64,000 bases of DNA from an uncultured Caldimonas sp. (GTDB taxonomy: Bacteria; Pseudomonadota; Gammaproteobacteria; Burkholderiales; Burkholderiaceae), in the NCBI RefSeq assembly GCF_946480305.1, contig NZ_CAMLJQ010000002.1, positions 186,001 to 250,000 on the forward strand. Direction: 5' to 3'. The notes under the pieces are model-generated. The model did not search any database and was not told the DNA's origin. It was given only the letters and a program-made list of their open reading frames with translations. The stretch's first letter is position 1; the number at the start of each line of letters is the position of its first letter. A program made the translations under genes and the position numbers. Shown here in pieces: positions 1 to 64,000 of the stretch.

Positions 1-20
1 GCGTGGTTCAATCGCGCCGC

Positions 21-845
21 ATGGAGCACACGTTCTTCCGAACCTGGAGCCGGCGACCGCACCCCGCGTTGCGGCCGTTGATCGACCGCTATTGGGGTTG
101 GGAAGCGCCCTGCGGGCACGCTGCGCCGCTGATGCCACTGCTGCCCGGCCCCGGCGGCATGGAGCTGATGTTCCACCAGGGCCGCGCATTCTGCGAGGCG
201 GGGTCGGTGGAATGGGCCGGCCCCGCCTCCCAACTGCTCACCGTGCAACGCGCCCCCCTGAGCCTCGCTGCCACCGGGCCGGTCCGCTTCATCTCGATCC
301 GCGTGCGCGCCGGCGCGGCCGAAGCCTTGCTGGGGCAACCGGTCGATGGTTTGAGCGACCGCATCGTCGATGCCGCCGAGGTGTGGCCGCTGGCGCGTGC
401 CATCGGCCCGGCGCTTGCCGGTGCCTCCGGTTTCAGCGCCCGGGCCGACCTGCTCGACCGCATGCTGCTGACCCGGTTGGCGCCCGAACGGGCAGGAAGC
501 GCGTGCATCCGTGCGGCAGCGGCTGAGCTCGAACGCCACAACGCCGGCATCGCCGAGTTGGCGCAACAGTCGGGTTGGTCATTGCGCCAATTTGAGAACC
601 GCTTTCGCGCGGCCACCGGCATGCCGCCCGCGCGCTTTCGGCGGCTGGCGCGCCTGCGTCGCACGGTGAAGGCATTGCTGCTGGCGCCGCGCAGTGAACC
701 GTTGACAGGACTGCTCGACGAGGCCTACTTCGACCAGGCACAACAGATCCGCGACTTCCGCTGCTTCATCGGCCTGACGCCCGGCGCGCTGCGCCTGCAG
801 GCCGAGGGTCGTCTGCACTTCTATCACCCGTCGTGGCCCGGGTGA
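21..845 (+). CDS. AraC family transcriptional regulator
   Basis: A DNA-binding regulator of the AraC/XylS class. The C-terminal third carries two helix-turn-helix segments (first around 'IAELAQQSGWSLRQFENRFR'), followed by the usual 'GLTPGALR' end of the fold. The N-terminal part resembles the effector-binding half of AraC proteins and begins with an 'HPALRPLIDRYWGWE' pattern seen in many of them. I chose the ATG at 21, which gives 274 residues. A GTG at 3 is in frame, and the frame is open to the left edge, so a longer start outside the window cannot be excluded. The ABM monooxygenase gene follows 85 nt downstream on the same strand and is a plausible target. Effector unknown. Confidence 0.88.
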   Translation: MEHTFFRTWSRRPHPALRPLIDRYWGWEAPCGHAAPLMPLLPGPGGMELMFHQGRAFCEAGSVEWAGPASQLLTVQRAPLSLAATGPVRFISIRVRAGAAEALLGQPVDGLSDRIVDAAEVWPLARAIGPALAGASGFSARADLLDRMLLTRLAPERAGSACIRAAAAELERHNAGIAELAQQSGWSLRQFENRFRAATGMPPARFRRLARLRRTVKALLLAPRSEPLTGLLDEAYFDQAQQIRDFRCFIGLTPGALRLQAEGRLHFYHPSWPG

Positions 846-930
846 ACGGCACGCGGCATTGCGCTTTTGTACAAGCCCCGCCGCTCGCTCCGCGGCAAGC
901 TCTGCGGCCTTCACCACCGCAGGAGCGACC

Positions 931-1236
931 ATGATCATCTATGTGCAACTCACCGCCCACCCCGGCCGCGCCGACGACGTGCTGCGCTGCTTGAGCGAGG
1001 TGGCGAGCGCCACGCGCCAAGAGCCGGGCGCGTTGTCATACGCGGTGCACCAGGAGCAGGAGCACCCCGAGCGCCTGAGCGTCTACGAGCGCTATCGCGA
1101 TGCAGCGGCCTGCGATGCGCACATGCGCAGCGAGGCCGTTCAGCATCTGCTGCGGCGGTTCGAGACGCTGTTGAGCGAGCCGCCCCGCATCACCGTGCTG
1201 CGCTGGCACGCGGGGTTTGGGATGGAGGGGGCGTAG
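931..1236 (+). CDS. Antibiotic biosynthesis monooxygenase (ABM) domain protein
   Basis: A 101-residue single-domain protein of the ABM/YgiN type, a dimeric ferredoxin-like fold that usually oxidises small aromatics or quinols without a metal cofactor. It opens with the typical first strand 'MIIYVQLTAHPGRADDV' and has the family phrase 'QEPGALSYAVHQEQEHPE' and then 'SVYERYRD' before a helix with 'HMRSEAVQHLLRRF'. The ATG at 931 is preceded by AGGAGCGACC, a good ribosome binding site; an upstream in-frame start would add a segment with no family match. Its substrate is unknown; the AraC gene just upstream probably regulates it. Confidence 0.85.
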   Translation: MIIYVQLTAHPGRADDVLRCLSEVASATRQEPGALSYAVHQEQEHPERLSVYERYRDAAACDAHMRSEAVQHLLRRFETLLSEPPRITVLRWHAGFGMEGA

Positions 1237-1349
1237 TTGCGGGTCAGCCGCGCCGAAACTGTGTGCAGCTGACTCCAATTGAAGACAAACGCGACGACGT
1301 GCTTCAGAGGCTCGGGGTCCCGTCGTTGCAAGTCACCTGGGTGACGGCC

Positions 1350-1655
1350 CTAGGTCGACCTGGGAGCGCGGGCAGCGAGTTTCTCGCGAAGCTCATCGCT
1401 ACCCTTGGACTCGATGAGTGCGCGCAGCTCGGCTGCGTCGAGAGTGTTCCAAACGTGCCCACACCGGGTGCAGGCCTTGAAGCACTGGCGACCGATCAAC
1501 CGCACCGAACGTCGCAACGTCAAGAGCTTGATGCCGCGTGGAAAGAACTTCTCCGCGCTTCCATCTTCCGAGCCATCTGCGACGACTCGTCCATCGACCA
1601 ACTCGCCTCAGCCACAAGCAGGGCAGGCATTCGCGTTTTGGTGCGTAGTGCTCAT
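1350..1655 (-). pseudogene. Small zinc-ribbon protein gene interrupted by an in-frame TGA
   Basis: Read on the minus strand from the ATG at 1655, this frame encodes a short leader ending in CPACG, then a TGA stop at 1610-1608, then about 85 further codons in the same frame. The downstream part has a second Cys pair ('CTRCGHVW') and a C-terminal helix ('AELRALIESKGSDELREKL'), so the two halves together make a typical four-cysteine zinc ribbon with one pair on each side of the stop. The downstream part alone could start at a TTG (1601) but would lack half of its metal site. Most simply a nonsense mutation in a small hypothetical zinc-ribbon protein. It lies in a gene-poor stretch. Confidence 0.55.
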
Positions 1656-1690
1656 ATTTTTGCGATGCGGGCTGCCGGCTCTCGGCTCTG

Positions 1691-2080
1691 CTACTCGCCC
1701 GCCTGCAGCATGGCCCCCATGCGCTGATGAACGAGGTTGATCGCCTTCAGCGGACGCAGCATGACCTTGAACTCAACGATGCGCCCTGCTTCATTCCACT
1801 TGATGATGTCCACGCCGTTGACAAGAACACCGTCGATCTCCGTCTCGAACTCCAGCATCGCGTCGTTGGTGCCGGTGATCTCGCGGACGTAGCGAAACGT
1901 CGGGTTGAAGAACACCTGGAAGGCCGCCCCCAAGTACATCGCCGTCAGTTTCTTCCCGCGTTGCGGTGTATGCACGACCGGAGAGAGGAATACAGCGTCT
2001 GCATCCAGCAGCGCATCGAGCCCGCGAGGATTTCGCTCGTTGACGAGCCGATGCCAAATGTCGATGGGGTGTTCTGTCAT
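1691..2080 (-). CDS. SnoaL-like / NTF2-fold protein
   Basis: About 129 residues in the NTF2 (SnoaL-like) fold: helix 'WHRLVNERNPRGLDALLDADAVFLSPVVHTP', then a curved sheet with 'FEVETEIDG'-type strands and 'GVDIIKWNEAGRIVEFKVMLRPLKAI', a phrase common in SnoaL-like hypothetical proteins. I chose the ATG at 2080 because it is preceded by GAGGAGACATTC; the longer frame to 2134 has no better site. Such folds bind small hydrophobic ligands or act as isomerases and cyclases, but no catalytic residue can be assigned. Monocistronic as far as I can see. Confidence 0.8.
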   Translation of the reverse strand: MTEHPIDIWHRLVNERNPRGLDALLDADAVFLSPVVHTPQRGKKLTAMYLGAAFQVFFNPTFRYVREITGTNDAMLEFETEIDGVLVNGVDIIKWNEAGRIVEFKVMLRPLKAINLVHQRMGAMLQAGE

Positions 2081-2256
2081 GAATGTCTCCTCGTATTGGA
2101 TGAGGGGCAACGCAATAGACGTAGGTGCCGACATGGAGTAAGGCTACATGGAACAGAGCAGGCCGCACGGTTGGAGATCGCGTCGTTCATGGCGCTCGTC
2201 GTTGCAGTTGAGGGCCGCGCTGGCAACATGACGGCCGCTGGGCGGTGAGGTCATGC

Positions 2257-2490
2257 TCACGCTGCACCGTAAACCTTGTCCAGAAGCTTCTGGCTCGCAC
2301 CCTCGAGCAAGCGTTCAAGGTCGGACCGGGTGGACGGCCGCGCCAATCCGAGCATGACCTTCCACAACAGAACCCTGCTCATGTAGGCCGACCACGGCAT
2401 CCGCTCGGTGACCGTGAAGACCGCTTTGGTCTTGTTCGACTGAGCGTAGAAGAGCCGTGCGGCGACCCGCACCTTCGGCCGCCAGAACAT
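2257..2490 (-). CDS. Hypothetical protein, small, possibly a 3' gene remnant
   Basis: About 77 residues if started at the ATG at 2490; the frame stays open upstream to 2613. Third codon positions over the last 65 codons are strongly G/C, which supports real coding in this frame, and the end is helical ('RSDLERLLEGASQKLLDKVYG'). I recognise no family. Since the region is gene-poor and flanked by a broken gene, this could be the tail of a decayed longer gene. It would be transcribed towards the SnoaL-like gene. Confidence 0.4.
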   Translation of the reverse strand: MFWRPKVRVAARLFYAQSNKTKAVFTVTERMPWSAYMSRVLLWKVMLGLARPSTRSDLERLLEGASQKLLDKVYGAA

Positions 2491-2543
2491 GGGGACCCGT
2501 GCGAACCAAGGGCAACGTCCATTGAGCCGCCAAACTGATACCC

Positions 2544-2789
2544 CTAAACGACAACGTCGAATGCAAGATCCGATGGGCGCAAGGCAGCTGCCGTGCTCAC
2601 CGGCGGTACACAAATGAGTTCAGCCAGTTTGGCGTGAAGCGCACGTTTGAGAGGAGCGGGCTTCAAGAGCGGCAGCTCCTCCAGATGGCGCACAAAGTCG
2701 CCTCGCGGTGCGACCGCGAGTGTGCCGAGAAACAGGCGAGCCGATTCTCGGCGCAGCAGTCTGCGAAGCATTTTGCTCCCTTGACTCAA
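2544..2789 (-). CDS. Hypothetical small ORF, doubtful
   Basis: An open frame of 81 codons with a basic, helical N-terminus ('MLRRLLRRESARLF'). It overlaps the upstream extension of the neighbouring minus-strand ORF in another frame, so the two may be pieces of one frameshifted ancestor. I recognise no family and see no strong ribosome binding site. Listed because the region holds nothing else better supported. Confidence 0.2.
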   Translation of the reverse strand: MSQGSKMLRRLLRRESARLFLGTLAVAPRGDFVRHLEELPLLKPAPLKRALHAKLAELICVPPVSTAAALRPSDLAFDVVV

Positions 2790-2883
2790 AACGTGACGTT
2801 GATCGGCATGCGGCGGTATCGGGGGAGGTCAACCACCTGTTGGGAGTTGGAGTTGCTTCAGTTCGGTGGACTGGCTCAACGCA

Positions 2884-3195
2884 CTATGCCTCGATCCTGT
2901 CGACAAACTCAATTCCCCCCAAGCGGTCGCCCTTGAGTATGTCCAGCACGACCAGTCCCAATGTCGGATGCCAGAGCAGAACATTGGTGTCGAACTGCCA
3001 GTCGGAACCGTGCTGGTTCGGATTGCGAGGCGAAACATAGCCAACGTAGGCCGGGCTCTCCCATTCCCCCCGGCCACACTGGCGCAATGCCTCCGGCAGC
3101 CAAGCAAACTCCGGGGCTTGCTCCCTCACTGCCTCGATCAACATCTCAGGTTCGAAGCCCCCACTGAGGTCTTTCCTTGCCTTGAAGATTTTCAT
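2884..3195 (-). CDS. Hypothetical protein (103 residues)
   Basis: The protein has a balanced, globular composition: 'FEPEMLIEAVREQAPEFAWLPEALRQCG', then a tryptophan-rich sheet region ('WESPAYVGYV', 'DWQFDTNVLLWHPTLG') and a regular strand-turn end ('LVVLDILKGDRLGGIEFVDRI'). That pattern looks like a real soluble domain rather than a shadow frame. I do not recognise the family. No partner gene is evident; it sits in the lower-GC, gene-poor patch between about 1.3 and 4.8 kb that also holds the orphan gene at 3612-4583. Confidence 0.5.
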   Translation of the reverse strand: MKIFKARKDLSGGFEPEMLIEAVREQAPEFAWLPEALRQCGRGEWESPAYVGYVSPRNPNQHGSDWQFDTNVLLWHPTLGLVVLDILKGDRLGGIEFVDRIEA

Positions 3196-3611
3196 GTCAC
3201 GGGCCCACGCTTGACAGTTGCTGCGCAGCTCACTTCTCTCGGGAACCGAGCCGTCCCAACGGTAGAAACGACCAAATCAGCAGAGCGTCATAACCCCAGC
3301 TCCAAAGCGAGAAGAGGGTTCGGGACCCGCCCCATGAGGCATCGCTGACAGGGCAGCGAGTACGAGCAGCGCAACGGAACCTAGGCACGCGACAACAAGC
3401 CGAAGGAGAACGGCTACCAGTGGATGTGTCTCTGGAGACGGTGACCGTACTCTTCCGTAAGCTCCCCCGTCAAGTAGACATTCCAGAACTGGAATCTGCG
3501 GCGGTTGTGATCCTGGGCAGGAATTGCCGTGGAGGCACGCCTCCCAGGGCGTCATGAGGGCGGCGCTCAGTGTAGGCGCCTGCGGACTGTGCGAGCGCAT
3601 TTCTTCGAGTG
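3196..3611. other. Gene-poor stretch; one doubtful minus-strand ORF
   Basis: About 416 bases with no well-supported gene. A minus-strand frame from an ATG at 3555 to 3277 could encode 92 residues with one hydrophobic helix ('LVAVLLRLVVACLGSVALLV'), but codon use is mixed and there is no convincing ribosome binding site. I see no RNA gene, repeat or clear terminator here. Confidence 0.3.
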
Positions 3612-4583
3612 CTATGCGACGCTACTTTTTCCGCCGCTCTTGAGCTTTATATTTCCGAATGTGTTTGCCACCTTCCAAACACCGGGCACCGGGTTAGATT
3701 TGTCGTCGTTTATCTGTGCGTAACGTCGAGGCGTATATGTTTTCCCAGTGGAAGAAGAAAAGCTGATGTGAACGGACTGCATGGCGGTGTCAGTTCGATT
3801 GATCCACGTTGGCCGGTTCATGTATGGCCCCGAGCTTTTCTTTGCACGGTTCGCTACGAATGACTGTAGCCAACTGTCGGCAGGCAGCCCGCCGGATACC
3901 GTGATAAATTGCGGACACCGATATGTATTTGCAACCACATTCTTACTGTAATCTTCTTGAATTTGCTGATTGGCGGGAAAACAATCAACGAGAAACTTCC
4001 AGATGTGGACAGGCTCTGTGGGGTAGCCGAGAGACTGCACGAACGGTTCGCGGCTTATATAACTCAAGGAACGTTGGCACAGATCACTGACATTGCTGTG
4101 AAACAGCGATTGCACACACTCTTGCGCTGCACATAAGATAAGCCACTGTATTGGATGTGCATACTCTCCGTGCGATCTCGTAACAAGGTCGCGGTATAGG
4201 TACTTTCGTTCCACAACGAGCCTAAACGCATCCGTCTTGAGTTGGCTGGCCAGAATGACGACGTGCTGGCTAAACCCGAATCCCTGCCCCACCGTTGACA
4301 GGGCTCGGGAGAAGGCTCCCGCCACTTCGCTCTCGTACTTGACTCCGTTCACCTCGTGTAATGCCGTCTGATATTCCTGCTCCAAAAGCCCGCTCAATCG
4401 CTTGGCAAGGCACTTGCAGATTTCCAGATCGCTCAAGATCTTGGCGCATGTGGCGTAGTCGTTCATGTCTTTCCACCACAAGATCGGGTCGCTTGTATCG
4501 ATTCCACTCGTCGAGTCAGATTTAAAGTAGTCGCCGAGGAACTGAGCGATCTCTTGCCGGCTGGCCTTGTGAATCGTGGTCAA
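3612..4583 (-). CDS. Orphan protein of unknown function, low GC, probably transferred
   Basis: A 323-residue soluble protein with no signal peptide or membrane helix. It starts at a TTG preceded by AAGGAG with six bases of spacing, a strong site. The sequence is clearly protein-like: 'QFLGDYFKSDSTSGIDTSDP', 'AGAFSRALSTVGQGFGFSQH', then a Trp/Tyr-rich C-terminal half ending 'YAQINDDKSNPVPGVWKVAN'. Base composition is near 50% GC by eye against about two-thirds in neighbouring genes, and codon use includes many A/T-ending codons. This suggests recent acquisition. I do not recognise the family and found no catalytic motif. It has no obvious operon partner. Confidence 0.75.
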   Translation of the reverse strand: MTTIHKASRQEIAQFLGDYFKSDSTSGIDTSDPILWWKDMNDYATCAKILSDLEICKCLAKRLSGLLEQEYQTALHEVNGVKYESEVAGAFSRALSTVGQGFGFSQHVVILASQLKTDAFRLVVERKYLYRDLVTRSHGEYAHPIQWLILCAAQECVQSLFHSNVSDLCQRSLSYISREPFVQSLGYPTEPVHIWKFLVDCFPANQQIQEDYSKNVVANTYRCPQFITVSGGLPADSWLQSFVANRAKKSSGPYMNRPTWINRTDTAMQSVHISFSSSTGKTYTPRRYAQINDDKSNPVPGVWKVANTFGNIKLKSGGKSSVA

Positions 4584-4838
4584 AATATGCTCCTTGGAGT
4601 GGAGAGGTGCGTAGCAGGAACAAATTCCGCTTTCGCACCTCGTCCAGGCGGTGGCGCTTACGTTGTTGCAGGGCGGTTCGAGCCCCTGGAAGGAGAAACA
4701 GCGGATGCCTCCCGGGCGACACGTTTTAGAACTTCACGAAGCGGAAAGCGGTGCAGCAACTGTGATGAATATAGAACCTGGTGCCTGGGCAGCGAATCCC
4801 CTGCCCGCGGCTGACAATGCTTACAGGGTCTCCCTAAG

Positions 4839-5024
4839 CTACGCTTCGTAAGGCTCGACCGCTGTTGCTCCGGAGGCCGCAAGAGCCAAGCTGACCAGGT
4901 GGGTTGCGGCACTGCCGGCCTGCACCATCGGCCTGGGAGCCTGCTCGGGCGCACCGCCGATAGCGGGCTGCGCATCTCGGTGAAGAAGCAGCGCGCCCCG
5001 CAGAGCGACAATGCCGCCTTTCAT
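4839..5024 (-). CDS. Hypothetical small protein (61 residues), doubtful
   Basis: A short minus-strand frame starting at an ATG 24 bases from the divergent DUF3297 gene. The peptide is Ala/Gly-rich with 'GGIVALRGALLLHRD' at its start. Codon third positions are moderately G/C. No family recognised, and no strong ribosome binding site. The preceding stretch 4584-4838 holds nothing I can support. Confidence 0.3.
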   Translation of the reverse strand: MKGGIVALRGALLLHRDAQPAIGGAPEQAPRPMVQAGSAATHLVSLALAASGATAVEPYEA

Positions 5025-5047
5025 CGCCACCGTTGAATCGCTTCACC

Positions 5048-5296
5048 ATGACCGACACCGCCGACCGCCCCGCGCTGCCCGACCGCCTGTCCATCGACCC
5101 GAAGAGCCCGCACCATGTGGCCGCCGTGTTTCAGCATGACATCGGCATCCGCTTCAACGGCAAGGAGCGCTTCGACGTGGAGGAGTACTGCATCAGCGAG
5201 GGCTGGGTGCGCGTGCCGGCCGGCAAGACGCTGGACCGCAAGGGCAACCCGCTGATGATCAAGCTGAACGGTAAGGTCGAGGCGTTCTACCGCTGA
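5048..5296 (+). CDS. DUF3297 family protein
   Basis: An 82-residue protein that matches the DUF3297 family nearly end to end: 'LPDRLSIDPKSPHHVAAVF', then 'HDIGIRFNGKER', 'VEEYCISEGWVRVPAGKT' and 'KGNPLMIKLNGKVEAFYR'. The family is common in Proteobacteria and short, with no established biochemical role; some members are mislabelled glutathione peroxidase. I chose the ATG at 5048 because it begins the conserved N-terminus; an in-frame TTG at 5033 adds five residues. Confidence 0.9.
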   Translation: MTDTADRPALPDRLSIDPKSPHHVAAVFQHDIGIRFNGKERFDVEEYCISEGWVRVPAGKTLDRKGNPLMIKLNGKVEAFYR

Positions 5297-5322
5297 ACGC
5301 GGCGCCCCTGCCGCACAGAACC

Positions 5323-5784
5323 ATGGCAGCGCACGCGCCCGCAATCGAACTCGATGCCGAAAGCGGGCGCATCGTGTTTCTCGGGTGCACCTTTTCGTCG
5401 GCCAGCACCTTGGGTGATGTGCCTGCGCACTTCGAGGTGCGCACGCAGGAGGCGCTGGTCCATGAGCAGCGTGTGCCATGCACCTTCGCGAACGCAACGG
5501 CCGACGAGGGCGGCACGCGGTATTCGCTGGCGTTGCGCTTCGAGCGTGATCGGCTCGTCAGCCTGTTCATCACGATCGAGCCGAAGCACCTGCAACAACT
5601 GACGGACGATGCGTTCTACGCCAGCATCGACGAGCGCTGGCGCGTGCATGAGCGATGGCTCGCCGCGATGGGTGTGCCGGAAGGCGTGAACGACGTGGGG
5701 CGTTCGACGGTGGGCGTTGCGCGTGACAAGAGCGAGAACGTCTACATCTACCTGCACACCGAGCACAACACCTGGGCGCGCTGA
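5323..5784 (+). CDS. Hypothetical protein (153 residues)
   Basis: This gene lies 26 bases after the DUF3297 gene and is probably co-transcribed with it. The protein is soluble: a strand-rich N-terminal half ('RIVFLGCTFSSASTLGDVPAHFEVRT' region) and a helical end with 'DERWRVHERWLAAMGVPEG', closing with 'ENVYIYLHTEHNTWAR'. The full-length frame with normal codon use supports a real gene. I do not recognise the family and see no catalytic or metal-binding motif. Confidence 0.7.
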   Translation: MAAHAPAIELDAESGRIVFLGCTFSSASTLGDVPAHFEVRTQEALVHEQRVPCTFANATADEGGTRYSLALRFERDRLVSLFITIEPKHLQQLTDDAFYASIDERWRVHERWLAAMGVPEGVNDVGRSTVGVARDKSENVYIYLHTEHNTWAR

Positions 5785-5796
5785 CGCACCGCCGAG

Positions 5797-6279
5797 CTAC
5801 GCGCCGGCCCGCCGGAACGCCATCACCCAGTTCGTCTCCCACTGCACGCCGCCGTCGAGCGAGAACGCCTGCTCCCAGCGCGCTTCGTCGTCGCCCAGGC
5901 GCAGCCATGTGAAGCGCACCTTCACGGCGCGGCCTTCGTCCTCGTCGTCGCCATAGAACTCGCCGCGCTCGCCCTGCCAGCCGCCGTGCACCGGCGGAAA
6001 CAGCGTGCCGGTGCGGCTGTCGATCCAGTAGATGGCCCACTGCCGCGTGGCCAGATCCAGCGTGCGCACCGAGCAGCCGGAAAAGCCTTCGCTCGGGCAC
6101 ACCATCTCGTCCACACTGACCAGCCCGCCCAGGTGCGACCACGCGCGGTGCGTGGCTTCGAACTCGCGCCATTCGGTGCAGCCGGCGTGGCGCTGCTTCA
6201 GCTTGCGGTTGGTGACGTGCCAGTGCCCCACGAGGAAGTCGAAGTCATGCGGGCGGCCGGTGTGGAGAGTGATGCTCAT
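5797..6279 (-). CDS. DUF1579-like small beta-barrel protein
   Basis: About 160 residues from the ATG at 6279. It opens with 'HDFDFLVGHWHVTNRKL', the phrase that marks DUF1579-like and calycin-like proteins, and has alternating strands such as 'ATRQWAIYWIDSRTGTLFPP' and 'RFTWLRLGDDEARWEQAFSL'. The start overlaps the stop of the NIPSNAP gene as ATGA, so the two are translationally coupled. Longer starts to 6417 would run inside the NIPSNAP gene. Function unknown; proteins of this fold often bind small hydrophobic ligands. Confidence 0.8.
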   Translation of the reverse strand: MSITLHTGRPHDFDFLVGHWHVTNRKLKQRHAGCTEWREFEATHRAWSHLGGLVSVDEMVCPSEGFSGCSVRTLDLATRQWAIYWIDSRTGTLFPPVHGGWQGERGEFYGDDEDEGRAVKVRFTWLRLGDDEARWEQAFSLDGGVQWETNWVMAFRRAGA

Positions 6280-6950
6280 GCTGATGCTCCAGTGAGGGCC
6301 ATGCGCAGGGCGGCCTGCGCGGTCGGTGCCAGGTTCAATTGCTGCGGCGCTGCGGCGAGGTGGGCTTGCAGTGCCTCCGGCCATCGCAACGCGGCGGGCG
6401 TGTGGAAGCACACCCACATCGGCTCGCCTTCACGCAGCGGCAGGCGCGGGTAGCCGTTGGGGCTGGCATCGGTGACGAACTGCGCGTGCTCGCGCGCACC
6501 GAGTGCCTGCAGTTGTTGCGACAGCGCCTGTTCGGCCGCATGTGCCAACGCCGCATCGGGCAGCGCGTGCAGTGGAAACAAGCTGGCCTGCAGTTGCGCG
6601 GGTGGCTGTTCATCCCACTCGAAGCCGGTGCGTCCGGGTGCGGGCCGCAGCAGCAAGGCATCGTGCCAGTCGGTCATCGTCGCGTTGGCGGCATCGCGGT
6701 GCCGTTGCCACGCGGGGCCACCGTAAAAGGCTTCGAGCGCGGGGCCGCGGCTGGCCACGTCGGCAAAGCCTCTCAGCCAGACGAAGCGGTCTGGCCGGTC
6801 AAGGTCGCGGAACGGGCCGATCACCTCGATGCCGACCTCGCGCTGCGTGTCGACCAGCTCTCGCTCGAACAGTTCGATCAGCACCTCGCGCTGGCCGGGG
6901 TGCAGGGTGTATTGCCGCAGTTCGTAGACGGTGGATGCCGTGGGGGGCAT
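6276..6950 (-). CDS. NIPSNAP family protein
   Basis: A 224-residue protein with the NIPSNAP ferredoxin-like domain at its start: 'VYELRQYTLHPGQREVLIELF', then 'GPFRDLDRPDRFVWLRGF' with the usual aromatic strand, and 'FYGGPAWQRHRDAAN'. The second half is a less conserved repeat of the fold. Biochemical role is not established for bacterial members. The gene is divergent from the WYL regulator (88 bp between starts) and ends overlapping the DUF1579-like gene, so the WYL protein is the obvious candidate to control both. Confidence 0.85.
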   Translation of the reverse strand: MPPTASTVYELRQYTLHPGQREVLIELFERELVDTQREVGIEVIGPFRDLDRPDRFVWLRGFADVASRGPALEAFYGGPAWQRHRDAANATMTDWHDALLLRPAPGRTGFEWDEQPPAQLQASLFPLHALPDAALAHAAEQALSQQLQALGAREHAQFVTDASPNGYPRLPLREGEPMWVCFHTPAALRWPEALQAHLAAAPQQLNLAPTAQAALRMALTGASA

Positions 6951-7038
6951 GGGTGGCTCCTGAGGGTGGTAGGACGAGCGTCATGTTGCTCGCCCAACGC
7001 TGACACCGCATGTCAGCCTTTTCTGCAACACTGCGGCG

Positions 7039-8007
7039 ATGCAAGCGAGCCGGCTGCTTTCGATCCTGATGCTGTTGCAGGCGCGCGGCCGCATCAGCGC
7101 GCACGCGCTGGCCGCCGAGCTGGAGGTTTCGGTGCGCACGATCTACCGCGACATCGACCAGCTCAGCGCGGCCGGCGTGCCGGTGTGGGCCGAAACAGGG
7201 CGCAGCGGCGGCTTCCAGCTGCGCGAAGGCTGGCGCACGCAGCTCACCGGGCTCACGCCCGACGAGGCACAGGCGGTGTTCCTGGCCGGGCTGCCCGGGC
7301 CGGCCCGCGAGCTGGGGCTGGGCGAGGCGATGGCCTCGGCGCAGCTGAAGCTGCTGGCCGCGCTACCCGCCGGCTGGGAGGCCGATGCGCGGCGGGTCAG
7401 CGCGCGCTTTCATCTCGATCCGGTCGATTGGTACCGGGCCGCGGCACCGGCCGAGCGCCTGCCCGCCGTGGCGCGCGCGGTGTGGGAATCGCGCCGCGTG
7501 TCGATGCGCTACGACAGCTGGAGCGGCGTGGCCGACCGGCAGGTCGACCCGCTCGGCCTGGTGCTGAAGGCCGGCGCGTGGTACCTGGTGGCACGTGCCG
7601 GCACCAAGGTGCGCACCTACCGGCTCGACAACGTGCACGCACTCTCGGTGACGGAGCACACCTTCGAGCCGCCGCGCGGTTTCGACTTGGCCGCGTACTG
7701 GAAGGCATCGGTCGAGCGCTTCGAGGCCGAGCTGTACCAGGGCGAAGCGCAGTTGCGCGTCTCCGCGCGGGGGCTCAAGTGGTTGCGTGACTTCCCCGCG
7801 GCGGTGGCCCAAGCCGCGCAACGCTCGGCGAGCGCGCCCGATGCCGAGGGCTGGGTGCGCGTGACCGTGCCGATCGAGTCGGTGGAGCATGCGGCCGGGC
7901 AGTTGCTGCGCCTGGGCAGCGAGGCGGTGGTGCTGCGGCCGGCGGCGCTGCGGCGGCGCATGGTGGAGCAGTTGCAGCAGATGACCGTGCTGTACGGCGC
8001 CGCCTGA
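7039..8007 (+). CDS. YafY-type WYL-domain transcriptional regulator
   Basis: A 322-residue regulator. Residues 1-60 form a winged helix of the HTH_11 type ('ARGRISAHALAAELEVSVRT' then 'IYRDIDQLSAAGVPVWAETG'). Residues about 135-220 form the WYL domain, with 'AWYLVARAGTKVRTYRLDNV' as its hallmark strand, and the C-terminal WCX extension follows. WYL domains sense ligands or nucleic acid, and YafY members usually act on the adjacent divergent operon. Here that operon is the NIPSNAP and DUF1579-like pair. Confidence 0.92.
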   Translation: MQASRLLSILMLLQARGRISAHALAAELEVSVRTIYRDIDQLSAAGVPVWAETGRSGGFQLREGWRTQLTGLTPDEAQAVFLAGLPGPARELGLGEAMASAQLKLLAALPAGWEADARRVSARFHLDPVDWYRAAAPAERLPAVARAVWESRRVSMRYDSWSGVADRQVDPLGLVLKAGAWYLVARAGTKVRTYRLDNVHALSVTEHTFEPPRGFDLAAYWKASVERFEAELYQGEAQLRVSARGLKWLRDFPAAVAQAAQRSASAPDAEGWVRVTVPIESVEHAAGQLLRLGSEAVVLRPAALRRRMVEQLQQMTVLYGAA

Positions 8008-8010
8008 AAC

Positions 8011-8070
8011 CTCACCTCACCCCTGCGCCATCGCGCCAGCGAACTGCGCGTGTGCTCCGGCAGCGCAAAG
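8011..8070. repeat. Degraded copy of the 3' end of the downstream MocR gene
   Basis: About 60 bp just after the WYL gene closely match bases 9491-9551, the last codons of the MocR gene. On the minus strand the copy still reads 'FALPEHTRSSLAR', compared with 'FALLEHTRNSLAR' at the true MocR C-terminus, and the shared stretch has only a handful of differences including one single-base gap. The two copies are direct repeats that flank the diguanylate cyclase gene. This looks like a leftover of a duplication or of an insertion that brought in the cyclase. Confidence 0.6.
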
Positions 8071-8110
8071 GCGGGCATGCGGGTGCCGCTGGCGCCCTTC
8101 GCTCGGGTGT

Positions 8111-9265
8111 TCAGGCCGGGCGCAGCTCATCGGGCGGCAGATCGGGCGATGCGTCGGCCCGCGCCTGCCCCGCGGCGATCACCGTGCGGTTGCGCCCCTC
8201 GTGCTTGGCCTGATAGAGCGCGCGATCGGCTCGATCGAGCAGCGCCTCGGCGCTTTCTCCCGGCTCGTAGGCTGCAACGCCGCTCGACACGGTGACCCGC
8301 AGTCCTGGGGCAATCGCTTCCCAACCGTGTGCCTCCACCGCTGCCCGCACCCGCTCCATTGCGGGGTTGGCATCGAGCGGGCTGGCGATCGGCGTGAGCA
8401 GCAGCGTGAATTCCTCGCCGCCATAACGGGCAAAGCGATCGGTGATGCGTACGTTCGCGCCCACCACTTCGGCGAACTGCTTCAGCACGGTGTCACCCAC
8501 CATGTGCCCGAAGCGATCGTTGACGGTCTTGAACCGGTCGATGTCGAGCAGCGCCACGCAGAACGGCTGGCGGGTGCGCGCCGAGCGCTCGAGTTCCTGC
8601 AACAGCATGCTCATGAACGAGCGCCGGTTGTACGCGCCCGTCAGTTCGTCATGGCTGGCGAGCTCGTTGATGCGTTCGAGCGATGCCGACAGTTGCTTGT
8701 TCTTCTCGGAGAGCTGGTTGCGCAACGCGCTGAACTGACTGCCGATCGCGGTGAGTTGCCGGATGCACAGGAAGAAGAACAGCCACAGGATGGCCACCGA
8801 GGCGTCGGAGGTGCCGATGTGATCGAGCCGCCCTCGCGAAGCGATGAGCGCTGCGGCGCTGGTACCGCCCACCAGCAACCAGGCCAGGGTGAACTGGCGG
8901 GCGTTGAAACTCATCATCGCGAAGTTGTAGGTGACGAGCACCGCCACGAGAAACACCACCCACAACTTCGGCTCTGCCACCAGAAACGCCAGCTGGATCA
9001 CGACGCTCGCACCGATCTGCACGAGCAGCATGCCCGGATCCTTGAGCCTCAGATTCCAGCGGCGCCAGATCACCACCGCAAAGGCTGCGCTGGAGCCGGC
9101 ACCGACCAGCAGGAACAACGCAGGCGTCCACCACGACACTTCGCCGTTCCAGGCGAAGAGGGCGATGATCATGGCCTGCAAAGAGGTGTTGGCGACGGAC
9201 AGGAGCGTCATGCGCAGTCGGTGCCGCTGCAGCTTCTCCTGTCGCGCGGGCGGGTCCTGCGTCAC
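8111..9265 (-). CDS. Membrane diguanylate cyclase (GGDEF domain)
   Basis: Makes the second messenger cyclic-di-GMP from two GTP at the inner membrane. The first 175 residues contain about six hydrophobic helices without a recognisable sensor family. A short coiled coil ('FSALRNQLSEKNKQLSASLERI') links to the GGDEF domain. The active-site loop is GGEEF at residues 282-286, a functional variant, and an RITD at 273-276 sits exactly five residues before it, so the inhibitory I-site is intact. 'DIDRFKTVNDRFGH' provides the metal and guanine contacts. The start is a GTG at 9265. No phosphodiesterase domain. It lies between the two direct repeats noted at 8011 and 9491. Confidence 0.9.
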   Translation of the reverse strand: MTQDPPARQEKLQRHRLRMTLLSVANTSLQAMIIALFAWNGEVSWWTPALFLLVGAGSSAAFAVVIWRRWNLRLKDPGMLLVQIGASVVIQLAFLVAEPKLWVVFLVAVLVTYNFAMMSFNARQFTLAWLLVGGTSAAALIASRGRLDHIGTSDASVAILWLFFFLCIRQLTAIGSQFSALRNQLSEKNKQLSASLERINELASHDELTGAYNRRSFMSMLLQELERSARTRQPFCVALLDIDRFKTVNDRFGHMVGDTVLKQFAEVVGANVRITDRFARYGGEEFTLLLTPIASPLDANPAMERVRAAVEAHGWEAIAPGLRVTVSSGVAAYEPGESAEALLDRADRALYQAKHEGRNRTVIAAGQARADASPDLPPDELRPA

Positions 9266-9496
9266 GTTCGAGATCCAAAAACAGTCTCGGCCGATCGTCG
9301 CACCGCTGCGGTGCCCTCACATCGGCGTAAGTGCGTATCAAGTCGGCATCGAGGCAGGGAGCGCGAACTTTCGCACAGGCACCGGTGCGATTGGCGGAGT
9401 GCGATGGCTGGCCGCCCTGCGCCGGGCGTAGCAGCTGCAGCGCATGGCTGCGCTACGCGGCGCGGTACGAGGTAGAGGCCTCACACCCGCTTCATC

Positions 9497-10936
9497 TCAC
9501 CCCTGCGCGATCCGCGCCAGTGAATTGCGCGTGTGCTCGAGCAGCGCAAAGCGCTCCTTGAGATAGCGGCTCAGTTGCACGTTCTGTGCATAGACGACGT
9601 TGAAGCGCAGACACCCCGCGCTGGTGGCCTCGCTGCCGAAGGTGGCGCTGCCCGCGAGCAGGATGCCCTGCTGCCATGCGTCCTTCACCAGCGGCTCCAC
9701 GGCCACGCCTTCGGGCAGCCGGCCCCACAGGAACATGCCGGCCTGCGCGGGTTGCTCGAAGCGCACGCCCACGTCCTGCAGCACCTGCAGGCAGGCACTG
9801 CGGGCACCGGCCAGGCGCGCCTGCAGCCGCTCGACGTGCTTGCGCACGCGGCCGGCCGCGAGCAGCTCGGTCGTCACGGCCTCGACGAGCGAGGAGCTGG
9901 TCATCACGCTCATGATCTTCTGGCGCAGCAGCGGCTTGAGCAGGGCCGGGTCGGCCACGATGTAGCCCACCCGCAGCGCCGGGCTCAAGACCTTGCAGAA
10001 ACTCGAGAAGTAGATCACCCGGTCGAGGCCGGACAGCTGCGCCATGCTGGTCCGCTGGCCCGGCAGCAGGTGGCCGTAGACGTCGTCCTCGGCGATCAGC
10101 ACGCCATGCTTCTCGGCCAGCGACAGCACGCGGTGCAGGTTGCCGGGCGTCGACGTCCAGCCGGTCGGGTTGTGCACCGAGCCCTGCACGAACATCAGCC
10201 GCGGCCGGTGCTCGACGAGCGCCTGCTCCAGGCGCGCCAGGTCCATGCCTTCGGGCAGGCGCGGCACCCGCACGATGCGCACGCCGCTGTCGTTGAGGCG
10301 GGCGATGAGCAGGTGGTAGACCGGGTCTTCCACCACCACGGCATCGCCGGGGTTGAGGTAGGCGCGGCAGATCAGGTCGATGGCCTGGGTGGCGCCGGTG
10401 GTGGTCATCACGCGGCTGGTGTCCACCGCGATGCCGTGGCCGCGCAGCATCAGTGCCAGCCGCTCGCGCAACGGCACCCAACCCTGCGGCGGGCAGCGGG
10501 TGGCCATGCCGCCGGGCAGGCTGGCGAAGGCGCGTTGCAACACGCTGGCGGGGGCGGCTTCCTGCAGCCAGGCGGGGGGCAGCGCGCCGCTGCTTGCCTG
10601 CAGCATGCCGGGCGGCAGGTCGTTGGCCTGCTGCACCAGCCAGATCGCGTCCTGCTCCACGCCGGCCTCGATCAGGCTGGCGACGTCGGGCTGCGTGCTG
10701 CCCGATGCCGCAGCGAAGTACCCGGCCGTGCTGCGCGCCTCCACATGCCCGTCGGCCACCAGCCGGTCGTAAGCATTCACCACGGTGTTGGGGCTGACGC
10801 CGAGCTGCTGCGCCAGGTGGCGGATGGACGGCAGCCGCACGCCCGGCGCAAGCCGGCCGCGCTGCAGCAGCTGGATCAACTGTTGCTCGATCTGCGTGGC
10901 GAGCGGCACCGGAGAAGCGCGGTCGAGGCTGAACAA
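9497..10936 (-). CDS. MocR-type GntR regulator with aminotransferase domain
   Basis: A 479-residue PdxR/MocR-type protein. Residues 1-75 are a GntR winged helix ('GVRLPSIRHLAQQLGVSPNT'). The rest is a fold-type I aminotransferase domain that binds PLP as an effector, with 'GATQAIDLICRAYLNPGD', 'VHNPTGWTSTPGN', 'IAEDDVYGHL' and the Schiff-base lysine in 'FSSFCKVLSPALRVGY'. The start is a TTG at 10936, preceded by GAGG at a suitable distance; no better start is in frame. Target genes are unknown; the small DUF3563-like gene lies immediately upstream on the same strand. Confidence 0.9.
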   Translation of the reverse strand: MFSLDRASPVPLATQIEQQLIQLLQRGRLAPGVRLPSIRHLAQQLGVSPNTVVNAYDRLVADGHVEARSTAGYFAAASGSTQPDVASLIEAGVEQDAIWLVQQANDLPPGMLQASSGALPPAWLQEAAPASVLQRAFASLPGGMATRCPPQGWVPLRERLALMLRGHGIAVDTSRVMTTTGATQAIDLICRAYLNPGDAVVVEDPVYHLLIARLNDSGVRIVRVPRLPEGMDLARLEQALVEHRPRLMFVQGSVHNPTGWTSTPGNLHRVLSLAEKHGVLIAEDDVYGHLLPGQRTSMAQLSGLDRVIYFSSFCKVLSPALRVGYIVADPALLKPLLRQKIMSVMTSSSLVEAVTTELLAAGRVRKHVERLQARLAGARSACLQVLQDVGVRFEQPAQAGMFLWGRLPEGVAVEPLVKDAWQQGILLAGSATFGSEATSAGCLRFNVVYAQNVQLSRYLKERFALLEHTRNSLARIAQG

Positions 10937-10962
10937 GGCGAGTCCTCAAGAACGTGCGGATC

Positions 10963-11214
10963 TTAGAGCCACTCGGCCGTATGCCCACGCGGCGCTGTGC
11001 GCATGCTCTGGCGCCGGCCCTGCTCCAGCAGGCGCAGCCGGTGTTCGAGGTCTTCGAGGTCGCGCGCGTCGCGCAGGAAGCGGGCGTCTTCGTCTTCGGT
11101 GAGCCGCTGCCACAGCGCGGCCAGGTGGTGGGCCAGCGCGCCGATCCATCGCCCGGCCGCGGCGGGGCGGTGCGGTGCGCTCGGGTGGGTCCAGGGGGCG
11201 GAATGGGTGGTCAT
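10963..11214 (-). CDS. DUF3563-like small protein
   Basis: An 83-residue protein whose central part, 'RFLRDARDLEDLEHRLRLLE', is the core of the DUF3563 family of short helical proteins found in Burkholderiales. The N-terminal 30 residues are variable. Function is not known. It precedes the MocR gene by 26 bases on the same strand, so both could share a promoter. Confidence 0.65.
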   Translation of the reverse strand: MTTHSAPWTHPSAPHRPAAAGRWIGALAHHLAALWQRLTEDEDARFLRDARDLEDLEHRLRLLEQGRRQSMRTAPRGHTAEWL

Positions 11215-11339
11215 GGAGACTCCTTGCGATGCGTCTCCACGATAGGCGCGGCGCCCGCCCGCGCCCAGGGACAGCCGGTGTGCAACAACACCGCCACTGT
11301 GTCAATCGCGCCGCTGATACAGCCGCGGCCCGCCGGGCC

Positions 11340-11780
11340 TCAGGCAGTGGCGAAGTCCGGCTCGGCCGAAGTCTGCCGCCGCCCTGTCCCTTCGAGCAGT
11401 GCCTGCAGGCGCATCAGGCCGTGCTGCGCCTCCTGCACGTGCTCCAGCCACTGCCAGTCGCTCCAGCCGGGCTCGCGGAAGAAGGTCGCCAGCACCACGC
11501 AGCCCTCGCCATGCGGCACGGCGCGCAGTGCGACGAAGCTGGCCTGCTCCTGCGACACCAGCACGCAGTGATCGGCCACGCCGTGGCCGTTGCTCGGCGT
11601 GAAGCGCACCTTGGCGCGCGCGCCGCCGGGGCGCTGCACCGTCCATTCACCGCCACGCCGCTTCAGCGTGGGGCCGAGCCACGGTGCCCACTCGGCATAA
11701 CGGGCCGGCTGGGCGAGGAAGGCACAGACCTCGCTCCAGGGCCGCTCGATACTCACTTGCACGGTGCGCGCTGGCTGCAT
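11340..11780 (-). CDS. SRPBCC (polyketide cyclase/dehydrase-like) protein
   Basis: A 146-residue START-like protein: 'RTVQVSIERPWSEVCAFLAQPARYAEWAPWLGPTLK' region is the normal SRPBCC opening (helix plus 'W..W'), followed by antiparallel strands and a long C-terminal helix 'HVQEAQHGLMRLQALLEG'. The ATG at 11780 has GAGAGG seven bases upstream; an in-frame TTG at 11798 is two bases from the stop of the preceding gene. It is therefore the second gene of an operon with the YCII-VOC fusion. Such proteins bind lipophilic ligands; the ligand is unknown. Confidence 0.82.
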   Translation of the reverse strand: MQPARTVQVSIERPWSEVCAFLAQPARYAEWAPWLGPTLKRRGGEWTVQRPGGARAKVRFTPSNGHGVADHCVLVSQEQASFVALRAVPHGEGCVVLATFFREPGWSDWQWLEHVQEAQHGLMRLQALLEGTGRRQTSAEPDFATA

Positions 11781-11799
11781 GCGGCAACCTCTCGTCAAC

Positions 11800-12708
11800 T
11801 TACTCGCAGGCCGACGTCATCCCCTGCTCGAACATCGCGGCCATGCGGCGCTTCAGCTCGTCGGGCGACGGGTCCTCGAGGTGGGTGGAAATGAACCACT
11901 TGTGGCCGAAGGGGTCGGTGATGTGGCCGCTGCGGTCGCCCCAGAACTGGTCGGCCACCGGCATCGTCACGGTGGCACCGGCGGCCACCGCGCGCTCGAC
12001 CACTTCGTCCACGTTGGGCACGTACAGGATCGCCGAGCTGGACGAGCCGCCCACCGACAGCGGGCCCAGCGAGCCCCACTGCGGCTGCTCCTCGCTCAGC
12101 ATGAACAGCGCCGGGCCGACCTGCATCTCGGCGTGCATCACGCTGCCGTCCGGCGCATCGAGCCGCAGCTTCAGCTCGGCACCGAACACGCGCTGGTAGA
12201 AGGCGATCGCATCGGGCGCACCCTTCACGATGAGATACGGCGTGGCGCCCTTGGCAGGCGGCACCGGCTGCACCTTGGCGGCCGCTTGCTGCTGCTCGAT
12301 CTGAGCGCGCAGACGGTCCTCCTGGGCACGCAGCTCGGGCGTGAACTCGGCGCCGAAGTCTTCTGCCTCGAACACCGGGCGCAGTTCGATCTGGCATTGC
12401 TCGCCGGTGGGGTTGGGGCAGCGCTTGGCCCATTCGATCGCCTCGGCCATCGAGCCGACCTTCCAGATCCAGAAGCCGGCGACCAGCTCCTTGGTCTCGG
12501 CAAAGGGGCCGTCGACGACCGAGCGCTCGCGACCGGAGAACTGCACGCGCACGCCTTTGGAGCTGGGGTGCAGGCCTTCGCCGCTTTGCATCACGCCGGC
12601 GTTCACCAGCTCCTCGTTGAATTTGCCCATTTCGGCAAGCAATTGCTCACTCGGCATCACGCCGGCTTCGGTGTCCTTGTCGGCCTTGATCAGCACCATC
12701 ACTCGCAT
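11800..12708 (-). CDS. YCII-related / VOC (PhnB-like) fusion protein
   Basis: A 302-residue two-domain protein. Residues 1-115 are a YCII-related (DGPF) domain, with 'MRVMVLIKADKDTEAG' and the signature 'VVDGPFAETKELVAGFWIW'. Residues 120-150 form a charged helical linker. Residues about 155-300 are a PhnB-type VOC domain ('TPYLIVKGAPDAIAFYQRVF', 'FWGDRSGHITDPFGHKWFIS'). The two modules usually occur as separate adjacent genes, so this is a fusion. The ribosome binding site is AGGAGACCGAC. Enzymatic activity cannot be deduced. The SRPBCC gene follows after 19 bases, a set of three folds often seen together near ECF sigma factors, although none is visible here. Confidence 0.88.
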   Translation of the reverse strand: MRVMVLIKADKDTEAGVMPSEQLLAEMGKFNEELVNAGVMQSGEGLHPSSKGVRVQFSGRERSVVDGPFAETKELVAGFWIWKVGSMAEAIEWAKRCPNPTGEQCQIELRPVFEAEDFGAEFTPELRAQEDRLRAQIEQQQAAAKVQPVPPAKGATPYLIVKGAPDAIAFYQRVFGAELKLRLDAPDGSVMHAEMQVGPALFMLSEEQPQWGSLGPLSVGGSSSSAILYVPNVDEVVERAVAAGATVTMPVADQFWGDRSGHITDPFGHKWFISTHLEDPSPDELKRRMAAMFEQGMTSACE

Positions 12709-12834
12709 GTCGGTCTCCTGGGTTCAGGTTGGGGGTGAAAGGAGGAGCCTTGTCGCTCCCTACCTGCACGACGAGCCAGCCTTGCGCGATTCGACAAGCA
12801 CTTCACGCCTTTTTTGTAACAACCCCTGCGGCCG

Positions 12835-13386
12835 TCAGCCCACCTGCTGATAGGCACGCGCGTCGCGGGCCTGCCGCAACGCCTGCGCCCACCAGTGCAG
12901 CCGCTCCAGCATGACGCGCAGCGCGCGCTCCGGCTTGTGCGGCTCGCGCAGGTTGCCCGCCTCGTCGAAGCGGTCCCATGCGTTGTCGAAGCTCACGGTG
13001 TCGCGGATCGTGGTGGCGTGCAGTTCGGCGAATACCTGCCGCAATTGCTCCACCGCACGCAGCCCGCCGGAGATGCCGCCGTAGCTCACGAACGCCACCG
13101 GCTTGGCCTGCCATTCGTCGTAGTAGCTGTCGATCAGTGCCTTCAATGGCGCCGGGTAGCCGTGGTTGTATTCGGGCACCACCACGAGGTAGGCGTCGGC
13201 CGCGCCCAGCCGCTCGCCCACGGCGGCGGCGGGCTCCGGCACCGCGGGGTCGATGGTGTCGAGCACGAAGCGGCCATCCGCCTCCACACCCGCAGCGGCC
13301 CAGCGGGCCACCCGCTCGCACAGCCGGCCCTGGCGGGTGCTGCCCAGAATCACGGCCACGCGCAGCCGTTGCGTCGATCCAGTCAT
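12835..13386 (-). CDS. NADPH-dependent FMN reductase family protein
   Basis: A 183-residue flavodoxin-like reductase. It begins 'LRVAVILGSTRQGRL', the phosphate-binding loop for FMN, and contains 'VVPEYNHGYPAPLKALIDSY', the family signature, then 'VAFVSYGGISGGLRAVEQLR'. Members pass electrons from NAD(P)H to FMN, quinones or azo dyes. I chose the ATG at 13386, which follows AGGAGATGGC; the longer frame would enter the promoter. It is transcribed away from soxR from a promoter with a 19-bp spacer containing a SoxR box, so it is very likely induced by redox-cycling drugs through SoxR. Confidence 0.9.
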   Translation of the reverse strand: MTGSTQRLRVAVILGSTRQGRLCERVARWAAAGVEADGRFVLDTIDPAVPEPAAAVGERLGAADAYLVVVPEYNHGYPAPLKALIDSYYDEWQAKPVAFVSYGGISGGLRAVEQLRQVFAELHATTIRDTVSFDNAWDRFDEAGNLREPHKPERALRVMLERLHWWAQALRQARDARAYQQVG

Positions 13387-13419
13387 GCCATCTCCTGATG
13401 CTTCACAAGGAATGGCGGC

Positions 13420-13450
13420 ATCGTAGAAACTCAAGTTAACTTGAAGTCAA
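13420..13450 (-). promoter_or_regulatory. SoxR-type promoter and SoxR box for the FMN reductase
   Basis: On the minus strand: -35 TTGACT (13450-13445), a 19-bp spacer, then -10 TACGAT (13425-13420). The long 19-bp spacer is the hallmark of MerR-family promoters. The spacer carries the perfect 14-bp palindrome TCAAGTTAACTTGA (13431-13444), the same core as the E. coli soxS operator. It faces the FMN reductase gene, with soxR divergent. Confidence 0.85.
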
Positions 13451-13458
13451 GGCCCCCC

Positions 13459-13929
13459 ATGGACAAACCCTGCCCGATGCAATGGCACGCCGAACTCACC
13501 GTCGGCGAAGTGGCCGCCCGCAGCGGCGTCGCGCCTTCGGCGCTGCGCTTCTATGAAGAGAAAGGGCTGATCCGCAGCCTGCGCACCAGCGGCAACCAGC
13601 GCCGCTACCCGCGCGAGGTGCTGAGGCGCGTGTCGGTGATCAAGGTGGCGCAGCGGCTGGGCATCCCACTGGCCACGATCCGCGAGGCGCTGCAGAGCCT
13701 GCCGGAGCACCGCACGCCCACCGCCGCCGATTGGCGCCGCATCTCGGCGCGGTGGAAGCACGAGCTGAACGAACGCATCGCCCGCATGGAGCGGCTGCGC
13801 GACCAGCTCGACACCTGCATCGGCTGCGGCTGCCTGTCGTTGAAGGACTGCCCGCTGCGCAATCCGTGGGACGAGCTGGGCGAACAGGGGCCGGGCGCGC
13901 GGTTGATCGAGGCGGGCGGCGAGGGCTGA
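13459..13929 (+). CDS. soxR: Redox-sensitive transcriptional activator SoxR
   Basis: A 156-residue MerR-family protein. The N-terminal winged helix reads '[20 protein letters not shown]', with '[20 protein letters not shown]' next. A dimerisation helix follows, then the [2Fe-2S] cluster site [12 protein letters not shown] with four cysteines in the SoxR spacing, and '[18 protein letters not shown]' at the end. The cluster is oxidised by redox-active compounds, which turns the bound protein into an activator. The ATG at 13459 follows the operator; an in-frame TTG at 13441 lies inside it. Its visible target is the divergent FMN reductase; no soxS is nearby, as expected outside enterics. Confidence 0.95.
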
Positions 13930-14118
13930 GGGGCCGGGCGGCGGAGCAGCGGCGCGGGCGGACGGCAGGGCGCGCAGTGTGCGACGATTCGCGCCCTGTC
14001 ATCCATTGCCCGACTCATACTGCAGGTTGTGCGCCGGTAGAGGCTGGCTCGCACACCGGTCAGTACACGATGCGCCCCACGCCATGCGGCCGGAAACAAG
14101 TACACGCAGGAGAGGAAC

Positions 14119-14724
14119 TTGACTGATGACGTCCCGAGCCCGATTGATCTTCGACTGATGCCCGATGCGAAAGCATGGGCTGACTCCGCTATGCAAAGGC
14201 GGCCTTGGCGCACAGAATTCTTCGAGGCGTTCGCTGCTGCCATCGGGAAGAACGTGCACCGAGTGCTGGAACTCGGCTCCGGGCCGGGTTTTCTCGCGCA
14301 GCACTTGCTCATCGCGCGGCCGGCCCTCCACTACGTGGCGCTCGACTTTTCGCCCGCAATGCACGAGTTGGCAAGTCAGCGCCTGCTCGACCTCGCCACG
14401 CGTGTGACGTTCGTAGAGCGGGATTTCCGTGAACCGCAATGGGGCGAAGGACTCGGTCGCTTCCCATGCGTCGTCACCCACCAGGCAGTGCACGAACTGA
14501 GGCACAAGCGCCGCGCTGTCGGCCTGCACCGCCAGGTGAAACAGTTGCTCGAGCCGGACGGCATCTATCTCGTCTGCGACCACTACGCGGGCGACGGCGG
14601 GATGACCAACGAGCACCTGTACATGCAGATTGACGAACAACGCCAGGCGCTGACCGACGCCGGGTTTGGCGAGGTGACAGAGGTGCTGCGCAAGGGCGGC
14701 CTTGTGCTTCACCGGGCGTCATGA
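14119..14724 (+). CDS. SAM-dependent methyltransferase
   Basis: A 201-residue class I methyltransferase. Motif I is 'VLELGSGPGFLAQHLL', which holds the S-adenosylmethionine, followed by the acidic 'YVALDFSPAMHELA' and 'VTFVERDFRE'. The C-terminal part ends 'LTDAGFGEVTEVLRKGGLVL', typical of type 11/25 methyltransferases. The start is a TTG preceded by AGGAGAGGAAC, a strong site. Substrate unknown. The gap from soxR (190 bp) and the separate ribosome binding site suggest its own transcript. Confidence 0.85.
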   Translation: MTDDVPSPIDLRLMPDAKAWADSAMQRRPWRTEFFEAFAAAIGKNVHRVLELGSGPGFLAQHLLIARPALHYVALDFSPAMHELASQRLLDLATRVTFVERDFREPQWGEGLGRFPCVVTHQAVHELRHKRRAVGLHRQVKQLLEPDGIYLVCDHYAGDGGMTNEHLYMQIDEQRQALTDAGFGEVTEVLRKGGLVLHRAS

Positions 14725-14844
14725 AAGAGGCAACGGTGCTCGCCTACTGCGAGATGAACCGTCTCCCCGCACACGAGCTGATGCTGCCCGGATGACGGGG
14801 ACACCCGCACCGCCATCTGACCTTCTCCCTGATCCATCCATTTC

Positions 14845-15399
14845 ATGCCCACCATCCTCACCCATGCCGTCGTGCCGCTTGCGCTTGCAGTCGGGCTCGG
14901 CCGGCGCACGATCTCCACGCGGCTCGCGTGTGCCGGGGCCATCGCTTCGATGCTGCCCGACCTCGACGTCATCGCCTTCCGCTTCGGCATTGCCTACGCG
15001 CACGAGCTGGGTCATCGCGGGGCCAGCCATTCGCTGGCGTTCGCGCTGTTGATGGCGGCGCTCGCTTGTGCCTGCGCACCGTGGCTGCGCAGCGGGCGGC
15101 TTGTGGCGGCCGGGTTCATCGGGGCGAGCACGGCCTCGCACCCGCTGCTCGACATGCTCACTGATGGCGGGCTGGGCGTCGCACTGTGGTGGCCGTGGTC
15201 GGACGAGCGCGTCTTCGCGGCGCTGCGCGTGATCGAGGTGTCGCCGATCAGCATCCGCCGCTTCCTCGGCGGCAGAGGCTGGGAGGTGCTGCAGTCGGAG
15301 TTCGTGTGGGTGTGGCTGCCCGCCGTGGCGGCGGCGCTGCTGCTGTGGGGTTTGCGACGAACGCTGTGCCCCGCTCGCCGCACCGAACCGCAAACCTGA
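14845..15399 (+). CDS. YdjM-like membrane-bound metal-dependent hydrolase
   Basis: A 184-residue inner-membrane protein of the LexA-regulated YdjM/DUF457 type. The metal-site motifs are present: 'TILTHAVVPLALA' at the start, 'SMLPDLDVIAF', 'HRGASHSLAFALLMA' and 'TASHPLLDMLTDGGLGV'. Four or five hydrophobic helices alternate with these histidine and aspartate motifs. The enzymatic reaction is not established for the family. Downstream the secreted hypothetical gene starts after 13 bases, so they probably form an operon. Confidence 0.9.
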   Translation: MPTILTHAVVPLALAVGLGRRTISTRLACAGAIASMLPDLDVIAFRFGIAYAHELGHRGASHSLAFALLMAALACACAPWLRSGRLVAAGFIGASTASHPLLDMLTDGGLGVALWWPWSDERVFAALRVIEVSPISIRRFLGGRGWEVLQSEFVWVWLPAVAAALLLWGLRRTLCPARRTEPQT

Positions 15400-15412
15400 G
15401 GGAGCAACGGTC

Positions 15413-15874
15413 ATGCGTCATCGCTTCATCGCGGCCCTGCTGGGCGCGCTGCTCGCCACGGCCGTCAACGCCAACGGGCCGACCGGCGCGCCGCGCAAGG
15501 CGATCCTCGACGCGGCGCGGCCCGTCGCCCAATCCATCGCAAACCAGCCGGTGCGCATCAAGGTCGACCGGCTCAACGTCGACAGCGGCTGGGCCGTGCT
15601 GGTCGGCGAGCTGGTCGCGCCCGCGGGCGGCAGGCTGGACTGGAGCAAGGCCCGCGGCTGCGACGCCGATCTCGACAAGATGCTCTGGGTGGTGCTGGCG
15701 AAGGCCGACGGCCAATGGCGCGTGGCGCAGATCGAGGTGTGTTCCCCCGAGCCGCCGTACTGGTACCTCCAGGAACTCACGTGGCCCTGCGGGGTGTATG
15801 CCGGCCTGCAGCGAGCCGAAGGGGAAATGCTCGAAGCAGAGTGTCGGCGCGCGCAAGGTGCGGCGCCGCGCTGA
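15413..15874 (+). CDS. Hypothetical exported protein
   Basis: A 153-residue protein with a clear signal peptide, 'MRHRFIAALLGALLATAVNA', and a likely cleavage after the Ala at 20. The mature part has three cysteines ('ARGCDADLDKMLWVV', 'IEVCSPEPPYWYLQEL', 'WPCGVYAG') and a central strand pattern 'GWAVLVGELVAPAGGRLDWS'. Exported to the periplasm by the Sec route. I do not recognise the family. The start follows GGGAGCAACGGTC. Likely co-transcribed with the YdjM-like gene. Confidence 0.75.
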   Translation: MRHRFIAALLGALLATAVNANGPTGAPRKAILDAARPVAQSIANQPVRIKVDRLNVDSGWAVLVGELVAPAGGRLDWSKARGCDADLDKMLWVVLAKADGQWRVAQIEVCSPEPPYWYLQELTWPCGVYAGLQRAEGEMLEAECRRAQGAAPR

Positions 15875-15883
15875 CGACAACGA

Positions 15884-16192
15884 TCAACCGGCGGCAGTAC
15901 CCGCAGTGCCGTTGGCCGCGGCAGCAGGCATATTGGCCTTCATCAGTTTCATCACGCCGAACACGCCGATGAGGCCGATCGGCACGAACACACCGTAGCC
16001 GATCATCGCCATCACCGCGAACGCCTTCTTCCTGGTGGCCGAGTACCCGACCAGCCCGATGACGCTGAGCGCAATGAAGCCCAGGAGCCCAATCACCAAA
16101 GGGCCGCGAAGACCATCGGAGATGTCGTCGCGAGCGTAGTAGCTCAGCGCGATGAGAAGGTGGATGAGCACCGAGATGATGCACTGCGTCAT
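15884..16192 (-). CDS. Small integral membrane protein, unknown function
   Basis: A 102-residue protein with about three hydrophobic helices ('MTQCIISVLIHLLIALSYYA', 'GLLGFIALSVIGLVGY', 'GYGVFVPIGLIGVFGVMKL') and an Ala/Gly-rich tail. The ATG at 16192 is preceded by GGGAGGAAACC, so it is preferred to the longer frame at 16252. The gene is convergent with the exported-protein gene, whose stop is only 9 bases away. No family recognised. Confidence 0.7.
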   Translation of the reverse strand: MTQCIISVLIHLLIALSYYARDDISDGLRGPLVIGLLGFIALSVIGLVGYSATRKKAFAVMAMIGYGVFVPIGLIGVFGVMKLMKANMPAAAANGTAGTAAG

Positions 16193-16309
16193 GGTTTCCT
16201 CCCTGTGGACGGATGGCCCGCCCTTGATTTGCGAAACGCGCATTCTGTGCAAGGCAGACGGCCTTCGCTACCACCCTCTCGGGGGAGGCGGGGTCTGCGC
16301 ACGGGGGCC

Positions 16310-17083
16310 CTACCCGAAGTACCGGCTGGGCGTCACACCGAGCGCGCGCTTGAACTGCGCCGTGAAAGCGCTCGGGCTGTCGTAGCCGAGGTCCAATGCC
16401 ACGCGCGTGACGGGCTCCCCGGCGCCCAGTCTTTCCAGTGCCGCCAGCAACAAGGCCTGGCGCTGCCAGGTGCCGAAGCTCATGCCGGTGGACGCACGAA
16501 AGTGCCGTACGAAGGTGCTGCGGCTCATGCCGAGCTGCGAGGCCAGGGCGTCCAACCCGATGCGCCCGGTGGGCTGCGCGAGCATCTGCGCGCACGCCTT
16601 CGCCAGTCGCGCGTCGGCGGGCAGTGGTGCGTGCAGGGGCACCGCGGGCTGCAGCGCAGCGAGTTCGTCGAGGATCAGCGACATCACGCGACCATCACGC
16701 CCCGCGGGGTCGTAGAGCAGCGGCAGGTCCACCGCCTCCCGCACCAGCGCCTGCAACAACGATGACACCGCGACGACGCAGCACGCGCCAGGCAGCCGGC
16801 GCCGGCTGGCCACCGCGGCCTGCACATACACGCTGCACGTCGACGCGGGTCCGCTCATGCGAATGGCATGCGGCACGCCAGCCGGAATCCAGACCGCCCG
16901 CTTCGGCGGCGCCACCCAGCTGCCCTGTTCCGTCCAGAGCGTCACCACACCGGTGATCGTGCACAGGAGTTGCGAGCGCCGATGGGTGTGAACCGAGCGG
17001 GCGCCGGGCGGGTGATCGTTGCCCACCGCGATGACCGCGCGAGGCGTGGAGTCGAGCGCATTGGCGCGGATGTTGCGAGGCAT
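16310..17083 (-). CDS. AraC family regulator with cupin sensor domain
   Basis: About 257 residues. The N-terminal 100 are a cupin ('HTHRRSQLLCTITGVVTLWT', then 'VWIPAGVPHAIRMSG'), which acts as ligand sensor. The C-terminal part has the two AraC helix-turn-helix units ('RIGLDALASQLGMSRSTFVR' and 'PVTRVALDLGYDSPSAFTAQ') and ends 'RALGVTPSRYF'. The ATG at 17083 begins the conserved region. It is divergent from the metC-like gene with 101 bp between starts, so regulation of that gene is likely. Confidence 0.88.
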   Translation of the reverse strand: MPRNIRANALDSTPRAVIAVGNDHPPGARSVHTHRRSQLLCTITGVVTLWTEQGSWVAPPKRAVWIPAGVPHAIRMSGPASTCSVYVQAAVASRRRLPGACCVVAVSSLLQALVREAVDLPLLYDPAGRDGRVMSLILDELAALQPAVPLHAPLPADARLAKACAQMLAQPTGRIGLDALASQLGMSRSTFVRHFRASTGMSFGTWQRQALLLAALERLGAGEPVTRVALDLGYDSPSAFTAQFKRALGVTPSRYFG

Positions 17084-17184
17084 GGCGGTGATCCGGATTC
17101 GACGGATTCTGCTCCGTTCCCGACAGCGGATCAAAGGCGGCGCGCCTATCGTCAGGCTCTCCACACACACGCTCGATCACCCCG

Positions 17185-18351
17185 ATGGATACACGCACCC
17201 GCCTCGTACACGCCGCCCGCCGCACGGGCGACGCCCCGCATGCAGCGAACCCGCCGCTGGTGCGTGCGTCGACGCTGCTGTTCGACAGCATGGACGCCTA
17301 CCGCGCTTCGTATCGAGGCGCAGTGTTCGACGTGCCCCGCTACGGCCGCTCGGGCACGGTGACGAACTTCGAGTTGCAGCGCGCGTTCGCCGATCTGTCC
17401 GGTGCCGAGGGTTGCATCGCCACCGGCAGTGGCCTCTCGGCCGTGGCGGCCGTGCTGGGGGCTCATGCCGGCGCCGGGCGCCACGTGCTGATCCACGAAG
17501 GGGTCTACGGCCCCACACGCACGCTGTGCGAACAGGAGTTGCCGACGTGGGGCACACAGGTGCAGTTCTTCGACGATGCGGCGTCGCTGCAAGCAGCGAT
17601 CACGCCAGAGACGTCGCTGATCTACATCGAGGTGCCGACATCACTGACCATGCGCATGCTCGATGTGAAGGCCGTTTGCACGATCGCACGCACGCGCGGC
17701 ATCCCGGTGGCGTGCGATGCCAGCTGGGGCACGCCGGTGTTCTTCGACGCACACGGCCTGGGCATCGACATCGCGGTGCATGCAGGGACCAAGTTCATCA
17801 ACGGGCATTCCGACGTGATGCTGGGCCTGTTGACCGGCAGCCAGGCCGCCTTGGGCTGCGTGCGACGCTGGTGCGACCGCTTCGGCACGCACGCCAGCGC
17901 CGACAGCTGCTGGCTGACGATGCGTGGGCTGCGCACGCTTGCACTGAGGTTGCAGGCTCACCAGGCGGGAGCGCGGGTGGTGGCCGAGTGGTTGCAGCAC
18001 CACCCGGCCGTCAAGCTCGTGCTGTATCCCGCGCTGGCGTCCGACCCCGGTCACGCGCTGTGGCGCCGGCAGTTCTCGGGGGCGGCGGGGCCGTTCGCCA
18101 TCGAGCTGCAGCCCTGCCCGCAGGCCGCCTTCGATGCTTTCATCGACGCGCTGCAGCTCTTCGGCCTCGGCACCAGCTGGGGCGGCTACGAAAGCCTTGC
18201 CATGCCCGCCGTGCCGCACGCGCTGCGCGCGCTGCCGGACCTGCCCGACGAAGGCAGGCTGGTGCGCCTGCATGTGGGGCTCGAAGACCCGCGCGACCTG
18301 TGCGCGGATCTCGAGCAGGCGCTCGCGCGCCTGCTGCCGGCACGCCGGTGA
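17185..18351 (+). CDS. metC: Cystathionine beta-lyase family PLP enzyme
   Basis: A 388-residue Cys/Met-metabolism PLP enzyme. Key landmarks: 'YGRSGTVTNFELQRAFADLS', the PLP-stacking 'ATGSGLSAVAAVL', 'YIEVPTSLTMRMLDVKAV', 'ACDASWGTPVFFDAHGLG' with the cofactor aspartate, the lysine in 'VHAGTKFINGHSDVMLG' that forms the Schiff base, and 'GTSWGGYESLAMP' near the end. The 'GTSWGGYESL' form is typical of MetC rather than MetB. It cleaves cystathionine to homocysteine, pyruvate and ammonia in methionine synthesis or cysteine breakdown. Convergent with the tyrosinase gene. Confidence 0.88.
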   Translation: MDTRTRLVHAARRTGDAPHAANPPLVRASTLLFDSMDAYRASYRGAVFDVPRYGRSGTVTNFELQRAFADLSGAEGCIATGSGLSAVAAVLGAHAGAGRHVLIHEGVYGPTRTLCEQELPTWGTQVQFFDDAASLQAAITPETSLIYIEVPTSLTMRMLDVKAVCTIARTRGIPVACDASWGTPVFFDAHGLGIDIAVHAGTKFINGHSDVMLGLLTGSQAALGCVRRWCDRFGTHASADSCWLTMRGLRTLALRLQAHQAGARVVAEWLQHHPAVKLVLYPALASDPGHALWRRQFSGAAGPFAIELQPCPQAAFDAFIDALQLFGLGTSWGGYESLAMPAVPHALRALPDLPDEGRLVRLHVGLEDPRDLCADLEQALARLLPARR

Positions 18352-18405
18352 CGAGCAAGCGGGCACGGCCGAGTGCGCGCCGCAGCCGGCCGATCGGTCT
18401 GCAGC

Positions 18406-20034
18406 TCATCGCGCCACGTGCAGCTTGATGGAGCCCACCGTCACCGTGCCTGCATTGGCAGAGGTCGATGCAGGGCCGGTGAGCCCGGAGCTCGGCACGA
18501 AGCGCACCGACACGTCGCCCGCCTTCTCGACCGGCACGCCCAGCTGAGCGAGCTCGGCGGTCACGTCGTAGAACAACGACTTGATCGTCTTCGCAGCTTG
18601 CGCACCGTGGCCGGCATGCGCGCCATGCTGCGGACCGAGCAGGCCGAAGTAGTTGAAGGTGGCGACGTACACGGCCTTCGACGGCTGGTTCTTCGCGTGC
18701 AGGTAGATGTCGTAGGTGACGCCGGGGCTGCCCTGGATGGTCACGTCCTCGATGCGCAGCAGCACGCGCCCGGCCTCGATGCGCACGCCCTCGGGCGCGG
18801 CCGCGGCGAGGTTGGCGGCCGGCCGCAGCGGCACCGACACGGCCTTGCCCTTCAACGGCACCGGCGCGGCGTTCGACATCGGCGCCACGGCCTGCAGCTT
18901 CTGGTTGGCGGCGAGCATCACGGTGCTGTCGGCCACGCAGTCGGTCTGCTGCGCGTACTGGTAGTCGACCACGCCGGGCATGAACAGGTCTTTCACGGCC
19001 ATGGTGGCCTTGTTGCCGTTCTCGTCGGCGAAGGTGAAGGTCTGCTCGAACCAGGCGTCGTCCATGCCGAGGTTGGCCTTGGCCCACTCGAGCGTGATCG
19101 GCTGCCCGCCGGACTTGCGCACCAGCCAGCACTGCCACAGCCGGTCGATGTTCGCGTGGTGCATGTAGAACACCGGGTCGAGCCCGGCCACCGGCACGAT
19201 GCCCATGTCCGGCGCCTGGCAGCCGAAGCCGGTGGCGCAATGCATCGCGCCGTGCGGCTGCATCTCGAGCTGGAACGAGAAGTTCTGGAAGTCGGTGAAC
19301 TTGAATGCCTGCGCGGCACTGCCGCTCGCATTGCTGATCGCGCTCTTGTTGTCGTTCAGGCCCGGCGTGCGGAAGGCGTCGTACATCGGCCCGGTGGAGG
19401 TGCCGCGCACCAGCGTCGGCAACGCGATGCCCTTTCCGTTGGGGCCTTTCTCGGCGTAGTAGTCCCAGTAGGGCAGCGTGAAGTTGGGGTCGCCCGAGTG
19501 CTTGCGCATCACCCGCTCGAAGAAGATCAGGTACATGCGGTGCCAGGTGAGGAACTGCAGGTTCGCCTTCGACGGGCCGCCCGACGGATCGGAGTGCTGG
19601 CAGGTGCCCCACACGTCGGAGGTGAATCCGTCGTTGGGCAGCGGCAGGTCCTTCACGTGCGGGTAGTAGGTCAGGCAGATCGCGTATTGCGCCTTGGGCA
19701 GTCCCTGGCACATCTGGGGCGCCTGGGCAATGAAGTCGGCTGCCGTGCCGGACGAGTTGGGCCCCTGCCCGAAGTAGCCGTGCGTTGCGGCCCAGTACTG
19801 CCAGCTGCCGCGGTAGTCGGCCGTGGTGTTGGGCGCGCTGTCGGCCGCGCGCATCGCGGCGACGGCCTTGCGCAGCGCCGCGACCTTCTGCGGGTCTTTC
19901 GCGTACTGCTCGGCGCTGATGCGCACGTAGGGTGTTTCCGGCGGGCCGGCGTGCACGGCCGTGACGGCCAGGCATGCGGTGGCGAGCGCCAGGGCGGCGC
20001 GCACCGAGCGGTGCAGCGTGTGTACGAATGGCAT
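18406..20034 (-). CDS. Secreted tyrosinase family copper oxidase
   Basis: A 542-residue type-3 copper enzyme with a signal peptide ending about 'VTAVHAG' (residues 24-30). CuA ligands lie in 'YWAATHGYFG', 'GTCQHSDPSG' and 'QFLTWHRMYLIFFERVMR'; CuB has an HxxxH in 'MQPHGAMHCATGFG' and the signature 'DPVFYMHHANIDRLWQCW'. Tyrosinases hydroxylate monophenols and oxidise catechols to quinones. A C-terminal domain of roughly 150 residues carries a His/Gly patch ('HGAHAGHGAQA') that may shield the active site or bind copper. I chose the ATG at 20034, preceded by GAGGACCTCTCC. The multicopper oxidase gene lies 50 bp upstream in the same operon. Confidence 0.9.
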   Translation of the reverse strand: MPFVHTLHRSVRAALALATACLAVTAVHAGPPETPYVRISAEQYAKDPQKVAALRKAVAAMRAADSAPNTTADYRGSWQYWAATHGYFGQGPNSSGTAADFIAQAPQMCQGLPKAQYAICLTYYPHVKDLPLPNDGFTSDVWGTCQHSDPSGGPSKANLQFLTWHRMYLIFFERVMRKHSGDPNFTLPYWDYYAEKGPNGKGIALPTLVRGTSTGPMYDAFRTPGLNDNKSAISNASGSAAQAFKFTDFQNFSFQLEMQPHGAMHCATGFGCQAPDMGIVPVAGLDPVFYMHHANIDRLWQCWLVRKSGGQPITLEWAKANLGMDDAWFEQTFTFADENGNKATMAVKDLFMPGVVDYQYAQQTDCVADSTVMLAANQKLQAVAPMSNAAPVPLKGKAVSVPLRPAANLAAAAPEGVRIEAGRVLLRIEDVTIQGSPGVTYDIYLHAKNQPSKAVYVATFNYFGLLGPQHGAHAGHGAQAAKTIKSLFYDVTAELAQLGVPVEKAGDVSVRFVPSSGLTGPASTSANAGTVTVGSIKLHVAR

Positions 20035-20084
20035 GGAGAGGTCCTCCTCCTCGTGGTGGATCGGTGTCCGGTTGTCTTGCTGGA

Positions 20085-22121
20085 TCAGTGGTGGCCGTGC
20101 GCCAGGCCACCCGCGCCGTCGGGCAGCTCGATGCTGACGTTCTGCATCATTCCCTGGTCCTCGTGGTCGAGGATGTGGCAGTGCAGGACGAACTCGCCGA
20201 TGTAGCGCTGGTAGCGCGTGCGCACGTGGATCGTGTAGACACCCTTCGGGTAGGGCACGCCCGGGATCAGGCTCTTGATCCACAGCGTGTCCTTCCACAC
20301 GCCCTTCAGGCCCGGGTACTGCGGGTCGACGGTGCCACCGGCATCGTCGATGGCGCCCGGTGCGCTCACGTCGCGGCCGTTCGGGTCGAGGATCTTGACG
20401 ATCTGGAACGGATTGACGTGGATGTGGAACGGGTGGCTGACGAAGTGCGACTGCAGCACCCAGGCCTCGGCGTCGCCGAGCTTGAGCCGGCGGTCGATAC
20501 GTGCAGGGTCGTAGGGCTTCAGGTCGGCCTGCGTGTTGCCCACCTCGAACTTCACGTCCGGCGTGCTCGTGTCGATGAAAAACACGAGGTGCTGCTCGCC
20601 GCGCAGTTCGCTGTCCTGAACGTCGGGGTGCGGCGTGAACCTGCTGAGCTTGAGTCCGTCGCGCAGGTCGGCCACCACCTGCTGTCGCACCGAGGCCGGC
20701 ATGTGCACCTGTGCTGACGCAATGAGCTGCTCGCGCAGGAAGACGCCCACGTCGGGCACGCGCGGGCCGGCACCCACGTCGACGAAGCCGATCACCTGCC
20801 GCCCGCTCGCGGCCTGCGTGACGTTGCCCGCGGCCGGCGCCGCGCCGTCGACCACGCAGTAGCGCCCGGGCTCGGGGAACACCATCAGCAGATCATTGCG
20901 ATACGCCGGCTGCAACGTGGCCACCGTGCGCTTCTGCGCCTGCGCCATCGTCAGGCCGTCGGACGCGACCACGTGGTACGGCACCGCCTCGCCAGCGCAC
21001 ACCTGTTCGGCGAAGCGCGTGCGCTCGGCGGGGTGCACCTTCAACGATTCGAGCGGCCCGACGTCGGCGCTCATCTTGCGGAACTCGAGCGTGATGGTGT
21101 CGCGCACGCCGGCATGGATGGCGCGCCAGCGCTCCACCTGCCCGCTGCGCAAGCCACGGAACACCGGCAGCACCAGACCGTTGATGCTGGTGTAGCGGCC
21201 CGAGGCGTCCCACGTGCCGGGGCCGAACTGCTCGTAAGACTCGATCACGCCGGTCTCGCCGGGCTTGCAGCTCCAGTCGACGCCCTTGGCCGGGTCGTTG
21301 TCGATGTACTTCAGCTTGCCGTCGGCCCCGACGCAGGCATACGGGATCTGTTGCATCACCAGCACGCGCTCCGGATAGGGCTGGCCGCTGCGCGTCTTGA
21401 ACAGCGTGTCGATGTCGCCCTGGGTGCGCGGGCCCGGTGTGCGGTTGCCCCGCACGATCAGCGCGCCACCCATGCCGCTGGCCACCTGCAAGGCCGTGGA
21501 GCCATGCCGGTGCGTGTGGTACCAGAAGGTGCCCGACGGGTGATCGGCCGGCAAGTTGTATTCGTACTCGAAGCTCACGCCCGGGTTGATCGACAGCAGC
21601 ACGTTGTCGCTGTTGCCGGTCGGGCTGACCCACAGCCCGTGCGAGTGCAGGTTGGTGCCGTTGAAGCAGTGCGGTTGGTTGGTCGGCTGCTGTGCGTTCG
21701 TGCAGCTCGGGTCCGCGGGCAGCCGGTTGTGCAGCGTCACGCGGACGGTTTCGCCAGGGCGTGTTTCGATGGTGGGCGCCACCAGTGGCGCGTTCGGGTC
21801 GACCTGCGGGCCCACGTAGCTGCGCAGGCGCACCGGGTCGTTGCGGCCGGTGCTGGGGTTGTACAGCGTGGTGCTGGTGTAGGTGATGCCGAGGTCGAGC
21901 CGGCGCTCGCCGTCGGGCGCTGGCAGCGCGGCCGGTTTCGCCAGTGCCCGCTTGTCGAGCGTGGTGGCGTGCGACAGCAGCGGCGGGTTGCGGAAGGCAC
22001 GCGCGGTGTGCTGCTGCGCCTGGGCAGAGGCGGCGTGCGCAAGCAGCGGCACTGTCAAGATCGCCAGGAGGTATGAGCGATGACGATCGGCTGCTGTGCG
22101 CCGGTGCGGTGTGGACCCCAT
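20085..22121 (-). CDS. Exported multicopper oxidase (laccase-like)
   Basis: About 678 residues, longer than the usual 500. A hydrophobic export signal sits near residues 16-35 ('LLAILTVPLLAHAASAQ'). All four copper-binding blocks are present: 'NLHSHGLW', 'TFWYHTHRHGS', 'HPFHIHVNPFQIV' and 'EFVLHCHILDHEDQGMM', the last with the type-1 copper Cys and Met. It oxidises phenols or metals with oxygen as acceptor. The start is uncertain: the ATG at 22121 lacks a good ribosome binding site, and the frame is open to 22178. The gene precedes the tyrosinase gene by 50 bp, so the two phenol-oxidising enzymes are likely co-expressed. Confidence 0.88.
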   Translation of the reverse strand: MGSTPHRRTAADRHRSYLLAILTVPLLAHAASAQAQQHTARAFRNPPLLSHATTLDKRALAKPAALPAPDGERRLDLGITYTSTTLYNPSTGRNDPVRLRSYVGPQVDPNAPLVAPTIETRPGETVRVTLHNRLPADPSCTNAQQPTNQPHCFNGTNLHSHGLWVSPTGNSDNVLLSINPGVSFEYEYNLPADHPSGTFWYHTHRHGSTALQVASGMGGALIVRGNRTPGPRTQGDIDTLFKTRSGQPYPERVLVMQQIPYACVGADGKLKYIDNDPAKGVDWSCKPGETGVIESYEQFGPGTWDASGRYTSINGLVLPVFRGLRSGQVERWRAIHAGVRDTITLEFRKMSADVGPLESLKVHPAERTRFAEQVCAGEAVPYHVVASDGLTMAQAQKRTVATLQPAYRNDLLMVFPEPGRYCVVDGAAPAAGNVTQAASGRQVIGFVDVGAGPRVPDVGVFLREQLIASAQVHMPASVRQQVVADLRDGLKLSRFTPHPDVQDSELRGEQHLVFFIDTSTPDVKFEVGNTQADLKPYDPARIDRRLKLGDAEAWVLQSHFVSHPFHIHVNPFQIVKILDPNGRDVSAPGAIDDAGGTVDPQYPGLKGVWKDTLWIKSLIPGVPYPKGVYTIHVRTRYQRYIGEFVLHCHILDHEDQGMMQNVSIELPDGAGGLAHGHH

Positions 22122-22206
22122 GTGTTGTGTTTTGTGGTTGACGAGGACGCGGTTGTAGAGCCGCACCGCCAACCGCACAACCCGTAAGAGGTGTCAGGTG
22201 GCCCGG

Positions 22207-22234
22207 GGCCGCGCACTGTCGACAATGCGCGGCC
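22207..22234. terminator. Long GC-rich hairpin ending the GST/tautomerase operon
   Basis: Fourteen bases of each arm pair with one mismatch (GGCCGCGCACTGTC against its reverse complement), centred between 22220 and 22221. There is no U-tract. A second hairpin (GTGACGC at 22246-22252 with GCGTCAC at 22261-22267) overlaps the stop of the NTF2-like gene. Placed between an operon end and the oxidase gene, it probably limits read-through; an operator role is possible. Confidence 0.45.
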
Positions 22235-22263
22235 GGGTGTGTTGCGTGACGCGAGCGTGCGCG

Positions 22264-22659
22264 TCACTCCAGCTCGAAGTGGAACACCTTCGAGACGATC
22301 TGCCACCGGCCATCGATGAACACGAGCGTGAGCACGTCGCTGAAGCGCTTGGGCGGGATGGCGCACTCGACGCGCGCGACCGCGGTGACGGGCCCGATGA
22401 AGTCGATCGACACGATGCGGTCGGCACGGGGATCGCCTCGGCTCGCAGGCGAAGGCCGCTTGTCGACGACGGGGAAATACTCGTCCATGTCGAGCCGCAG
22501 CAGCGTGCCATCGGTGGCACACGCGTAGAGGGCGCGCGGGTGGAACGCGCGCCGCAGCAGCGTCGTGTCGCTTCGGTACAGGCCCTCGAAGTAATCGGCG
22601 AGCACAGCCGACACGGCCGCGAACCCGGGGCCGGTGCCGGCGCTCGTGACGGCGCTCAC
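22264..22659 (-). CDS. NTF2-like (lumazine-binding-like) protein
   Basis: A 131-residue NTF2-fold protein: helix 'VSAVLADYFEGLYRSDTTLLRRAFHPRA', then 'LLRLDMDEYFPVV', 'VSIDFIGPVTAVARVECAIP' and 'LTLVFIDGRWQIVSKVFHFE', the usual order for the putative lumazine-binding group. It starts at a GTG that overlaps the tautomerase stop as GTGA, so translation is coupled. Third gene of the GST operon. No catalytic role can be assigned. Confidence 0.82.
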   Translation of the reverse strand: MSAVTSAGTGPGFAAVSAVLADYFEGLYRSDTTLLRRAFHPRALYACATDGTLLRLDMDEYFPVVDKRPSPASRGDPRADRIVSIDFIGPVTAVARVECAIPPKRFSDVLTLVFIDGRWQIVSKVFHFELE

Positions 22660-22883
22660 CGGGCGGCTCCTTCCCGTTGCCTTGTCTCGCGCTGGCGCAG
22701 CGCGGTGACGGACTCGCCGGCAAAGCCCCAGCTGTCGGTGTCCACCTCCTCGATGAGCACGAAGGTGGCGGCAGGGTCCTTGTCGAGCACGCGCACGAGC
22801 AGGTCGGTCGCGCCCTTGATCAACTCGGCCTTCTGCGTGGCGGACACCCCTTCGCGGGTGACCTGGATGGTGACGATGGGCAT
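22656..22883 (-). CDS. 4-oxalocrotonate tautomerase family protein
   Basis: A 75-residue tautomerase. It starts 'MPIVTIQVTREGVSATQK', with the catalytic amino-terminal proline exposed after Met removal, and contains the helix 'KAELIKGATDLLVRVLDKDP' and strand 'TFVLIEEVDTDSWGFAGE'. The conserved arginine of the family is not obvious at the usual place. The ATG at 22883 is required to put Pro at position 2. It lies 26 bases after the GST gene and overlaps the NTF2-like gene; the trio suggests turnover of small aromatic or keto compounds. Confidence 0.88.
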   Translation of the reverse strand: MPIVTIQVTREGVSATQKAELIKGATDLLVRVLDKDPAATFVLIEEVDTDSWGFAGESVTALRQRETRQREGAAR

Positions 22884-22909
22884 GGTGGGCTCCTCTGTTC
22901 TCGAGCGTG

Positions 22910-23524
22910 TCACGCCGCCACCGGCAGGCCTTCAGCCTTCATCGCGGCGCGCACCGCCGGGCGCTGCGCCACGCGCGTGAGAAACGCCTGCAGGTGCGCC
23001 AGCGCCGAAAGGTCCACGGCCACATGCCGGGCCCATCCGCACACGGTGAACAGATAGGCATCCGCGGCCGTGAAGGCCTCACCCGTGAGGAACTGCCGCC
23101 CTTCAAGCTGCTGGTCGACCCACTGCAGCTTCTTCAGCAGCACCGCCGCCAGCGTGCCCTTGGCCGCCGCGTCGAGCGCCGGGTTGAACAGCGGGGTGAA
23201 CGACTTGTGCAACTCGGAGGTGATGTAGTTCTGCCACTCCTGCACGCGATAGCGTTCGATCGACCCGGCCGGTGGCATCAGCGCGGTGGCACCGAGCCGG
23301 TCGGCGATGAACTGGGCGATCACCGGGCCCTCGGTCCAGCGGGAACCGTCGGGCAGTTCGAGCACAGGCACCTGGCCCTTGGGGTTGATGGTGTGGTAGT
23401 CGGTGCCACCAGCGACGACGTGGCGCGCCGTGTCGACCTTCACGAGAGTGAACTCCGCGCCGGCTTCGCGCAGCACGATGTGGGGCGCGAGCGAACACGC
23501 GCCGGGGGCGTAGTAGAGCTTCAT
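22910..23524 (-). CDS. gstA: Glutathione S-transferase (beta-class-like)
   Basis: A 204-residue GST. The thioredoxin-like N-terminal domain starts 'MKLYYAPGACSLAPHIVLRE', with the Cys at position 10 characteristic of bacterial beta-class enzymes, and has the cis-proline segment 'KGQVPVLELPDG'. The helical C-terminal domain includes 'FTAADAYLFTVCGWAR'. It conjugates or reduces electrophiles with glutathione in the cytoplasm. First gene of an operon with the tautomerase and NTF2-like genes; divergent from the LysR gene, which probably regulates it. Confidence 0.92.
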   Translation of the reverse strand: MKLYYAPGACSLAPHIVLREAGAEFTLVKVDTARHVVAGGTDYHTINPKGQVPVLELPDGSRWTEGPVIAQFIADRLGATALMPPAGSIERYRVQEWQNYITSELHKSFTPLFNPALDAAAKGTLAAVLLKKLQWVDQQLEGRQFLTGEAFTAADAYLFTVCGWARHVAVDLSALAHLQAFLTRVAQRPAVRAAMKAEGLPVAA

Positions 23525-23588
23525 GGTCAGCGTCCTTGCTTGAGCAGTGGAGCCGCGACGATATTGAGAACGCCGACAACAATAAATG

Positions 23589-23624
23589 AGGCATGATGAA
23601 CTTCATCTGTTCCATCAAATGCCT
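23589..23624. promoter_or_regulatory. Nested inverted repeats, likely LysR operator
   Basis: In the GST/LysR intergenic region, an outer inverted repeat AGGCAT (23589-23594) with ATGCCT (23619-23624) encloses an inner palindrome ATGAACTTCAT (23596-23606). The latter fits the T-N11-A style of LysR-type boxes. The outer repeat ends two bases before the LysR start codon, which suits autoregulation. Confidence 0.5.
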
Positions 23625-23626
23625 GA

Positions 23627-24553
23627 ATGAGACAACTCGACGACGTCAACCTGGGCAGCCTCGAACTGTTCTGCCTGGTGGCCGAACTGCAGAGCTTCAC
23701 CGCTGCGGCAGCGGCCGCCGGCCTCACGCCCGCCGCAGTGAGCCGCACCGTGGCGCGGCTCGAAGCACGCCTGGGTGCGCAGCTGTTCGTGCGCACCACG
23801 CGCCGCGTGCGCCTGACGGAAGGCGGCATGGCCTACCACCGGCAATGCCGCCAGGCGCTGGGGCAGTTGGTCGAGGCCGAGCGCGAGCTGAACGGTGAAC
23901 AGCAGGCGCCGAGCGGCGTGGTGCGGGTGAGCCTGCCCACGTCCTACGGGCACCACCGTGTGCTGCCGCTGCTGCCGCGCTTTCGTGAGCGCTACCCCGG
24001 CGTGCAACTGGAAGTGCACTGCAGCAACCGCAACATCGATTTCACCGCCGAGGGCTACGACGTGGCCGTGCGCGGGCGCAACCCGCCCGACTCCGGCCTG
24101 GTGGCCCGCAAGCTCGAAGATGCTGCACTGGTGGTGGTGGCCGCCCCGAAATACCTGCGCAAGCACGGCACGCCCCGCACGCTGGAGGCATTGCAGGCGC
24201 ACGAGTGCCTGCACTTCCATTTGCCGAGCACCGGGCAGCTGGTGCCGTGGGTGTTTCACCGCGACGGGCAGGAGCTCGAGGTGCCCGCACCGGGCATGCT
24301 GCGCTGCGCCGACGACATCCTCGCGCCGGTCACGCTGGCCCGCCACGGCGCCGGCCTGGTGCAGACCTACCGCTTCATCGTCGAGCCCGAACTGCAGGCG
24401 GGCACGCTGAAGGAGGTGCTGGCCGACTTTGCCGGCGCCTCGCGCCCGTTCTCGCTGCTGTACCCGGCGCAGCGGCACATGGCCCGGCGCGTGCGGGTGT
24501 TCATCGACTTCCTGCTGGAGCAACTGCCGCCGTCGCGCAGCCGACGGCGCTGA
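23627..24553 (+). CDS. LysR family transcriptional regulator
   Basis: A 308-residue LysR protein with the winged helix at residues 10-65 ('FCLVAELQSFTAAAAAAGLTP', then 'AVSRTVARLEARLGAQLFVR') and a type-2 periplasmic-binding-like effector domain. 'VRVSLPTSYGHHRVLPLLPRF' and 'DVAVRGRNPPDSGLVARKL' place it near the CrgA/AphB-like group that recognises aromatic or quinone-like compounds. Divergent from the GST operon across 102 bp with the inverted repeats described, so that operon is its expected target. Confidence 0.92.
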   Translation: MRQLDDVNLGSLELFCLVAELQSFTAAAAAAGLTPAAVSRTVARLEARLGAQLFVRTTRRVRLTEGGMAYHRQCRQALGQLVEAERELNGEQQAPSGVVRVSLPTSYGHHRVLPLLPRFRERYPGVQLEVHCSNRNIDFTAEGYDVAVRGRNPPDSGLVARKLEDAALVVVAAPKYLRKHGTPRTLEALQAHECLHFHLPSTGQLVPWVFHRDGQELEVPAPGMLRCADDILAPVTLARHGAGLVQTYRFIVEPELQAGTLKEVLADFAGASRPFSLLYPAQRHMARRVRVFIDFLLEQLPPSRSRRR

Positions 24554-24559
24554 AGCCTG

Positions 24560-24934
24560 CTATTGCAGGGTGCGCGCGCCCGCGCCGCCACCATGCGCCG
24601 CGTCGCCCTTGTGCAGCAGCAGCGTGACCAGCACCGCCGAATCGGCGCGTGCGCGCAACCAGTGGCGTTGCTGCGCGGGCAGCACCACCAGCTCGCCGGC
24701 GCCCAGCCGCATGGTGCCGCCGGGCGTGACCACCTCGACATCGCCTTCGAGGCAGTGGATCGTGCATTCGTCGTCCACGTGATGTTCGGGCTGGTCTTCG
24801 TGCGCGCGCAGCACCAGGTGCAGCAATTGCAGGCGGTCGGTCTTCAGCAGGCTGGTGCTGCGGGCACCTGGCAGCGCGTCGCCGAGCGGGCGCACGCTGA
24901 CGATGTCGAGCGGCTGGGCGTGGGGCAGGGCCAT
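24560..24934 (-). CDS. Cupin domain protein
   Basis: A 124-residue single cupin. Motif 1 is 'EHHVDDECTIHCLEGDVEV' and motif 2 'LGAGELVVLPAQQRHWLRA', giving a reduced set of metal ligands. Cupins with this layout bind metals and small molecules; the reaction is unknown. The ATG at 24934 begins the conserved part. The gene is convergent with the LysR gene, with only 6 bases between their stops, and divergent from the hybrid kinase. Confidence 0.82.
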   Translation of the reverse strand: MALPHAQPLDIVSVRPLGDALPGARSTSLLKTDRLQLLHLVLRAHEDQPEHHVDDECTIHCLEGDVEVVTPGGTMRLGAGELVVLPAQQRHWLRARADSAVLVTLLLHKGDAAHGGGAGARTLQ

Positions 24935-25019
24935 GGGTCGATCTCCGTGCTTGTCGTGTGATGGGGGGTGAGCACGCAATATGCCTGAATCTCGTGACGC
25001 AGACCGTTTGTAACGGCAC

Positions 25020-27065
25020 ATGATGCACCCATCGGATAGCCTGGACCACATGAGCAGTACCCCGCCACCCCTGCCTCCGTTGCCCGACACCGAGATGGGC
25101 CGGCGGTTCCGCCTGACCGACTGGTCGGCCACGCCGCTGGGGCCTGTCGAGCGGTGGCCGCAAAGCCTGCGCATCGCGGTGAGCATCTGCCTCAATTCGC
25201 GCTTCCCGATGTTCGTGTGGTGGGGCAACGCGCTGGTCAACATCTACAACGACGCCTACATCCCGGTGCTCGGCAAGCGGCACCCGCAGGCCTTCGGCCA
25301 GCCCGCGCGCGACTTCTGGAACGACATCTGGAACGTGCTGGGCCCGCAGGTCGACGAGGTGATGCTGCACGGCCGCCCCACCTGGAACGAACGCGAGCTG
25401 CTGGTGATGGAGCGCAACGGCTTCACCGAAGAGACCTACTTCACCTGGTCGTACAGCCCCATCCATGACGAGCACGGCCGCGTCGGCGGACTGTTCTGCG
25501 CCTGCACCGAGGAAACGCCGCGCGTGATCGTCGAGCGCGAGCGCGACGCGCTGGTGCGCAGCGCACAAGACACCGCACAGACGCTGCAGACCTGGTTCGA
25601 CAACGCGCCCGGCTTCATTGCGCTGCTGCGCGGGCCGCAGTTCGTCTTCGAGATGGTCAACAAGGCCTACTACGAGCTGGTGGGCCACCGGCCGTTGCAG
25701 GGCCTGCCGGCTTTCGAGGCGCTGCCCGACGTGCGCAACCAGGGCTTCGAGGAGATCCTGCAGCGCGTCTACACCCGGGGTGAACCGTTCGTCGGCCGTG
25801 CGGTACGACTGACGCTGCAAGGCGCGCCGCAGGGCCCGGTCATCGAGCGCTTCGTCGATCTCGTCTACCAGCCGGTGGTCGAAAGCGACGGCAAGGTGCG
25901 CGGCATCTTCGCGCAGGGGCACGACGTGACCGAGCAGGTGCGCGCGGTGCACGCGCTGCAGGAAGCAGACCGCCGCAAGGACGAGTTCCTGGCCACGCTC
26001 GCACACGAACTGCGCAACCCGCTGGCGCCCATCCGCCAGGCCGCTCAGCTGGCCAAGACGCACCGACTGGCCCCGGCGCAGAACGCCTGGGCGCTCGACG
26101 TCATCGAGCGGCAGTCGCGCCACATGGCACTGCTGCTCGACGACCTGCTCGACGTGGCCCGCATCTCGAGCGGGCGCCTGGCGCTGCGGCGCGAGCGCGT
26201 CACGCTCGGCTCGGTCATCGACGCGGCCGTCGAGACCGTGCGCCCGTTGCTCGACGAACGCCGGCACCGCTTCGCCGTCTCCGGCGACGGCGCAGCGGTG
26301 ATGGTCGATGCGGACCCGCTACGGCTGGCGCAGGTGCTCTCCAACCTGCTGTCGAATGCCGTCAAGTACACCGACGAGGGCGGCAGCATCGAGCTGCACG
26401 CCGCGCGTGAAGACGGCCACGCGGTGATCCGCGTGCGCGACAACGGCATCGGGCTGTCGGAAGCGTCGCGCGAGCAGGTCTTCCAGATGTTCTCGCAGGT
26501 GTCGCCGGTGCGGGCACGCTCGGAGGGCGGGCTGGGGATCGGCCTCTCGCTGAGCCGCGGCCTCGTGGAGATGCACGGCGGCACGATCGAGGCGCACAGC
26601 GCCGGGCTGGGCCAGGGCGCGGAGTTCGTGGTGCGGCTGCCGGCCCTTGCCGCCGAACCCGCAGCCGCCACGGCCGAGCCTGCGCCTGCCGAGGCAAACG
26701 CGGCCGACACCCGGGAGGTGCTGATCGCCGACGACAACCTCGACGCCGCCTCCAGCCTGGCGCTGCTGCTCGAGCTGGCCGGCCACCGCGTGCACACGGC
26801 GCGCGACGGGCAGGAGGCGCTGGAAGTGGCCGAGCGGACGCGGCCGGACGTCGCCATCCTCGACATCGGCATGCCGGGACTCAACGGCTATCAAGTGGCC
26901 AGCGCCATCCGCTCGCGGCCTTGGGGGCGCGCGGTGCGGTTGATCGCCCTGACGGGTTGGGGTCAGCATGAAGAACAGCAGCGGGCCCGCTCGGCCGGCT
27001 TCGACCACCACTGCACCAAGCCGACCGACCCCGAAGCGCTGTTCGCGCTGCTCGTCGAGCGCTAG
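25020..27065 (+). CDS. Hybrid sensor histidine kinase/response regulator
   Basis: A 681-residue soluble hybrid kinase with no membrane helix. Domains in order: a PAS-like region (about 25-165; 'SLRIAVSICLNSRFPMFVWW'), a second PAS (about 185-310), HisKA with phospho-acceptor His329 in 'FLATLAHELRNPLAPIRQ', HATPase with N-box 'LSNLLSNAVKYTD' and G-boxes 'VRDNGIGLS' and 'GGLGIGLSL', and a receiver domain with Asp615 in 'VAILDIGMPGLNGY'. The first PAS resembles those of cytosolic, possibly light- or redox-sensing kinases, but no cofactor residue can be named. No partner regulator is adjacent. An internal ATG (residue 11) is an alternative start. Confidence 0.92.
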   Translation: MMHPSDSLDHMSSTPPPLPPLPDTEMGRRFRLTDWSATPLGPVERWPQSLRIAVSICLNSRFPMFVWWGNALVNIYNDAYIPVLGKRHPQAFGQPARDFWNDIWNVLGPQVDEVMLHGRPTWNERELLVMERNGFTEETYFTWSYSPIHDEHGRVGGLFCACTEETPRVIVERERDALVRSAQDTAQTLQTWFDNAPGFIALLRGPQFVFEMVNKAYYELVGHRPLQGLPAFEALPDVRNQGFEEILQRVYTRGEPFVGRAVRLTLQGAPQGPVIERFVDLVYQPVVESDGKVRGIFAQGHDVTEQVRAVHALQEADRRKDEFLATLAHELRNPLAPIRQAAQLAKTHRLAPAQNAWALDVIERQSRHMALLLDDLLDVARISSGRLALRRERVTLGSVIDAAVETVRPLLDERRHRFAVSGDGAAVMVDADPLRLAQVLSNLLSNAVKYTDEGGSIELHAAREDGHAVIRVRDNGIGLSEASREQVFQMFSQVSPVRARSEGGLGIGLSLSRGLVEMHGGTIEAHSAGLGQGAEFVVRLPALAAEPAAATAEPAPAEANAADTREVLIADDNLDAASSLALLLELAGHRVHTARDGQEALEVAERTRPDVAILDIGMPGLNGYQVASAIRSRPWGRAVRLIALTGWGQHEEQQRARSAGFDHHCTKPTDPEALFALLVER

Positions 27066-27180
27066 CGCCGGCCCTCACCTCTACGAATAATCGTCGCCCC
27101 GGCGCGCGGGGTTGTCGAAAGCACGGGCGCTCGTTCGTCATGTGGATGTCGCACACTGCATTCCCTTCGACGAGCAAAGC

Positions 27181-28719
27181 ATGACGAACGACACGCCCAC
27201 CCCTCCCAAGGCCGGCCGCCGCGAATGGATCGGCCTGGCCGTCATCGCGTTGCCCTGCCTGGTCTACGCGATGGACCTCACCGTGCTCAACCTCGCGGTG
27301 CCGGCGATCAGCACCGCGCTGCAGCCGTCGGCCTCGCAGTTGCTGTGGATCATCGACATCTACGGCTTCCTGGTGGCCGGCTTCCTGATCACGATGGGCA
27401 CGCTCGGCGACCGCATCGGCCGGCGCAAGCTGCTGCTGATCGGCGCGGCGGCCTTCGGGGCCGCCTCCACGGTGGCAGCCTTCTCCGACAGCGCCGAGAT
27501 GCTGGTCGCGATGCGGGCCCTGCTCGGCGTCGCGGGTGCCACGCTGGCACCGTCCACGATGTCATTGATCCGCAACATGTTCCACGACGAGCACCAGCGG
27601 CAGTTCGCCATCGGTGTGTGGATCGCTGCCTTCTCGGTCGGCAGCGCCATCGGGCCGCTGGTCGGCGGCGTGCTGCTGCAGTTCTTCTGGTGGGGCTCGG
27701 TGTTCCTGGTCGCGGTGCCGGTGATGGTGCTGTTGCTGCTGCTCGGCCCCAGCCTGCTGCCCGAATACAAGGACCCGAACGCCGGCCGCATCGACCTGCT
27801 GAGCGTGGCGCTGTCGCTCGGCGCGGTGCTGGCCACCATCTACGGGCTCAAGCAGGTGGCCGAGCATGGCCTGGCGTGGCAGCACGTGCTGCCGGTGGGG
27901 GTGGGCGTGGCGATCGGCACCTTGTTCGTGCGGCGGCAGGGCCAGCTCGACTACCCGCTGCTCGACCTGAAGCTGTTCCGCATCCCGACCTTCAGCGCGG
28001 CGATCGCGGCCTATGCGCTGTCGTGCCTGGCGATGTTCGGCATCTACATCTTCATCACGCAGTACCTGCAGCTGGTGCTCGCGTTGTCGCCGCTCGCGGC
28101 GGGCGTGGCCACGGTGCCGTGGGCGCTGACGTTCGTCGTGGGATCGCTGATGGCGCCGAAGCTCGCCCAGCGGTTGCCCGGCACCACCATCTTCGTGTGG
28201 GGCCTGGCCATCGCGGCGGCGGGTTTCGGGCTGGTGGCCTTCGCTGGCGGCGGCCTGGGCCTGGCGGCAGTGGTGGTCGGCACCGTCATCATCGGCATCG
28301 GCATGGCGCCGGTCTTCACGATCGGCAACGAGATGATCATCACCGCCGCGCCGCCGGAACGGGCCGGTGCGGCCTCGGCCATCTCGGAGACGAGTTCGGA
28401 GTTCAGCGGCGCGCTCGGCATCGCCGTGTTCGGCAGCCTGGGCACGGTGCTGTACCGCACCTCGCTGGCATCCACGCTGCCCTCGGGCCTGCCGGCCGAC
28501 GCTGCCGCAGCAGCGATGACCACGCTGGGCGGTGCCGTCGCCGCCTCGCAAACGGTGGCCGGGCCGGCCAGCCAGGCGCTGCTGGCGGCGTCTCGCGCGG
28601 CCTTCCTCGACGCAATGCAGCTCACCGCGGTGGCCGGCGGCGCCATCGTGCTGGTGGCCAGCGTGCTGGCGGCCCGCATCCTGCGGGGCAAGCGTTCGGC
28701 CGGCGTGGCGGCCACGTGA
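27181..28719 (+). CDS. MFS transporter, DHA2 family (14 TM drug exporter)
   Basis: A 512-residue inner-membrane proton antiporter of the EmrB/QacA type. The first helix carries 'LVYAMDLTVLNLAVPAIST', with the acidic residue typical of DHA2 pumps, then 'WIIDIYGFLVAGFLITMGTL' and the loop motif 'GDRIGRRKLLLIG'; motif C is 'IAAFSVGSAIGPLVGG'. About 14 hydrophobic segments are visible. The ATG at 27181 directly starts the cytosolic tail. Probably exports cationic or aromatic toxicants. Downstream there are two hairpins, the second with a U-tract. Confidence 0.92.
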   Translation: MTNDTPTPPKAGRREWIGLAVIALPCLVYAMDLTVLNLAVPAISTALQPSASQLLWIIDIYGFLVAGFLITMGTLGDRIGRRKLLLIGAAAFGAASTVAAFSDSAEMLVAMRALLGVAGATLAPSTMSLIRNMFHDEHQRQFAIGVWIAAFSVGSAIGPLVGGVLLQFFWWGSVFLVAVPVMVLLLLLGPSLLPEYKDPNAGRIDLLSVALSLGAVLATIYGLKQVAEHGLAWQHVLPVGVGVAIGTLFVRRQGQLDYPLLDLKLFRIPTFSAAIAAYALSCLAMFGIYIFITQYLQLVLALSPLAAGVATVPWALTFVVGSLMAPKLAQRLPGTTIFVWGLAIAAAGFGLVAFAGGGLGLAAVVVGTVIIGIGMAPVFTIGNEMIITAAPPERAGAASAISETSSEFSGALGIAVFGSLGTVLYRTSLASTLPSGLPADAAAAAMTTLGGAVAASQTVAGPASQALLAASRAAFLDAMQLTAVAGGAIVLVASVLAARILRGKRSAGVAAT

Positions 28720-28720
28720 C

Positions 28721-28754
28721 TTCGTCGCCCCCCAAGCGCGAGGGGGATGACGAA
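28721..28754 (+). other. Stem-loop after the MFS gene
   Basis: TTCGTC pairs with GACGAA, and within it a C-run (28728-28733) pairs with a G-run (28742-28746). It begins two bases after the stop codon. With no U-tract it is more likely an mRNA-stabilising 3' structure than a terminator on its own. Confidence 0.45.
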
Positions 28755-28786
28755 ATCTGACGGCCGGCTTACGATGCGCGCCGGGT

Positions 28787-28814
28787 CGCCGGCGGTCAAC
28801 CGTGGCGGCTTTTT
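28787..28814 (+). terminator. Intrinsic terminator for the MFS transporter gene
   Basis: Stem CGCC-GG-CGG with CCG-T-GGCG around a TCAA loop, followed by a short C and TTTTT (28810-28814). It lies 68 bases after the MFS stop and before the first DUF805 gene, on the coding strand. Confidence 0.6.
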
Positions 28815-28927
28815 CCTACCCAGCGGGCCTCGTGCTGACCACAGAAGCAGCCGGGCTGGTTTCATCGGATGTTCCGCGGCGCTGGGGCCGCCCCGCGGAG
28901 CGCAATTCCCCAATGAGGGAGGGACAC

Positions 28928-29290
28928 ATGAGCTGGTTTCTTTTGGCAATGAAGCGCTATTTCGACTTCTCCGGCCGTTCGCGCCGTAGCGAGTACTGGT
29001 ACTTCCTGCTGTTCGTCATCCTGATTTCCATCGCACTGGGCATCGTCGACGGCATCCTGGCCGCCGCGATCGGCTTCGGCGGACTGCTGTCGATCCTGTT
29101 CGGCCTCGGCATCATCATCCCGTCGCTCGCCGTCTCGGTGCGGCGCCTGCACGACACGGGCCGCAGCGGCTGGTGGTACCTGATCAACTTCGTGCCCCTG
29201 GTCGGCGTGATCATCTTCATCGTGTTCGCGATCCAGGACAGCAACAACGGCGCCAACCAGTACGGCCCGAGCCCGAAGAACGAAGGCTGA
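28928..29290 (+). CDS. DUF805 membrane protein (first of a tandem pair)
   Basis: A 120-residue DUF805 protein. The hallmark 'KRYFDFSGRSRRSEYWYFLL' opens the protein, followed by hydrophobic helices and the second signature 'VSVRRLHDTGRSGWWYLINF', then 'DSNNGANQYGPSPK' at the end. Sits in the inner membrane; some family members are annotated as YhaH, role unclear. The start ATG follows GGGAGGGACAC. An intrinsic terminator follows the stop by about 24 bases. Confidence 0.92.
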   Translation: MSWFLLAMKRYFDFSGRSRRSEYWYFLLFVILISIALGIVDGILAAAIGFGGLLSILFGLGIIIPSLAVSVRRLHDTGRSGWWYLINFVPLVGVIIFIVFAIQDSNNGANQYGPSPKNEG

Positions 29291-29313
29291 GCAACCACTC
29301 GGCAAACCCGATG

Positions 29314-29346
29314 AGCCGCAGCACGCGCAAGGTGCTGCGGCTTTTT
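29314..29346 (+). terminator. Intrinsic terminator after the first DUF805 gene
   Basis: A perfect 10-bp stem, AGCCGCAGCA (29314-29323) with TGCTGCGGCT (29333-29342), a nine-base loop, and a T-run to 29346. It separates the two DUF805 genes into distinct transcripts or attenuates the second. Confidence 0.85.
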
Positions 29347-29402
29347 CACGAGTGGCGCCGGCAGCCGCACGGCCCCCAAACCACATCGCATTCCGAGTCC
29401 CC

Positions 29403-29801
29403 GTGAACTGGCACCTGCACGCACTGAAGCACTGCTTCGACTTCTCCGGCCGCGCGCGGCGCAAAGAGTACTGGTACTTCCTGCTGGTCTGGGTGTTCGT
29501 CTGCGTGGTGCTGCAGTTCGTGCTCAACGTGCTGGAAGTGCTGTCCGACCCCGCCGGCTCCGGCTGGCTCGAGGGGCTGCAACTGGTGCTGGGCATGTTC
29601 AGCCTGGTGTATTTCATGGCCGCCTTCATCGCGTCGATCTCCGTCGCGGTGCGCCGGCTGCACGACACCGGGCGCAGCGGCTGGTGGTGGCTGATCACGC
29701 TCGTGCCGCTGCTGGGCCTCCTCATCTTCCTGCTGTTCGTCTGCGAAGACAGCGAGCGCGGGGCCAACCGCTACGGCCCTAGTCCCAAGTACCAGCTCTG
29801 A
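29403..29801 (+). CDS. DUF805 membrane protein (second of a tandem pair)
   Basis: A 132-residue paralogue of the preceding gene: 'KHCFDFSGRARRKEYWYFLL', a longer first hydrophobic section, then 'VAVRRLHDTGRSGWWWLITL' and 'ERGANRYGPSPKYQL'. It starts at a GTG at 29403; an upstream in-frame start at 29352 would lie only a few bases after the terminator. The two copies differ in helix length, so the duplication is not recent. Function unknown. Confidence 0.9.
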   Translation: MNWHLHALKHCFDFSGRARRKEYWYFLLVWVFVCVVLQFVLNVLEVLSDPAGSGWLEGLQLVLGMFSLVYFMAAFIASISVAVRRLHDTGRSGWWWLITLVPLLGLLIFLLFVCEDSERGANRYGPSPKYQL

Positions 29802-30073
29802 ACGTTCCCGCCACCCGGCGCTCGCCACGCAGCGCTTCTTGATCGAGCGCACCGCCCGCGCCACCTCGGCTGGGCCGGGCGATCGGCATTGACAGCTCTC
29901 AATTGCCCGCGGCGGCGATCTTCCATACTGACCCCCGGTATCGCCATCGCAGCCTGCGCCGCTTCAACGCCGGGACGCACCGTCGCCGAATACGCAAGCG
30001 GGCAGATCACGCTCGCCAACCCCTGATCCCTCCCGACGGATCGGGCAACCTCCCTCTCCGCCCACCGTCTTTG
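29802..30073 (+). ncRNA. Candidate small RNA region ending at the 30074 terminator
   Basis: No protein gene is supported here, yet a strong intrinsic terminator stands about 270 bases after the DUF805 stop. A short hairpin, CCCGA-CGGA-TCGGG (30032-30045), precedes it. A TTGACA at 29889-29894 could be a -35 box, but I find no -10 at a normal distance. Either a long 3' UTR of the DUF805 mRNA or a separate small RNA of about 150-200 nt. Confidence 0.25.
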
Positions 30074-30099
30074 GCCGCCTCGCAAGAGGCGGCTTTTTT
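30074..30099 (+). terminator. Strong intrinsic terminator with GCAA tetraloop
   Basis: A perfect 8-bp stem, GCCGCCTC (30074-30081) with GAGGCGGC (30086-30093), a GCAA (GNRA-type) loop, and six T residues (30094-30099). It terminates plus-strand transcripts just before the convergent chemoreceptor gene. Confidence 0.9.
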
Positions 30100-30136
30100 C
30101 TTGGCCGATCGCCCAGCGCACGTGCCGCAGGCACGT

Positions 30137-31696
30137 TCAGGCACGTGCGGCCGCCTCGGCCTCCTGCAGCTTGAAGGCGCCCACGATCTGCGCCAACTGC
30201 TCGGCCTGTTCGCGCAACCGGGCCGACAACACCGCGGAGGCGTCGACGAGGCCCGCATTGCCCTGCGTCATCGCCTCCAGGCTCGCCACCGAACGGTTGA
30301 CACGGCCGATGTCACCCACCTGTTCTGCCGCGGCCTGGCTCAACGCCGCCATCATCTCGGTCACCCGGCGCGTGGCCTGCACGATCTCTTCCATCGTGCT
30401 GCCGGCCTGCTGCACGCGCTCGGCGCCCTGCTGCACCTGCGCCACCGAATGGTCGATCAGCTCGCGGATCTGGCGCGCGGCCTGTGCACTGCGGCCGGCG
30501 AGCGTGCGCACCTCGTCGGCCACCACCGCAAAGCCGCGCCCTTCCTCGCCGGCGCGCGCCGCCTCCACCGAGGCGTTGAGCGCCAGGATGTTGGTCTGGA
30601 AGGCGATCGCGTCGATGACGCTGACGATCTCGGCCACCTGTTGGGAGGAGGTGGAAATGGCCTCCATCGTGCTCACCACCTGGGCCACCACGTCGCCACC
30701 GCGCGTCGCGACCTCGTTGGCGCTGCCGGCCTGCTCGCTCGCTTCGCGCGCCACGCCGGCAGCGTGCTCGATACGGTCGGTCAGCTGCCGCAGCGACAGG
30801 GCCGCCACCTGCAGGTTGTCGGCCGCCTGCTCGGTGCGGTCGCGCAGCGTCTCGTTGCCGTGTGCGATCTCGGTGGTGGCGTTCGCCACGTGCCGGGTCA
30901 CTTCCTGCACGCGGCCCACGAGCGTCTGCAGACCCAGGCGCATCTGCTGCACGGCGCCCAGCATGCTGCGTGGCGGCGCGGCGTTCACGGCGCCATCGTC
31001 ACGCAGGTCCCCGTCGGCCACACGCAGCAAGGCGCGCCGGGCCAGCTCCGGCTCGCCGCCCAGCTCGCGCCGCACGGCCGACACGAGCACGAAGCAAAGC
31101 GCTACCGCCGCGGCCGTCGCCGTCGCGGCGAGCACTGCCGCCAGCGTCACCGCCTGCCGGCTGGCACGCTGCGCCCGCGCCTGGGCCTCGGCGGCACGCT
31201 CGCCGGCCGCGTGGATCTGGCGCGTCAGCTCGCCGCCGAGTGCGGCCCAGGAGGGCGTCTCGCGGTCGACGATGGCCTGGATCACCTCACCCGGCCTGTC
31301 GCGGATGAGCTGCACGATCTCGCGCTGCAACGTGGCATGCGCCTGCTGCAATGCGGCGATCTTCTTCAACGGTGCCGCAAAGCTCGAACCTTCGGCCAGC
31401 GCGGAGGCGTCGGCGGCCAGCTTCAATGCCTGCTCATGGCTGGCCTGGATGCCGTCGCGCGCAGGCCGGTTCGATGGGTCGAGCGCCAGGTCGCGCACGG
31501 CCTGCCCGGCGGCGAGCCCGCGCGCGAGCATGCCGTTCAGTGCGTCCGAGATCGCCTGCTCGCGTTCGAGGTAGCCCTCGTATTCGGCCTGCGTGCGCCA
31601 CAACCCCCACAGTGAGACGGCCAGTGCGGCCGTGAACAACACCGAAGGCAGGACGACGCAGGACAGCAGGCGTATGGAGAAGCTGAACCGTTGCAT
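30137..31696 (-). CDS. Methyl-accepting chemotaxis protein
   Basis: A 519-residue chemoreceptor. A membrane helix near residues 8-30 and another near 190-210 ('[20 protein letters not shown]') bracket a periplasmic four-helix-bundle-like sensor of about 160 residues. A HAMP-like segment and the long cytoplasmic coiled coil follow, with the signalling tip '[20 protein letters not shown]' and '[20 protein letters not shown]'. No CheR-tethering pentapeptide is seen at the C-terminus. I chose the ATG at 31696. It is the last gene of the liv/bdhA operon (63 bases after bdhA), suggesting taxis towards the compound that operon imports. Confidence 0.92.
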
Positions 31697-31759
31697 GGGT
31701 TCCTCGCAGGCAGGCTCACGCCTGCCGGTCATCTTTCGGGAGGGTGCGGCCGGCCGCGC

Positions 31760-32542
31760 CTACTGCGCGGTCCAGCCGCCGTCCATGTTCCAGGCTGCGC
31801 CGCGCACCTGCGAGGCGGCCGGGCTGCACAGGAACACCGTCAACGCGCCGAGCTGGTCGGGCGAGACGAAGTCGCCGCTGGGCTGCTTCTCCTGCAGCAG
31901 GCTGCGCTGGGCGTCGAGCCCGCTCAGGCCGCGCTCGGCGGCGCGCGCATCGACCTGCTGCTGCACCAGCGGCGTGAGCACCCAGCCGGGGCAGATGGCA
32001 TTGCAGGTGATCGCGGTTTCGGCGGTTTCGAGCGCGACCACCTTGGTGAGGCCGACCACCGCATGCTTGGCCGCCACATAGGCCGACTTGCCGGCACTCC
32101 CCACCAGCCCGTGCACCGAGGCCACGTTGACGATGCGGCCCCAGTTGCGCTGCCGCATGCCGGGCAGCGCCAGCCGCGTGGTGTGGAACACCGACGAGAG
32201 GTTGATCGCGATGATGCGGTCCCACTGCTCGGGCGCGAAGCTCTCCACCGGCGCCACGTGCTGGATGCCTGCGTTGTTGACGACGATGTCGACGCCGCCG
32301 AAGCGGGCCTCGGCGAACCGCATCATGCGTTCGATGTCCTGCGGATCGCTCATGTCCGCCGGGTGGTGCTCGACCACCCCGTCGCCATGCGGCGCGGCGG
32401 CACGCACCTGTTCGATCGCAGCGGCCGCATCGCCGAAGCCGTTGAGCAGCAGGTTCGCGCCCTGCGCGGCGAGCGACCTGGCGATGGCCAGGCCGATCCC
32501 GCTGGTCGACCCGGTCACGAGGGCCGTTCTGGCATTCAACAT
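31760..32542 (-). CDS. bdhA: 3-hydroxybutyrate dehydrogenase
   Basis: A 260-residue short-chain dehydrogenase. The NAD site is 'ALVTGSTSGIGLAIARSLA', followed by 'VVNNAGIQHVAPVESF', the catalytic Ser in 'RIVNVASVHGLVGSAGKSAY', and the 'YVAAK' Tyr-Lys pair. 'CPGWVLTPLVQQQVDARA' and 'EKQPSGDFVSPDQLG' are typical of D-3-hydroxybutyrate dehydrogenase. It oxidises 3-hydroxybutyrate to acetoacetate in PHB and ketone-body use. The start follows CTGAGGAGAGG-like bases at a normal distance. It lies 39 bases after the sigma-54 activator gene in the long operon. Confidence 0.9.
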   Translation of the reverse strand: MLNARTALVTGSTSGIGLAIARSLAAQGANLLLNGFGDAAAAIEQVRAAAPHGDGVVEHHPADMSDPQDIERMMRFAEARFGGVDIVVNNAGIQHVAPVESFAPEQWDRIIAINLSSVFHTTRLALPGMRQRNWGRIVNVASVHGLVGSAGKSAYVAAKHAVVGLTKVVALETAETAITCNAICPGWVLTPLVQQQVDARAAERGLSGLDAQRSLLQEKQPSGDFVSPDQLGALTVFLCSPAASQVRGAAWNMDGGWTAQ

Positions 32543-32581
32543 GAAAAAGCTCCTGAGGAGAGGTTCAACAAGTAGGGGGGA

Positions 32582-34155
<1,574 letters not shown>

Positions 34156-34156
<1 letters not shown>

Positions 34157-35187
34157 TACCGACCGGCGGGCGCCGGCTCGCGGGCCGGCTCGGGTGCCGG
34201 CGCTGGTGCGCTGGGCGCGCGGCCCAGGCGGTGGATCAGCTCGCCCATGATCCCGCGCCGGAAGGCCAGCACGCAGATCACGAAGATCACGCCCGTGACG
34301 GTCGTCACGGATTCACCCAGCGCGGCGAATGCCTCGACCCCGGTGAGGTTGGCCAGGCCGGTGCCGATGTCGCCCAGCTTGTTCTCGAGCGTGATGATCA
34401 CGAAGGCCCCGACAAGCGGCCCCACCAGCGTGCCCAGGCCGCCGACCAGCGTCATCAGGATCACCAGGCCCGACATGCTCCAGTGCACGTCGGTCAGCGT
34501 CTCGAAGCCCATCACCACCACTTTCAGCGAGCCGGCGAGCGCGGCCAACGCGGCAGACAGCACGAAGGCCAGCAGCTTGAAGCGGTGCGTGTCGTAGCCG
34601 AGCGAGGTGGCGCGCGGCTCGTTCTCGCGGATGGCGCGCAGGATCTGGCCGAACGGCGAATGCACGATGCGCGCGATCAAGGCATAGGCCGCGACCACGA
34701 TCACCAGTGCCACGTAGTACAGCACGCGGTCGTCGGCCAGGCTGATCACCCCGAACAGCTTGCCGCGCGGCACACCCTGCAGGCCGTCTTCACCGCCGGT
34801 GAGCGGCGACTGCAGGCAGAAGAAGAACAGCATCTGCGCCAGCGCGAGCGTGATCATCGAGAAGTAGATGCCCTCGCGGCGTATGGCAAGCACCCCCATC
34901 ACCCAGCCCAGCCCGGCACCCACCGCCGTGCCGAGCAGCAGGCCCACCTCCGGCGTGACGCCCCACTCCTTCAACGCGTGGCCGCACACATACCCCGCGC
35001 CGCCGAAGAAGGCCGCATGCCCGAACGACAGCAGCCCGGTGAAGCCGATCAGCAGGTTGAACGCACACGCGAACAACCCGAAGCACAGCACCTTGAGCAC
35101 GAACACCGGGTAGGCGCCGAGCAGCGGAGCCAGGATCAGGCCCGCCAGCAGCAGCGCGTACATCACTTTGGTTTGACGAAGCAGCAC
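34156..35187 (-). CDS. livM: Branched-chain amino acid type ABC transporter permease LivM
   Basis: A 343-residue inner-membrane permease with about ten hydrophobic segments and the LivM signatures 'FNLLIGFTGLLSFGHAAFFG', 'GRI'-free core 'RAIRENEPRATSLGYDTHRF' (the EAA-like loop that contacts the ATPases) and 'GGLGTLVGPLVGAFVI'. The last 20 residues are a Pro/Ala tail. It starts at a GTG 10 bases after livH; an internal ATG at residue 9 is an alternative. With LivH it forms the channel of the importer. Confidence 0.93.
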
Positions 35188-35197
35188 GTCTCGCTCC

Positions 35198-36082
35198 TCA
35201 ACGGGTTTTGCCGAACAGGCCGGCGGGGCGGATCAGCAGCACGATCACCATGATCACGAACACCACCGTGGTGGAGGCCTCCGGGTAGAACACCTTGGTC
35301 ATGCCCTCGACCACACCGAGCCCGAGGCCGGTGACGATGGAGCCCATGATCGAGCCCATGCCGCCGATCACGACCACCGCGAACACGACGATGATCAGGT
35401 TCTGCCCCATCAGCGGCGACACCTGCATCACCGGCGCGGCCAGCACGCCCGCAAACGCCGCCAGCGCCACGCCGAAGCCGTAGGTCAGCGTCACCATCAG
35501 CGGCACGTTGATGCCGAAGGCTTCCACCAGCTTGGGGTTTTCAGTGCCGGCGCGCAGGTAGGCACCGAGCTTGGTCTTCTCGATCACGTACCAGGTGCCG
35601 AAGCACGCGGCGAGTGCCGCCACCACGACCCAGGCGCGGTAGACCGGCAGCATCATGAAGCCCAGGTCCATCGCACCGGTGAGCTGCTCCGGCGCCGAAT
35701 ACGGCTGGCCCGAGACACCATACACCGCGCGGAACACGCCTTCGATCACCAGTGTGATGCCCAGGGTGAGCAGCAGGCCGTAGAGGTGGTCGAGCTTGTA
35801 GATCCACTGCAGCAGCGTGCGCTCGATGACGATGCCCACGCCGCCCACCACCAGCGGCGACAGCAGCAGCATCACCCAGTAGTTCAGGCCCAGGTAGTCC
35901 ATGCCCATCCACGCCAGCAGCGCGCCCAGCATGAACAGCGCACCGTGCGCAAAGTTGATCACGTTGAGCAGCCCGAAGATGACCGCCAGGCCCAGGCTCA
36001 ACACCGCGTAGAACGAGCCGTTGACGAGACCCAGCAGCAGCTGGCTCAGCATCGCGGGCAAAGGGATACCAAAGATGTCCAT
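35198..36082 (-). CDS. livH: Branched-chain amino acid type ABC transporter permease LivH
   Basis: A 294-residue permease: 'QLLLGLVNGSFYAVLSLGLA', 'GLLNVINFAHGALFMLGA' and the coupling loop with 'LGAYLRAGTENPKLVEAFGI', then 'VFAVVVIGGMGSIMGSIVTG'. About eight hydrophobic helices. The ATG at 36082 opens the conserved N-terminus; the longer frame extends into the intergenic repeat. Partner of LivM. A hairpin-containing spacer of about 245 bp separates it from the upstream binding-protein gene, which would let the binding protein be made in excess. Confidence 0.93.
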   Translation of the reverse strand: MDIFGIPLPAMLSQLLLGLVNGSFYAVLSLGLAVIFGLLNVINFAHGALFMLGALLAWMGMDYLGLNYWVMLLLSPLVVGGVGIVIERTLLQWIYKLDHLYGLLLTLGITLVIEGVFRAVYGVSGQPYSAPEQLTGAMDLGFMMLPVYRAWVVVAALAACFGTWYVIEKTKLGAYLRAGTENPKLVEAFGINVPLMVTLTYGFGVALAAFAGVLAAPVMQVSPLMGQNLIIVVFAVVVIGGMGSIMGSIVTGLGLGVVEGMTKVFYPEASTTVVFVIMVIVLLIRPAGLFGKTR

Positions 36083-36151
36083 GTCATGCTTTGTGTTGGC
36101 GCCCGCCGCGGCTCGAATGGACGAACCGCGGCCGGCACGAACCGGACCCAT

Positions 36152-36208
36152 CCGAGTGCCACTGCGGATCCGGCTTCGCCGGTCCGCTGGTGGCGCCCCT
36201 TGAGGGGC
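36152..36208. repeat. Intergenic repeat, copy 1 (about 57 bp)
   Basis: This stretch matches bases 37616-37672 over 57 positions with only a few substitutions. It contains a small inverted repeat (GGATCCGGC-type bases around a TTC) and the palindromic CCCCTTGAGGGG. Downstream both copies return to a shared GTAGGGGTGG, but in this copy about 90 bases, including a perfect hairpin, intervene. Both copies lie between genes of the liv operon. Confidence 0.7.
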
Positions 36209-36218
36209 TCAGCCCGGA

Positions 36219-36246
36219 CACGATCAGTCCCTGCGGACTGATCGTG
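36219..36246. other. Perfect 12-bp hairpin between binding-protein gene and livH
   Basis: CACGATCAGTCC (36219-36230), loop CTGC, and GGACTGATCGTG (36235-36246). No U-tract on the transcribed (minus) strand. In ABC operons such a structure after the binding-protein gene commonly protects the upstream mRNA from 3' exonucleases and so raises binding-protein output; that role here is inferred. Confidence 0.65.
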
Positions 36247-36327
36247 CCTGGCGAAGAGCCGGGTCGTCCCGGCCCGGCGCGGGCTGCAAGCCGCCGAAGG
36301 CCGTAGGGGTGGTTTGTCTCTGTCTCT

Positions 36328-37536
36328 CTAGTTCTTCATCAGGCTGCATTTGGATTCAGCCGGCGTCGTGAACGCCTGCTCGCCCGACACGGTCGCGACC
36401 TTCTTCAGCAGATCCCACGGTGCCTTCGATTCGCTCGGCGCCTTGGCCTGCATCAAATACATGTCGTGGATGTAGCGGCCGTCCTTGCGGATGTAGCCCT
36501 TCGCGTAGAAGTCGTCGAGCTTCATCTTCTTGAGCTGTGCCATCACCTTGTCGGCATCGTCGGTGCCGGCGGCCTGCACGGCCTTCAGGTACGTCGTGAT
36601 CGCCGAGTAGTCGGCCGCCTGCAGGCTGCTCGGCATCTTCTTGGTCTTCTCGTAGAAGCGCTGCGCGAACTTGCGGGTGTTGTCGTCGGTGTCCCAGTAC
36701 CAGCTGTCGGTCATCAGCAGGCCGGCGGTGTTCTGCAGGCCCAGGCTGTGCACGTCGTTCAGGAACACCAGCATGCCGGCCATCTTCATGCTCTTGGTGA
36801 TGCCGAACTCGCGCGCGGCCTTCACCGCGTTGACGAAGTCGCCGCCCGCGTTCGCGAGGCCGAGGATCTGCGCCTTCGACGATTGCGCCTGCAGCAGGAA
36901 GGACGAGAAGTCCGACGCGTTGAGCGGGTGCCGCACCGCGCCGACCACCGTGCCGCCCTTGGCCTTCACGACGTTGGCCGTGTCGCCTTCCAGCGAGTGG
37001 CCGAAGGCATAGTCGGCCGTCAGGAAGAACCAGCTCTTGCCGCCCTGCTCCAGGATGGCCGAGCCCGTCACCTTCGACAGCGCCACGGTGTCGTAGGCGT
37101 AGTGCACGGTGTAGGGATTGCAGTCTTCGTTCGTCAGGCGGGCCGAGCCGGCGCCGACGTTGAAGTACACGCGCTTCTTGCCGGCAGCCAGGCCGCTCAC
37201 CGCCAGTGCGGTGCCGGAGTTGGTGCCGCCGAGGATCATGTCGACGTTGTCCTGGTCGAACCATTCGCGCGCCTTGGAGGCGGCGATGTCGGCCTTGTTC
37301 TGGTGGTCGGCCGAGACCAGCTCGATCGGCTTGCCCAGCACCTTGCCGCCGAAGTCCTCGATCGCCATGCGGATCGCCTCGACGCCGTTCTTGCCGTCGA
37401 TGTCGGCATACAGGCTGGACATGTCGGTGATGAAGCCGATCTTCACGGCGTCGTTCGACACCTGGGCCAGGGTTTGGGTAGAGCCGAGGCTCAATGCCAG
37501 GGCAGCGGCCGCGGCGGCCAGCGTGGTTTGTCTCAT
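36328..37536 (-). CDS. ABC transporter substrate-binding protein (LivJ/K type), second copy
   Basis: A 402-residue periplasmic binding protein with a signal peptide ('TLAAAAAALALSLGSTQTLA'). The mature type-I fold starts 'AVKIGFITDMSSLYADIDGK' and includes 'VDMILGGTNSGTALAVSGLA', 'WFFLTADYAFGHSLEGDTAN' and 'AADYSAITTYLKAVQAAG'. Two cysteines ('NEDCNPYTV', 'ESKCSLMKN') may pair. This subfamily, 'LYADIDGKNGVEA', often binds aromatic or organic acids rather than branched-chain amino acids. The ATG at 37536 follows CAGAGGAGTCAAACG. It lies between livF and livH. Confidence 0.92.
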   Translation of the reverse strand: MRQTTLAAAAAALALSLGSTQTLAQVSNDAVKIGFITDMSSLYADIDGKNGVEAIRMAIEDFGGKVLGKPIELVSADHQNKADIAASKAREWFDQDNVDMILGGTNSGTALAVSGLAAGKKRVYFNVGAGSARLTNEDCNPYTVHYAYDTVALSKVTGSAILEQGGKSWFFLTADYAFGHSLEGDTANVVKAKGGTVVGAVRHPLNASDFSSFLLQAQSSKAQILGLANAGGDFVNAVKAAREFGITKSMKMAGMLVFLNDVHSLGLQNTAGLLMTDSWYWDTDDNTRKFAQRFYEKTKKMPSSLQAADYSAITTYLKAVQAAGTDDADKVMAQLKKMKLDDFYAKGYIRKDGRYIHDMYLMQAKAPSESKAPWDLLKKVATVSGEQAFTTPAESKCSLMKN

Positions 37537-37615
37537 CGTTTGACTCCTCTGAGGTGGGGCGCCAAGCACCCCATGGTTGAAATAGCAATGGGCTCCCCGC
37601 GACACTCGGCCTCAA

Positions 37616-37672
37616 CCGAGTGGCACCGCGGATCTGGCTCCGCCAGTCCGCTGGTGCCGCCCCTTGAGGGGC
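37616..37672. repeat. Intergenic repeat, copy 2 (about 57 bp)
   Basis: The second copy of the element at 36152-36208, between livF and the second binding-protein gene. Here the 57-bp core continues directly into GCGCGAAGCGCGTAGGGGTGG (the GTAGGGGTGG is shared with copy 1 at its far end) and stops about ten bases before the livF stop codon. The element is dispersed, non-coding and rich in short palindromes. Confidence 0.7.
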
Positions 37673-37698
37673 GCGCGAAGCGCGTAGGGGTGGTCTCT

Positions 37699-38406
37699 CT
37701 AGACCCCCAGAAGCTCATGCAAAACGGGCAGCTTTTCCTGCAGTTGCGATGCGCCGAAGGACTCGACGATCTTTCCGTGCTCCATCACGTAGAGCCGGTC
37801 GGCCAGCGGCGCGGCGAAGCGGAAGTTCTGCTCCACCATCACCACCGTGTAGCCGCGGGCCTTGAGCGTGCGGATCATTCGGGCCAGCGCCTGCACGATC
37901 ACCGGCGCCAGGCCTTCGGAGATCTCGTCGAGCAGCAGCACGTCGGCGCCGGTGCGCAGGATGCGGGCGACCGCCAGCATCTGCTGCTCGCCGCCCGACA
38001 GGCGCGTGCCCTGGCTGTGGCGCCGCTCCGCGAGGTTGGGGAACATCGCGTAGATCTCGTCCACGCCCATGCCCGGCCCCTTGCTGCGCAACTTGGGCGG
38101 CAGCATCAGGTTCTCTTCGCACGAGAGGCTCGCGAAGATGCCGCGCTCTTCAGGGCAATAGCCCACGCCGTGGTGTGCGATGCGGTGCGTGCGCTGGTGC
38201 ACCGTCTCTTGACCGTGGATGCGGATGGAGCCGCGGCGCTCGCCGGTGAGGCCCATGATCGCGCGCATCGTGGTCGTGCGGCCCGCGCCGTTGCGGCCCA
38301 GCAGCGTGACGACCTCGCCCTTGTTCACCGTGATGTCGACGCCGTGCAGGATGTGCGACTCGCCGTACCAGGCATGCAGGTCTCGAATTTCAATGGCAGC
38401 AGTCAT
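37699..38406 (-). CDS. livF: ABC transporter ATP-binding protein LivF
   Basis: A 235-residue ATPase of the LivF type. Walker A is 'LLGRNGAGRTTTMRAIMGL', where the usual Gly-Lys-Thr is changed to Gly-Arg-Thr, so the key Walker A lysine is replaced by Arg. The signature is 'RLSGGEQQMLAVARIL' and Walker B 'ADVLLLDEISEGLAP'. The start overlaps the livG stop as TGATG. The GAGRTT form is known in many LivF proteins. With LivG it powers the importer. Confidence 0.93.
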   Translation of the reverse strand: MTAAIEIRDLHAWYGESHILHGVDITVNKGEVVTLLGRNGAGRTTTMRAIMGLTGERRGSIRIHGQETVHQRTHRIAHHGVGYCPEERGIFASLSCEENLMLPPKLRSKGPGMGVDEIYAMFPNLAERRHSQGTRLSGGEQQMLAVARILRTGADVLLLDEISEGLAPVIVQALARMIRTLKARGYTVVMVEQNFRFAAPLADRLYVMEHGKIVESFGASQLQEKLPVLHELLGV

Positions 38407-39215
38407 CAGTGCGCTCCTGCGAGTTCGGTTTCCGCACTGCCCATGTAGGCCTCGATCACGGCGGGGTTGCGCGACACCTCTTCATACGGACCCTCGGCGA
38501 GGATGGCGCCGCGCTGCAGCACCGTGATGCGGTCCGCGATCGACGAGACGACGTTCATGTTGTGTTCGACCATCAGGATCGTGCGGCCCGCGCCGACCTT
38601 CTTGATCAGTTGCGTCACGCGGTCCACGTCCTCGTGGCCCATGCCCTGCGTCGGCTCGTCGAGCAGCATCAGCTCCGGGTCCATCGCCAACGTGGTGGCG
38701 ATCTCCAGCGCGCGCTTGCGGCCATAGGGCAGGTTCACCGTCTGCGTGTGCGCAAACTCGGTGAGGCCCACCTCGTCGAGCAGCTCCATCGCGCGCTGGT
38801 TCAGCGGCGCGAGCGTGGTCACGCTCTTCCAGAAATGCATCGCGGTGCCGAGCTTGCGCTGCAGGCCCACGCGCACGTTCTCCAGCACCGTGAGGTGCGG
38901 GAACACGGCCGAGATCTGGAACGAGCGGATGATGCCGCGCCGCGCGATGTGCGCGGGCGATTCACGCGTGATGTCTTCGCCGTTGTAGCGTATGGTCCCG
39001 GCCGTGGGCTCCAGGAACTTCGTCAACAGGTTGAAGCAGGTGGTCTTGCCTGCACCGTTGGGGCCGATCAGCGCATGGATGGTGCCGCGCTGCACGGTGA
39101 GGTTGACATCGCTGACCGCGGTGAAGCCCTTGAACTCCTTGGTCAGGCCTTGCACCTCGAGGATGGGGGTGGCGGGGTTTCTCATGTCTCCTGCTGAGTG
39201 CGTTTGAGGGGTCAC
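38406..39215 (-). CDS. livG: ABC transporter ATP-binding protein LivG
   Basis: A 269-residue ATPase: Walker A 'LIGPNGAGKTTCFNLLTKFL', signature region 'VNLPYGRKRALEIATTLAMD' (the degenerate LSGG typical of LivG), Walker B 'PELMLLDEPTQGMGHEDVD' and the switch His in 'ILMVEHNMNVVSSIADR'. Two starts are possible: a GTG at 39215 overlapping the upstream stop as GTGA, or an ATG at 39185 only two bases after AGGAGAC. I list the coupled GTG. Partner of LivF. Confidence 0.92.
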   Translation of the reverse strand: MTPQTHSAGDMRNPATPILEVQGLTKEFKGFTAVSDVNLTVQRGTIHALIGPNGAGKTTCFNLLTKFLEPTAGTIRYNGEDITRESPAHIARRGIIRSFQISAVFPHLTVLENVRVGLQRKLGTAMHFWKSVTTLAPLNQRAMELLDEVGLTEFAHTQTVNLPYGRKRALEIATTLAMDPELMLLDEPTQGMGHEDVDRVTQLIKKVGAGRTILMVEHNMNVVSSIADRITVLQRGAILAEGPYEEVSRNPAVIEAYMGSAETELAGAH

Positions 39216-40348
39216 TTCAACAACTTGCCGGTGCTGCCGATCACGGTGACTTCGACGTACCGCGAGCCGATGCGGTTGTTCTTCGAGAAGCCGACCGTGA
39301 TGCCGCCCAGGTCGTAGGCGTTCATCGATTCGAGGGCGCGGATCACCGCCGCGCGCGTCGGCTTCGGCCCGGCGCGGCGCAGCGCTTCCACCAGCACCTT
39401 GGCGCCGAGAAACTCTTCGAAGTTCGTGTAGTTCACTTCCTCGCCCGGCGCGTACTGCTTCATCAACCGATGAAACTCGCGCACCGCCGCGAGGCGCGGC
39501 TGATAGGGGTAGGGCACCACCTGGCTGATGCCGAGGCCGCGCGCATGGTTGAGCCCCGCGAGCCGCACCAGCTCGGCCGGGTCCACCACGGAGATGTTGA
39601 ACAGCTGTCCGCCGCCGCCCGCTTCGCGGTACTGCCGGACGAACGCCGCGGCCGGCCGGTTGACCGCGATCATGATCACGGCCTGGGCCTGTGCGTCCAT
39701 GATCCGCTTCACGGCGGCGCCCACCTCTTCCGTGTTGCGCTCATAAGGGGCGGCAGCGGCCACTTCCAACGCGCGCCGGCCCATCGCGGCTTCAACGCCG
39801 GCCAGGCCTGCCTTGCCGAAGGCGTCGTCCTGGTAGAGCACCGCCACGCGCCGGATGCCCTGCGTGACGAGCTGCTGCACCATGTGCTCGGCCTCGTCCG
39901 CATAGCCCGCGCGCACATGAAAGATCCACGGGTTGTACGGGCTGCGCAGCGGCTCGCCGCCGGTGTAGGGCGCCACCAGCGCCACGCCCGCCTGCTCCAG
40001 CACCTTCTCCTGCAGCAGCTTGCCGATGTTGGCCGTGCCCGCAAAGCCGAACAGCGCCACCACCTCGGGGTTGCCGACCATCTCGCGCGTCAGGCGCAGC
40101 GTGTCGTCGACCTTGTAGCCGTCGTCGACCACGATGGTGCGGATCTTCTCGCCATGCACGCCGCCCTGGGCGTTGACCCAGTCGAAGTACACCTTGCCGC
40201 CCAGCACCATGTGCTTGCCGGTGCTCGCCAGCACACCCGACAACGGAGCGACCTGGCCGATCAGCACGTCAGCACGGGCGTGGCCCGAGAACATCATCAA
40301 CAGCAACCCCAGCAATGTGTAAGGTGCGAACCAGCGCGAGGACTTCAT
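39212..40348 (-). CDS. ABC transporter substrate-binding protein, first copy
   Basis: A 378-residue periplasmic binding protein with a signal peptide ('PYTLLGLLLMMFSGHARA') and a type-I fold: 'VLIGQVAPLSGVLASTGKHM', 'VVALFGFAGTANIGKLLQEK', 'RRVAVLYQDDAFGKAGLAGV' and 'VNYTNFEEFLGAKVLVEALR'. It is only distantly similar to the other binding protein of this operon, so the two probably bind different ligands for one shared channel. First gene of the operon. The inverted repeat at 40413-40426 lies about 65 bases upstream. Confidence 0.92.
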   Translation of the reverse strand: MKSSRWFAPYTLLGLLLMMFSGHARADVLIGQVAPLSGVLASTGKHMVLGGKVYFDWVNAQGGVHGEKIRTIVVDDGYKVDDTLRLTREMVGNPEVVALFGFAGTANIGKLLQEKVLEQAGVALVAPYTGGEPLRSPYNPWIFHVRAGYADEAEHMVQQLVTQGIRRVAVLYQDDAFGKAGLAGVEAAMGRRALEVAAAAPYERNTEEVGAAVKRIMDAQAQAVIMIAVNRPAAAFVRQYREAGGGGQLFNISVVDPAELVRLAGLNHARGLGISQVVPYPYQPRLAAVREFHRLMKQYAPGEEVNYTNFEEFLGAKVLVEALRRAGPKPTRAAVIRALESMNAYDLGGITVGFSKNNRIGSRYVEVTVIGSTGKLLK

Positions 40349-40764
40349 CAACAACTCCGCGGTATCCGCCGGGGCTAGTCGCCCGGCTCAGGTCACGCTC
40401 CCATGTATCGACTTGACTCTGGTCAACCGCGAGACACTCCGACCCACGGTGCGGAACACGTAAGCGCAAGGCCTGTGCCACGAGTTGGTGCATCACCGCA
40501 AGTGCTTGTCGCGCAACGGAAAAGGCCGGTGTCTCACGGGATTTCCCGCATGTCTCACCGCATGGAAACTGTCCGGTCCTGAGTCAGTGTTTTCCCGGGG
40601 CGCTGTCTCGACACCGGACAGCCTTTCAGCTCACGTTGAGCTTGGCGCCAAGGGCGCCGCGGTGCGCCCGTTGGCCGTTGCCCCGCTGTGCTTGCCGCGG
40701 GTTCTCGCCTATGCTGGGCAACGCCAGCTGGCACAGACCACCACACCTTCAGGAGAGACACGCC
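40349..40764. other. Divergent intergenic region with operon promoter
   Basis: About 416 bases between the first liv binding-protein gene (minus) and the VOC gene (plus). I see no gene. It must hold the promoter of the long operon. The inverted repeat TTGAC-N4-GTCAA (40413-40426) is the only clear operator-like element. I could not identify a convincing -24/-12 or -35/-10 pair. Confidence 0.5.
40413..40426. promoter_or_regulatory. Inverted repeat TTGAC-N4-GTCAA upstream of the liv operon
   Basis: A perfect 5+5 palindrome with a four-base centre, about 65 bases before the first gene of the operon. Candidate operator or activator site; which protein binds it is not known. Confidence 0.35.
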
Positions 40765-41526
40765 ATGCCCCAGCGATTGCCCGGCAAGTTCATGTGGTTC
40801 GAGCACCTGTCCCAGGACGTGGACCGTGCGAAGACGTTCTACGACGCGCTGTTCGGCTGGCGTTCGGAGCTGGTGCCGATGGGCGATGCCACCTACGCGA
40901 TGATCCACCTCGGCGAGCAGGGCATCGGCGGCTACCGGCAGATGGAAGCGGGCGTGCCCAGCCAGTGGATGAGCTACGTCAGCGTCGACGACCTCGACGC
41001 GGCGCACGCCGCCGCCATGGCCGCAGGGGCCAAGGAGTTGATGCCGCCCACCGACTTCGGGCCCGCAGGCCGTGGCTCCACCATCGCCGACCCTACCGGC
41101 GCCGTGCTGTCGCTGTGGCAGAACGCCACCGACGACCCGCCCGACCTGCCCACCGCGCCGGCGGGCAGCTGGTGCTGGGCCGAGCTGTGGACGCCGGACG
41201 AAGCAGCCGCGCTCGCGTTCTACGAGCGTGTGCTGGGCTACACGCGCGAGGCCGTCAACATGGGCGAGGAGGGCACCTACTACCTGCTGAAGACGGGCGA
41301 CGTCCCGCGGGCCGGCGTGTTCAAGGCCGCGGACCCGGCCATCCCCACGATGTGGCTGCCGTACGTGGCGGTGGACGATTGCGACGCATCGGCCGCGAAG
41401 GCCCGGTCATTGGGCGCGACGGTGACGATGCCGCCCACCGACATTCCGAACGTCGGCCGCTTCGCGGTGTTCGTCGATCCGCTGGGGGCGACGCTCGCGA
41501 TGTTGAAGGACACGATGCAGCGGTGA
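40765..41526 (+). CDS. VOC family protein with two glyoxalase-like domains
   Basis: A 253-residue protein containing two tandem VOC modules. The first: 'KFMWFEHLSQDVDRAKTFY', 'MSYVSVDDLDAAHAAAMAAG', 'STIADPTGAVLSLWQNA'. The second: 'CWAELWTPDEAAALAFYERV', 'MWLPYVAVDDCDASAAKA', 'FAVFVDPLGATLAML'. The layout matches the group related to the Streptomyces 27-kDa antigen Cfp30B type. Activity cannot be assigned. The ATG at 40765 follows AGGAGAGACACGCC. Confidence 0.88.
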   Translation: MPQRLPGKFMWFEHLSQDVDRAKTFYDALFGWRSELVPMGDATYAMIHLGEQGIGGYRQMEAGVPSQWMSYVSVDDLDAAHAAAMAAGAKELMPPTDFGPAGRGSTIADPTGAVLSLWQNATDDPPDLPTAPAGSWCWAELWTPDEAAALAFYERVLGYTREAVNMGEEGTYYLLKTGDVPRAGVFKAADPAIPTMWLPYVAVDDCDASAAKARSLGATVTMPPTDIPNVGRFAVFVDPLGATLAMLKDTMQR

Positions 41527-41563
41527 GTCCGTTGCTCTCTTCTGCGTTTTGCTGCAGACGCAG

Positions 41564-42862
41564 CTACGCAGGAAAGGCAGGCCGCGCCGGCAGCACGCGG
41601 TGCATCTCGTCTGCCAGAACATGGAGATCGATCGGCTTGGTAAGGCAGCCGTCCATGCCGGCGGTGAGGCAGGCGTGCCGGCGTCGCGCATCGTCCACCG
41701 CCGTGGAAGCGACGATCGGAAACGGCGGCAGGCCGCCGGCCTGTTGGTGGGCACGCAAGCGCCGGGTCGCCTCCAGCCCGTCCATCACCGGCATGTCGAC
41801 GTCCATCAGCACCATGTCCGGAGGGTTCGCGCGACACCGCTCGATGGCATCGGCGCCGTTGCCCGCGACCAGCACGTCGTATCCGAGCGTCGCCAGCTGA
41901 CCTCGCGTGATCAACTGGTTGACGGCACTGTCGTCGACCACGAGAACGAGGCCGGCCTCGCCGGTGTACAAGGGGCTCGGCGACGTTTCGCGGGACTCGA
42001 CCGTGGAGGTTCGCCAGTCGACATGGGCGGTGAACCGCTCCAGTTCGAACGGGCTCATCGGCAGCAGGCGAATGTCGACCGGAGTGGCGCCGCGTGCCTG
42101 CAGCGTGGCAGAGCGGGCGAGCACGGCGAGCACGGTCCACGTCGACGGAAAGGCCGCGTTGATCCGTTCCATTTCCGCCAACTCGTCGCCCGTGAACTCC
42201 GAGGTGATCAGCAGCATCGGCAGCCGCAGCGCGCCGGCAGGGTGCTCGGAGGCGAACAGCACGGAAACGTCCGCCAGCGACTTGAAGGACCTGACGCGCC
42301 ATCCGAGCCGACGCAATCGCCGGTGCACCGAGTCCAGGCTGCCGGGCACGGGGCTCACCAGCCACGCGGTCACGCCGGCGGCATCGGGCAGGGGCTCGAC
42401 ACCTGCGACTTCGACCGCGGAAATCGACGTACTGAGCGAGAGGACCAGGCCCTCCGGCCCGCCATGCAGGAACGTCACGTCGCCGCCGGTCCCAGGGCAC
42501 ACGCCGTGGGCCTCGGCACCGTGTGCCGAGGACGGCTGCCTGTATTGCAGCTCCAGGCGCTCCAGCACGGCAGCGACGACGTCACTCGGTGCTGGCGTGC
42601 CGGTGCCGGCTGCATGCACCGTGACCTCGCTGCGGCCACCCTCCGGTGGGGCGGCCTCGGCGCTGAACATCACGAAACCCCTGTCGATGCAATCCGTCAT
42701 GCCGAGCAGGATGCGGTGTATTCCGGCGCGCAGGCCCGGCTTTGCATCTGCCATTTCCAGATACGGGCCGTGGTAGTCGAAGTACGAGATCAGATGCTTG
42801 GCACGTGCGAGCGGCAGTACATCTCGCGCGCTCCGTGTGAAGAGTTCGGAGAATTCGATCAT
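41564..42862 (-). CDS. Degenerate histidine kinase-like protein with pseudo-receiver and receiver domains
   Basis: A 432-residue cytoplasmic protein. Residues 1-180 look like the remains of a kinase core: 'ELFTRSARDVLPLARAKHLI' in place of a phospho-acceptor helix, then a HATPase-like region without recognisable N and G boxes. Residues about 195-300 have the pattern of a receiver domain that lacks the phospho-acceptor Asp ('LRRLGWRVRSFKSLADVSVL', 'LPMLLITSEF'). Residues about 310-430 form an intact receiver with 'LVVDDSAVNQLITRGQL', Asp in 'DMVLMDVDMPVMDGLEATRR' and Lys in 'CLTKPIDLHVL'. The ATG at 42862 follows GGGAGGCC. Likely an adaptor or phosphate sink rather than an active kinase. Confidence 0.8.
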   Translation of the reverse strand: MIEFSELFTRSARDVLPLARAKHLISYFDYHGPYLEMADAKPGLRAGIHRILLGMTDCIDRGFVMFSAEAAPPEGGRSEVTVHAAGTGTPAPSDVVAAVLERLELQYRQPSSAHGAEAHGVCPGTGGDVTFLHGGPEGLVLSLSTSISAVEVAGVEPLPDAAGVTAWLVSPVPGSLDSVHRRLRRLGWRVRSFKSLADVSVLFASEHPAGALRLPMLLITSEFTGDELAEMERINAAFPSTWTVLAVLARSATLQARGATPVDIRLLPMSPFELERFTAHVDWRTSTVESRETSPSPLYTGEAGLVLVVDDSAVNQLITRGQLATLGYDVLVAGNGADAIERCRANPPDMVLMDVDMPVMDGLEATRRLRAHQQAGGLPPFPIVASTAVDDARRRHACLTAGMDGCLTKPIDLHVLADEMHRVLPARPAFPA

Positions 42863-43044
42863 GGCCGGCCTCCCGAGGGTGTGCACGTACGTGCTGACCG
42901 GGGCCAGCGTGGCGTGGAGAGAGTGCTGTTTCCTCCGCCTCGGGATGTACTGCGCTCACGATAGAAGGCTGCGCGCTCGATGTTCCTGCGGGCAATCGAG
43001 CCTCCCGCCCGGCACCCGCGAGGAACCGTCGGCCGAGTGCGCGT

Positions 43045-44154
43045 CTACGACGCCGGCTGCGAAGCCTGCTCCCAGAAGAACCGGAGCATCTCCGCGCTGG
43101 CGTCGGGGCCGCGGGCATCGGTGTAGGAGCCGCCAGCCCGGCCGCCGGACCACGCGTGCGACGCGCCGTGCACCACCCAGTGCTCGGCAACCACGTGCCC
43201 CTCGGTGCAGCGATACACCCGCCGCGTCGCGGGCCTGCGGCCCTTGTGGGCAACGCGCTCTTCTTGCGCGACGAGGCCCGCGCCCGCGCAGGCGGCGATC
43301 ACGGCCTCCGCGTTGTCCGGGTGCACCGTGGCGTCCGCGTCGCCGTGGAACACGATGGTCGGCATGCGGCTCGCCGGAGCACTGCGCGTCTTGCCGGTGC
43401 TCCCTTTCATGGCGGCCAGAGCCCCGGGCAGGTCGGCGGCGCAGCCCGCGGCCAGCCCCGAGTGCACGCCCACCGCGGCAAACAGTTCGGGATAGGCTTC
43501 CCCGAGGATGGCCGCCATCGCGCCGCCGGCCGACAGGCCTGCCACGTACACGCGCTTGGGGTCGATGCCATGCCGGGCCGTGACCTCCCGGACCATGCTC
43601 GCCAGCAAGGCGGGCTCGCCCCGGCCGCGCTTTTGATGGCTGTGCTTGAACCAGTTCCAGCAGCGCTGCGGGTTGGCCTTGGCGGACTGCTGCGGGTACA
43701 GCACGAAAAAGCCCTGTTCCCGCGCGATCTCGTTCATCGCCGTTCCGGCGGCGAAGTCTTCGGCGCTCTGGGTGCATCCGTGCAGCATCACGACCATGGG
43801 CAGCGGCCGCGCGCCCGCACCGGGCGGAACGAACAGCCGGTAGCTGCGTTCGCTGCCCGCCGCCGCATGGCTGCCGGCAATGAATTCGCCGCCGTTCGCA
43901 GCAGGCGCCGGGGTGCGCGGCAACGGGCCGGCACCGTTGGGCGCTTCGCGTTCAGCAGGTACTTCGCGCGCGTCCACGTCGATGACGAGGCCCTGCAGGA
44001 AGGGCAGCGGCGTCGCCGGGCGCGACGTGGACGCAGGGCTCTCGCCCGCACCCTGCCGCAACGCGGCCTGGATGATGGCGGTGGCGCCGCGGGTATCTCC
44101 CGCCTGGGTGAGGCGGGTGGCCTGTTGCATGAGATCAAGGAAATCGGAGCGCAT
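43045..44154 (-). CDS. PHB depolymerase family esterase (LpqC-like)
   Basis: A 369-residue alpha/beta hydrolase. The oxyanion region is 'PMVVMLHGCTQSAEDFAAGT', and the catalytic triad is Ser208 in 'VYVAGLSAGGAMAA', Asp at 272 or 274 in 'FHGDADATVHP', and His333 in 'HGASHAWSGG'. 'KANPQRCWNWF' is typical of the PHB depolymerase/esterase family. There is no signal peptide, and the first 90 residues are a Pro/Ala-rich extension, so it is probably intracellular. Twenty-one bases downstream of the CopG gene in one operon. May act on PHB oligomers or on other polyesters. Confidence 0.9.
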   Translation of the reverse strand: MRSDFLDLMQQATRLTQAGDTRGATAIIQAALRQGAGESPASTSRPATPLPFLQGLVIDVDAREVPAEREAPNGAGPLPRTPAPAANGGEFIAGSHAAAGSERSYRLFVPPGAGARPLPMVVMLHGCTQSAEDFAAGTAMNEIAREQGFFVLYPQQSAKANPQRCWNWFKHSHQKRGRGEPALLASMVREVTARHGIDPKRVYVAGLSAGGAMAAILGEAYPELFAAVGVHSGLAAGCAADLPGALAAMKGSTGKTRSAPASRMPTIVFHGDADATVHPDNAEAVIAACAGAGLVAQEERVAHKGRRPATRRVYRCTEGHVVAEHWVVHGASHAWSGGRAGGSYTDARGPDASAEMLRFFWEQASQPAS

Positions 44155-44175
44155 GGCAGCTTTCTGAACAAGACG

Positions 44176-44604
44176 CTAGGAATAGCGGATACGCCGCTTC
44201 AGCGCTTCTTTGACTTCGGCGCTGGCGCGCAAGGCACCGAGCACGGTCAAGGATTCGATGGTGGCAAGCGCGAGCGCCGGGGACACCTCGGGCGCGATCG
44301 ATGCGAGGCCGAGCACGCGGATCTGCAGGCGTTGCCCGGCCGCCTCGACCGCCTGCAGGTCGGCCACCGTGTAGTGCTGGATGCCCAGCACCAGTGTCTT
44401 TCTCGACACCACCTGCTTCACGGCCTCGGCGTGCAGCGACAGCTGATGCCGGATCGCCGTGCGGATGAAGTCGGTGCGGTTGGCGTAGAAGCCCTCCTGC
44501 ACCAGCAGATCGACCTGGCCCAGGTCGACATAGCCGAGGTTGATGGTGACTTTTTCGTCGGTGGGGGTGAGGGGTGGGGCGGAGCTTCCGCTTCGTCGAG
44601 GCAT
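44176..44604 (-). CDS. CopG/ribbon-helix-helix regulator
   Basis: A 142-residue protein with a ribbon-helix-helix DNA-binding unit near residues 15-55: strand 'EKVTINLGYVDLGQVDLLVQ', helices 'GFYANRTDFIRTAIRHQLSL'. The remaining part ('RKTLVLGIQHYTVADLQAVE') is a small sensor or oligomerisation domain. This layout, upstream of a PHB-depolymerase-type esterase, is recurrent in Burkholderiales, so it probably autoregulates the pair. Confidence 0.82.
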   Translation of the reverse strand: MPRRSGSSAPPLTPTDEKVTINLGYVDLGQVDLLVQEGFYANRTDFIRTAIRHQLSLHAEAVKQVVSRKTLVLGIQHYTVADLQAVEAAGQRLQIRVLGLASIAPEVSPALALATIESLTVLGALRASAEVKEALKRRIRYS

Positions 44605-44770
44605 GCCGTCATATTAACCATCCACTTGGATGGAAAGAAGCGTGCCCCTTCGGCGAGAGTGGTCGGCCCCGCGCGCACCGCCCCCCACAGATCCGTTGGC
44701 CGCCGCCAGGCGCCGCGACGGAGGTGCGCCTTTTGCCCGCACGGCCAAGGTACCCCCTTGGAGCACGGCG

Positions 44771-45976
44771 ATGAACGGGCAGGACCGGAAAGATTCCCTG
44801 GCAGGCGGTGAACACTGCGCCTACGACGACGAGGACGCGCGGATGTTCACGGAGCTGATGCTGTGCCGTTCCCGGCAATACGGCGTGATCTTCCTCGGCC
44901 GGGACGGGCGCATTCGAGGATGGAACCAGGGTGCCAGCTTCATCACCGGCTACGCCGCCAGCGAGGTCGTCGGGCGCTCCGTGTCGCTGTTGTTCAGTGC
45001 CGAGGACCGCGAAAGGCATCTGGACGCGCACGAGCTGAACACGGCCAGAGCCGTCGGTGCCGCGGAGGACGAACGCTGGCATGTGCGCAAGGACGGCTCC
45101 AAGTTCTGGTCCACCGGCATCACGCTGCCGCTCGGCGAGAAAGACGGCGAGATCGCGGGGTTCGTGAAGATCTTCCGCGACGCCACCCACCTGCGCACCC
45201 GCATGAAGTACCTGGAGAACGTGGTGCAGGAGTGCAATGCGCACCAGACCGAGCGCGAAACCTTCATCGGCACCATTGCCCACGAGCTGCGCAACCCGCT
45301 GGCACCGCTCAAGACCGCGCTCACCCTCATGGAGAGGCTGCCCGACCCGACCGGCCGGGCCGCGACCCCCTTGAAGATCATGGATCGGCAACTGGCGTTC
45401 CTCGTCCGGCTGGTCGAAGACCTCGTCGATCTCACGCGCGTCCATACCGGCAAGCTCAGCCTGGCCTACGGGGTCATCACGCTTCAAAACCTACTGAACG
45501 AGGTGATCGACAGTTGCCGCGGTGCCGCTGCCGAAGCTGGCGTTTCGCTGCACGCGGTCCTGCCTTCCGTGCCGATGGAGGTCGAGGTCGACGAAGAACG
45601 GCTGAACCAGGTGATCGTCAACCTGCTCAACAACGCGATCAAGTTCACGCAGCGCGGCGGTGGCGTCTGGCTGACGTGCACCGCCGACCAGACCCACTTC
45701 CTGGTGTACGTGAAGGACAACGGCCGCGGCATCAGCCGCGAACTGCTGCCGAAGATCTTCGACATCTTCACGCAGGCGCACGATGCGCAGAGCAAACGAG
45801 GCGCGGGGTTGGGCATCGGCCTGGCCGTCGTGAAGGAAGTGGTGTCGCTGCACGAGGGGACGATCGAGGTGCGCAGCGAAGGCGAAGGCAAAGGTGCCGA
45901 GTTCATCGTGCGCATCCCGCTGCGCAAGCCGCGCGGCTCGCAGCCCGAACCCACACTCCCTCGCAGGGGGAGCTGA
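44771..45976 (+). CDS. PAS-domain sensor histidine kinase
   Basis: A 401-residue soluble kinase. PAS (about 25-140): 'RQYGVIFLGRDGRIRGWNQG', 'FITGYAASEVVGRSVSLLFS'. HisKA with His171 in 'FIGTIAHELRNPLAPLKTA', HATPase with 'VIVNLLNNAIKFTQRGGG', 'VYVKDNGRGISRELL' and 'GAGLGIGLAVVKEVVSLHEG'. No receiver domain and no adjacent response regulator; the degenerate receiver protein at 41564-42862 is the closest candidate partner. The ATG at 44771 lies 166 bp from the divergent CopG gene. Confidence 0.9.
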   Translation: MNGQDRKDSLAGGEHCAYDDEDARMFTELMLCRSRQYGVIFLGRDGRIRGWNQGASFITGYAASEVVGRSVSLLFSAEDRERHLDAHELNTARAVGAAEDERWHVRKDGSKFWSTGITLPLGEKDGEIAGFVKIFRDATHLRTRMKYLENVVQECNAHQTERETFIGTIAHELRNPLAPLKTALTLMERLPDPTGRAATPLKIMDRQLAFLVRLVEDLVDLTRVHTGKLSLAYGVITLQNLLNEVIDSCRGAAAEAGVSLHAVLPSVPMEVEVDEERLNQVIVNLLNNAIKFTQRGGGVWLTCTADQTHFLVYVKDNGRGISRELLPKIFDIFTQAHDAQSKRGAGLGIGLAVVKEVVSLHEGTIEVRSEGEGKGAEFIVRIPLRKPRGSQPEPTLPRRGS

Positions 45977-46015
45977 AGCGACGTCGCCGCAGCTGCACCC
46001 GTTGCCACACCGTGG

Positions 46016-46282
46016 TCAGTCGACCCCGTCCTCCGGTTCCTGGGGTGCCGAAGGCTGCGTCTGCGGCGGTTTGCGGGACTGCGCATCGTGCCCCTGTCGC
46101 CAGGCCGTCTGGCGCTGTTGCCAGGTCGTCGTCGACTCCCCGGTGGCTGGTGGCTTGTTCTCGGGTTCGTCCATCGGGTTCGAGGACACGTTTTCCCCGC
46201 GCACAGCGGCCTTGGCGCCCTGACGCTCAAGTTCCGCGCGTTCGGGGCGGGGCAGTGGCCCCGGCTGCGATGTCTTGATCAC
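46016..46282 (-). CDS. Hypothetical small hydrophilic protein
   Basis: An 88-residue charged, low-complexity protein rich in Pro, Gln, Glu and Thr ('NPMDEPENKPPATGESTTTW', 'PPQTQPSAPQEPEDGVD'), likely disordered. It starts at a GTG preceded by AAAGGACGCAC. Convergent with the PAS kinase (39 bases between stops). No family recognised. Confidence 0.55.
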   Translation of the reverse strand: MIKTSQPGPLPRPERAELERQGAKAAVRGENVSSNPMDEPENKPPATGESTTTWQQRQTAWRQGHDAQSRKPPQTQPSAPQEPEDGVD

Positions 46283-46464
46283 GTGCGTCCTTTCGGCAGA
46301 GCATCTGCGACCGCGGGCGACGTGCGCGGTGCGGCATCGGCCTGCCCTTGAACGAGCAATCGGCGCCCCTGGCAAGGCGGTGTCCTCGAACTCGAAGAGG
46401 GCTGGTTTACCCGTAAGGGTTCGCAGGCTACCCTGCGCACTTCATTGCCCCGTGGAGACCCATC

Positions 46465-46887
46465 ATGTTCTACGCGCTCAGCTGGTTCGTCGTCATCACG
46501 CTCCTTGCCCTGTGGTCCATCACCGCCTGGGTGCTGCATGCCGTCACCATCTGGACCCTCACGAATGCTCCGGCGCTGTCGGGTGCCACCTCCGCCATCG
46601 AAGCGGTGCGCCTGCCCGACTGGCTGGCGCCGTGGCTGCCGACGGAAGTGGCGCAGGCGCTGGCCTCCACGCTCGCGGGCCTCGGGCCCGTCATCGAGAG
46701 CATGCTGCAGGCGGTGCCCGCGCTGGCCGGCGGCGTGACGGTGGCCGCGTGGGTGATCTGGGCCCTGGGTAGCGTGGTGCTCGTGTTGCTGGGGGTGGGC
46801 GTGCATCTCCTGATCGCCATGTGGCGGCGCCACCGACGCAGCGCCCAGGCGCCCTCCGGCGCCACCCGTTCGGCGATGGCGCGCTGA
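46465..46887 (+). CDS. Small membrane protein with two transmembrane helices
   Basis: A 140-residue protein. An N-terminal helix ('LSWFVVITLLALWSITAWVL') is followed by a loop with amphipathic helices ('LPDWLAPWLPTEVAQALAST') and a second long helix ('VAAWVIWALGSVVLVLLGVG'), ending in a basic tail. Function unknown. The start follows GTGGAGACCCATC. A perfect stem-loop follows the gene. Confidence 0.72.
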   Translation: MFYALSWFVVITLLALWSITAWVLHAVTIWTLTNAPALSGATSAIEAVRLPDWLAPWLPTEVAQALASTLAGLGPVIESMLQAVPALAGGVTVAAWVIWALGSVVLVLLGVGVHLLIAMWRRHRRSAQAPSGATRSAMAR

Positions 46888-46913
46888 GCGGCCCGGCCCC
46901 GCTTCACCTTCAA

Positions 46914-46945
46914 GGTTGGCGTGCTCCCTGAGCAGCACGCCAACC
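46914..46945. terminator. Bidirectional terminator-like hairpin between convergent genes
   Basis: A perfect 12-bp stem, GGTTGGCGTGCT (46914-46925) with AGCACGCCAACC (46934-46945), and an eight-base loop. It lies between the ends of the membrane protein gene and the flavoprotein gene. The U-tract is missing on both strands. Confidence 0.6.
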
Positions 46946-46971
46946 AGCCCCGTGCGACAAGCAACGCCGGC

Positions 46972-47871
46972 TCACCCGAACATCAGCGAACGGTGCGCGG
47001 CCATGCCGGCCATCGCACCATCGGTCACCGCGAACGCGATGGAGCCCGCGGGCCTGGCCACGTCGCCGCAGGCGAACACGCCGGGCACGCTGGTCGACTT
47101 CATGGCATCGGTCTTCACGAAGGCGCCCATCGGGCCGTCTTCCAGTTCGCAGCCGATGCCCCTGGCCAGCGGGCTGGGCACCGCGCGGGTCGCGACGAAC
47201 AACCCGTCGAGCGCAAAGCTGCGGCCATCTTGCATGGCCAGCTCGACCGTCTCGCCCTGCAGCCGCGCGACCGCACCGGTGACGATCGAAACGCCGCGCG
47301 CCTGCAACTGCTCCAGCTCCTCGCTCGACGGCCGCGGCTGCTCGTGCAGGAACAAGGTGGTGGTGCCCCAGTCGGGCAGCATCAAGGCCTGGTGTATCGA
47401 CAAGGGCGAGGTCGCGAGCACGCCGATGCGGCCCTGCTGCAACTCGTAGCCGTGGCAGTAAGGGCAGTGGAACACGTGCCGGCCCCAGCGCTCGGCCAGC
47501 CCGGGCAGATCCGGCAGCGCGTCTTGCACGCCGGCGGCCAGCACCAGGCGCCGGCCGCTTCGCGCTTCGCCTGAGTGCAGCACCACGTCGAACCGGCCCG
47601 CAGCGCGGTGCACCTGCTCGGCCTCGGCATGCAACCAGTCGACCGTGTCGTACTCCATCAGCTGCGCGCGGCCCTCGGCGGCAATGTCCTGCGGGGCCGT
47701 GCCGTCCTGCGTCAGGAACCCGTGCGAGGTGCCGGCAAAGCGGTTGCGACGGGAGCCCGCGTCGATGACCAGCACGCGGCGCCGCGCACGCGCCAACTGC
47801 AGGCCCGCCGACAGCCCCGCATAGCTGCCGCCCAGGATGATCGCGTCGTAGACCAGAGGTTTCGCATCCAT
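46972..47871 (-). CDS. Thioredoxin-reductase-like FAD/NAD(P) oxidoreductase
   Basis: A 299-residue flavoprotein. The FAD loop is 'DAIILGGSYAGLSAGLQLAR', the redox-active pair is in 'VFHCPYCHGYELQQGRIG', and the C-terminal FAD motif is 'SVPGVFACGDVARPAGSIAF'. The NADPH loop between them is weak ('GVLATSPLSIHQAL' lacks a full GxGxxA), as in some ferredoxin/thioredoxin-reductase-like paralogues. Likely a disulfide reductase of unknown partner. The gene is divergently arranged... its start lies 19 bases from the ACGTATC inverted repeat, an operator probably read by the Rrf2 regulator whose gene lies just upstream on the same strand. Confidence 0.88.
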   Translation of the reverse strand: MDAKPLVYDAIILGGSYAGLSAGLQLARARRRVLVIDAGSRRNRFAGTSHGFLTQDGTAPQDIAAEGRAQLMEYDTVDWLHAEAEQVHRAAGRFDVVLHSGEARSGRRLVLAAGVQDALPDLPGLAERWGRHVFHCPYCHGYELQQGRIGVLATSPLSIHQALMLPDWGTTTLFLHEQPRPSSEELEQLQARGVSIVTGAVARLQGETVELAMQDGRSFALDGLFVATRAVPSPLARGIGCELEDGPMGAFVKTDAMKSTSVPGVFACGDVARPAGSIAFAVTDGAMAGMAAHRSLMFG

Positions 47872-47889
47872 TCTTCGCCTTTCAATAAC

Positions 47890-47910
47890 ACGTATCTTTT
47901 GATGATACGT
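47890..47910. promoter_or_regulatory. ACGTATC-N7-GATACGT inverted repeat, likely Rrf2 operator
   Basis: A perfect 7+7 inverted repeat with a seven-base A/T-rich centre, 19 bases before the start codon of the flavoprotein gene and after the end of the Rrf2 gene. Its size and symmetry suit a dimeric winged-helix regulator. Confidence 0.6.
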
Positions 47911-47972
47911 AAAAGAGAAAAGGCGTGCGGGCCGAATGGCCTGTGCTCTGAATCGAGGGCGGTGTTGCCCGA

Positions 47973-48425
47973 TCAGCCCTGATGGCAGCCGGCCGCGCGG
48001 TGCGCGCGGCAGCGGGCATCGAACCCGGCGGCCAGGTCGGCGAGCGTGACGGAGCCCAGCCTGTCGAGCAGCAGGGCCTCGGCCTCCTGCAGCGCGCCTG
48101 CGAGCGCGGCGTTGACTTCCTGCTCGACGGCGCAGTCCGGGTTGTCGCGGTCATTGCCGATCGCGAAGATCTTGGGGCCGCCCACCGCGAGGTGAACGTC
48201 CAGCAGCGTCACGTTGCGCAGATCCACCGCGAGCCGCCAGCCGCCGCTGTGCCCCTTCTCCGAGGCCACGAAGCCCGATTTGCGCAAGCCCGCCATCGTG
48301 CGCCGGACCACCGCCGCGTTGGTGCCCAACATGGCCGCCATCTGCTCCGACGTGATGGCACGGTCGTCGCGGGCCATGTGCAGCAGCACGTGGAGCATGC
48401 GGGAAAGGCGGCTGTCGGTTCTCAC
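47973..48425 (-). CDS. Rrf2 family transcriptional regulator
   Basis: About 150 residues, the normal Rrf2 length, if started at the GTG at 48425. The winged helix reads 'SRMLHVLLHMARDDRAITSE', 'QMAAMLGTNAAVVRRTMAGL' and 'RKSGFVASEKGHSGGWRLAV'. The three closely spaced cysteines of IscR and NsrR are absent; only isolated Cys occur ('DNPDCAVEQEV', and two near the end), so it is closer to the thiol- or ligand-sensing YwnA-like group. The longer frame to 48626 lacks family similarity. It likely controls the downstream flavoprotein gene. Confidence 0.85.
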   Translation of the reverse strand: MRTDSRLSRMLHVLLHMARDDRAITSEQMAAMLGTNAAVVRRTMAGLRKSGFVASEKGHSGGWRLAVDLRNVTLLDVHLAVGGPKIFAIGNDRDNPDCAVEQEVNAALAGALQEAEALLLDRLGSVTLADLAAGFDARCRAHRAAGCHQG

Positions 48426-48540
48426 TTCGTCGAGGTGCGGGCGGGTGGCGAGCCTTCGATTGTCGTCGCCTTGCGGCAAGGCCGCGCGCCGCGGCCCGGG
48501 CACGCTTCGTGGCACTGAACGGCCGCAGCACAATAGCCGG

Positions 48541-48765
48541 ATGTCGGAGCCACTCCACCTGCTCGTCACCACTGCCATGCCGTACGGCAAGTACAAGGGC
48601 ACGCTCATTGCCGACCTGCCGGGCAACTACCTGAACTGGTTTGCGCGCGAGGGCTTTCCGCCGGGGCAGCTGGGCCGGCTGCTCGCGCTGATGCATGAGA
48701 TCGATCACAACGGGCTGCAGCATCTGCTGGTGCCCTTGCGCGCAAACCCACCGGCCGGGCCATGA
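48541..48765 (+). CDS. DUF3820 family protein
   Basis: A 74-residue protein of the DUF3820 family: 'TTAMPYGKYKGTLIADLPGN', 'YLNWFAREGFPPGQLGRLLA', the standard conserved core. Function unknown; it is often near ribosome-rescue or tRNA genes. Its stop overlaps the arfB start as ATGA, so the two are co-translated. Confidence 0.9.
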   Translation: MSEPLHLLVTTAMPYGKYKGTLIADLPGNYLNWFAREGFPPGQLGRLLALMHEIDHNGLQHLLVPLRANPPAGP

Positions 48766-49160
48766 CGTTCCGCATCCGCGAAGACGAGGTCGAGTTCACC
48801 GCCATGCGGGCCCAAGGCCCGGGCGGGCAGAACGTGAACAAGGTGTCGAGCGCGGTGCACCTGCGCTTCGACATCCCCGCGTCGTCGCTGCCGCCTGCGC
48901 TGAAGGAGAAGCTGCTCGCCCTGCCCGGGCGGCGCGTCAGCAAGGAGGGCGTGCTCGTCATCAAGGCCCAGTCCGAGCGCAGCCAGGAGCAGAACAAGGC
49001 GCTGGCGCTGGCACGCTTGCAGCAGATCGTGGACGACGCGTCGCACGAGCCGCCCGCGCGCCGGCCCACCAAGCCGACCTATGGCTCCAAACAGCGCCGG
49101 CTGCAGGGCAAGGCCATCCGCTCGGCGGTGAAGGCGGGGCGGGGGAAGGTGGATGAGTGA
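48762..49160 (+). CDS. arfB: Alternative ribosome-rescue peptidyl-tRNA hydrolase ArfB
   Basis: A 132-residue ArfB/YaeJ protein. The catalytic GGQ lies in 'RAQGPGGQNVNKVSSAVHLR', and the basic C-terminal tail that enters the mRNA channel is present ('RPTKPTYGSKQRRLQGKAIR', 'SAVKAGRGK'). It releases nascent chains from ribosomes stalled without a stop codon. Coupled to the DUF3820 gene by an ATGA overlap. Confidence 0.94.
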   Translation: MTFRIREDEVEFTAMRAQGPGGQNVNKVSSAVHLRFDIPASSLPPALKEKLLALPGRRVSKEGVLVIKAQSERSQEQNKALALARLQQIVDDASHEPPARRPTKPTYGSKQRRLQGKAIRSAVKAGRGKVDE

Positions 49161-49190
49161 GGCGGCCACCGGGCCGCGACCCGGAGCTGG

Positions 49191-50075
49191 CTACCGCTGG
49201 GCGGGAGCCACTCGCCCGATGAACTCGAGCATCAGCGACACGGCCTCGGCCGCATGCGTTTCGAGCAGCAGGTGGCCGGCGTCGAGCACGTGCGCCTCCA
49301 TCCTCGGCAGCGCACGCATCCACGACAGCACCTCCCCGAGATCGAAATAGATGTCGTGCCTGCCCCAGACCATCAACGTCGGCGGCTGCCAGCGCTCGAG
49401 GTACTGGGCGATGGCGTCGAAGCGGGCCGCGTAGTTGCCGTAGTCGCGGATCAGCGCGCGCTGGGTGTCCATGTGGCCCGGCAGGTTCATCACCCGCCAG
49501 TCCTCTTCCCAATGTTCGGCAGGGATGCGCTGTGCCACCTCCGGCGGAACGCCGGAGACGTAGGTATCGCGCGTGCCCTCCAACGTGAGGTGCGCCGTGG
49601 CCTGCGCCTCGTTCTCCGCATTGGGGTGCGACCAGTAGGCCTGCGTCGCGGCCCACCCTGGCCCCCACCCCGTTCGATGCGCGTTGGCGTTCTGCACGAT
49701 GAGGCCCAGCACCTGCTCGGGGGCCTGCATGGCAACGTGCAGGCCCACCGGCGCGCCCCAGTCGTGCAGGTAGATGAAGCGCCGGCCGATCGCGAGCCGC
49801 TCCAACAGCTCCAGGATCGCATCACCGATGGCCGAGAACGTGACCGCCGGCAGCACGCCCGATTCGCCGTGGCCCGGCAGATCGGGCGCGATCACATACG
49901 CCACCTGCGCGAGCGCGGGCGCAACCTGGCGGAACATGCGCGACGAGTTCGGCGTGCCGTGCAGCAACAGCACGGCGGGCTTGGACGCCACGCCTGCCGT
50001 GATGAACGACAGCTCGGTGCCGGTGGACAGGAGCAGCCGTTGCCGGCTCGCCAACGCACTGCTGTGTGCTGCCAT
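49191..50075 (-). CDS. Alpha/beta hydrolase (haloalkane dehalogenase/epoxide hydrolase-like)
   Basis: A 294-residue hydrolase. The oxyanion motif is 'VLLLHGTPNSSRMFRQVAPA', the nucleophile elbow 'FIYLHDWGAPVGLHVAMQAP' has Asp in the sequence H-D-W-G, as in haloalkane dehalogenases and epoxide hydrolases rather than the Ser of esterases. Downstream 'PTLMVWGRHDIYFDLGE' and 'HVLDAGHLLLETHAAEAVSL' supply the acidic residue and catalytic His. Substrate unknown. Convergent with arfB. Confidence 0.88.
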   Translation of the reverse strand: MAAHSSALASRQRLLLSTGTELSFITAGVASKPAVLLLHGTPNSSRMFRQVAPALAQVAYVIAPDLPGHGESGVLPAVTFSAIGDAILELLERLAIGRRFIYLHDWGAPVGLHVAMQAPEQVLGLIVQNANAHRTGWGPGWAATQAYWSHPNAENEAQATAHLTLEGTRDTYVSGVPPEVAQRIPAEHWEEDWRVMNLPGHMDTQRALIRDYGNYAARFDAIAQYLERWQPPTLMVWGRHDIYFDLGEVLSWMRALPRMEAHVLDAGHLLLETHAAEAVSLMLEFIGRVAPAQR

Positions 50076-50310
50076 GGTCGTCTCCAGCGCGTATCAGGTT
50101 GCGCGGATTTTCCTGCAGCAAAGCAGGCTCCCGGGCGGGTTGCATGGAGTGATGAAGCGCCGCAGCGGGGAGCCGCGGCCGAGGCACGCCGGGCGTTGCG
50201 CCGCGAGCTGGGGGGCACTTAAAGTGCGGGGCTCGGCCGCGCTTGCCACGCTTGCGGACGATGCAGGTCAGAAGCCGTCACCCAACGTCGCCAAGAAAAG
50301 AGAGAGCACC

Positions 50311-50652
50311 ATGGCCAAGTACCTGATTTCCTTCCCGAGTGCGGCGATGGTCGTGCCACACGGCGATTTGGCGGCCGTCAGCCGCGACGCGCACGCCGTG
50401 ATCGACGAGGCCAAAGCCGCCGGCGTTTATGTCTTCGGCGGCGGCCTCGACGAAGGCGTGCCGCCCGTGCTGGTGGCGGCCGACGGCACGGTCACCGAAG
50501 GAGGTTATCCGTGGGCACCTGCGCTCAACGGCGGTTTTACCGTGCTGGAGTTGCCTTCACGCGAGCAGGCCGTGGCGTGGGCGGCGCGGCTCGCGAAGGC
50601 GTGCCGGTGCGCGCAGGAGCTGCGCGTCTTCATGTTCGACCCTCAGTCCTGA
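50311..50652 (+). CDS. YCII-related protein
   Basis: A 113-residue protein of the YCII (DGPF) type: 'KYLISFPSAAMVVPHGDLAA', 'DEAKAAGVYVFGGGLDEGVP', then 'TVTEGGYPWAPALNGGFTVL' in place of the DGPF loop, and 'AVAWAARLAKACRCAQELRV'. Related to the N-terminal half of the fusion protein at 11800-12708. The ATG follows AAAGAGAGAGCACC. Activity unknown. Confidence 0.82.
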   Translation: MAKYLISFPSAAMVVPHGDLAAVSRDAHAVIDEAKAAGVYVFGGGLDEGVPPVLVAADGTVTEGGYPWAPALNGGFTVLELPSREQAVAWAARLAKACRCAQELRVFMFDPQS

Positions 50653-50688
50653 GCGCGTCGAACGCGAAGGCGCTGGCTGTTCTCTCGT

Positions 50689-50865
50689 CTACACCTCGAC
50701 GGGTTGACCTCTTTTCAGAAGGGCCAGCAACGCTGCCAGCTCTTCACGGGTCAGAGAACTCAACCCTGGCAGATCGCCTTCCTTCGTTCGCTTCAAACGC
50801 TCAAGGAAGGCCTTGATGTTCGGGTTCTCATTGGGGTCGAGGAAACCTGCACTCAACACAGACAT
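50689..50865 (-). CDS. Hypothetical small protein (58 residues)
   Basis: A short, mostly helical acidic peptide: 'LDPNENPNIKAFLERLKRTK', 'LSSLTREELAALLALLKRGQ'. Its regular amphipathic helices suggest a real protein. No clear ribosome binding site at the ATG at 50865; the frame is open further upstream but runs into the membrane-protein gene. Lies 59 bases after that gene on the same strand. Confidence 0.45.
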   Translation of the reverse strand: MSVLSAGFLDPNENPNIKAFLERLKRTKEGDLPGLSSLTREELAALLALLKRGQPVEV

Positions 50866-50924
50866 GGCATCGACCGAGTCGTGCAAGCCGATGGGGCGGG
50901 TCTTTGTTGCTCGCACCGACTGCT

Positions 50925-51257
50925 CTACGCCAGCATGAAATTCCACACCGCATACGCCGTCACGGCAATGACCAATGCGATGTACCCCGCCACCGACGCA
51001 ACGATGGCCGCAGCCGTCTTCCACTCGAAGATGCAGTTGCGGATCCTGCGGGCGAGGTACATGAGCACCAGTGCATAGGGCAGCAGAACAACGAGCGCCA
51101 GCGCGCGGCCTTTGAAAGAGAAGGACGCCTGAAAGTCCATGACCGTCGCCGGAATGGCCTCGAAGGCGAGATGCCACGCCAGCAAAGCGAGCAGCAATAC
51201 GTTGATCACCAACGCGCCATACGTCAGCGGACGCAGCGAAAAAGGTTTTTGTTGCAT
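50925..51257 (-). CDS. Small membrane protein, unknown function
   Basis: A 110-residue protein with three hydrophobic helices: 'ALVINVLLLALLAWHLAFEA', 'ALALVVLLPYALVLMYLARR' and 'IVASVAGYIALVIAVTAYAV'. Short charged loop between the second and third. The ATG at 51257 begins 'MQQKPFSLRPL'. No family recognised. The following 300 bases up to 51555 contain nothing I can support. Confidence 0.65.
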   Translation of the reverse strand: MQQKPFSLRPLTYGALVINVLLLALLAWHLAFEAIPATVMDFQASFSFKGRALALVVLLPYALVLMYLARRIRNCIFEWKTAAAIVASVAGYIALVIAVTAYAVWNFMLA

Positions 51258-51555
51258 GACGAAGCCGGACACAGAGTGACGAATAGCAGTGAAAACATGC
51301 AGCGAACACGTCTTCGGCTATGAATGAAGGCCCCTTCAACGGCAGAACAGCAGGGCCTGCAGAAAACCGAGGAAGCCTATCAACGCAGTTGATGTAACTA
51401 CACGCGCAGATAAGGGGTGTCGGCACGGTCTGCCTGGTGATACTCGATCGACGCCATGCACGCGCGTCCGGATCTGCACCTCACCGGTCCGAAATCGAGC
51501 GGTCAGCGTCGGGCCGCGCCACTACGCTGGTGTTCTTCACCTGCGCAGGCTGCCC

Positions 51556-51804
51556 ATGCTCCAACTGAGACCGAACTGCGAATGCTGCAACGTCGACCTG
51601 CCCGCCGATAGCGCCGACGCGCGCATCTGCTCCTTCGAGTGCACCTTCTGCGCCGCCTGCGCAAGCGTCAAACTTGCCGGCCGATGCCCCAACTGCGGCG
51701 GCGAACTCGTCGCGCGGCCAAGGCGGCCGGCCGGCAAGCTTGCCAGCTATCCCGCTTCCACACAGCGAGTGCACAAGCCCCAGGGGTGCGCGGCATCCGG
51801 TTGA
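51556..51804 (+). CDS. DUF1272 zinc-binding protein
   Basis: An 82-residue protein with the DUF1272 core: 'MLQLRPNCECCNVDLPADSA', 'ARICSFECTFCAACASVKLA', 'GRCPNCGGELVARPRRPAGK'. Nine cysteines in paired arrangement indicate two zinc sites. Short family of unknown role, frequent near regulatory or transport genes in Proteobacteria. Confidence 0.93.
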   Translation: MLQLRPNCECCNVDLPADSADARICSFECTFCAACASVKLAGRCPNCGGELVARPRRPAGKLASYPASTQRVHKPQGCAASG

Positions 51805-51938
51805 ACGGAGTCGGCTCCCGGCCATGCCGTCTGGATCGGCTTGCATTGCAGCAGGCCGGCACAAACCGCCGGCGGGCAGGTTGCCGGGTAGGGCGATCCA
51901 CTATGCTTGCCGCCTGACCCGACGGACTTCGCTCACCC

Positions 51939-52370
51939 ATGCAACCCAGCGCGCAGGACATCATCGACCAGCTCCGGCTGCAACCTCATCCCGAAGGTGG
52001 TTGGTACCGTGAATACTGGCGCGGCCCCGACGCGGCCGGCCGAGGAACCGGCACAGCGATCTACTACCTCCTGCAACATGGGCAGAGGTCGCATTGGCAT
52101 CGAATCGATGCCACCGAGCTGTGGCTCTTTCACGCGGGTGGACCGCTTCGTCTCATGACGGCCCAAGACGGCGCCGTCGTCGAACGACAACTCGGGCCCA
52201 ACCTTCTGGCAGGCGAAGTCCTGCAGACCGTCATCGAACCCTGGGTCTGGCAGGCCGCAACTCCCGAGGCGGAGTGGACCTTGGTGAGCTGCGTCGTGAC
52301 GCCCGCCTTCGAGTTCGCCGGTTTTGAAATGGCTCCGCCGGAATGGCAGCCGGGAAGTGCGTCGGCCTGA
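51939..52370 (+). CDS. Cupin family protein (DUF985-type)
   Basis: A 143-residue cupin of the DUF985/YML079w type: 'IIDQLRLQPHPEGGWYREYW', 'TAIYYLLQHGQRSHWHRIDA', 'TELWLFHAGGPLRL', then 'WQAATPEAEWTLVSCVVTPA' and 'FEFAGFEMAPPEW'. The family is conserved in bacteria and plants; its ligand is unclear. It stands alone, upstream of the defence-like module. Confidence 0.9.
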   Translation: MQPSAQDIIDQLRLQPHPEGGWYREYWRGPDAAGRGTGTAIYYLLQHGQRSHWHRIDATELWLFHAGGPLRLMTAQDGAVVERQLGPNLLAGEVLQTVIEPWVWQAATPEAEWTLVSCVVTPAFEFAGFEMAPPEWQPGSASA

Positions 52371-52758
52371 GAGGCCGATTGAGACTGATCCCAGTCATTC
52401 GTCACCCACGCCGTGAATGACACCTGCGACCGTCACCAGTCACTCGCCGGTCGGCACAGTCTACGATCGCTTCAGCTACAACGCCGGCAGGTCGACGTAC
52501 AGCGCCTATGTCCCGGTGGTGATGGGGCGAGCTTGCCCAGCGCGAACTGGAACACCCGATCCGTTGTTGACGCTGAAATGCCTGGCAGCAGACATCGCGT
52601 GAGCGTCGATACCAGTGTGTCAGCTTTGGTTGACATATGAGTGCCCCCGCGCGGGCAGACGACCGAATTCCACCAAACCGATGATCAGGCGATCAGCGGA
52701 ACGATCGCGGGAACGATCGGGACAACCAGCAATATTTCTGAAACGAAGTGGCCATAAA
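52371..52758. other. Intergenic region upstream of the ATPase-protease module
   Basis: About 388 bases without a supported gene; GC is lower than in neighbouring housekeeping genes. A 61-codon plus frame (52417-52602) has no protein-like features. The tandem 12-mers at 52698-52721 and an A/T-rich segment before the start codon are the promoter-like elements I can see. Confidence 0.5.
52698..52721 (+). promoter_or_regulatory. Tandem 12-bp repeats upstream of ietA
   Basis: Two adjacent units, GGAACGATCGCG (52698-52709) and GGAACGATCGGG (52710-52721), each with the palindrome CGATCG. They end 37 bases before the ATG of the ATPase. A third partial GCGATCAGC lies just upstream. Likely a binding site for a regulator, possibly the ATPase itself if the pair is autoregulated as toxin-antitoxin modules are. 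Confidence 0.4.
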
Positions 52759-53964
52759 ATGAGACAATCATCCGAAAATACGGATCAGCTCGTGGACCAC
52801 TTGTCGGAAGTTCTCAAGATACTCGATGGCGCACTGCGCGCCAACGCGAGCATGGCGTCGAACTACGCCGGCCTTCTTGCGGACAAGCTGGAGCAGTCTG
52901 GCGATCGACAACAAGCGCGACAGATCCGTGAGCGCCTCGCGCGCGCGCCTGTGGGGCTGGCTACGGCTCAGGACGGGTCTCGGGGGATCAGTCTGAACAA
53001 TCTGCCCGTGGATGGCGAGAGCCGGCTGCACACCGTCGACGTCAGCCAGCCGACGGCGGACGCCGTTCCGCTGGTGCTGCCAAGCGCAATCGAGATGCGG
53101 GTGCGCGAGTTTCTCGAGAGCGTTCGCCACCACGATGCCCTGTCCAAGGCTGGCGCTTCGTTGGCCAACAGACTACTGGTCCACGGCCCCCCAGGGACGG
53201 GGAAGACCCAACTGGCCCGCTGGCTGGCCGCCCAACTTGCGGCCCCCCTTCTCACCGTGCGTTGCGACACGCTCGTCAGCAGCCTGCTCGGACAGACCAG
53301 CCGCAATTTGCGCCGCGTCTTCGAGTATGCGGAACAGCGGCCGTGCGTGCTCTTTCTTGACGAGTTCGACGCCCTCGGCTCGGCTCGAGGAAACGAACGA
53401 GATGTGGGCGAACTGCAGCGAGTGGTCATCGCGCTGCTGCAAAACATCGACGCAATGCCCGACAGCACAGTTCTGCTGGCATCGACCAATCACGATCAAC
53501 TGCTCGACCCGGCCGTCTGGCGACGCTTCAGCTTTCGCATCCCAATGCCCATGCCCGATGCAGTCATGCGAGAACAACTTTGGTCGCAGTTCCTGGGTTC
53601 ATACGCACCGAAGGACCTGCGCATGACAACACTCGTGCGTCGCTCCGAAGGCGTGAGCGGGGCGGTGGTCGAGCAGGTGTCACTGGATGCCAAGCGCAGC
53701 GCGGTCCTGGCAGGGCTGCCGCAAGTCGATGAAGACGAACTATTCAGGCGCCTTGGGCTGGCCATGGCGATGATGGAAAGTGTGCCGCTGAGCACACGCG
53801 AAGCGGAGATCAATTGGTTGCGTCGTTGGGACCAAAAGATCTTCTCGCTACGGACGCTGGCCAAGCTCTACAAAGTCTCATTGCGCCACGTCACCAACAT
53901 AACGCAGGAAGGGGGTGCATATGGCAACAAGGAGGACGGGAAAACGCTCATCGAACCAGAGTGA
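52759..53964 (+). CDS. ietA: AAA+ ATPase, IetA-like, partner of a subtilisin-like protease
   Basis: A 401-residue ATPase of the classical (FtsH/spastin-like) AAA clade. Residues 1-60 are helical ('TDQLVDHLSEVLKILDGALR'); Walker A is GPPGTGKT (143-150), Walker B 'VLFLDEFD' (197-204), sensor 1 Asn244 and the arginine finger pair near 255-256 ('PAVWRRFSFRIP'). The architecture and the subtilase partner match IetA, the antitoxin/ATPase half of the ietAS module first described on an Agrobacterium Ti plasmid and later found protective against phages. The protease gene starts within this one (44-nt overlap), so translation is coupled. Start ATG at 52759; longer starts are in frame but weaker. Confidence 0.85.
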   Translation: MRQSSENTDQLVDHLSEVLKILDGALRANASMASNYAGLLADKLEQSGDRQQARQIRERLARAPVGLATAQDGSRGISLNNLPVDGESRLHTVDVSQPTADAVPLVLPSAIEMRVREFLESVRHHDALSKAGASLANRLLVHGPPGTGKTQLARWLAAQLAAPLLTVRCDTLVSSLLGQTSRNLRRVFEYAEQRPCVLFLDEFDALGSARGNERDVGELQRVVIALLQNIDAMPDSTVLLASTNHDQLLDPAVWRRFSFRIPMPMPDAVMREQLWSQFLGSYAPKDLRMTTLVRRSEGVSGAVVEQVSLDAKRSAVLAGLPQVDEDELFRRLGLAMAMMESVPLSTREAEINWLRRWDQKIFSLRTLAKLYKVSLRHVTNITQEGGAYGNKEDGKTLIEPE

Positions 53965-56227
53965 ACAGCGCCCCCAACCAGACACGCGCAACCCGTTTCA
54001 GCACATCCCGTTTGCCGAGCGGGACCTCCGCGGCGTCGAGCCGGGGGGAAGTGCTCCAAAGGTCTTCGTCGACGTTGACGCCAACTACCGGGAAGCACTC
54101 GCAGGAACTCTCGACGCCGCCGCCCAGGAGCTAGAGGCCGAGCTTGTCGCCTTCCCGCATTCGCTCGGACCATTGGTCGTCCGGCTCCGCGAAGACGGCA
54201 TTGCAAAGTCTCATCGACCCCTGAAGCTTGTGGACGAAACCGGCCTTGTGCCTGCCGGGCACGAGCGGATAGAGGAGATGCTTGTCGGCGCGCACCGCGC
54301 CAGCATTGCGGTGCTTCGTAGCGTCATCCTGGAAAGAGATATCCAGGCCTTCCGTGCGAACTTAAGCGTCATCCGGCGCATCGACCCATGGTCACGCGCC
54401 AGGCGCAACCCAGAGGGCACGCTCGCTTTGCGCGAACGCGGAAGCGCCCTCCTACGGCTTTTCCGCTACGGGAACGATGCCGCAAACTCCCAACTGTTCG
54501 AGTCGATCAAGGCCCTGATGAGCCAGCTCAGGCTCAAGCACCGTTTTTTTCGTCAGGGTCGGCATGGCTGGTTTTACCTCTGTCTTTCTGAGCTCGAGAA
54601 CATTGCCGAGGAGAAGTTCGACGTGTTGCTCGGGTTTCCCGGCGTTCGACGTTTGATGCCAGAGCCCCTGTATCACCAGATGGCAACGACGGGCGCGTCA
54701 GCGCCGGCCGCACCAGGTTCCTTGCCGTTGCCAACAACACCGGGACTGCCAACCGTGGCTGTGTTCGACACCGGCGTCGCTCCGACAGCGTCCGACTTGC
54801 AACCTTGGCTGGTCGGCTCAGAGACATTCGTCCTGCCGCCCGAGACCGACCATCAGCACGGCACGATGGTGGCCTCGCTAGTCGCCGGCGCTCACGCGCT
54901 CAACGCGAGCCATGAGGACCTGCCCGACGTAGGTTCGATGGTCTACAACGTCTGCGGCTTAGAGTCGGTCGCAGGCGGCGGTCGCATCAGTGACCTGACG
55001 ACGAGGCTCGAAGACGCGCTGAAGCGGAGGCCGGACATCCGTGTGTGGAATCTCTCGCTCGGGATGCGCGTTCCATGCAACGAACAGACGTTCAGCGAGT
55101 TCGCTCAGACCCTTGATCGGTTGAGCGATCAACACAATGTCTTGTTCGTCGTAGCCGCAGGCAACTACTTGGACGTACCACGCCGTACGTGGCCCAGTGC
55201 ACCGGATCTACTGGACCGCGTCTCGAGTCCCGGCGAGTCTGTGCGCGCGCTGACGGTCGGGTCGGTATGTCACCTCTCCGATCCGTCAGCACTGAATGCA
55301 GTTGGGGAGCCGGCGGCCTATAGCCGGCGTGGACCCGGGCCCGTCTTCACACCGAAGCCTGACATCGTCCACATCGGCGGCGGGGTACACCAGCCATGGA
55401 ACACAGGCGGCTCGAGCGTCGCAGTGCTGTCTGCCGCCAATACGACGGTCCGGAGTTTCGGCACCAGCTTCGCCGCGCCGGTCGCCGCCAGCATGGCCGC
55501 GCACGTCTGGCAGGCAATGGAAGGCCAGCCAGGGTTGACGCCGAGTCCGTCGTTGGTCAAGGCAGTGATGATCCATGCTGCGCAGCTTTCGTCGCCCGCA
55601 TACTCTCCCGTTGAACGGCGCTACTACGGCACGGGCCTGCCAAAGGACGTCATCACAGGCCTCTACGACCGCCCAGACAGCTTCACCCTTGTGTTCGAGG
55701 CCCGTCTCGTTCCAGGTATGCGATGGCGAAAGGCACCGTATCCCATACCGGCAGGCTTGTTACGCGATGGAAGACTGGCTTGCGAGGTAATCATCACCGC
55801 GGCCTACTCGCCACCTGTGGACCCTGACGCCGGAGCCGAGTACGTGCGCGCGAACGTTGAGATCAGCTTTGGAACCTTGGACGGCGACAAGATCACCAGC
55901 AAGGTGCCCATGAAGGGAGAAGACGGGACAGACGGTTATGAGGCGATGCAGGTAGAGCACGGCGGCAAGTGGGCCCCGGTGAAGATCCATCGGAAGCGCT
56001 TCTCGCAGGGTATTGGCGGGACCGATTGGGCGCTGCAGGCCAGAACGTTCATGCGTGCGTTTGAGCCGGCAATTGCGGAGGGCCTTCAGGTCCACATCAT
56101 CTGCACGTTGCGAGCACTCGACGGAAACCCGGATGTTCATGCACAAGGCTTGCAGGCGCTGGCCGCGACTAACTGGGTGCGGCAGGATCTTCCTCTCCGT
56201 GTGCCGGTCCGCTCAGGGGCTCAGTAG
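53921..56227 (+). CDS. ietS: Subtilisin-like serine protease, IetS-like
   Basis: A 768-residue S8 peptidase with no signal peptide, so it stays in the cytoplasm. The first 270 residues are an uncharacterised helical domain. The catalytic Asp283 ('VAVFDTGVAP'), His313 ('HQHGTMVASLVAG'), oxyanion Asn415 ('VVAAGNYLD') and Ser516 ('FGTSFAAPVAASMAAH') are all in place, so the enzyme should be active. A beta-rich C-terminal domain of about 190 residues follows. The ATG at 53921 follows GGAAGGGGGTGC and lies inside the ATPase gene. A cytosolic active protease tied to an ATPase fits a toxin or abortive-infection effector held in check. Confidence 0.85.
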   Translation: MATRRTGKRSSNQSEQRPQPDTRNPFQHIPFAERDLRGVEPGGSAPKVFVDVDANYREALAGTLDAAAQELEAELVAFPHSLGPLVVRLREDGIAKSHRPLKLVDETGLVPAGHERIEEMLVGAHRASIAVLRSVILERDIQAFRANLSVIRRIDPWSRARRNPEGTLALRERGSALLRLFRYGNDAANSQLFESIKALMSQLRLKHRFFRQGRHGWFYLCLSELENIAEEKFDVLLGFPGVRRLMPEPLYHQMATTGASAPAAPGSLPLPTTPGLPTVAVFDTGVAPTASDLQPWLVGSETFVLPPETDHQHGTMVASLVAGAHALNASHEDLPDVGSMVYNVCGLESVAGGGRISDLTTRLEDALKRRPDIRVWNLSLGMRVPCNEQTFSEFAQTLDRLSDQHNVLFVVAAGNYLDVPRRTWPSAPDLLDRVSSPGESVRALTVGSVCHLSDPSALNAVGEPAAYSRRGPGPVFTPKPDIVHIGGGVHQPWNTGGSSVAVLSAANTTVRSFGTSFAAPVAASMAAHVWQAMEGQPGLTPSPSLVKAVMIHAAQLSSPAYSPVERRYYGTGLPKDVITGLYDRPDSFTLVFEARLVPGMRWRKAPYPIPAGLLRDGRLACEVIITAAYSPPVDPDAGAEYVRANVEISFGTLDGDKITSKVPMKGEDGTDGYEAMQVEHGGKWAPVKIHRKRFSQGIGGTDWALQARTFMRAFEPAIAEGLQVHIICTLRALDGNPDVHAQGLQALAATNWVRQDLPLRVPVRSGAQ

Positions 56228-56231
56228 TTCA

Positions 56232-56312
56232 ATGGGCCGCGATGACTCTGGTGCGCTCCTCGAACAGCGCCACCTATTTGCGATTTACAACCGGGAAGGT
56301 GGGCGTGGATGA
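56232..56312 (+). CDS. Micro-ORF (26 codons) bridging the protease and Abi genes
   Basis: An ATG four bases after the protease stop opens a 26-residue frame ('MGRDDSGALLEQRHLFAIYN' plus six residues) whose TGA overlaps the ATG of the next gene as ATGA. Both junctions are spaced as in translationally coupled genes. It may encode a small protein or serve only to carry ribosomes onto the next gene. No family can be assigned at this length. Confidence 0.35.
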   Translation: MGRDDSGALLEQRHLFAIYNREGGRG

Positions 56313-57106
56313 TTCGCTTTCATGAGGGGTCGGGCTCGAGTGAGATCGAGCTGTTGGACGCGGCTTTCACGCAGGCCGAGTGGACCCAACTACGCGCTGT
56401 CTCGATACGGCTCCTCGAGCGTCGCGGTCACTTTCCGGCGGGCGAATTTCTGTCCCACCATCCCTTCGGCCTCTTCCGCGGGACCAATGGCTTTGGTGAC
56501 GACTTCTGTGTGCTCTACATGCAGGTCGAAATGGACAAGTATGTCGAGCTCGCGGAAATGGCCGACGACATGCAAATGCGCCACAACGCCAAGCTCGCCG
56601 CTGCAACTGTCGGTGAAGTGAGCGGCCAACATGTGCGCTTTGTCGCCATGGATCTTGTGCAAGCCACCGAACCCGAGGCCGTTGCGCCGCCGGTCCTTGA
56701 GATCACGTCCGACACTGTTGAGCGCGCGCTCCGGGACGCCGAGCGCCTGCTCGCGACCGAGGGAGCGACAAGTGGTGTGGACCGGATCCACACCGCGTTC
56801 CATGGCTACCTGCGCGCGCTCGCCTCGAGAGCCAACCTCAGTCACTCAGTCACAGCCGGGGTAACGGAACTATTCCGCCTGATCCGTTCACAGCATCCGT
56901 CGTTCGCCGCAAATGCGCCTCACCAAGCTGAGATCGACAAGATCCTCCGAGCCCTCGCGAACGTTGTCGACACGTTGAATCCGCTGCGCAATCAAGGCAG
57001 TGTGGCCCACCCCAACGTCGATCTCCTGGCAGAGCCGGAGGCGATGCTATTTATCAACAGCGTTCGATGTCTGCTTCACTACATGAACGCGAAGACAAAG
57101 ATGTAG
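56309..57106 (+). CDS. Abi_C-like protein with HEPN-type motif, third gene of the module
   Basis: A 265-residue protein. Residues 1-125 are a domain I do not recognise ('FLSHHPFGLFRGTNGFGDDF', 'MQVEMDKYVELAEMADDMQM'). The C-terminal half resembles the abortive-infection C-terminal domain (Abi_C): 'GVDRIHTAFHGYLRALASRA' at 156-175 and 'LRNQGSVAHPN' near 226-236. Arg227-Asn and His234 form R-N-x5-H, i.e. an Rx6H as in HEPN ribonucleases. The family link is from memory of pattern and needs a profile search. The start overlaps the micro-ORF stop. It is probably co-expressed with the ATPase and protease and may act as an RNase effector or sensor. Confidence 0.75.
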   Translation: MIRFHEGSGSSEIELLDAAFTQAEWTQLRAVSIRLLERRGHFPAGEFLSHHPFGLFRGTNGFGDDFCVLYMQVEMDKYVELAEMADDMQMRHNAKLAAATVGEVSGQHVRFVAMDLVQATEPEAVAPPVLEITSDTVERALRDAERLLATEGATSGVDRIHTAFHGYLRALASRANLSHSVTAGVTELFRLIRSQHPSFAANAPHQAEIDKILRALANVVDTLNPLRNQGSVAHPNVDLLAEPEAMLFINSVRCLLHYMNAKTKM

Positions 57107-57334
57107 ACAGATGCCTGGGCGACCGGGCACTGGACAGGACCGAATCAACCACAAAGCGAGCGACCGCTTAGTGACAGACAGCGTGAGTTCGCCGGTCCGA
57201 GTCGACCGGCCGCAATCGCTGCCAAGCAGCCCACCCGCCACACACCTCACGCCCGGTCCCTAACCTGAGGGGATTGTTCTCATCTCCCCCTCCTCGCACA
57301 CTGCCCCTCCACGGTCCGCGACCAGGGAGCTTCC

Positions 57335-57979
57335 ATGCAACTCGTGAAAGCGTTTCATCAAGGTGTGCTGGGCGAAGGCTGTTGCTTTCGCTTGTCGGTG
57401 AAGTGGGTGGCGCTGGTGCTGGCGGGGGACGACCCCGCGGCGAGCCTCTACCTCGACAACCAAAGGCCGCAGAACTCGACGAGCGTGAAGCAGGCGGCCT
57501 ATGCCCAGGCCGCTGACCAGCTGGGCGTGAACCTCGTGACCTTGCAGGAGCGGATCACCGCCAACTGGATCAACACCACGCAATCCAGCCGGGCCTCGGC
57601 GAACCGCAGCCACACAGCGCTGGTCTACACCACCTCGGTGGACTTCGAGAGCGACTTGCAGGCGTGCTACGTCAACCGTGATGGCGAGGCAGACATCGTC
57701 AAGTGGGCCACCTTTTCGCCCATCAAGTTCGGCGGGTGGTCGGCGGTGCTGCTCAGTTCGTGGAACCCGCCGCACACGGTGGCCATCGCCAGGTCACGCC
57801 TTCGCGGCGGAAGGCTCTACGGTTTCGACCCCAACCTCGGTGTCGTGACGTCGAACACCCCGCAGCAGGATCTGGCACCTTTCCTGCGTGAGTTCATCGA
57901 GTGGATGGCCGCCATGGGCCAGCAGCAGCTGAAGGATGCCAAGACCTTCGTGGCCGACGCGGTGGTCGTCGTGCAATGA
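57335..57979 (+). CDS. Putative YopT-like (C58) cysteine protease
   Basis: A 214-residue protein. Residues 13-24 read 'GEGCCFRLSVKW', matching the CxxLSxKW nucleophile motif of the YopT/AvrPphB peptidases (Cys17). His147 lies in 'WNPPHTVAIARSR' and Asp165 in 'LYGFDPNLGVV', with the His-to-Asp gap (18) and Cys-to-His gap (130) near those of YopT. The third segment matches the usual 'FDxNxG' strand. Those enzymes are secreted effectors that cleave host proteins; here there is no signal peptide or N-terminal extension. It lies 228 bp after the Abi-like gene. The assignment is by motif only. Confidence 0.6.
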   Translation: MQLVKAFHQGVLGEGCCFRLSVKWVALVLAGDDPAASLYLDNQRPQNSTSVKQAAYAQAADQLGVNLVTLQERITANWINTTQSSRASANRSHTALVYTTSVDFESDLQACYVNRDGEADIVKWATFSPIKFGGWSAVLLSSWNPPHTVAIARSRLRGGRLYGFDPNLGVVTSNTPQQDLAPFLREFIEWMAAMGQQQLKDAKTFVADAVVVVQ

Positions 57980-58066
57980 GCGGGCGGGAGGCAGCGGCGC
58001 TGCGGCTGCGGCCTCGGTAGAGGCCCGCGCTTGAGCGGGGAGGCCGTTGCTGGCAGTATCGCCGTC

Positions 58067-59239
58067 ATGCTTTTTCCACCAAATACTGTTCGCCTCCAGC
58101 TCGACAAGACCCGCCAGGCGTGGGAGCGGTACGTCTCTTCCGGCGCGCTCAACGCGGCCGAGGTTCGCCCGCTCGTTGCCGCGGCCTGGCAGCGCTCGGC
58201 GGCCGCGGGCTGCGATGCGCGCCAGGCCAAGGCGAGCTTGCTCTCGCCGCGGGACACCATCGAGTTGCTCAAGGGCGAGTCCCGCCTGATCGACAGTGCC
58301 TCTCCGTTCCTGTCGGCCTTGTCGCGTGCGGCAGGTGGCGAACGGCATGCCGCGATGCTGGGCGACCGGCATGGCCGGGTCCTGAAGATCGTGGGCGACC
58401 CGGAGACCATGGCCGACGAAAGCTTTCCGCGCGCGGGCAGCCTGCTCTCGGAAGAGCTGGCCGGCGCAAACGGCATCGGCACGGCGCTGGCGCAGGGTTG
58501 CTACGTCGAGCTGGTCGGGCCCGAGCACTACATCGAAGGCTTTCACGTGTTCACGTGCCAGGGCGTGCCGCTGCTCTCGCCGAGCGGCGGCGCGGCCGGG
58601 GTGCTGAGCATGTCGGTGCGTCGGCAGGAAACGGCAGCCAAGGTGCGCGACATCCTGGTCTGCGCAACACAAGCCACCGAATGCGAGCTGCTGGCGGAAC
58701 AGCTGTCGGACGGGCTCTCCATGCCGGGGCCGTTCGAGAGGGTGGTGGAATCCTTGCGGCTGGACGTCGTCCACCGGATCAACCTGGCACGCCTGCGGCT
58801 GGAGCAGGCCGCGCATCGGCTCGCCGTGGGCATGAGCGCGGAGGAAACGCTGCGCACGGCCCAGCAGCTGGTACGGAAGTTCCGGCAGGCGGCCGCGGCG
58901 TGGCGCAACCTGGTGGGCGACGGCACGAATGCACCGCAGCCCCTGTGTTTTGCCGACATGCTGGAAGACTTCGTCACGCTGCTGGAGCCGCTGATCCGCT
59001 CCAGCAAGCTGAGCGTGCGTTGGGACCGGGTGGACCAGACCGTGGTGCTGGACGATGCCCAAGCGCTTTCGCAGAAGGTGCTGACGGTGTTTCTCGATGC
59101 GATGCAGATGGCGCTGCCCGAAAGCGAGCTGCGCGTGAGCATCACCTCCGCAGAGAACGAGAGCCTGCTGATGATCTCGGTCTGGGGCACCGACGGGAAC
59201 TTCCACGACTACCGGACGACGGCGCCCAACCTGAAGTAG
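58067..59239 (+). CDS. GAF-domain protein with degenerate kinase-like C-terminus
   Basis: A 390-residue protein. Residues 1-195 resemble the N-terminal sensory half of AcoR-type activators: 'RQAWERYVSSGALNAAEVRP', 'AWQRSAAAGCDARQAKASLL', then the GAF 'GNDAVILEDPETM'-like region 'GRVLKIVGDPETMADESFPR' and 'LSEELAGANGIGTALAQGCY'. The AAA+ domain of AcoR is absent. Instead residues 215-385 look like a worn-out histidine-kinase core: a dimerisation-like helix pair with no clear phospho-His motif, and an ATPase-like fold with no N or G boxes. The ATG at 58067 is preferred. Probably a sensor that works by protein interaction. Confidence 0.72.
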   Translation: MLFPPNTVRLQLDKTRQAWERYVSSGALNAAEVRPLVAAAWQRSAAAGCDARQAKASLLSPRDTIELLKGESRLIDSASPFLSALSRAAGGERHAAMLGDRHGRVLKIVGDPETMADESFPRAGSLLSEELAGANGIGTALAQGCYVELVGPEHYIEGFHVFTCQGVPLLSPSGGAAGVLSMSVRRQETAAKVRDILVCATQATECELLAEQLSDGLSMPGPFERVVESLRLDVVHRINLARLRLEQAAHRLAVGMSAEETLRTAQQLVRKFRQAAAAWRNLVGDGTNAPQPLCFADMLEDFVTLLEPLIRSSKLSVRWDRVDQTVVLDDAQALSQKVLTVFLDAMQMALPESELRVSITSAENESLLMISVWGTDGNFHDYRTTAPNLK

Positions 59240-59257
59240 CACGCGGCACGGCCGCTG

Positions 59258-60226
59258 CTAGGGCGGCGACTGGCGTGCCCCGCGGCTTCTGCGCGCCTTG
59301 CCCTCGGCGCCGGGCTGCTGCAGGCCTTGCCGCAGCAACAGTTCGCGCAGCCGCTGGGCCGCCACGCCGAGGGCATGGTCCAGGCGCCACGCGAGATAGG
59401 CGTCGGTCATCGTCTCTCCGTGCCGCCCCCACGGCGACGTCGGCAAGGGCATCAGCGCCCCGTGCTCGAGATCTGCTTCGATGCTCCAGCGCGGCAGCCG
59501 CCCCCAGCCCACCCCGGCCAGGATCAGTGCGCGCTTGGCGTCCTGGGTGCCGACCCGGATGGTGCGCGGCGACAACACGCCGAAGTCGCGCCCTTCCGAG
59601 AGATCGGTCGGGTCTTCCAGCACCACCTGCGCATGCTCGGCCAACTCCGACGCGGCAACGAGCGGCCGCCGCGGTGCACGATGCGCCAGCGGGTGTGCCG
59701 GCGCAACCACCGCCACCACCGGGAACGACAGCAACCGCTCCCGCTCGACGCGTGGGTCGACGAAATCCTCGCCCGCCATGATGGCCAGCGTGCAACGGCG
59801 ATCGCGCAGCGCGGCCAGCGGCCCGCCGAGCGGCTCCACCGACAGGCGCAGCCGCACGGCCGGGTACGCCTCGCTCAGCGACTTCAATGCGGTGGCCACG
59901 ATGGGCAGCGGGAACAGCGTGTCGACCACCACCGGCAACTCCGTCTCCAGCCCCTGCTCGAACCCGCGCGCCCGCGCGCGCAGCGCGTCCACCTTCAGCA
60001 GGACGCTGCGCACGTCTTCGAGCAGCGCCTGCCCGGCGGTCGTGAGCGTGGGGCGTCGCGTGTCCCGGTCGAACAGGCGCACGCCCAGCTGCAACTCCAG
60101 GTTGGCGATGGCGTGGCTGACCACCGATTGCGCGCGCCGCACGCGGGCCGCGCCCTTGCGGAAGCTGCCCTCCTCGGCAATGGCGACGAACACCCGCATC
60201 TGGTCCAGCGTCACACCTTCCAGCAC
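59258..60226 (-). CDS. LysR family transcriptional regulator
   Basis: A 322-residue LysR protein: winged helix at the start ('LDQMRVFVAIAEEGSFRKGA', 'RVRRAQSVVSHAIANLELQL'), 'TTAGQALLEDVRSVLLKVDA' linker helix, and a periplasmic-binding-like effector domain. The last 20 residues are a basic tail. It starts at a GTG (60226), with a second in-frame GTG four codons later. Divergent from the truncated wrbA and MFS genes, which are its likely targets; a quinone or aromatic effector would fit but is inferred. Confidence 0.9.
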   Translation of the reverse strand: MLEGVTLDQMRVFVAIAEEGSFRKGAARVRRAQSVVSHAIANLELQLGVRLFDRDTRRPTLTTAGQALLEDVRSVLLKVDALRARARGFEQGLETELPVVVDTLFPLPIVATALKSLSEAYPAVRLRLSVEPLGGPLAALRDRRCTLAIMAGEDFVDPRVERERLLSFPVVAVVAPAHPLAHRAPRRPLVAASELAEHAQVVLEDPTDLSEGRDFGVLSPRTIRVGTQDAKRALILAGVGWGRLPRWSIEADLEHGALMPLPTSPWGRHGETMTDAYLAWRLDHALGVAAQRLRELLLRQGLQQPGAEGKARRSRGARQSPP

Positions 60227-60328
60227 GATCTACTCCATCGATCAGTTGGAACGATATTTTGAGACTTCCGTCGATCGGTCGCGGTCCTCACACTGAGCGT
60301 CATCGCATCACGCATCGGGTGTATCGGC

Positions 60329-60460
60329 ATGAGCAAAGTCCTCGTTCTCCACGACTCCTCCTACGGTCACATCGAGCAGATGGCGAACGCCGTGGCACAA
60401 GGCGCTCGAGAGGCCGGCGCCGACGTGGCCGTCAAGCGGGTGCCGGAGCCGGTGCAATGA
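60329..60460 (+). pseudogene. wrbA: Truncated NAD(P)H:quinone oxidoreductase (WrbA) gene
   Basis: A 43-codon frame that reads like the first strand and helix of WrbA: '[20 protein letters not shown]', then '[10 protein letters not shown]' and stop. WrbA has about 200 residues, so about 80% is missing, including the FMN and quinone sites. The normal WrbA start ('KVLVLYYSSYGHIETMA') is recognisable. The stop overlaps the ATG of the MFS gene as ATGA. A deletion probably joined the two. No longer an active enzyme, but its translation may couple to the transporter. Confidence 0.8.
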
Positions 60461-61740
60461 CCGCCGGATCAGCTCCCGCCGCCGGACGGGTGTGGTTCGT
60501 CGTCGTGCTGCTCGTGGGCGCCGGCGTCGTTGCGGCCTTTCAGGTTGGCAAGGTGCCCATCGCGCTGCCGGAGATCCAGCGCGACCTGCATCTCGGCCTG
60601 GCGTCCGCCGCATGGCTGATGGCTGCGTTTGCGGTCGTTGGCGCCGTGGCGGGCGCGCCCATCGGGTTGGCGGTGGACCGCCTCGGCGCGCGGCGTGTGG
60701 CGGTGGCTTCCATGGCCGTCCTGGCTGCAGGCGCCGCGCTCGGCGCAAGCGTGGCCGCGCCGGTGGCGCTGCTCGCCACGCGCGTGCTCGAAGGCATCGG
60801 GTTCGTCGGGGTGTCGGTCGCGGCGCCAGCACTCGTGGCCGCCGTGGCAACCACCGGGATGCGCAAGCGCGCCATGGCGCTGTGGGCCACGTTCATGCCG
60901 GTCGGCATGACACTGGTGATGCTTGCGGCCCCGCTGCTGGGCGCGATCGGCTGGCGGGGCTTCTGGGTGGTCAACGCAGCGCTGCTGCTCGCATACGCCT
61001 GCCTGCTGGCCCGGGGCACGCGCGGGGTCGGCGTGGGGGCCGCGGGCTCGTCACCGGGCATCCTGGCCGATGTGGCGGCCGCCGCGAGCGCGCCGGGCCC
61101 CTGGATCCTCGGTGGGTTGTTCGCCGCGTTCTCGGCGGCCTACTTTGCGATGTTCAGCTTCCTGCCAACCTACCTGGCGCAGCGGCTGGGCACCACGCCC
61201 GAAAACGCTTCGATGCTGAGCGCCGCCGCAGTGGCTGCGAGCGCCGCGGGCAACCTGCTGTGCGGCCACCTGCTGGCGCACGGTGCACGGCATGCGCGGC
61301 TGCTCTTGGCCGCATTCGGCGTGATGGCGCTGTGCGGGGTGGCAGCGTTCCATCCGTCGATGGCCGATGCCGCGATCCTGCCGCTGGCCGTCGTGTTCTC
61401 GCTCGCGGGCGGCGCGATTCCCGTGGTGATCTTCGACAGCGCCCGCCGCCTGGCGCCCGGCGAGCATCTGGTCGGTGCCACCGTGGGCTTTGCCATGCAG
61501 GGCAACAGCGTCGGCCTCCTCGTGGGGCCGGTCGCGGCGGGTGAGGCGGTGGCCGCCTTCGGCTGGCAGGCCGTGGGCCCGCTCATCGTCGCCATCGCGT
61601 TGGCGGCCTTGGTGCTCGTCGCAGCGTTCGCACACCGAGCACCGCACGGCCCCGCAACCGGGCCGCTCGCGGGCAAGCTGCCTACTCCGGATGCGGGTGC
61701 CGATGGTGCAGGTCGGGGTAGTGCGCGTGGCTGTGCGTGA
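60457..61740 (+). CDS. MFS transporter (CynX/NimT-like)
   Basis: A 427-residue twelve-helix transporter: '[20 protein letters not shown]', the loop motif '[20 protein letters not shown]', '[20 protein letters not shown]' and '[20 protein letters not shown]'. Twelve hydrophobic segments can be counted. The protein starts right at the end of the truncated wrbA frame and ends 59 bases inside the convergent EamA gene, which puts the last 20 codons on the antisense of that gene's histidine-rich tail. Substrate unknown; regulation by the divergent LysR protein is likely. Confidence 0.88.
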
Positions 61741-62734
61741 GGACGGCATGGCGGTGCGGGTGCACGTGCGGCTCGGTGCCGTCCCACGCAAAGTCGTGCT
61801 CGTGCTGGTGATGCGCGTCATGCCGGTGCGGGTGGCTGTGCTCCAGCGCTTCGTGCGTGTGCTCGTGGATGTGCCGCTCGGTGAGATGCAGCCACACGCC
61901 CACGCCCATCAGCAGCGCCGCAGCCCAGAAGGGCCAACCGGGCAGCTCGGGCCACAGCACGAGCGCAATGAGCACGCCAAACAACGGTGCCACCGAAAAG
62001 TAGGCGCCGGTGCGGGCCGCACCGAGCAGGCGCAGGGCCACGACGAACAGCACCAGGCTGAGGCCGTAGCCCGCAAACCCCACCAGCAGCGTCGCCACCA
62101 CCGCCCACGTCGGCGGCAATGCCGCGCCGGTGGAGAGCGCGAGCCCCGTGTTCACCACGCCGGCGAGCAGGCCCTTGAGGCAGGCGATGAGGGTGGCGTC
62201 GTTGGCAGACACCTTGCGGGTGAGGTTGTTGTCGATGGCCCAGCACAGGCAGGCGCCGATCACGAGCAGCGCGCCGTACGAAAAGCCCAGGCCGCCCGGC
62301 TGCCACGCGAGCAAGGCGCCACCGGCCACGATGGCGAGCATGCCGGCCACCACGCGGCGGTCGGCGTTTTCCTTGAAGACGACCCACGCGAGCAGCGCCG
62401 TCAGCACGCCTTCCACGTTGAGCAGCAGCGACGCTGCCGCGGCGCTGGTGTGGCGCAGCCCGAACATCAGCAGTGCCGGCCCCAGCACGCCGCCCGCGGC
62501 AATGGCGGCCATCAACCAGGGCCAGTCGGCACGGGCCAGCGCGGGCGCCGGCTCCGCACCCCTGGCGGGTGCCAGCCGGCGCACCAGCAGCACCGCCGAC
62601 AAGCCCAGCCCGCTGCCCAGATACAGCAGCCCCGCGAGCAGCAGCGGCGCCACCTCGCCGCCGAGCAGCTTGGCCAGCGGCGTGCTGGCGCCGAACAGCA
62701 GGGCTGCCAGCAGGGCGGGGGTTGCGCTTCGCAC
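61682..62734 (-). CDS. EamA/DMT transporter with histidine-rich C-terminal tail
   Basis: A 350-residue ten-helix EamA protein: repeated 'LLFGASTPLAKLLGGEVAPL', 'LLLNVEGVLTALLAWVVFKE' and 'AYFSVAPLFGVLIALVLWPE'. After the last helix there are about 60 residues with more than 20 histidines ('HIHEHTHEALEHSHPHRHDA', 'HHQHEHDFAW', '[20 protein letters not shown]'). Such tails in transporters bind Zn, Ni or Co. It starts at a GTG six bases after the sensor kinase stop, so the two are co-transcribed. Convergent overlap of 59 bases with the MFS gene. Confidence 0.9.
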   Translation of the reverse strand: MRSATPALLAALLFGASTPLAKLLGGEVAPLLLAGLLYLGSGLGLSAVLLVRRLAPARGAEPAPALARADWPWLMAAIAAGGVLGPALLMFGLRHTSAAAASLLLNVEGVLTALLAWVVFKENADRRVVAGMLAIVAGGALLAWQPGGLGFSYGALLVIGACLCWAIDNNLTRKVSANDATLIACLKGLLAGVVNTGLALSTGAALPPTWAVVATLLVGFAGYGLSLVLFVVALRLLGAARTGAYFSVAPLFGVLIALVLWPELPGWPFWAAALLMGVGVWLHLTERHIHEHTHEALEHSHPHRHDAHHQHEHDFAWDGTEPHVHPHRHAVLTHSHAHYPDLHHRHPHPE

Positions 62735-62740
62735 GGGCGT

Positions 62741-64000
62741 CTACCTTGTCAAGTCGTTTGCATCTGAATCGGCGGCGGGCAGCGACAGCCCGGCGCTCAG
62801 GCCTCCGGCGTCCGCCGCATCCAGCGTGAGGTCGCCACCATACAGGCGCGCCAGATCCCCCACGATCGCAAGGCCAAGGCCGGTGCCCGAGCCGGTTTCG
62901 TCCAGGCGCACCCCACGCTGGAGCACGGCGGCACGGAACGCAGGCGCGATGCCGGGGCCGTCGTCTTCCACGGTGATGTGCAGCCGCGAGCCCTCGCGGC
63001 GGGCCTTCACGGTGACGGTGCTGCGTGCACTGCGGCAGGCATTGTCGAGCAGGTTGCCGAGCATCTCCTGCAGGTCCTGCTCCTCGCCGGCAAACGCGAG
63101 ATGGGGCGGCACCTCGTCGGCGCCGAGGTCCAGGTGGCGCTCGGCGTGCAGCCTTTCCACGGTGCGCAGCAGGCTGTGCACGACCGGCGCCAGCGGGGTG
63201 CGCTGCCCCGGCACGTGCTGCGTGGCCGCAGCGCGGGCGCGCGCGAGATGCCACTGCAGGTGGCGCTGCGCCAGCTGCACCTGCTCACCCACCAGTGCCG
63301 AAAACTCCGAAGGCCCGGCCTGCCGCGCGGCCTGCCCGAGGATGGCCAGCGGCGTCTTCAACGCATGCGCGAGGTTGCCGGTTTGCGCGCGGGCGCGCGT
63401 CACGACCTGCGCGTTGCGGTCGAGCACGCCGTTAAACTCGTCGATGAGCGGTTGCACTTCGGCCGGGAACCGCCCCTCCAGGCGCTGCTCCCGCCCCTGC
63501 AGCACGCGTTGCAGCCCGTGCTGCATGGTCTTCAACGGGGCCAGACCCACGCTCACCTGGGCCAGCGCTGCCAGCACCAGCAGCACGCCGAGGCCGGCGA
63601 GCGACGCGCCGAGCACGCCGTTGAAGCGTTCGATGGCCGCTGCCACATCGTGCAGATCGCCGGCCACGATCAACCGCCACCGGGAGCCGGCGGGCTCGTG
63701 CGCCTGCAGCGAACGCTCCACGATGCGCAGCGGCTCGCCGCGCGGGCCGGCCACGTCGTGGCGATGCACCACGCCGTCGGCGAGTGCATCCGTGGGAAGC
63801 TGCAATTCGGCGTCCCACAGCGAGCGGGAGCGCAAGACCTCGGGCCGCTGCTGCGGCTCGCCGGGCAGCCGCTCGATCTGCCAGTAGAGGCCGGAGTACG
63901 GCCTTTCCCAGCGGGGGTCGCTCATGCCCCGCTCGGCGATGACGGGCACGCCCCGGGGATCGAACTCGAGGCGTGCGGTGAGCTGGTCGAGCTGCTGCGT
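62741..64000 (-). CDS. Sensor histidine kinase (PhoQ-like), partial at the right edge
   Basis: At least 420 codons; the frame continues beyond 64000, so the N-terminus is missing. Visible order: a periplasmic segment, a membrane helix ('VLGASLAGLGVLLVLAALAQ'), a HAMP-like region, HisKA with the phospho-acceptor His in 'NLAHALKTPLAILGQAARQA', and HATPase with 'MLGNLLDNACRSARS', 'VEDDGPGIAPAFR' and 'GTGLGLAIVGDLARLYGG'. The 'HALKTPL' form is typical of PhoQ/QseC-like kinases. The response regulator gene is presumably upstream, outside the window. The EamA transporter gene follows after six bases; an envelope metal or pH signal is possible. Confidence 0.9.
   Translation of the reverse strand, partial: TQQLDQLTARLEFDPRGVPVIAERGMSDPRWERPYSGLYWQIERLPGEPQQRPEVLRSRSLWDAELQLPTDALADGVVHRHDVAGPRGEPLRIVERSLQAHEPAGSRWRLIVAGDLHDVAAAIERFNGVLGASLAGLGVLLVLAALAQVSVGLAPLKTMQHGLQRVLQGREQRLEGRFPAEVQPLIDEFNGVLDRNAQVVTRARAQTGNLAHALKTPLAILGQAARQAGPSEFSALVGEQVQLAQRHLQWHLARARAAATQHVPGQRTPLAPVVHSLLRTVERLHAERHLDLGADEVPPHLAFAGEEQDLQEMLGNLLDNACRSARSTVTVKARREGSRLHITVEDDGPGIAPAFRAAVLQRGVRLDETGSGTGLGLAIVGDLARLYGGDLTLDAADAGGLSAGLSLPAADSDANDLTR

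What the first reader, a model, noticed from the sequence alone, without database searches (positions are those of the whole stretch)
52759..57106. ietAS-like ATPase-protease module extended by an Abi_C/HEPN-like third gene
Seen in the sequence: an AAA+ ATPase gene overlapping by 44 nt a cytosolic subtilisin-like protease with an intact Asp-His-Ser set, followed by a micro-ORF and a gene whose C-terminal half has an Abi_C-like pattern and an Arg-Asn-x5-His motif. Known: ietAS (AAA+ ATPase plus S8 protease) is a toxin-antitoxin pair on Ti plasmids and a phage-defence system in Gao et al. 2020. Inference: the third gene makes this a variant with a second, RNA-targeting effector or sensor. I know of no description of a three-gene ietAS with Abi_C.
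Basis: partly seen in the sequence, partly recalled or inferred. Interest (0 to 1): 0.85.

Follow-up and report, generated by a model that had tools for sequence, protein, structure and literature searches.

The report
Two phage-defence modules travelling together
A known protease-type bacterial defence pair (ietAS) sits next to a separate, probably RNA-cutting self-sacrifice gene; the three genes have moved between bacteria as one block, but in the genomes sampled each half is mostly found without the other, so this looks like two defences packed together rather than one new three-part machine.

Summary
The genes are real. IetA and IetS pass NCBI's curated cut-offs for these anti-phage proteins. 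The third protein (P3) carries Abi_C (E 1.1e-12) and its modelled C-terminal half resembles HEPN structures; R227, N228 and H234 (R-N-x5-H) are kept in 107, 107 and 106 of 107 aligned sequences. The 26-codon micro-ORF is intact in one of two close copies. P3's N-terminal domain folds confidently but matched no Pfam family and no clear known fold.
Linkage decides the reading. Two other genomes carry the same 4.85-kb ietA-ietS-P3 block (91%, 88%) with unlike flanks. But 78 of 80 loci of P3 relatives show no IetS in the fetched flank, and 14 of 14 other close ietAS loci show no P3; some carry other defence families after ietS.
Best reading: ietAS and an AbiJ-type HEPN abortive-infection gene, joined once into a mobile two-system islet and acting in parallel. 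Direct coupling (for example IetS cutting P3's linker) is not excluded but has no support here.

The parts
   Evidence: NF042959 576 bits against cut-off 510; PADLOC IetA E 1.1e-144; Walker A/B; stop in the 52759 frame in L001; ORFs of L116, L117, L119-L121 begin at the equal of 52792
53921..56227 (+). ietS: S8 (subtilisin-family) protease, toxin of the pair
   Evidence: NF042956 1066 bits against cut-off 900; PADLOC IetS E 1.7e-285; catalytic blocks intact
56309..57106 (+). P3: AbiJ-type protein; N-terminal alpha/beta domain (residues 1 to about 118) plus HEPN domain (about 128-265)
   Evidence: Abi_C PF14355 E 1.1e-12, matched by 34 of 34 scanned relatives; PADLOC AbiJ matched by 34 of 34; HEPN structures lead the fold comparison
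56987..57010 (+). RNQGSVAH = HEPN R-N-x5-H motif of P3 (residues 227-234)
   Evidence: R and N in 107 of 107, H in 106 of 107 aligned sequences; identical in L001 and L002
56232..56312 (+). 26-codon micro-ORF; probably just the leader between ietS and P3
   Evidence: intact in L001, frame lost in L002; the 81-bp gap is 88% and 74% identical
52376..57225 (.). the mobile three-gene block shared with L001 and L002, flanks unlike
   Evidence: blastn 91.5% over 4850 bp and 88.4% over 4852 bp; GC 0.618 against 0.677 (10 kb left) and 0.705 (right, to the window end)

Best explanation
The locus is a small mobile defence islet made of two independent anti-phage modules. Module 1 is a bona fide ietAS pair: IetA (AAA+ ATPase) restrains IetS (S8 protease), and when that restraint is lost IetS damages the cell. 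Module 2 is a stand-alone AbiJ-type protein: its N-terminal domain senses or gates, and its C-terminal HEPN domain, probably as a dimer, cuts RNA and stops growth. The two were joined once, in an ancestor of the window, L001 and L002; the block has since moved as a unit and both modules have stayed under purifying selection, giving two parallel layers of defence. Shown here: gene families, motifs, predicted HEPN fold, block boundaries, purifying selection, no such linkage in the other loci sampled. Inferred: RNase activity, sensing by the N-terminal domain, dimer, co-transcription, phage defence by either module here.
For: ietAS membership. P3 as AbiJ-type HEPN. P3 without ietAS: 78 of 80 kept genome loci show no IetS match in the fetched flank (up to 8 kb, several cut by contig ends); L003, the closest outsider (P3 92% in its long piece), shares only 56244-57112 with the window and its genome has no IetS match. 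Little sign of a recurrent P3 partner: among neighbour ORFs of L001-L024 (crude calls, 3.5 kb each side), apart from ietA and ietS in L001/L002, one gene after P3 recurred (L009, L015) and one upstream pair weakly (L009, L017, 28%). ietAS without P3: 0 of 12 genome loci and 0 of 2 plasmid loci; 26 more distant IetS-like loci (L086-L111, about 1.5 kb flanks) also none. Other defence families after ietS: HsdM in L139, PDC-M65A/B in L140, HEC-07 a few ORFs on in L141, Shedu (convergent) in L143 and L112. Block moved as a unit. NG86 dN/dS 0.07 (ietA, the one pair that could be computed), 0.08-0.10 (ietS), 0.11-0.17 (P3); dS 0.30, 0.29-0.42, 0.25-0.37. AbiJ proteins seen as N-terminal sensor plus HEPN RNase toxin: PMC3710099 (passages). 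IetS-like toxin and IetA-like antitoxin shown for SGI1 (PMC5006074) and mycoplasma (PMC8562856): passages seen.
Against: In an apparently identical draw of 399 genomes of one family, P3 was found in 2 and both were ietAS carriers (11 carriers at E<=1e-40), so in that sample P3 occurs only beside ietAS; but the two are copies of one block. The gap is only 81 bp with no terminator-like site in it, so co-transcription is plausible; the scan also shows one promoter-like match at 56284-56313, at chance level (1 found, 0.8 expected). Persistence of the block at dS about 0.3 could mean functional coupling. The HEPN survey notes that AbiJ proteins without N-terminal domains often sit in R-M operons and infers coupling there (PMC3710099, passages).
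Confidence: 0.75

Rival explanations
1. Integrated three-component system: IetS, once freed from IetA during infection, cuts P3 in its disordered linker (about residues 119-132) and so releases the HEPN RNase from its N-terminal domain; P3 is the effector of ietAS.
For: Linker residues 121-124 and 126-128 have pLDDT under 50 between two folded domains; a protease gene lies 81 bp upstream; the block has persisted as a unit. Protease-activated effectors exist in other bacterial immune systems (recalled, no call).
Against: P3 relatives from many phyla show no ietAS beside them, so the domain architecture does not need IetS; the closest P3 outside the block has none; 14 of 14 other close ietAS loci show no P3.
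Confidence: 0.08
2. P3 is a sensor or accessory that widens or tunes ietAS (for example by controlling IetA), without being its substrate.
For: Tight spacing, same strand, no terminator-like site in the gap, block-wise movement.
Against: Same linkage data as above; some ietAS relatives carry other modules in that position, and ietAS-like pairs were shown to work as two-gene toxin-antitoxin modules elsewhere (PMC5006074, PMC8562856: passages).
Confidence: 0.09
3. P3 is a passenger: a chance neighbour carried by hitch-hiking with no present function.
For: The L003 copy outside the block matches in two frames, so copies do decay; the join was seen once.
Against: dN/dS 0.11-0.17 in three comparisons and the HEPN motif intact in the window, L001 and L002.
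Confidence: 0.06

Closest known systems
ietAS (IteA/IteS in NCBIfam; pTiC58-type toxin-antitoxin, listed as a defence system in PADLOC)
   Same: Both proteins pass the equivalog cut-offs; gene order, overlap and catalytic motifs agree.
   Different: Followed by P3 in the same mobile block; the other 14 close ietAS loci examined are not.
AbiJ-type HEPN proteins (Abi_C, PF14355)
   Same: C-terminal HEPN with R-N-x5-H, PADLOC AbiJ match at residues 117-258, N-terminal domain + HEPN architecture.
   Different: The N-terminal 118 residues match no Pfam model in the window protein, nor the AbiJ profile's own N-terminal half; no clear fold match. Whether it equals one of the published AbiJ-NTD1-5 could not be checked against their alignments.
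HepT/MntA (HEPN-MNT) toxin-antitoxin
   Same: HEPN fold; MntA-HepT complexes are among the leading matches.
   Different: In the window P3's neighbours are ietS and, downstream, a C58 peptidase-like gene, not a nucleotidyltransferase; such a partner was not searched for in other loci.
S026-S025 toxin-antitoxin of SGI1 (ietAS-like)
   Same: AAA+ antitoxin and subtilisin-like toxin on a mobile island (PMC5006074, passages).
   Different: Described as two genes; no Abi_C gene mentioned in the passages seen.

Membership tests
ietAS | IetA family ATPase over the curated cut-off | tested here: met
   NF042959 576.3 bits, cut-off 510
ietAS | IetS family S8 protease over the curated cut-off, catalytic blocks intact | tested here: met
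   NF042956 1066.2 bits, cut-off 900; motifs
ietAS | adjacent genes, ATPase first, same strand | tested here: met
   44-nt overlap
ietAS | protease toxic, ATPase neutralises; phage defence | not testable with these tools
   needs expression in a laboratory strain
   0 of 12 genome loci (two of them with under 0.5 kb after ietS) and 0 of 2 plasmid loci show P3; the three-gene order only in window, L001, L002, one block
   IetAS beside P3 relatives in 2 of 80 kept loci; of the 23 loci with a near full-length P3 match, 19 have over 5 kb upstream and 2 of these have ietAS
AbiJ-type HEPN | Abi_C / AbiJ profile match | tested here: met
   PF14355 48.2 bits, cut-off 24; PADLOC AbiJ 34 of 34 relatives at E<=0.1, best 4e-10, window protein 3.8e-4
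AbiJ-type HEPN | HEPN fold | tested here: met
AbiJ-type HEPN | R-x4-6-H catalytic motif (consensus recalled) | tested here: met
   R227 107/107, N228 107/107, H234 106/107
AbiJ-type HEPN | N-terminal domain of one of the published AbiJ-NTD1-5 types | tested here: inconclusive
   apart from Abi_C and HEPN no Pfam family matched more than 3 of 34 members, all weakly (best E 0.016); published alignments (PMC3710099 additional file) not readable here; fold searches without clear match
AbiJ-type HEPN | RNase activity, abortive infection | not testable with these tools
   bench assay needed

The most novel reading that the evidence does not exclude
A proteolytically gated RNase: infection frees IetS from IetA, IetS cuts the flexible linker of P3 and so releases its HEPN domain from an N-terminal clamp, fusing a protease toxin-antitoxin pair and an AbiJ HEPN effector into one two-stage suicide circuit. 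The evidence does not exclude that an originally solo AbiJ protein was co-opted this way in the mobile block.
Probability: 0.07. Interest if true: 0.75.

Novelty: new variant of a known kind. Interest (0 to 1): 0.35.

Why it matters
It separates what is real in a tempting 'new three-gene system' from defence-gene shuffling: the slot after ietS in this clade is filled by different defence families, which makes ietAS a marker for finding others. The third protein belongs to a widespread, mostly solo AbiJ-type family (293 homologues at E<=1e-3) with a confidently folded N-terminal domain that no Pfam model covered, a candidate phage sensor worth a structure and a ligand search. If the two modules turned out to be coupled, it would be a protease-activated RNase defence.

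Tried and rejected
Micro-ORF as a third component or small antitoxin: set aside, since its frame is lost in L002.

Terminal repeats at the block ends: the best inverted repeats were no better than shuffles in three of three copies (0.12, 0.83 and 0.14 of 300 shuffles reached the score); direct repeats were 7-10 bp matches, not tested against shuffles. Rfam: no match up to E 1 in 51500-58500. tRNA target site: no tRNA in the window. Empty site: the stretch right of the block (57335-58000) gave only short DNA matches (about 60 bases or less in the rows shown) in 52 of 399 genomes, so no empty site was found. The window's own genome is not held.

Papers: seven searches were made: ietAS (23 papers, some of them unrelated uses of the string), Abi_C/HEPN/abortive infection (111, 20 listed), IetS/IetA/subtilisin/defense (3), ietAS with 'abortive infection family protein' (0), AbiJ/HEPN/phage defense (60, 15 listed), ietAS with third gene/accessory terms (1, a paper without ietAS), ATPase/protease/HEPN/subtilisin (17, 12 listed). 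I saw listings only, apart from passages of PMC3710099, PMC8562856 and PMC5006074. In these I saw no three-gene ietAS with Abi_C. Yamamoto et al. 2009 is not held; Gao et al. 2020 I did not look up. Absence in print is therefore not claimed.

Limits of counts: one search kept 80 of 137 P3 relatives. L001-L023 match over nearly the whole length (residues 1-262 or more, L003 in two pieces); of these 23, four (L005, L014, L016, L019) have only 0.1-2.0 kb upstream, so 19 can show ietAS upstream and 2 do. Of the 12 genome ietAS loci, L145 and L149 have under 0.5 kb after ietS, and my ORF caller failed on L150 (and on plasmid locus L113); the tblastn test covered all 12. Genes after ietS of seven of these 12 (L139-L144, L147) were scanned against PADLOC, four with a defence family; the other five were not scanned. 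The 14 'close' ietAS loci leave out 26 weaker IetS-like loci (L086-L111), which show no P3 either. The 399 genomes are taken to be the same draw because size and listed handles agree.

Full report
WHAT IS THERE. ORF listing and sequence show three same-strand genes at 52.8-57.1 kb. IetA and IetS pass NCBIfam's equivalog cut-offs (NF042959 576 against 510 bits; NF042956 1066 against 900) and match PADLOC's IetA and IetS profiles (E 1.1e-144 and 1.7e-285). Walker A and B and the S8 Asp, His, Asn and Ser blocks are present and identical in L001 and L002. ietA probably starts at GTG 52792, not 52759: the longer frame has a stop in L001, and in L116, L117 and L119-L121 the ORF can begin no earlier than the equal of 52792; against this, L118, L122 and L002 run further upstream. 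P3 (56309-57106) begins 81 bp after ietS.

LINKAGE, FROM P3. A scan of one genome for each of 84,980 species gave 137 relatives, 80 kept. IetS is beside P3 in L001 and L002 only. L003, whose P3 is the next closest, shares only 56244-57112 with the window, has no IetS match in its genome, and its P3 matches in two frames. Comparing neighbour ORFs of L001-L024, apart from ietA and ietS in L001/L002, one gene following P3 recurred (L009 and L015, 45% over 210 residues; no Pfam match) and one upstream gene weakly (L009 and L017, 28%). P3 therefore looks typically solo.

LINKAGE, FROM IETAS. In 399 genomes of the order of G002, 56 had some IetS match and one was over the cut-off (G002 itself). In 399 genomes of its family, 11 matched IetS at E<=1e-40 and 2 matched P3 at E<=1e-15, namely G001 and G002, so in that sample P3 occurs only beside ietAS. 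None of the other nine, nor three more, shows P3 within the stretch fetched around ietAS (up to 8 kb each side, some cut short), nor do two plasmid loci or 26 weaker IetS-like loci. Of seven of the 12 loci whose following genes were scanned, four carry PADLOC families: type I methyltransferase (L139), PDC-M65A/B (L140), HEC-07 a few ORFs on (L141) and Shedu, convergent (L143); L142 has a transposase; L144 and L147 had no match. The Acidovorax plasmid locus L112 also has Shedu there, by its own annotation. So the slot after ietS is variable.

A MOBILE BLOCK. The window, L001 and L002 share one block, 52376/52382 to 57222/57225, at 91.5% and 88.4% identity, with no other blastn match between the window and these two loci. 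The block's GC is 0.618 against 0.677 and 0.705 in the flanks. NG86 dS is 0.30 for ietA (window-L002 only; the L001 frame has a stop), 0.29-0.42 for ietS and 0.25-0.37 for P3; dN/dS is 0.07, 0.08-0.10 and 0.11-0.17. The genes thus diverged together and are selected. No significant terminal inverted repeats and no empty site were found. The relatives L116-L119 match only within 52775-56208 (ietAS) at about 70%, and L003 only P3 with its leader, so the join lies at about 56209-56244.

HOW IT PROBABLY WORKS. Published work on ietAS-like pairs describes the subtilisin-like protein as toxin and the AAA+ protein as antitoxin (SGI1 in PMC5006074; mycoplasma in PMC8562856; passages). A survey of HEPN proteins describes AbiJ as HEPN fused to various N-terminal domains that may recognise phage components and restrain the RNase; it also notes AbiJ proteins without such domains in R-M operons and infers coupling there (PMC3710099; passages). 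The simplest model here has both modules running side by side. Coupling is possible and cheap to test, but the linkage data argue that neither module needs the other. The 81-bp gap holds no terminator-like site and one promoter-like match at chance level, so transcription of P3 is undecided.

VERDICT. Observation confirmed with small corrections; interpretation partly supported. The three-gene order is real and mobile but arose once as far as seen here; it does not define a subtype of ietAS. The most interesting lead is P3's uncatalogued N-terminal domain.

Noticed in passing
window 57335-57979 (+): A 214-aa protein with a C58 (YopT-type) cysteine peptidase domain match (PF03543 E 1.8e-8) lies just outside the block; only short DNA matches among 399 genomes.
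   Followed up: partly
window 57152-57229: About 78 bp at the right end of the block recur at 82% in 5 Cupriavidus plasmid records; in pMOL28 it lies between an ATPase/hypothetical gene pair and three tyrosine recombinases. Possibly a recombination-related end sequence.
   Followed up: partly
L001:1900-2856 and L140:13519-14478: A MobA/VirD2-type relaxase (L001, PF03432) and a protein with a similar start in L140 lie a few genes upstream of ietAS: ietAS may be cargo of a mobilisable element.
   Followed up: no
L026, L027, L028, L032; proteins P0148, P0149: Longer P3 relatives with roughly 110-120 extra residues between the N-terminal and HEPN domains.
   Followed up: no
L009:6516-7517 and L015:9732-10409: A gene after P3 recurs in two distant genomes (45% over 210 residues), no Pfam match: possible partner in some lineages.
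   Followed up: partly
L003:8001-8790: The closest P3 outside the block matches in two frames, so it looks inactivated; no IetS in that genome.
   Followed up: yes
window 52380-52758: The leader before ietA is conserved at 80% and 75% although I recognised no gene there; perhaps promoter or block end.
   Followed up: no
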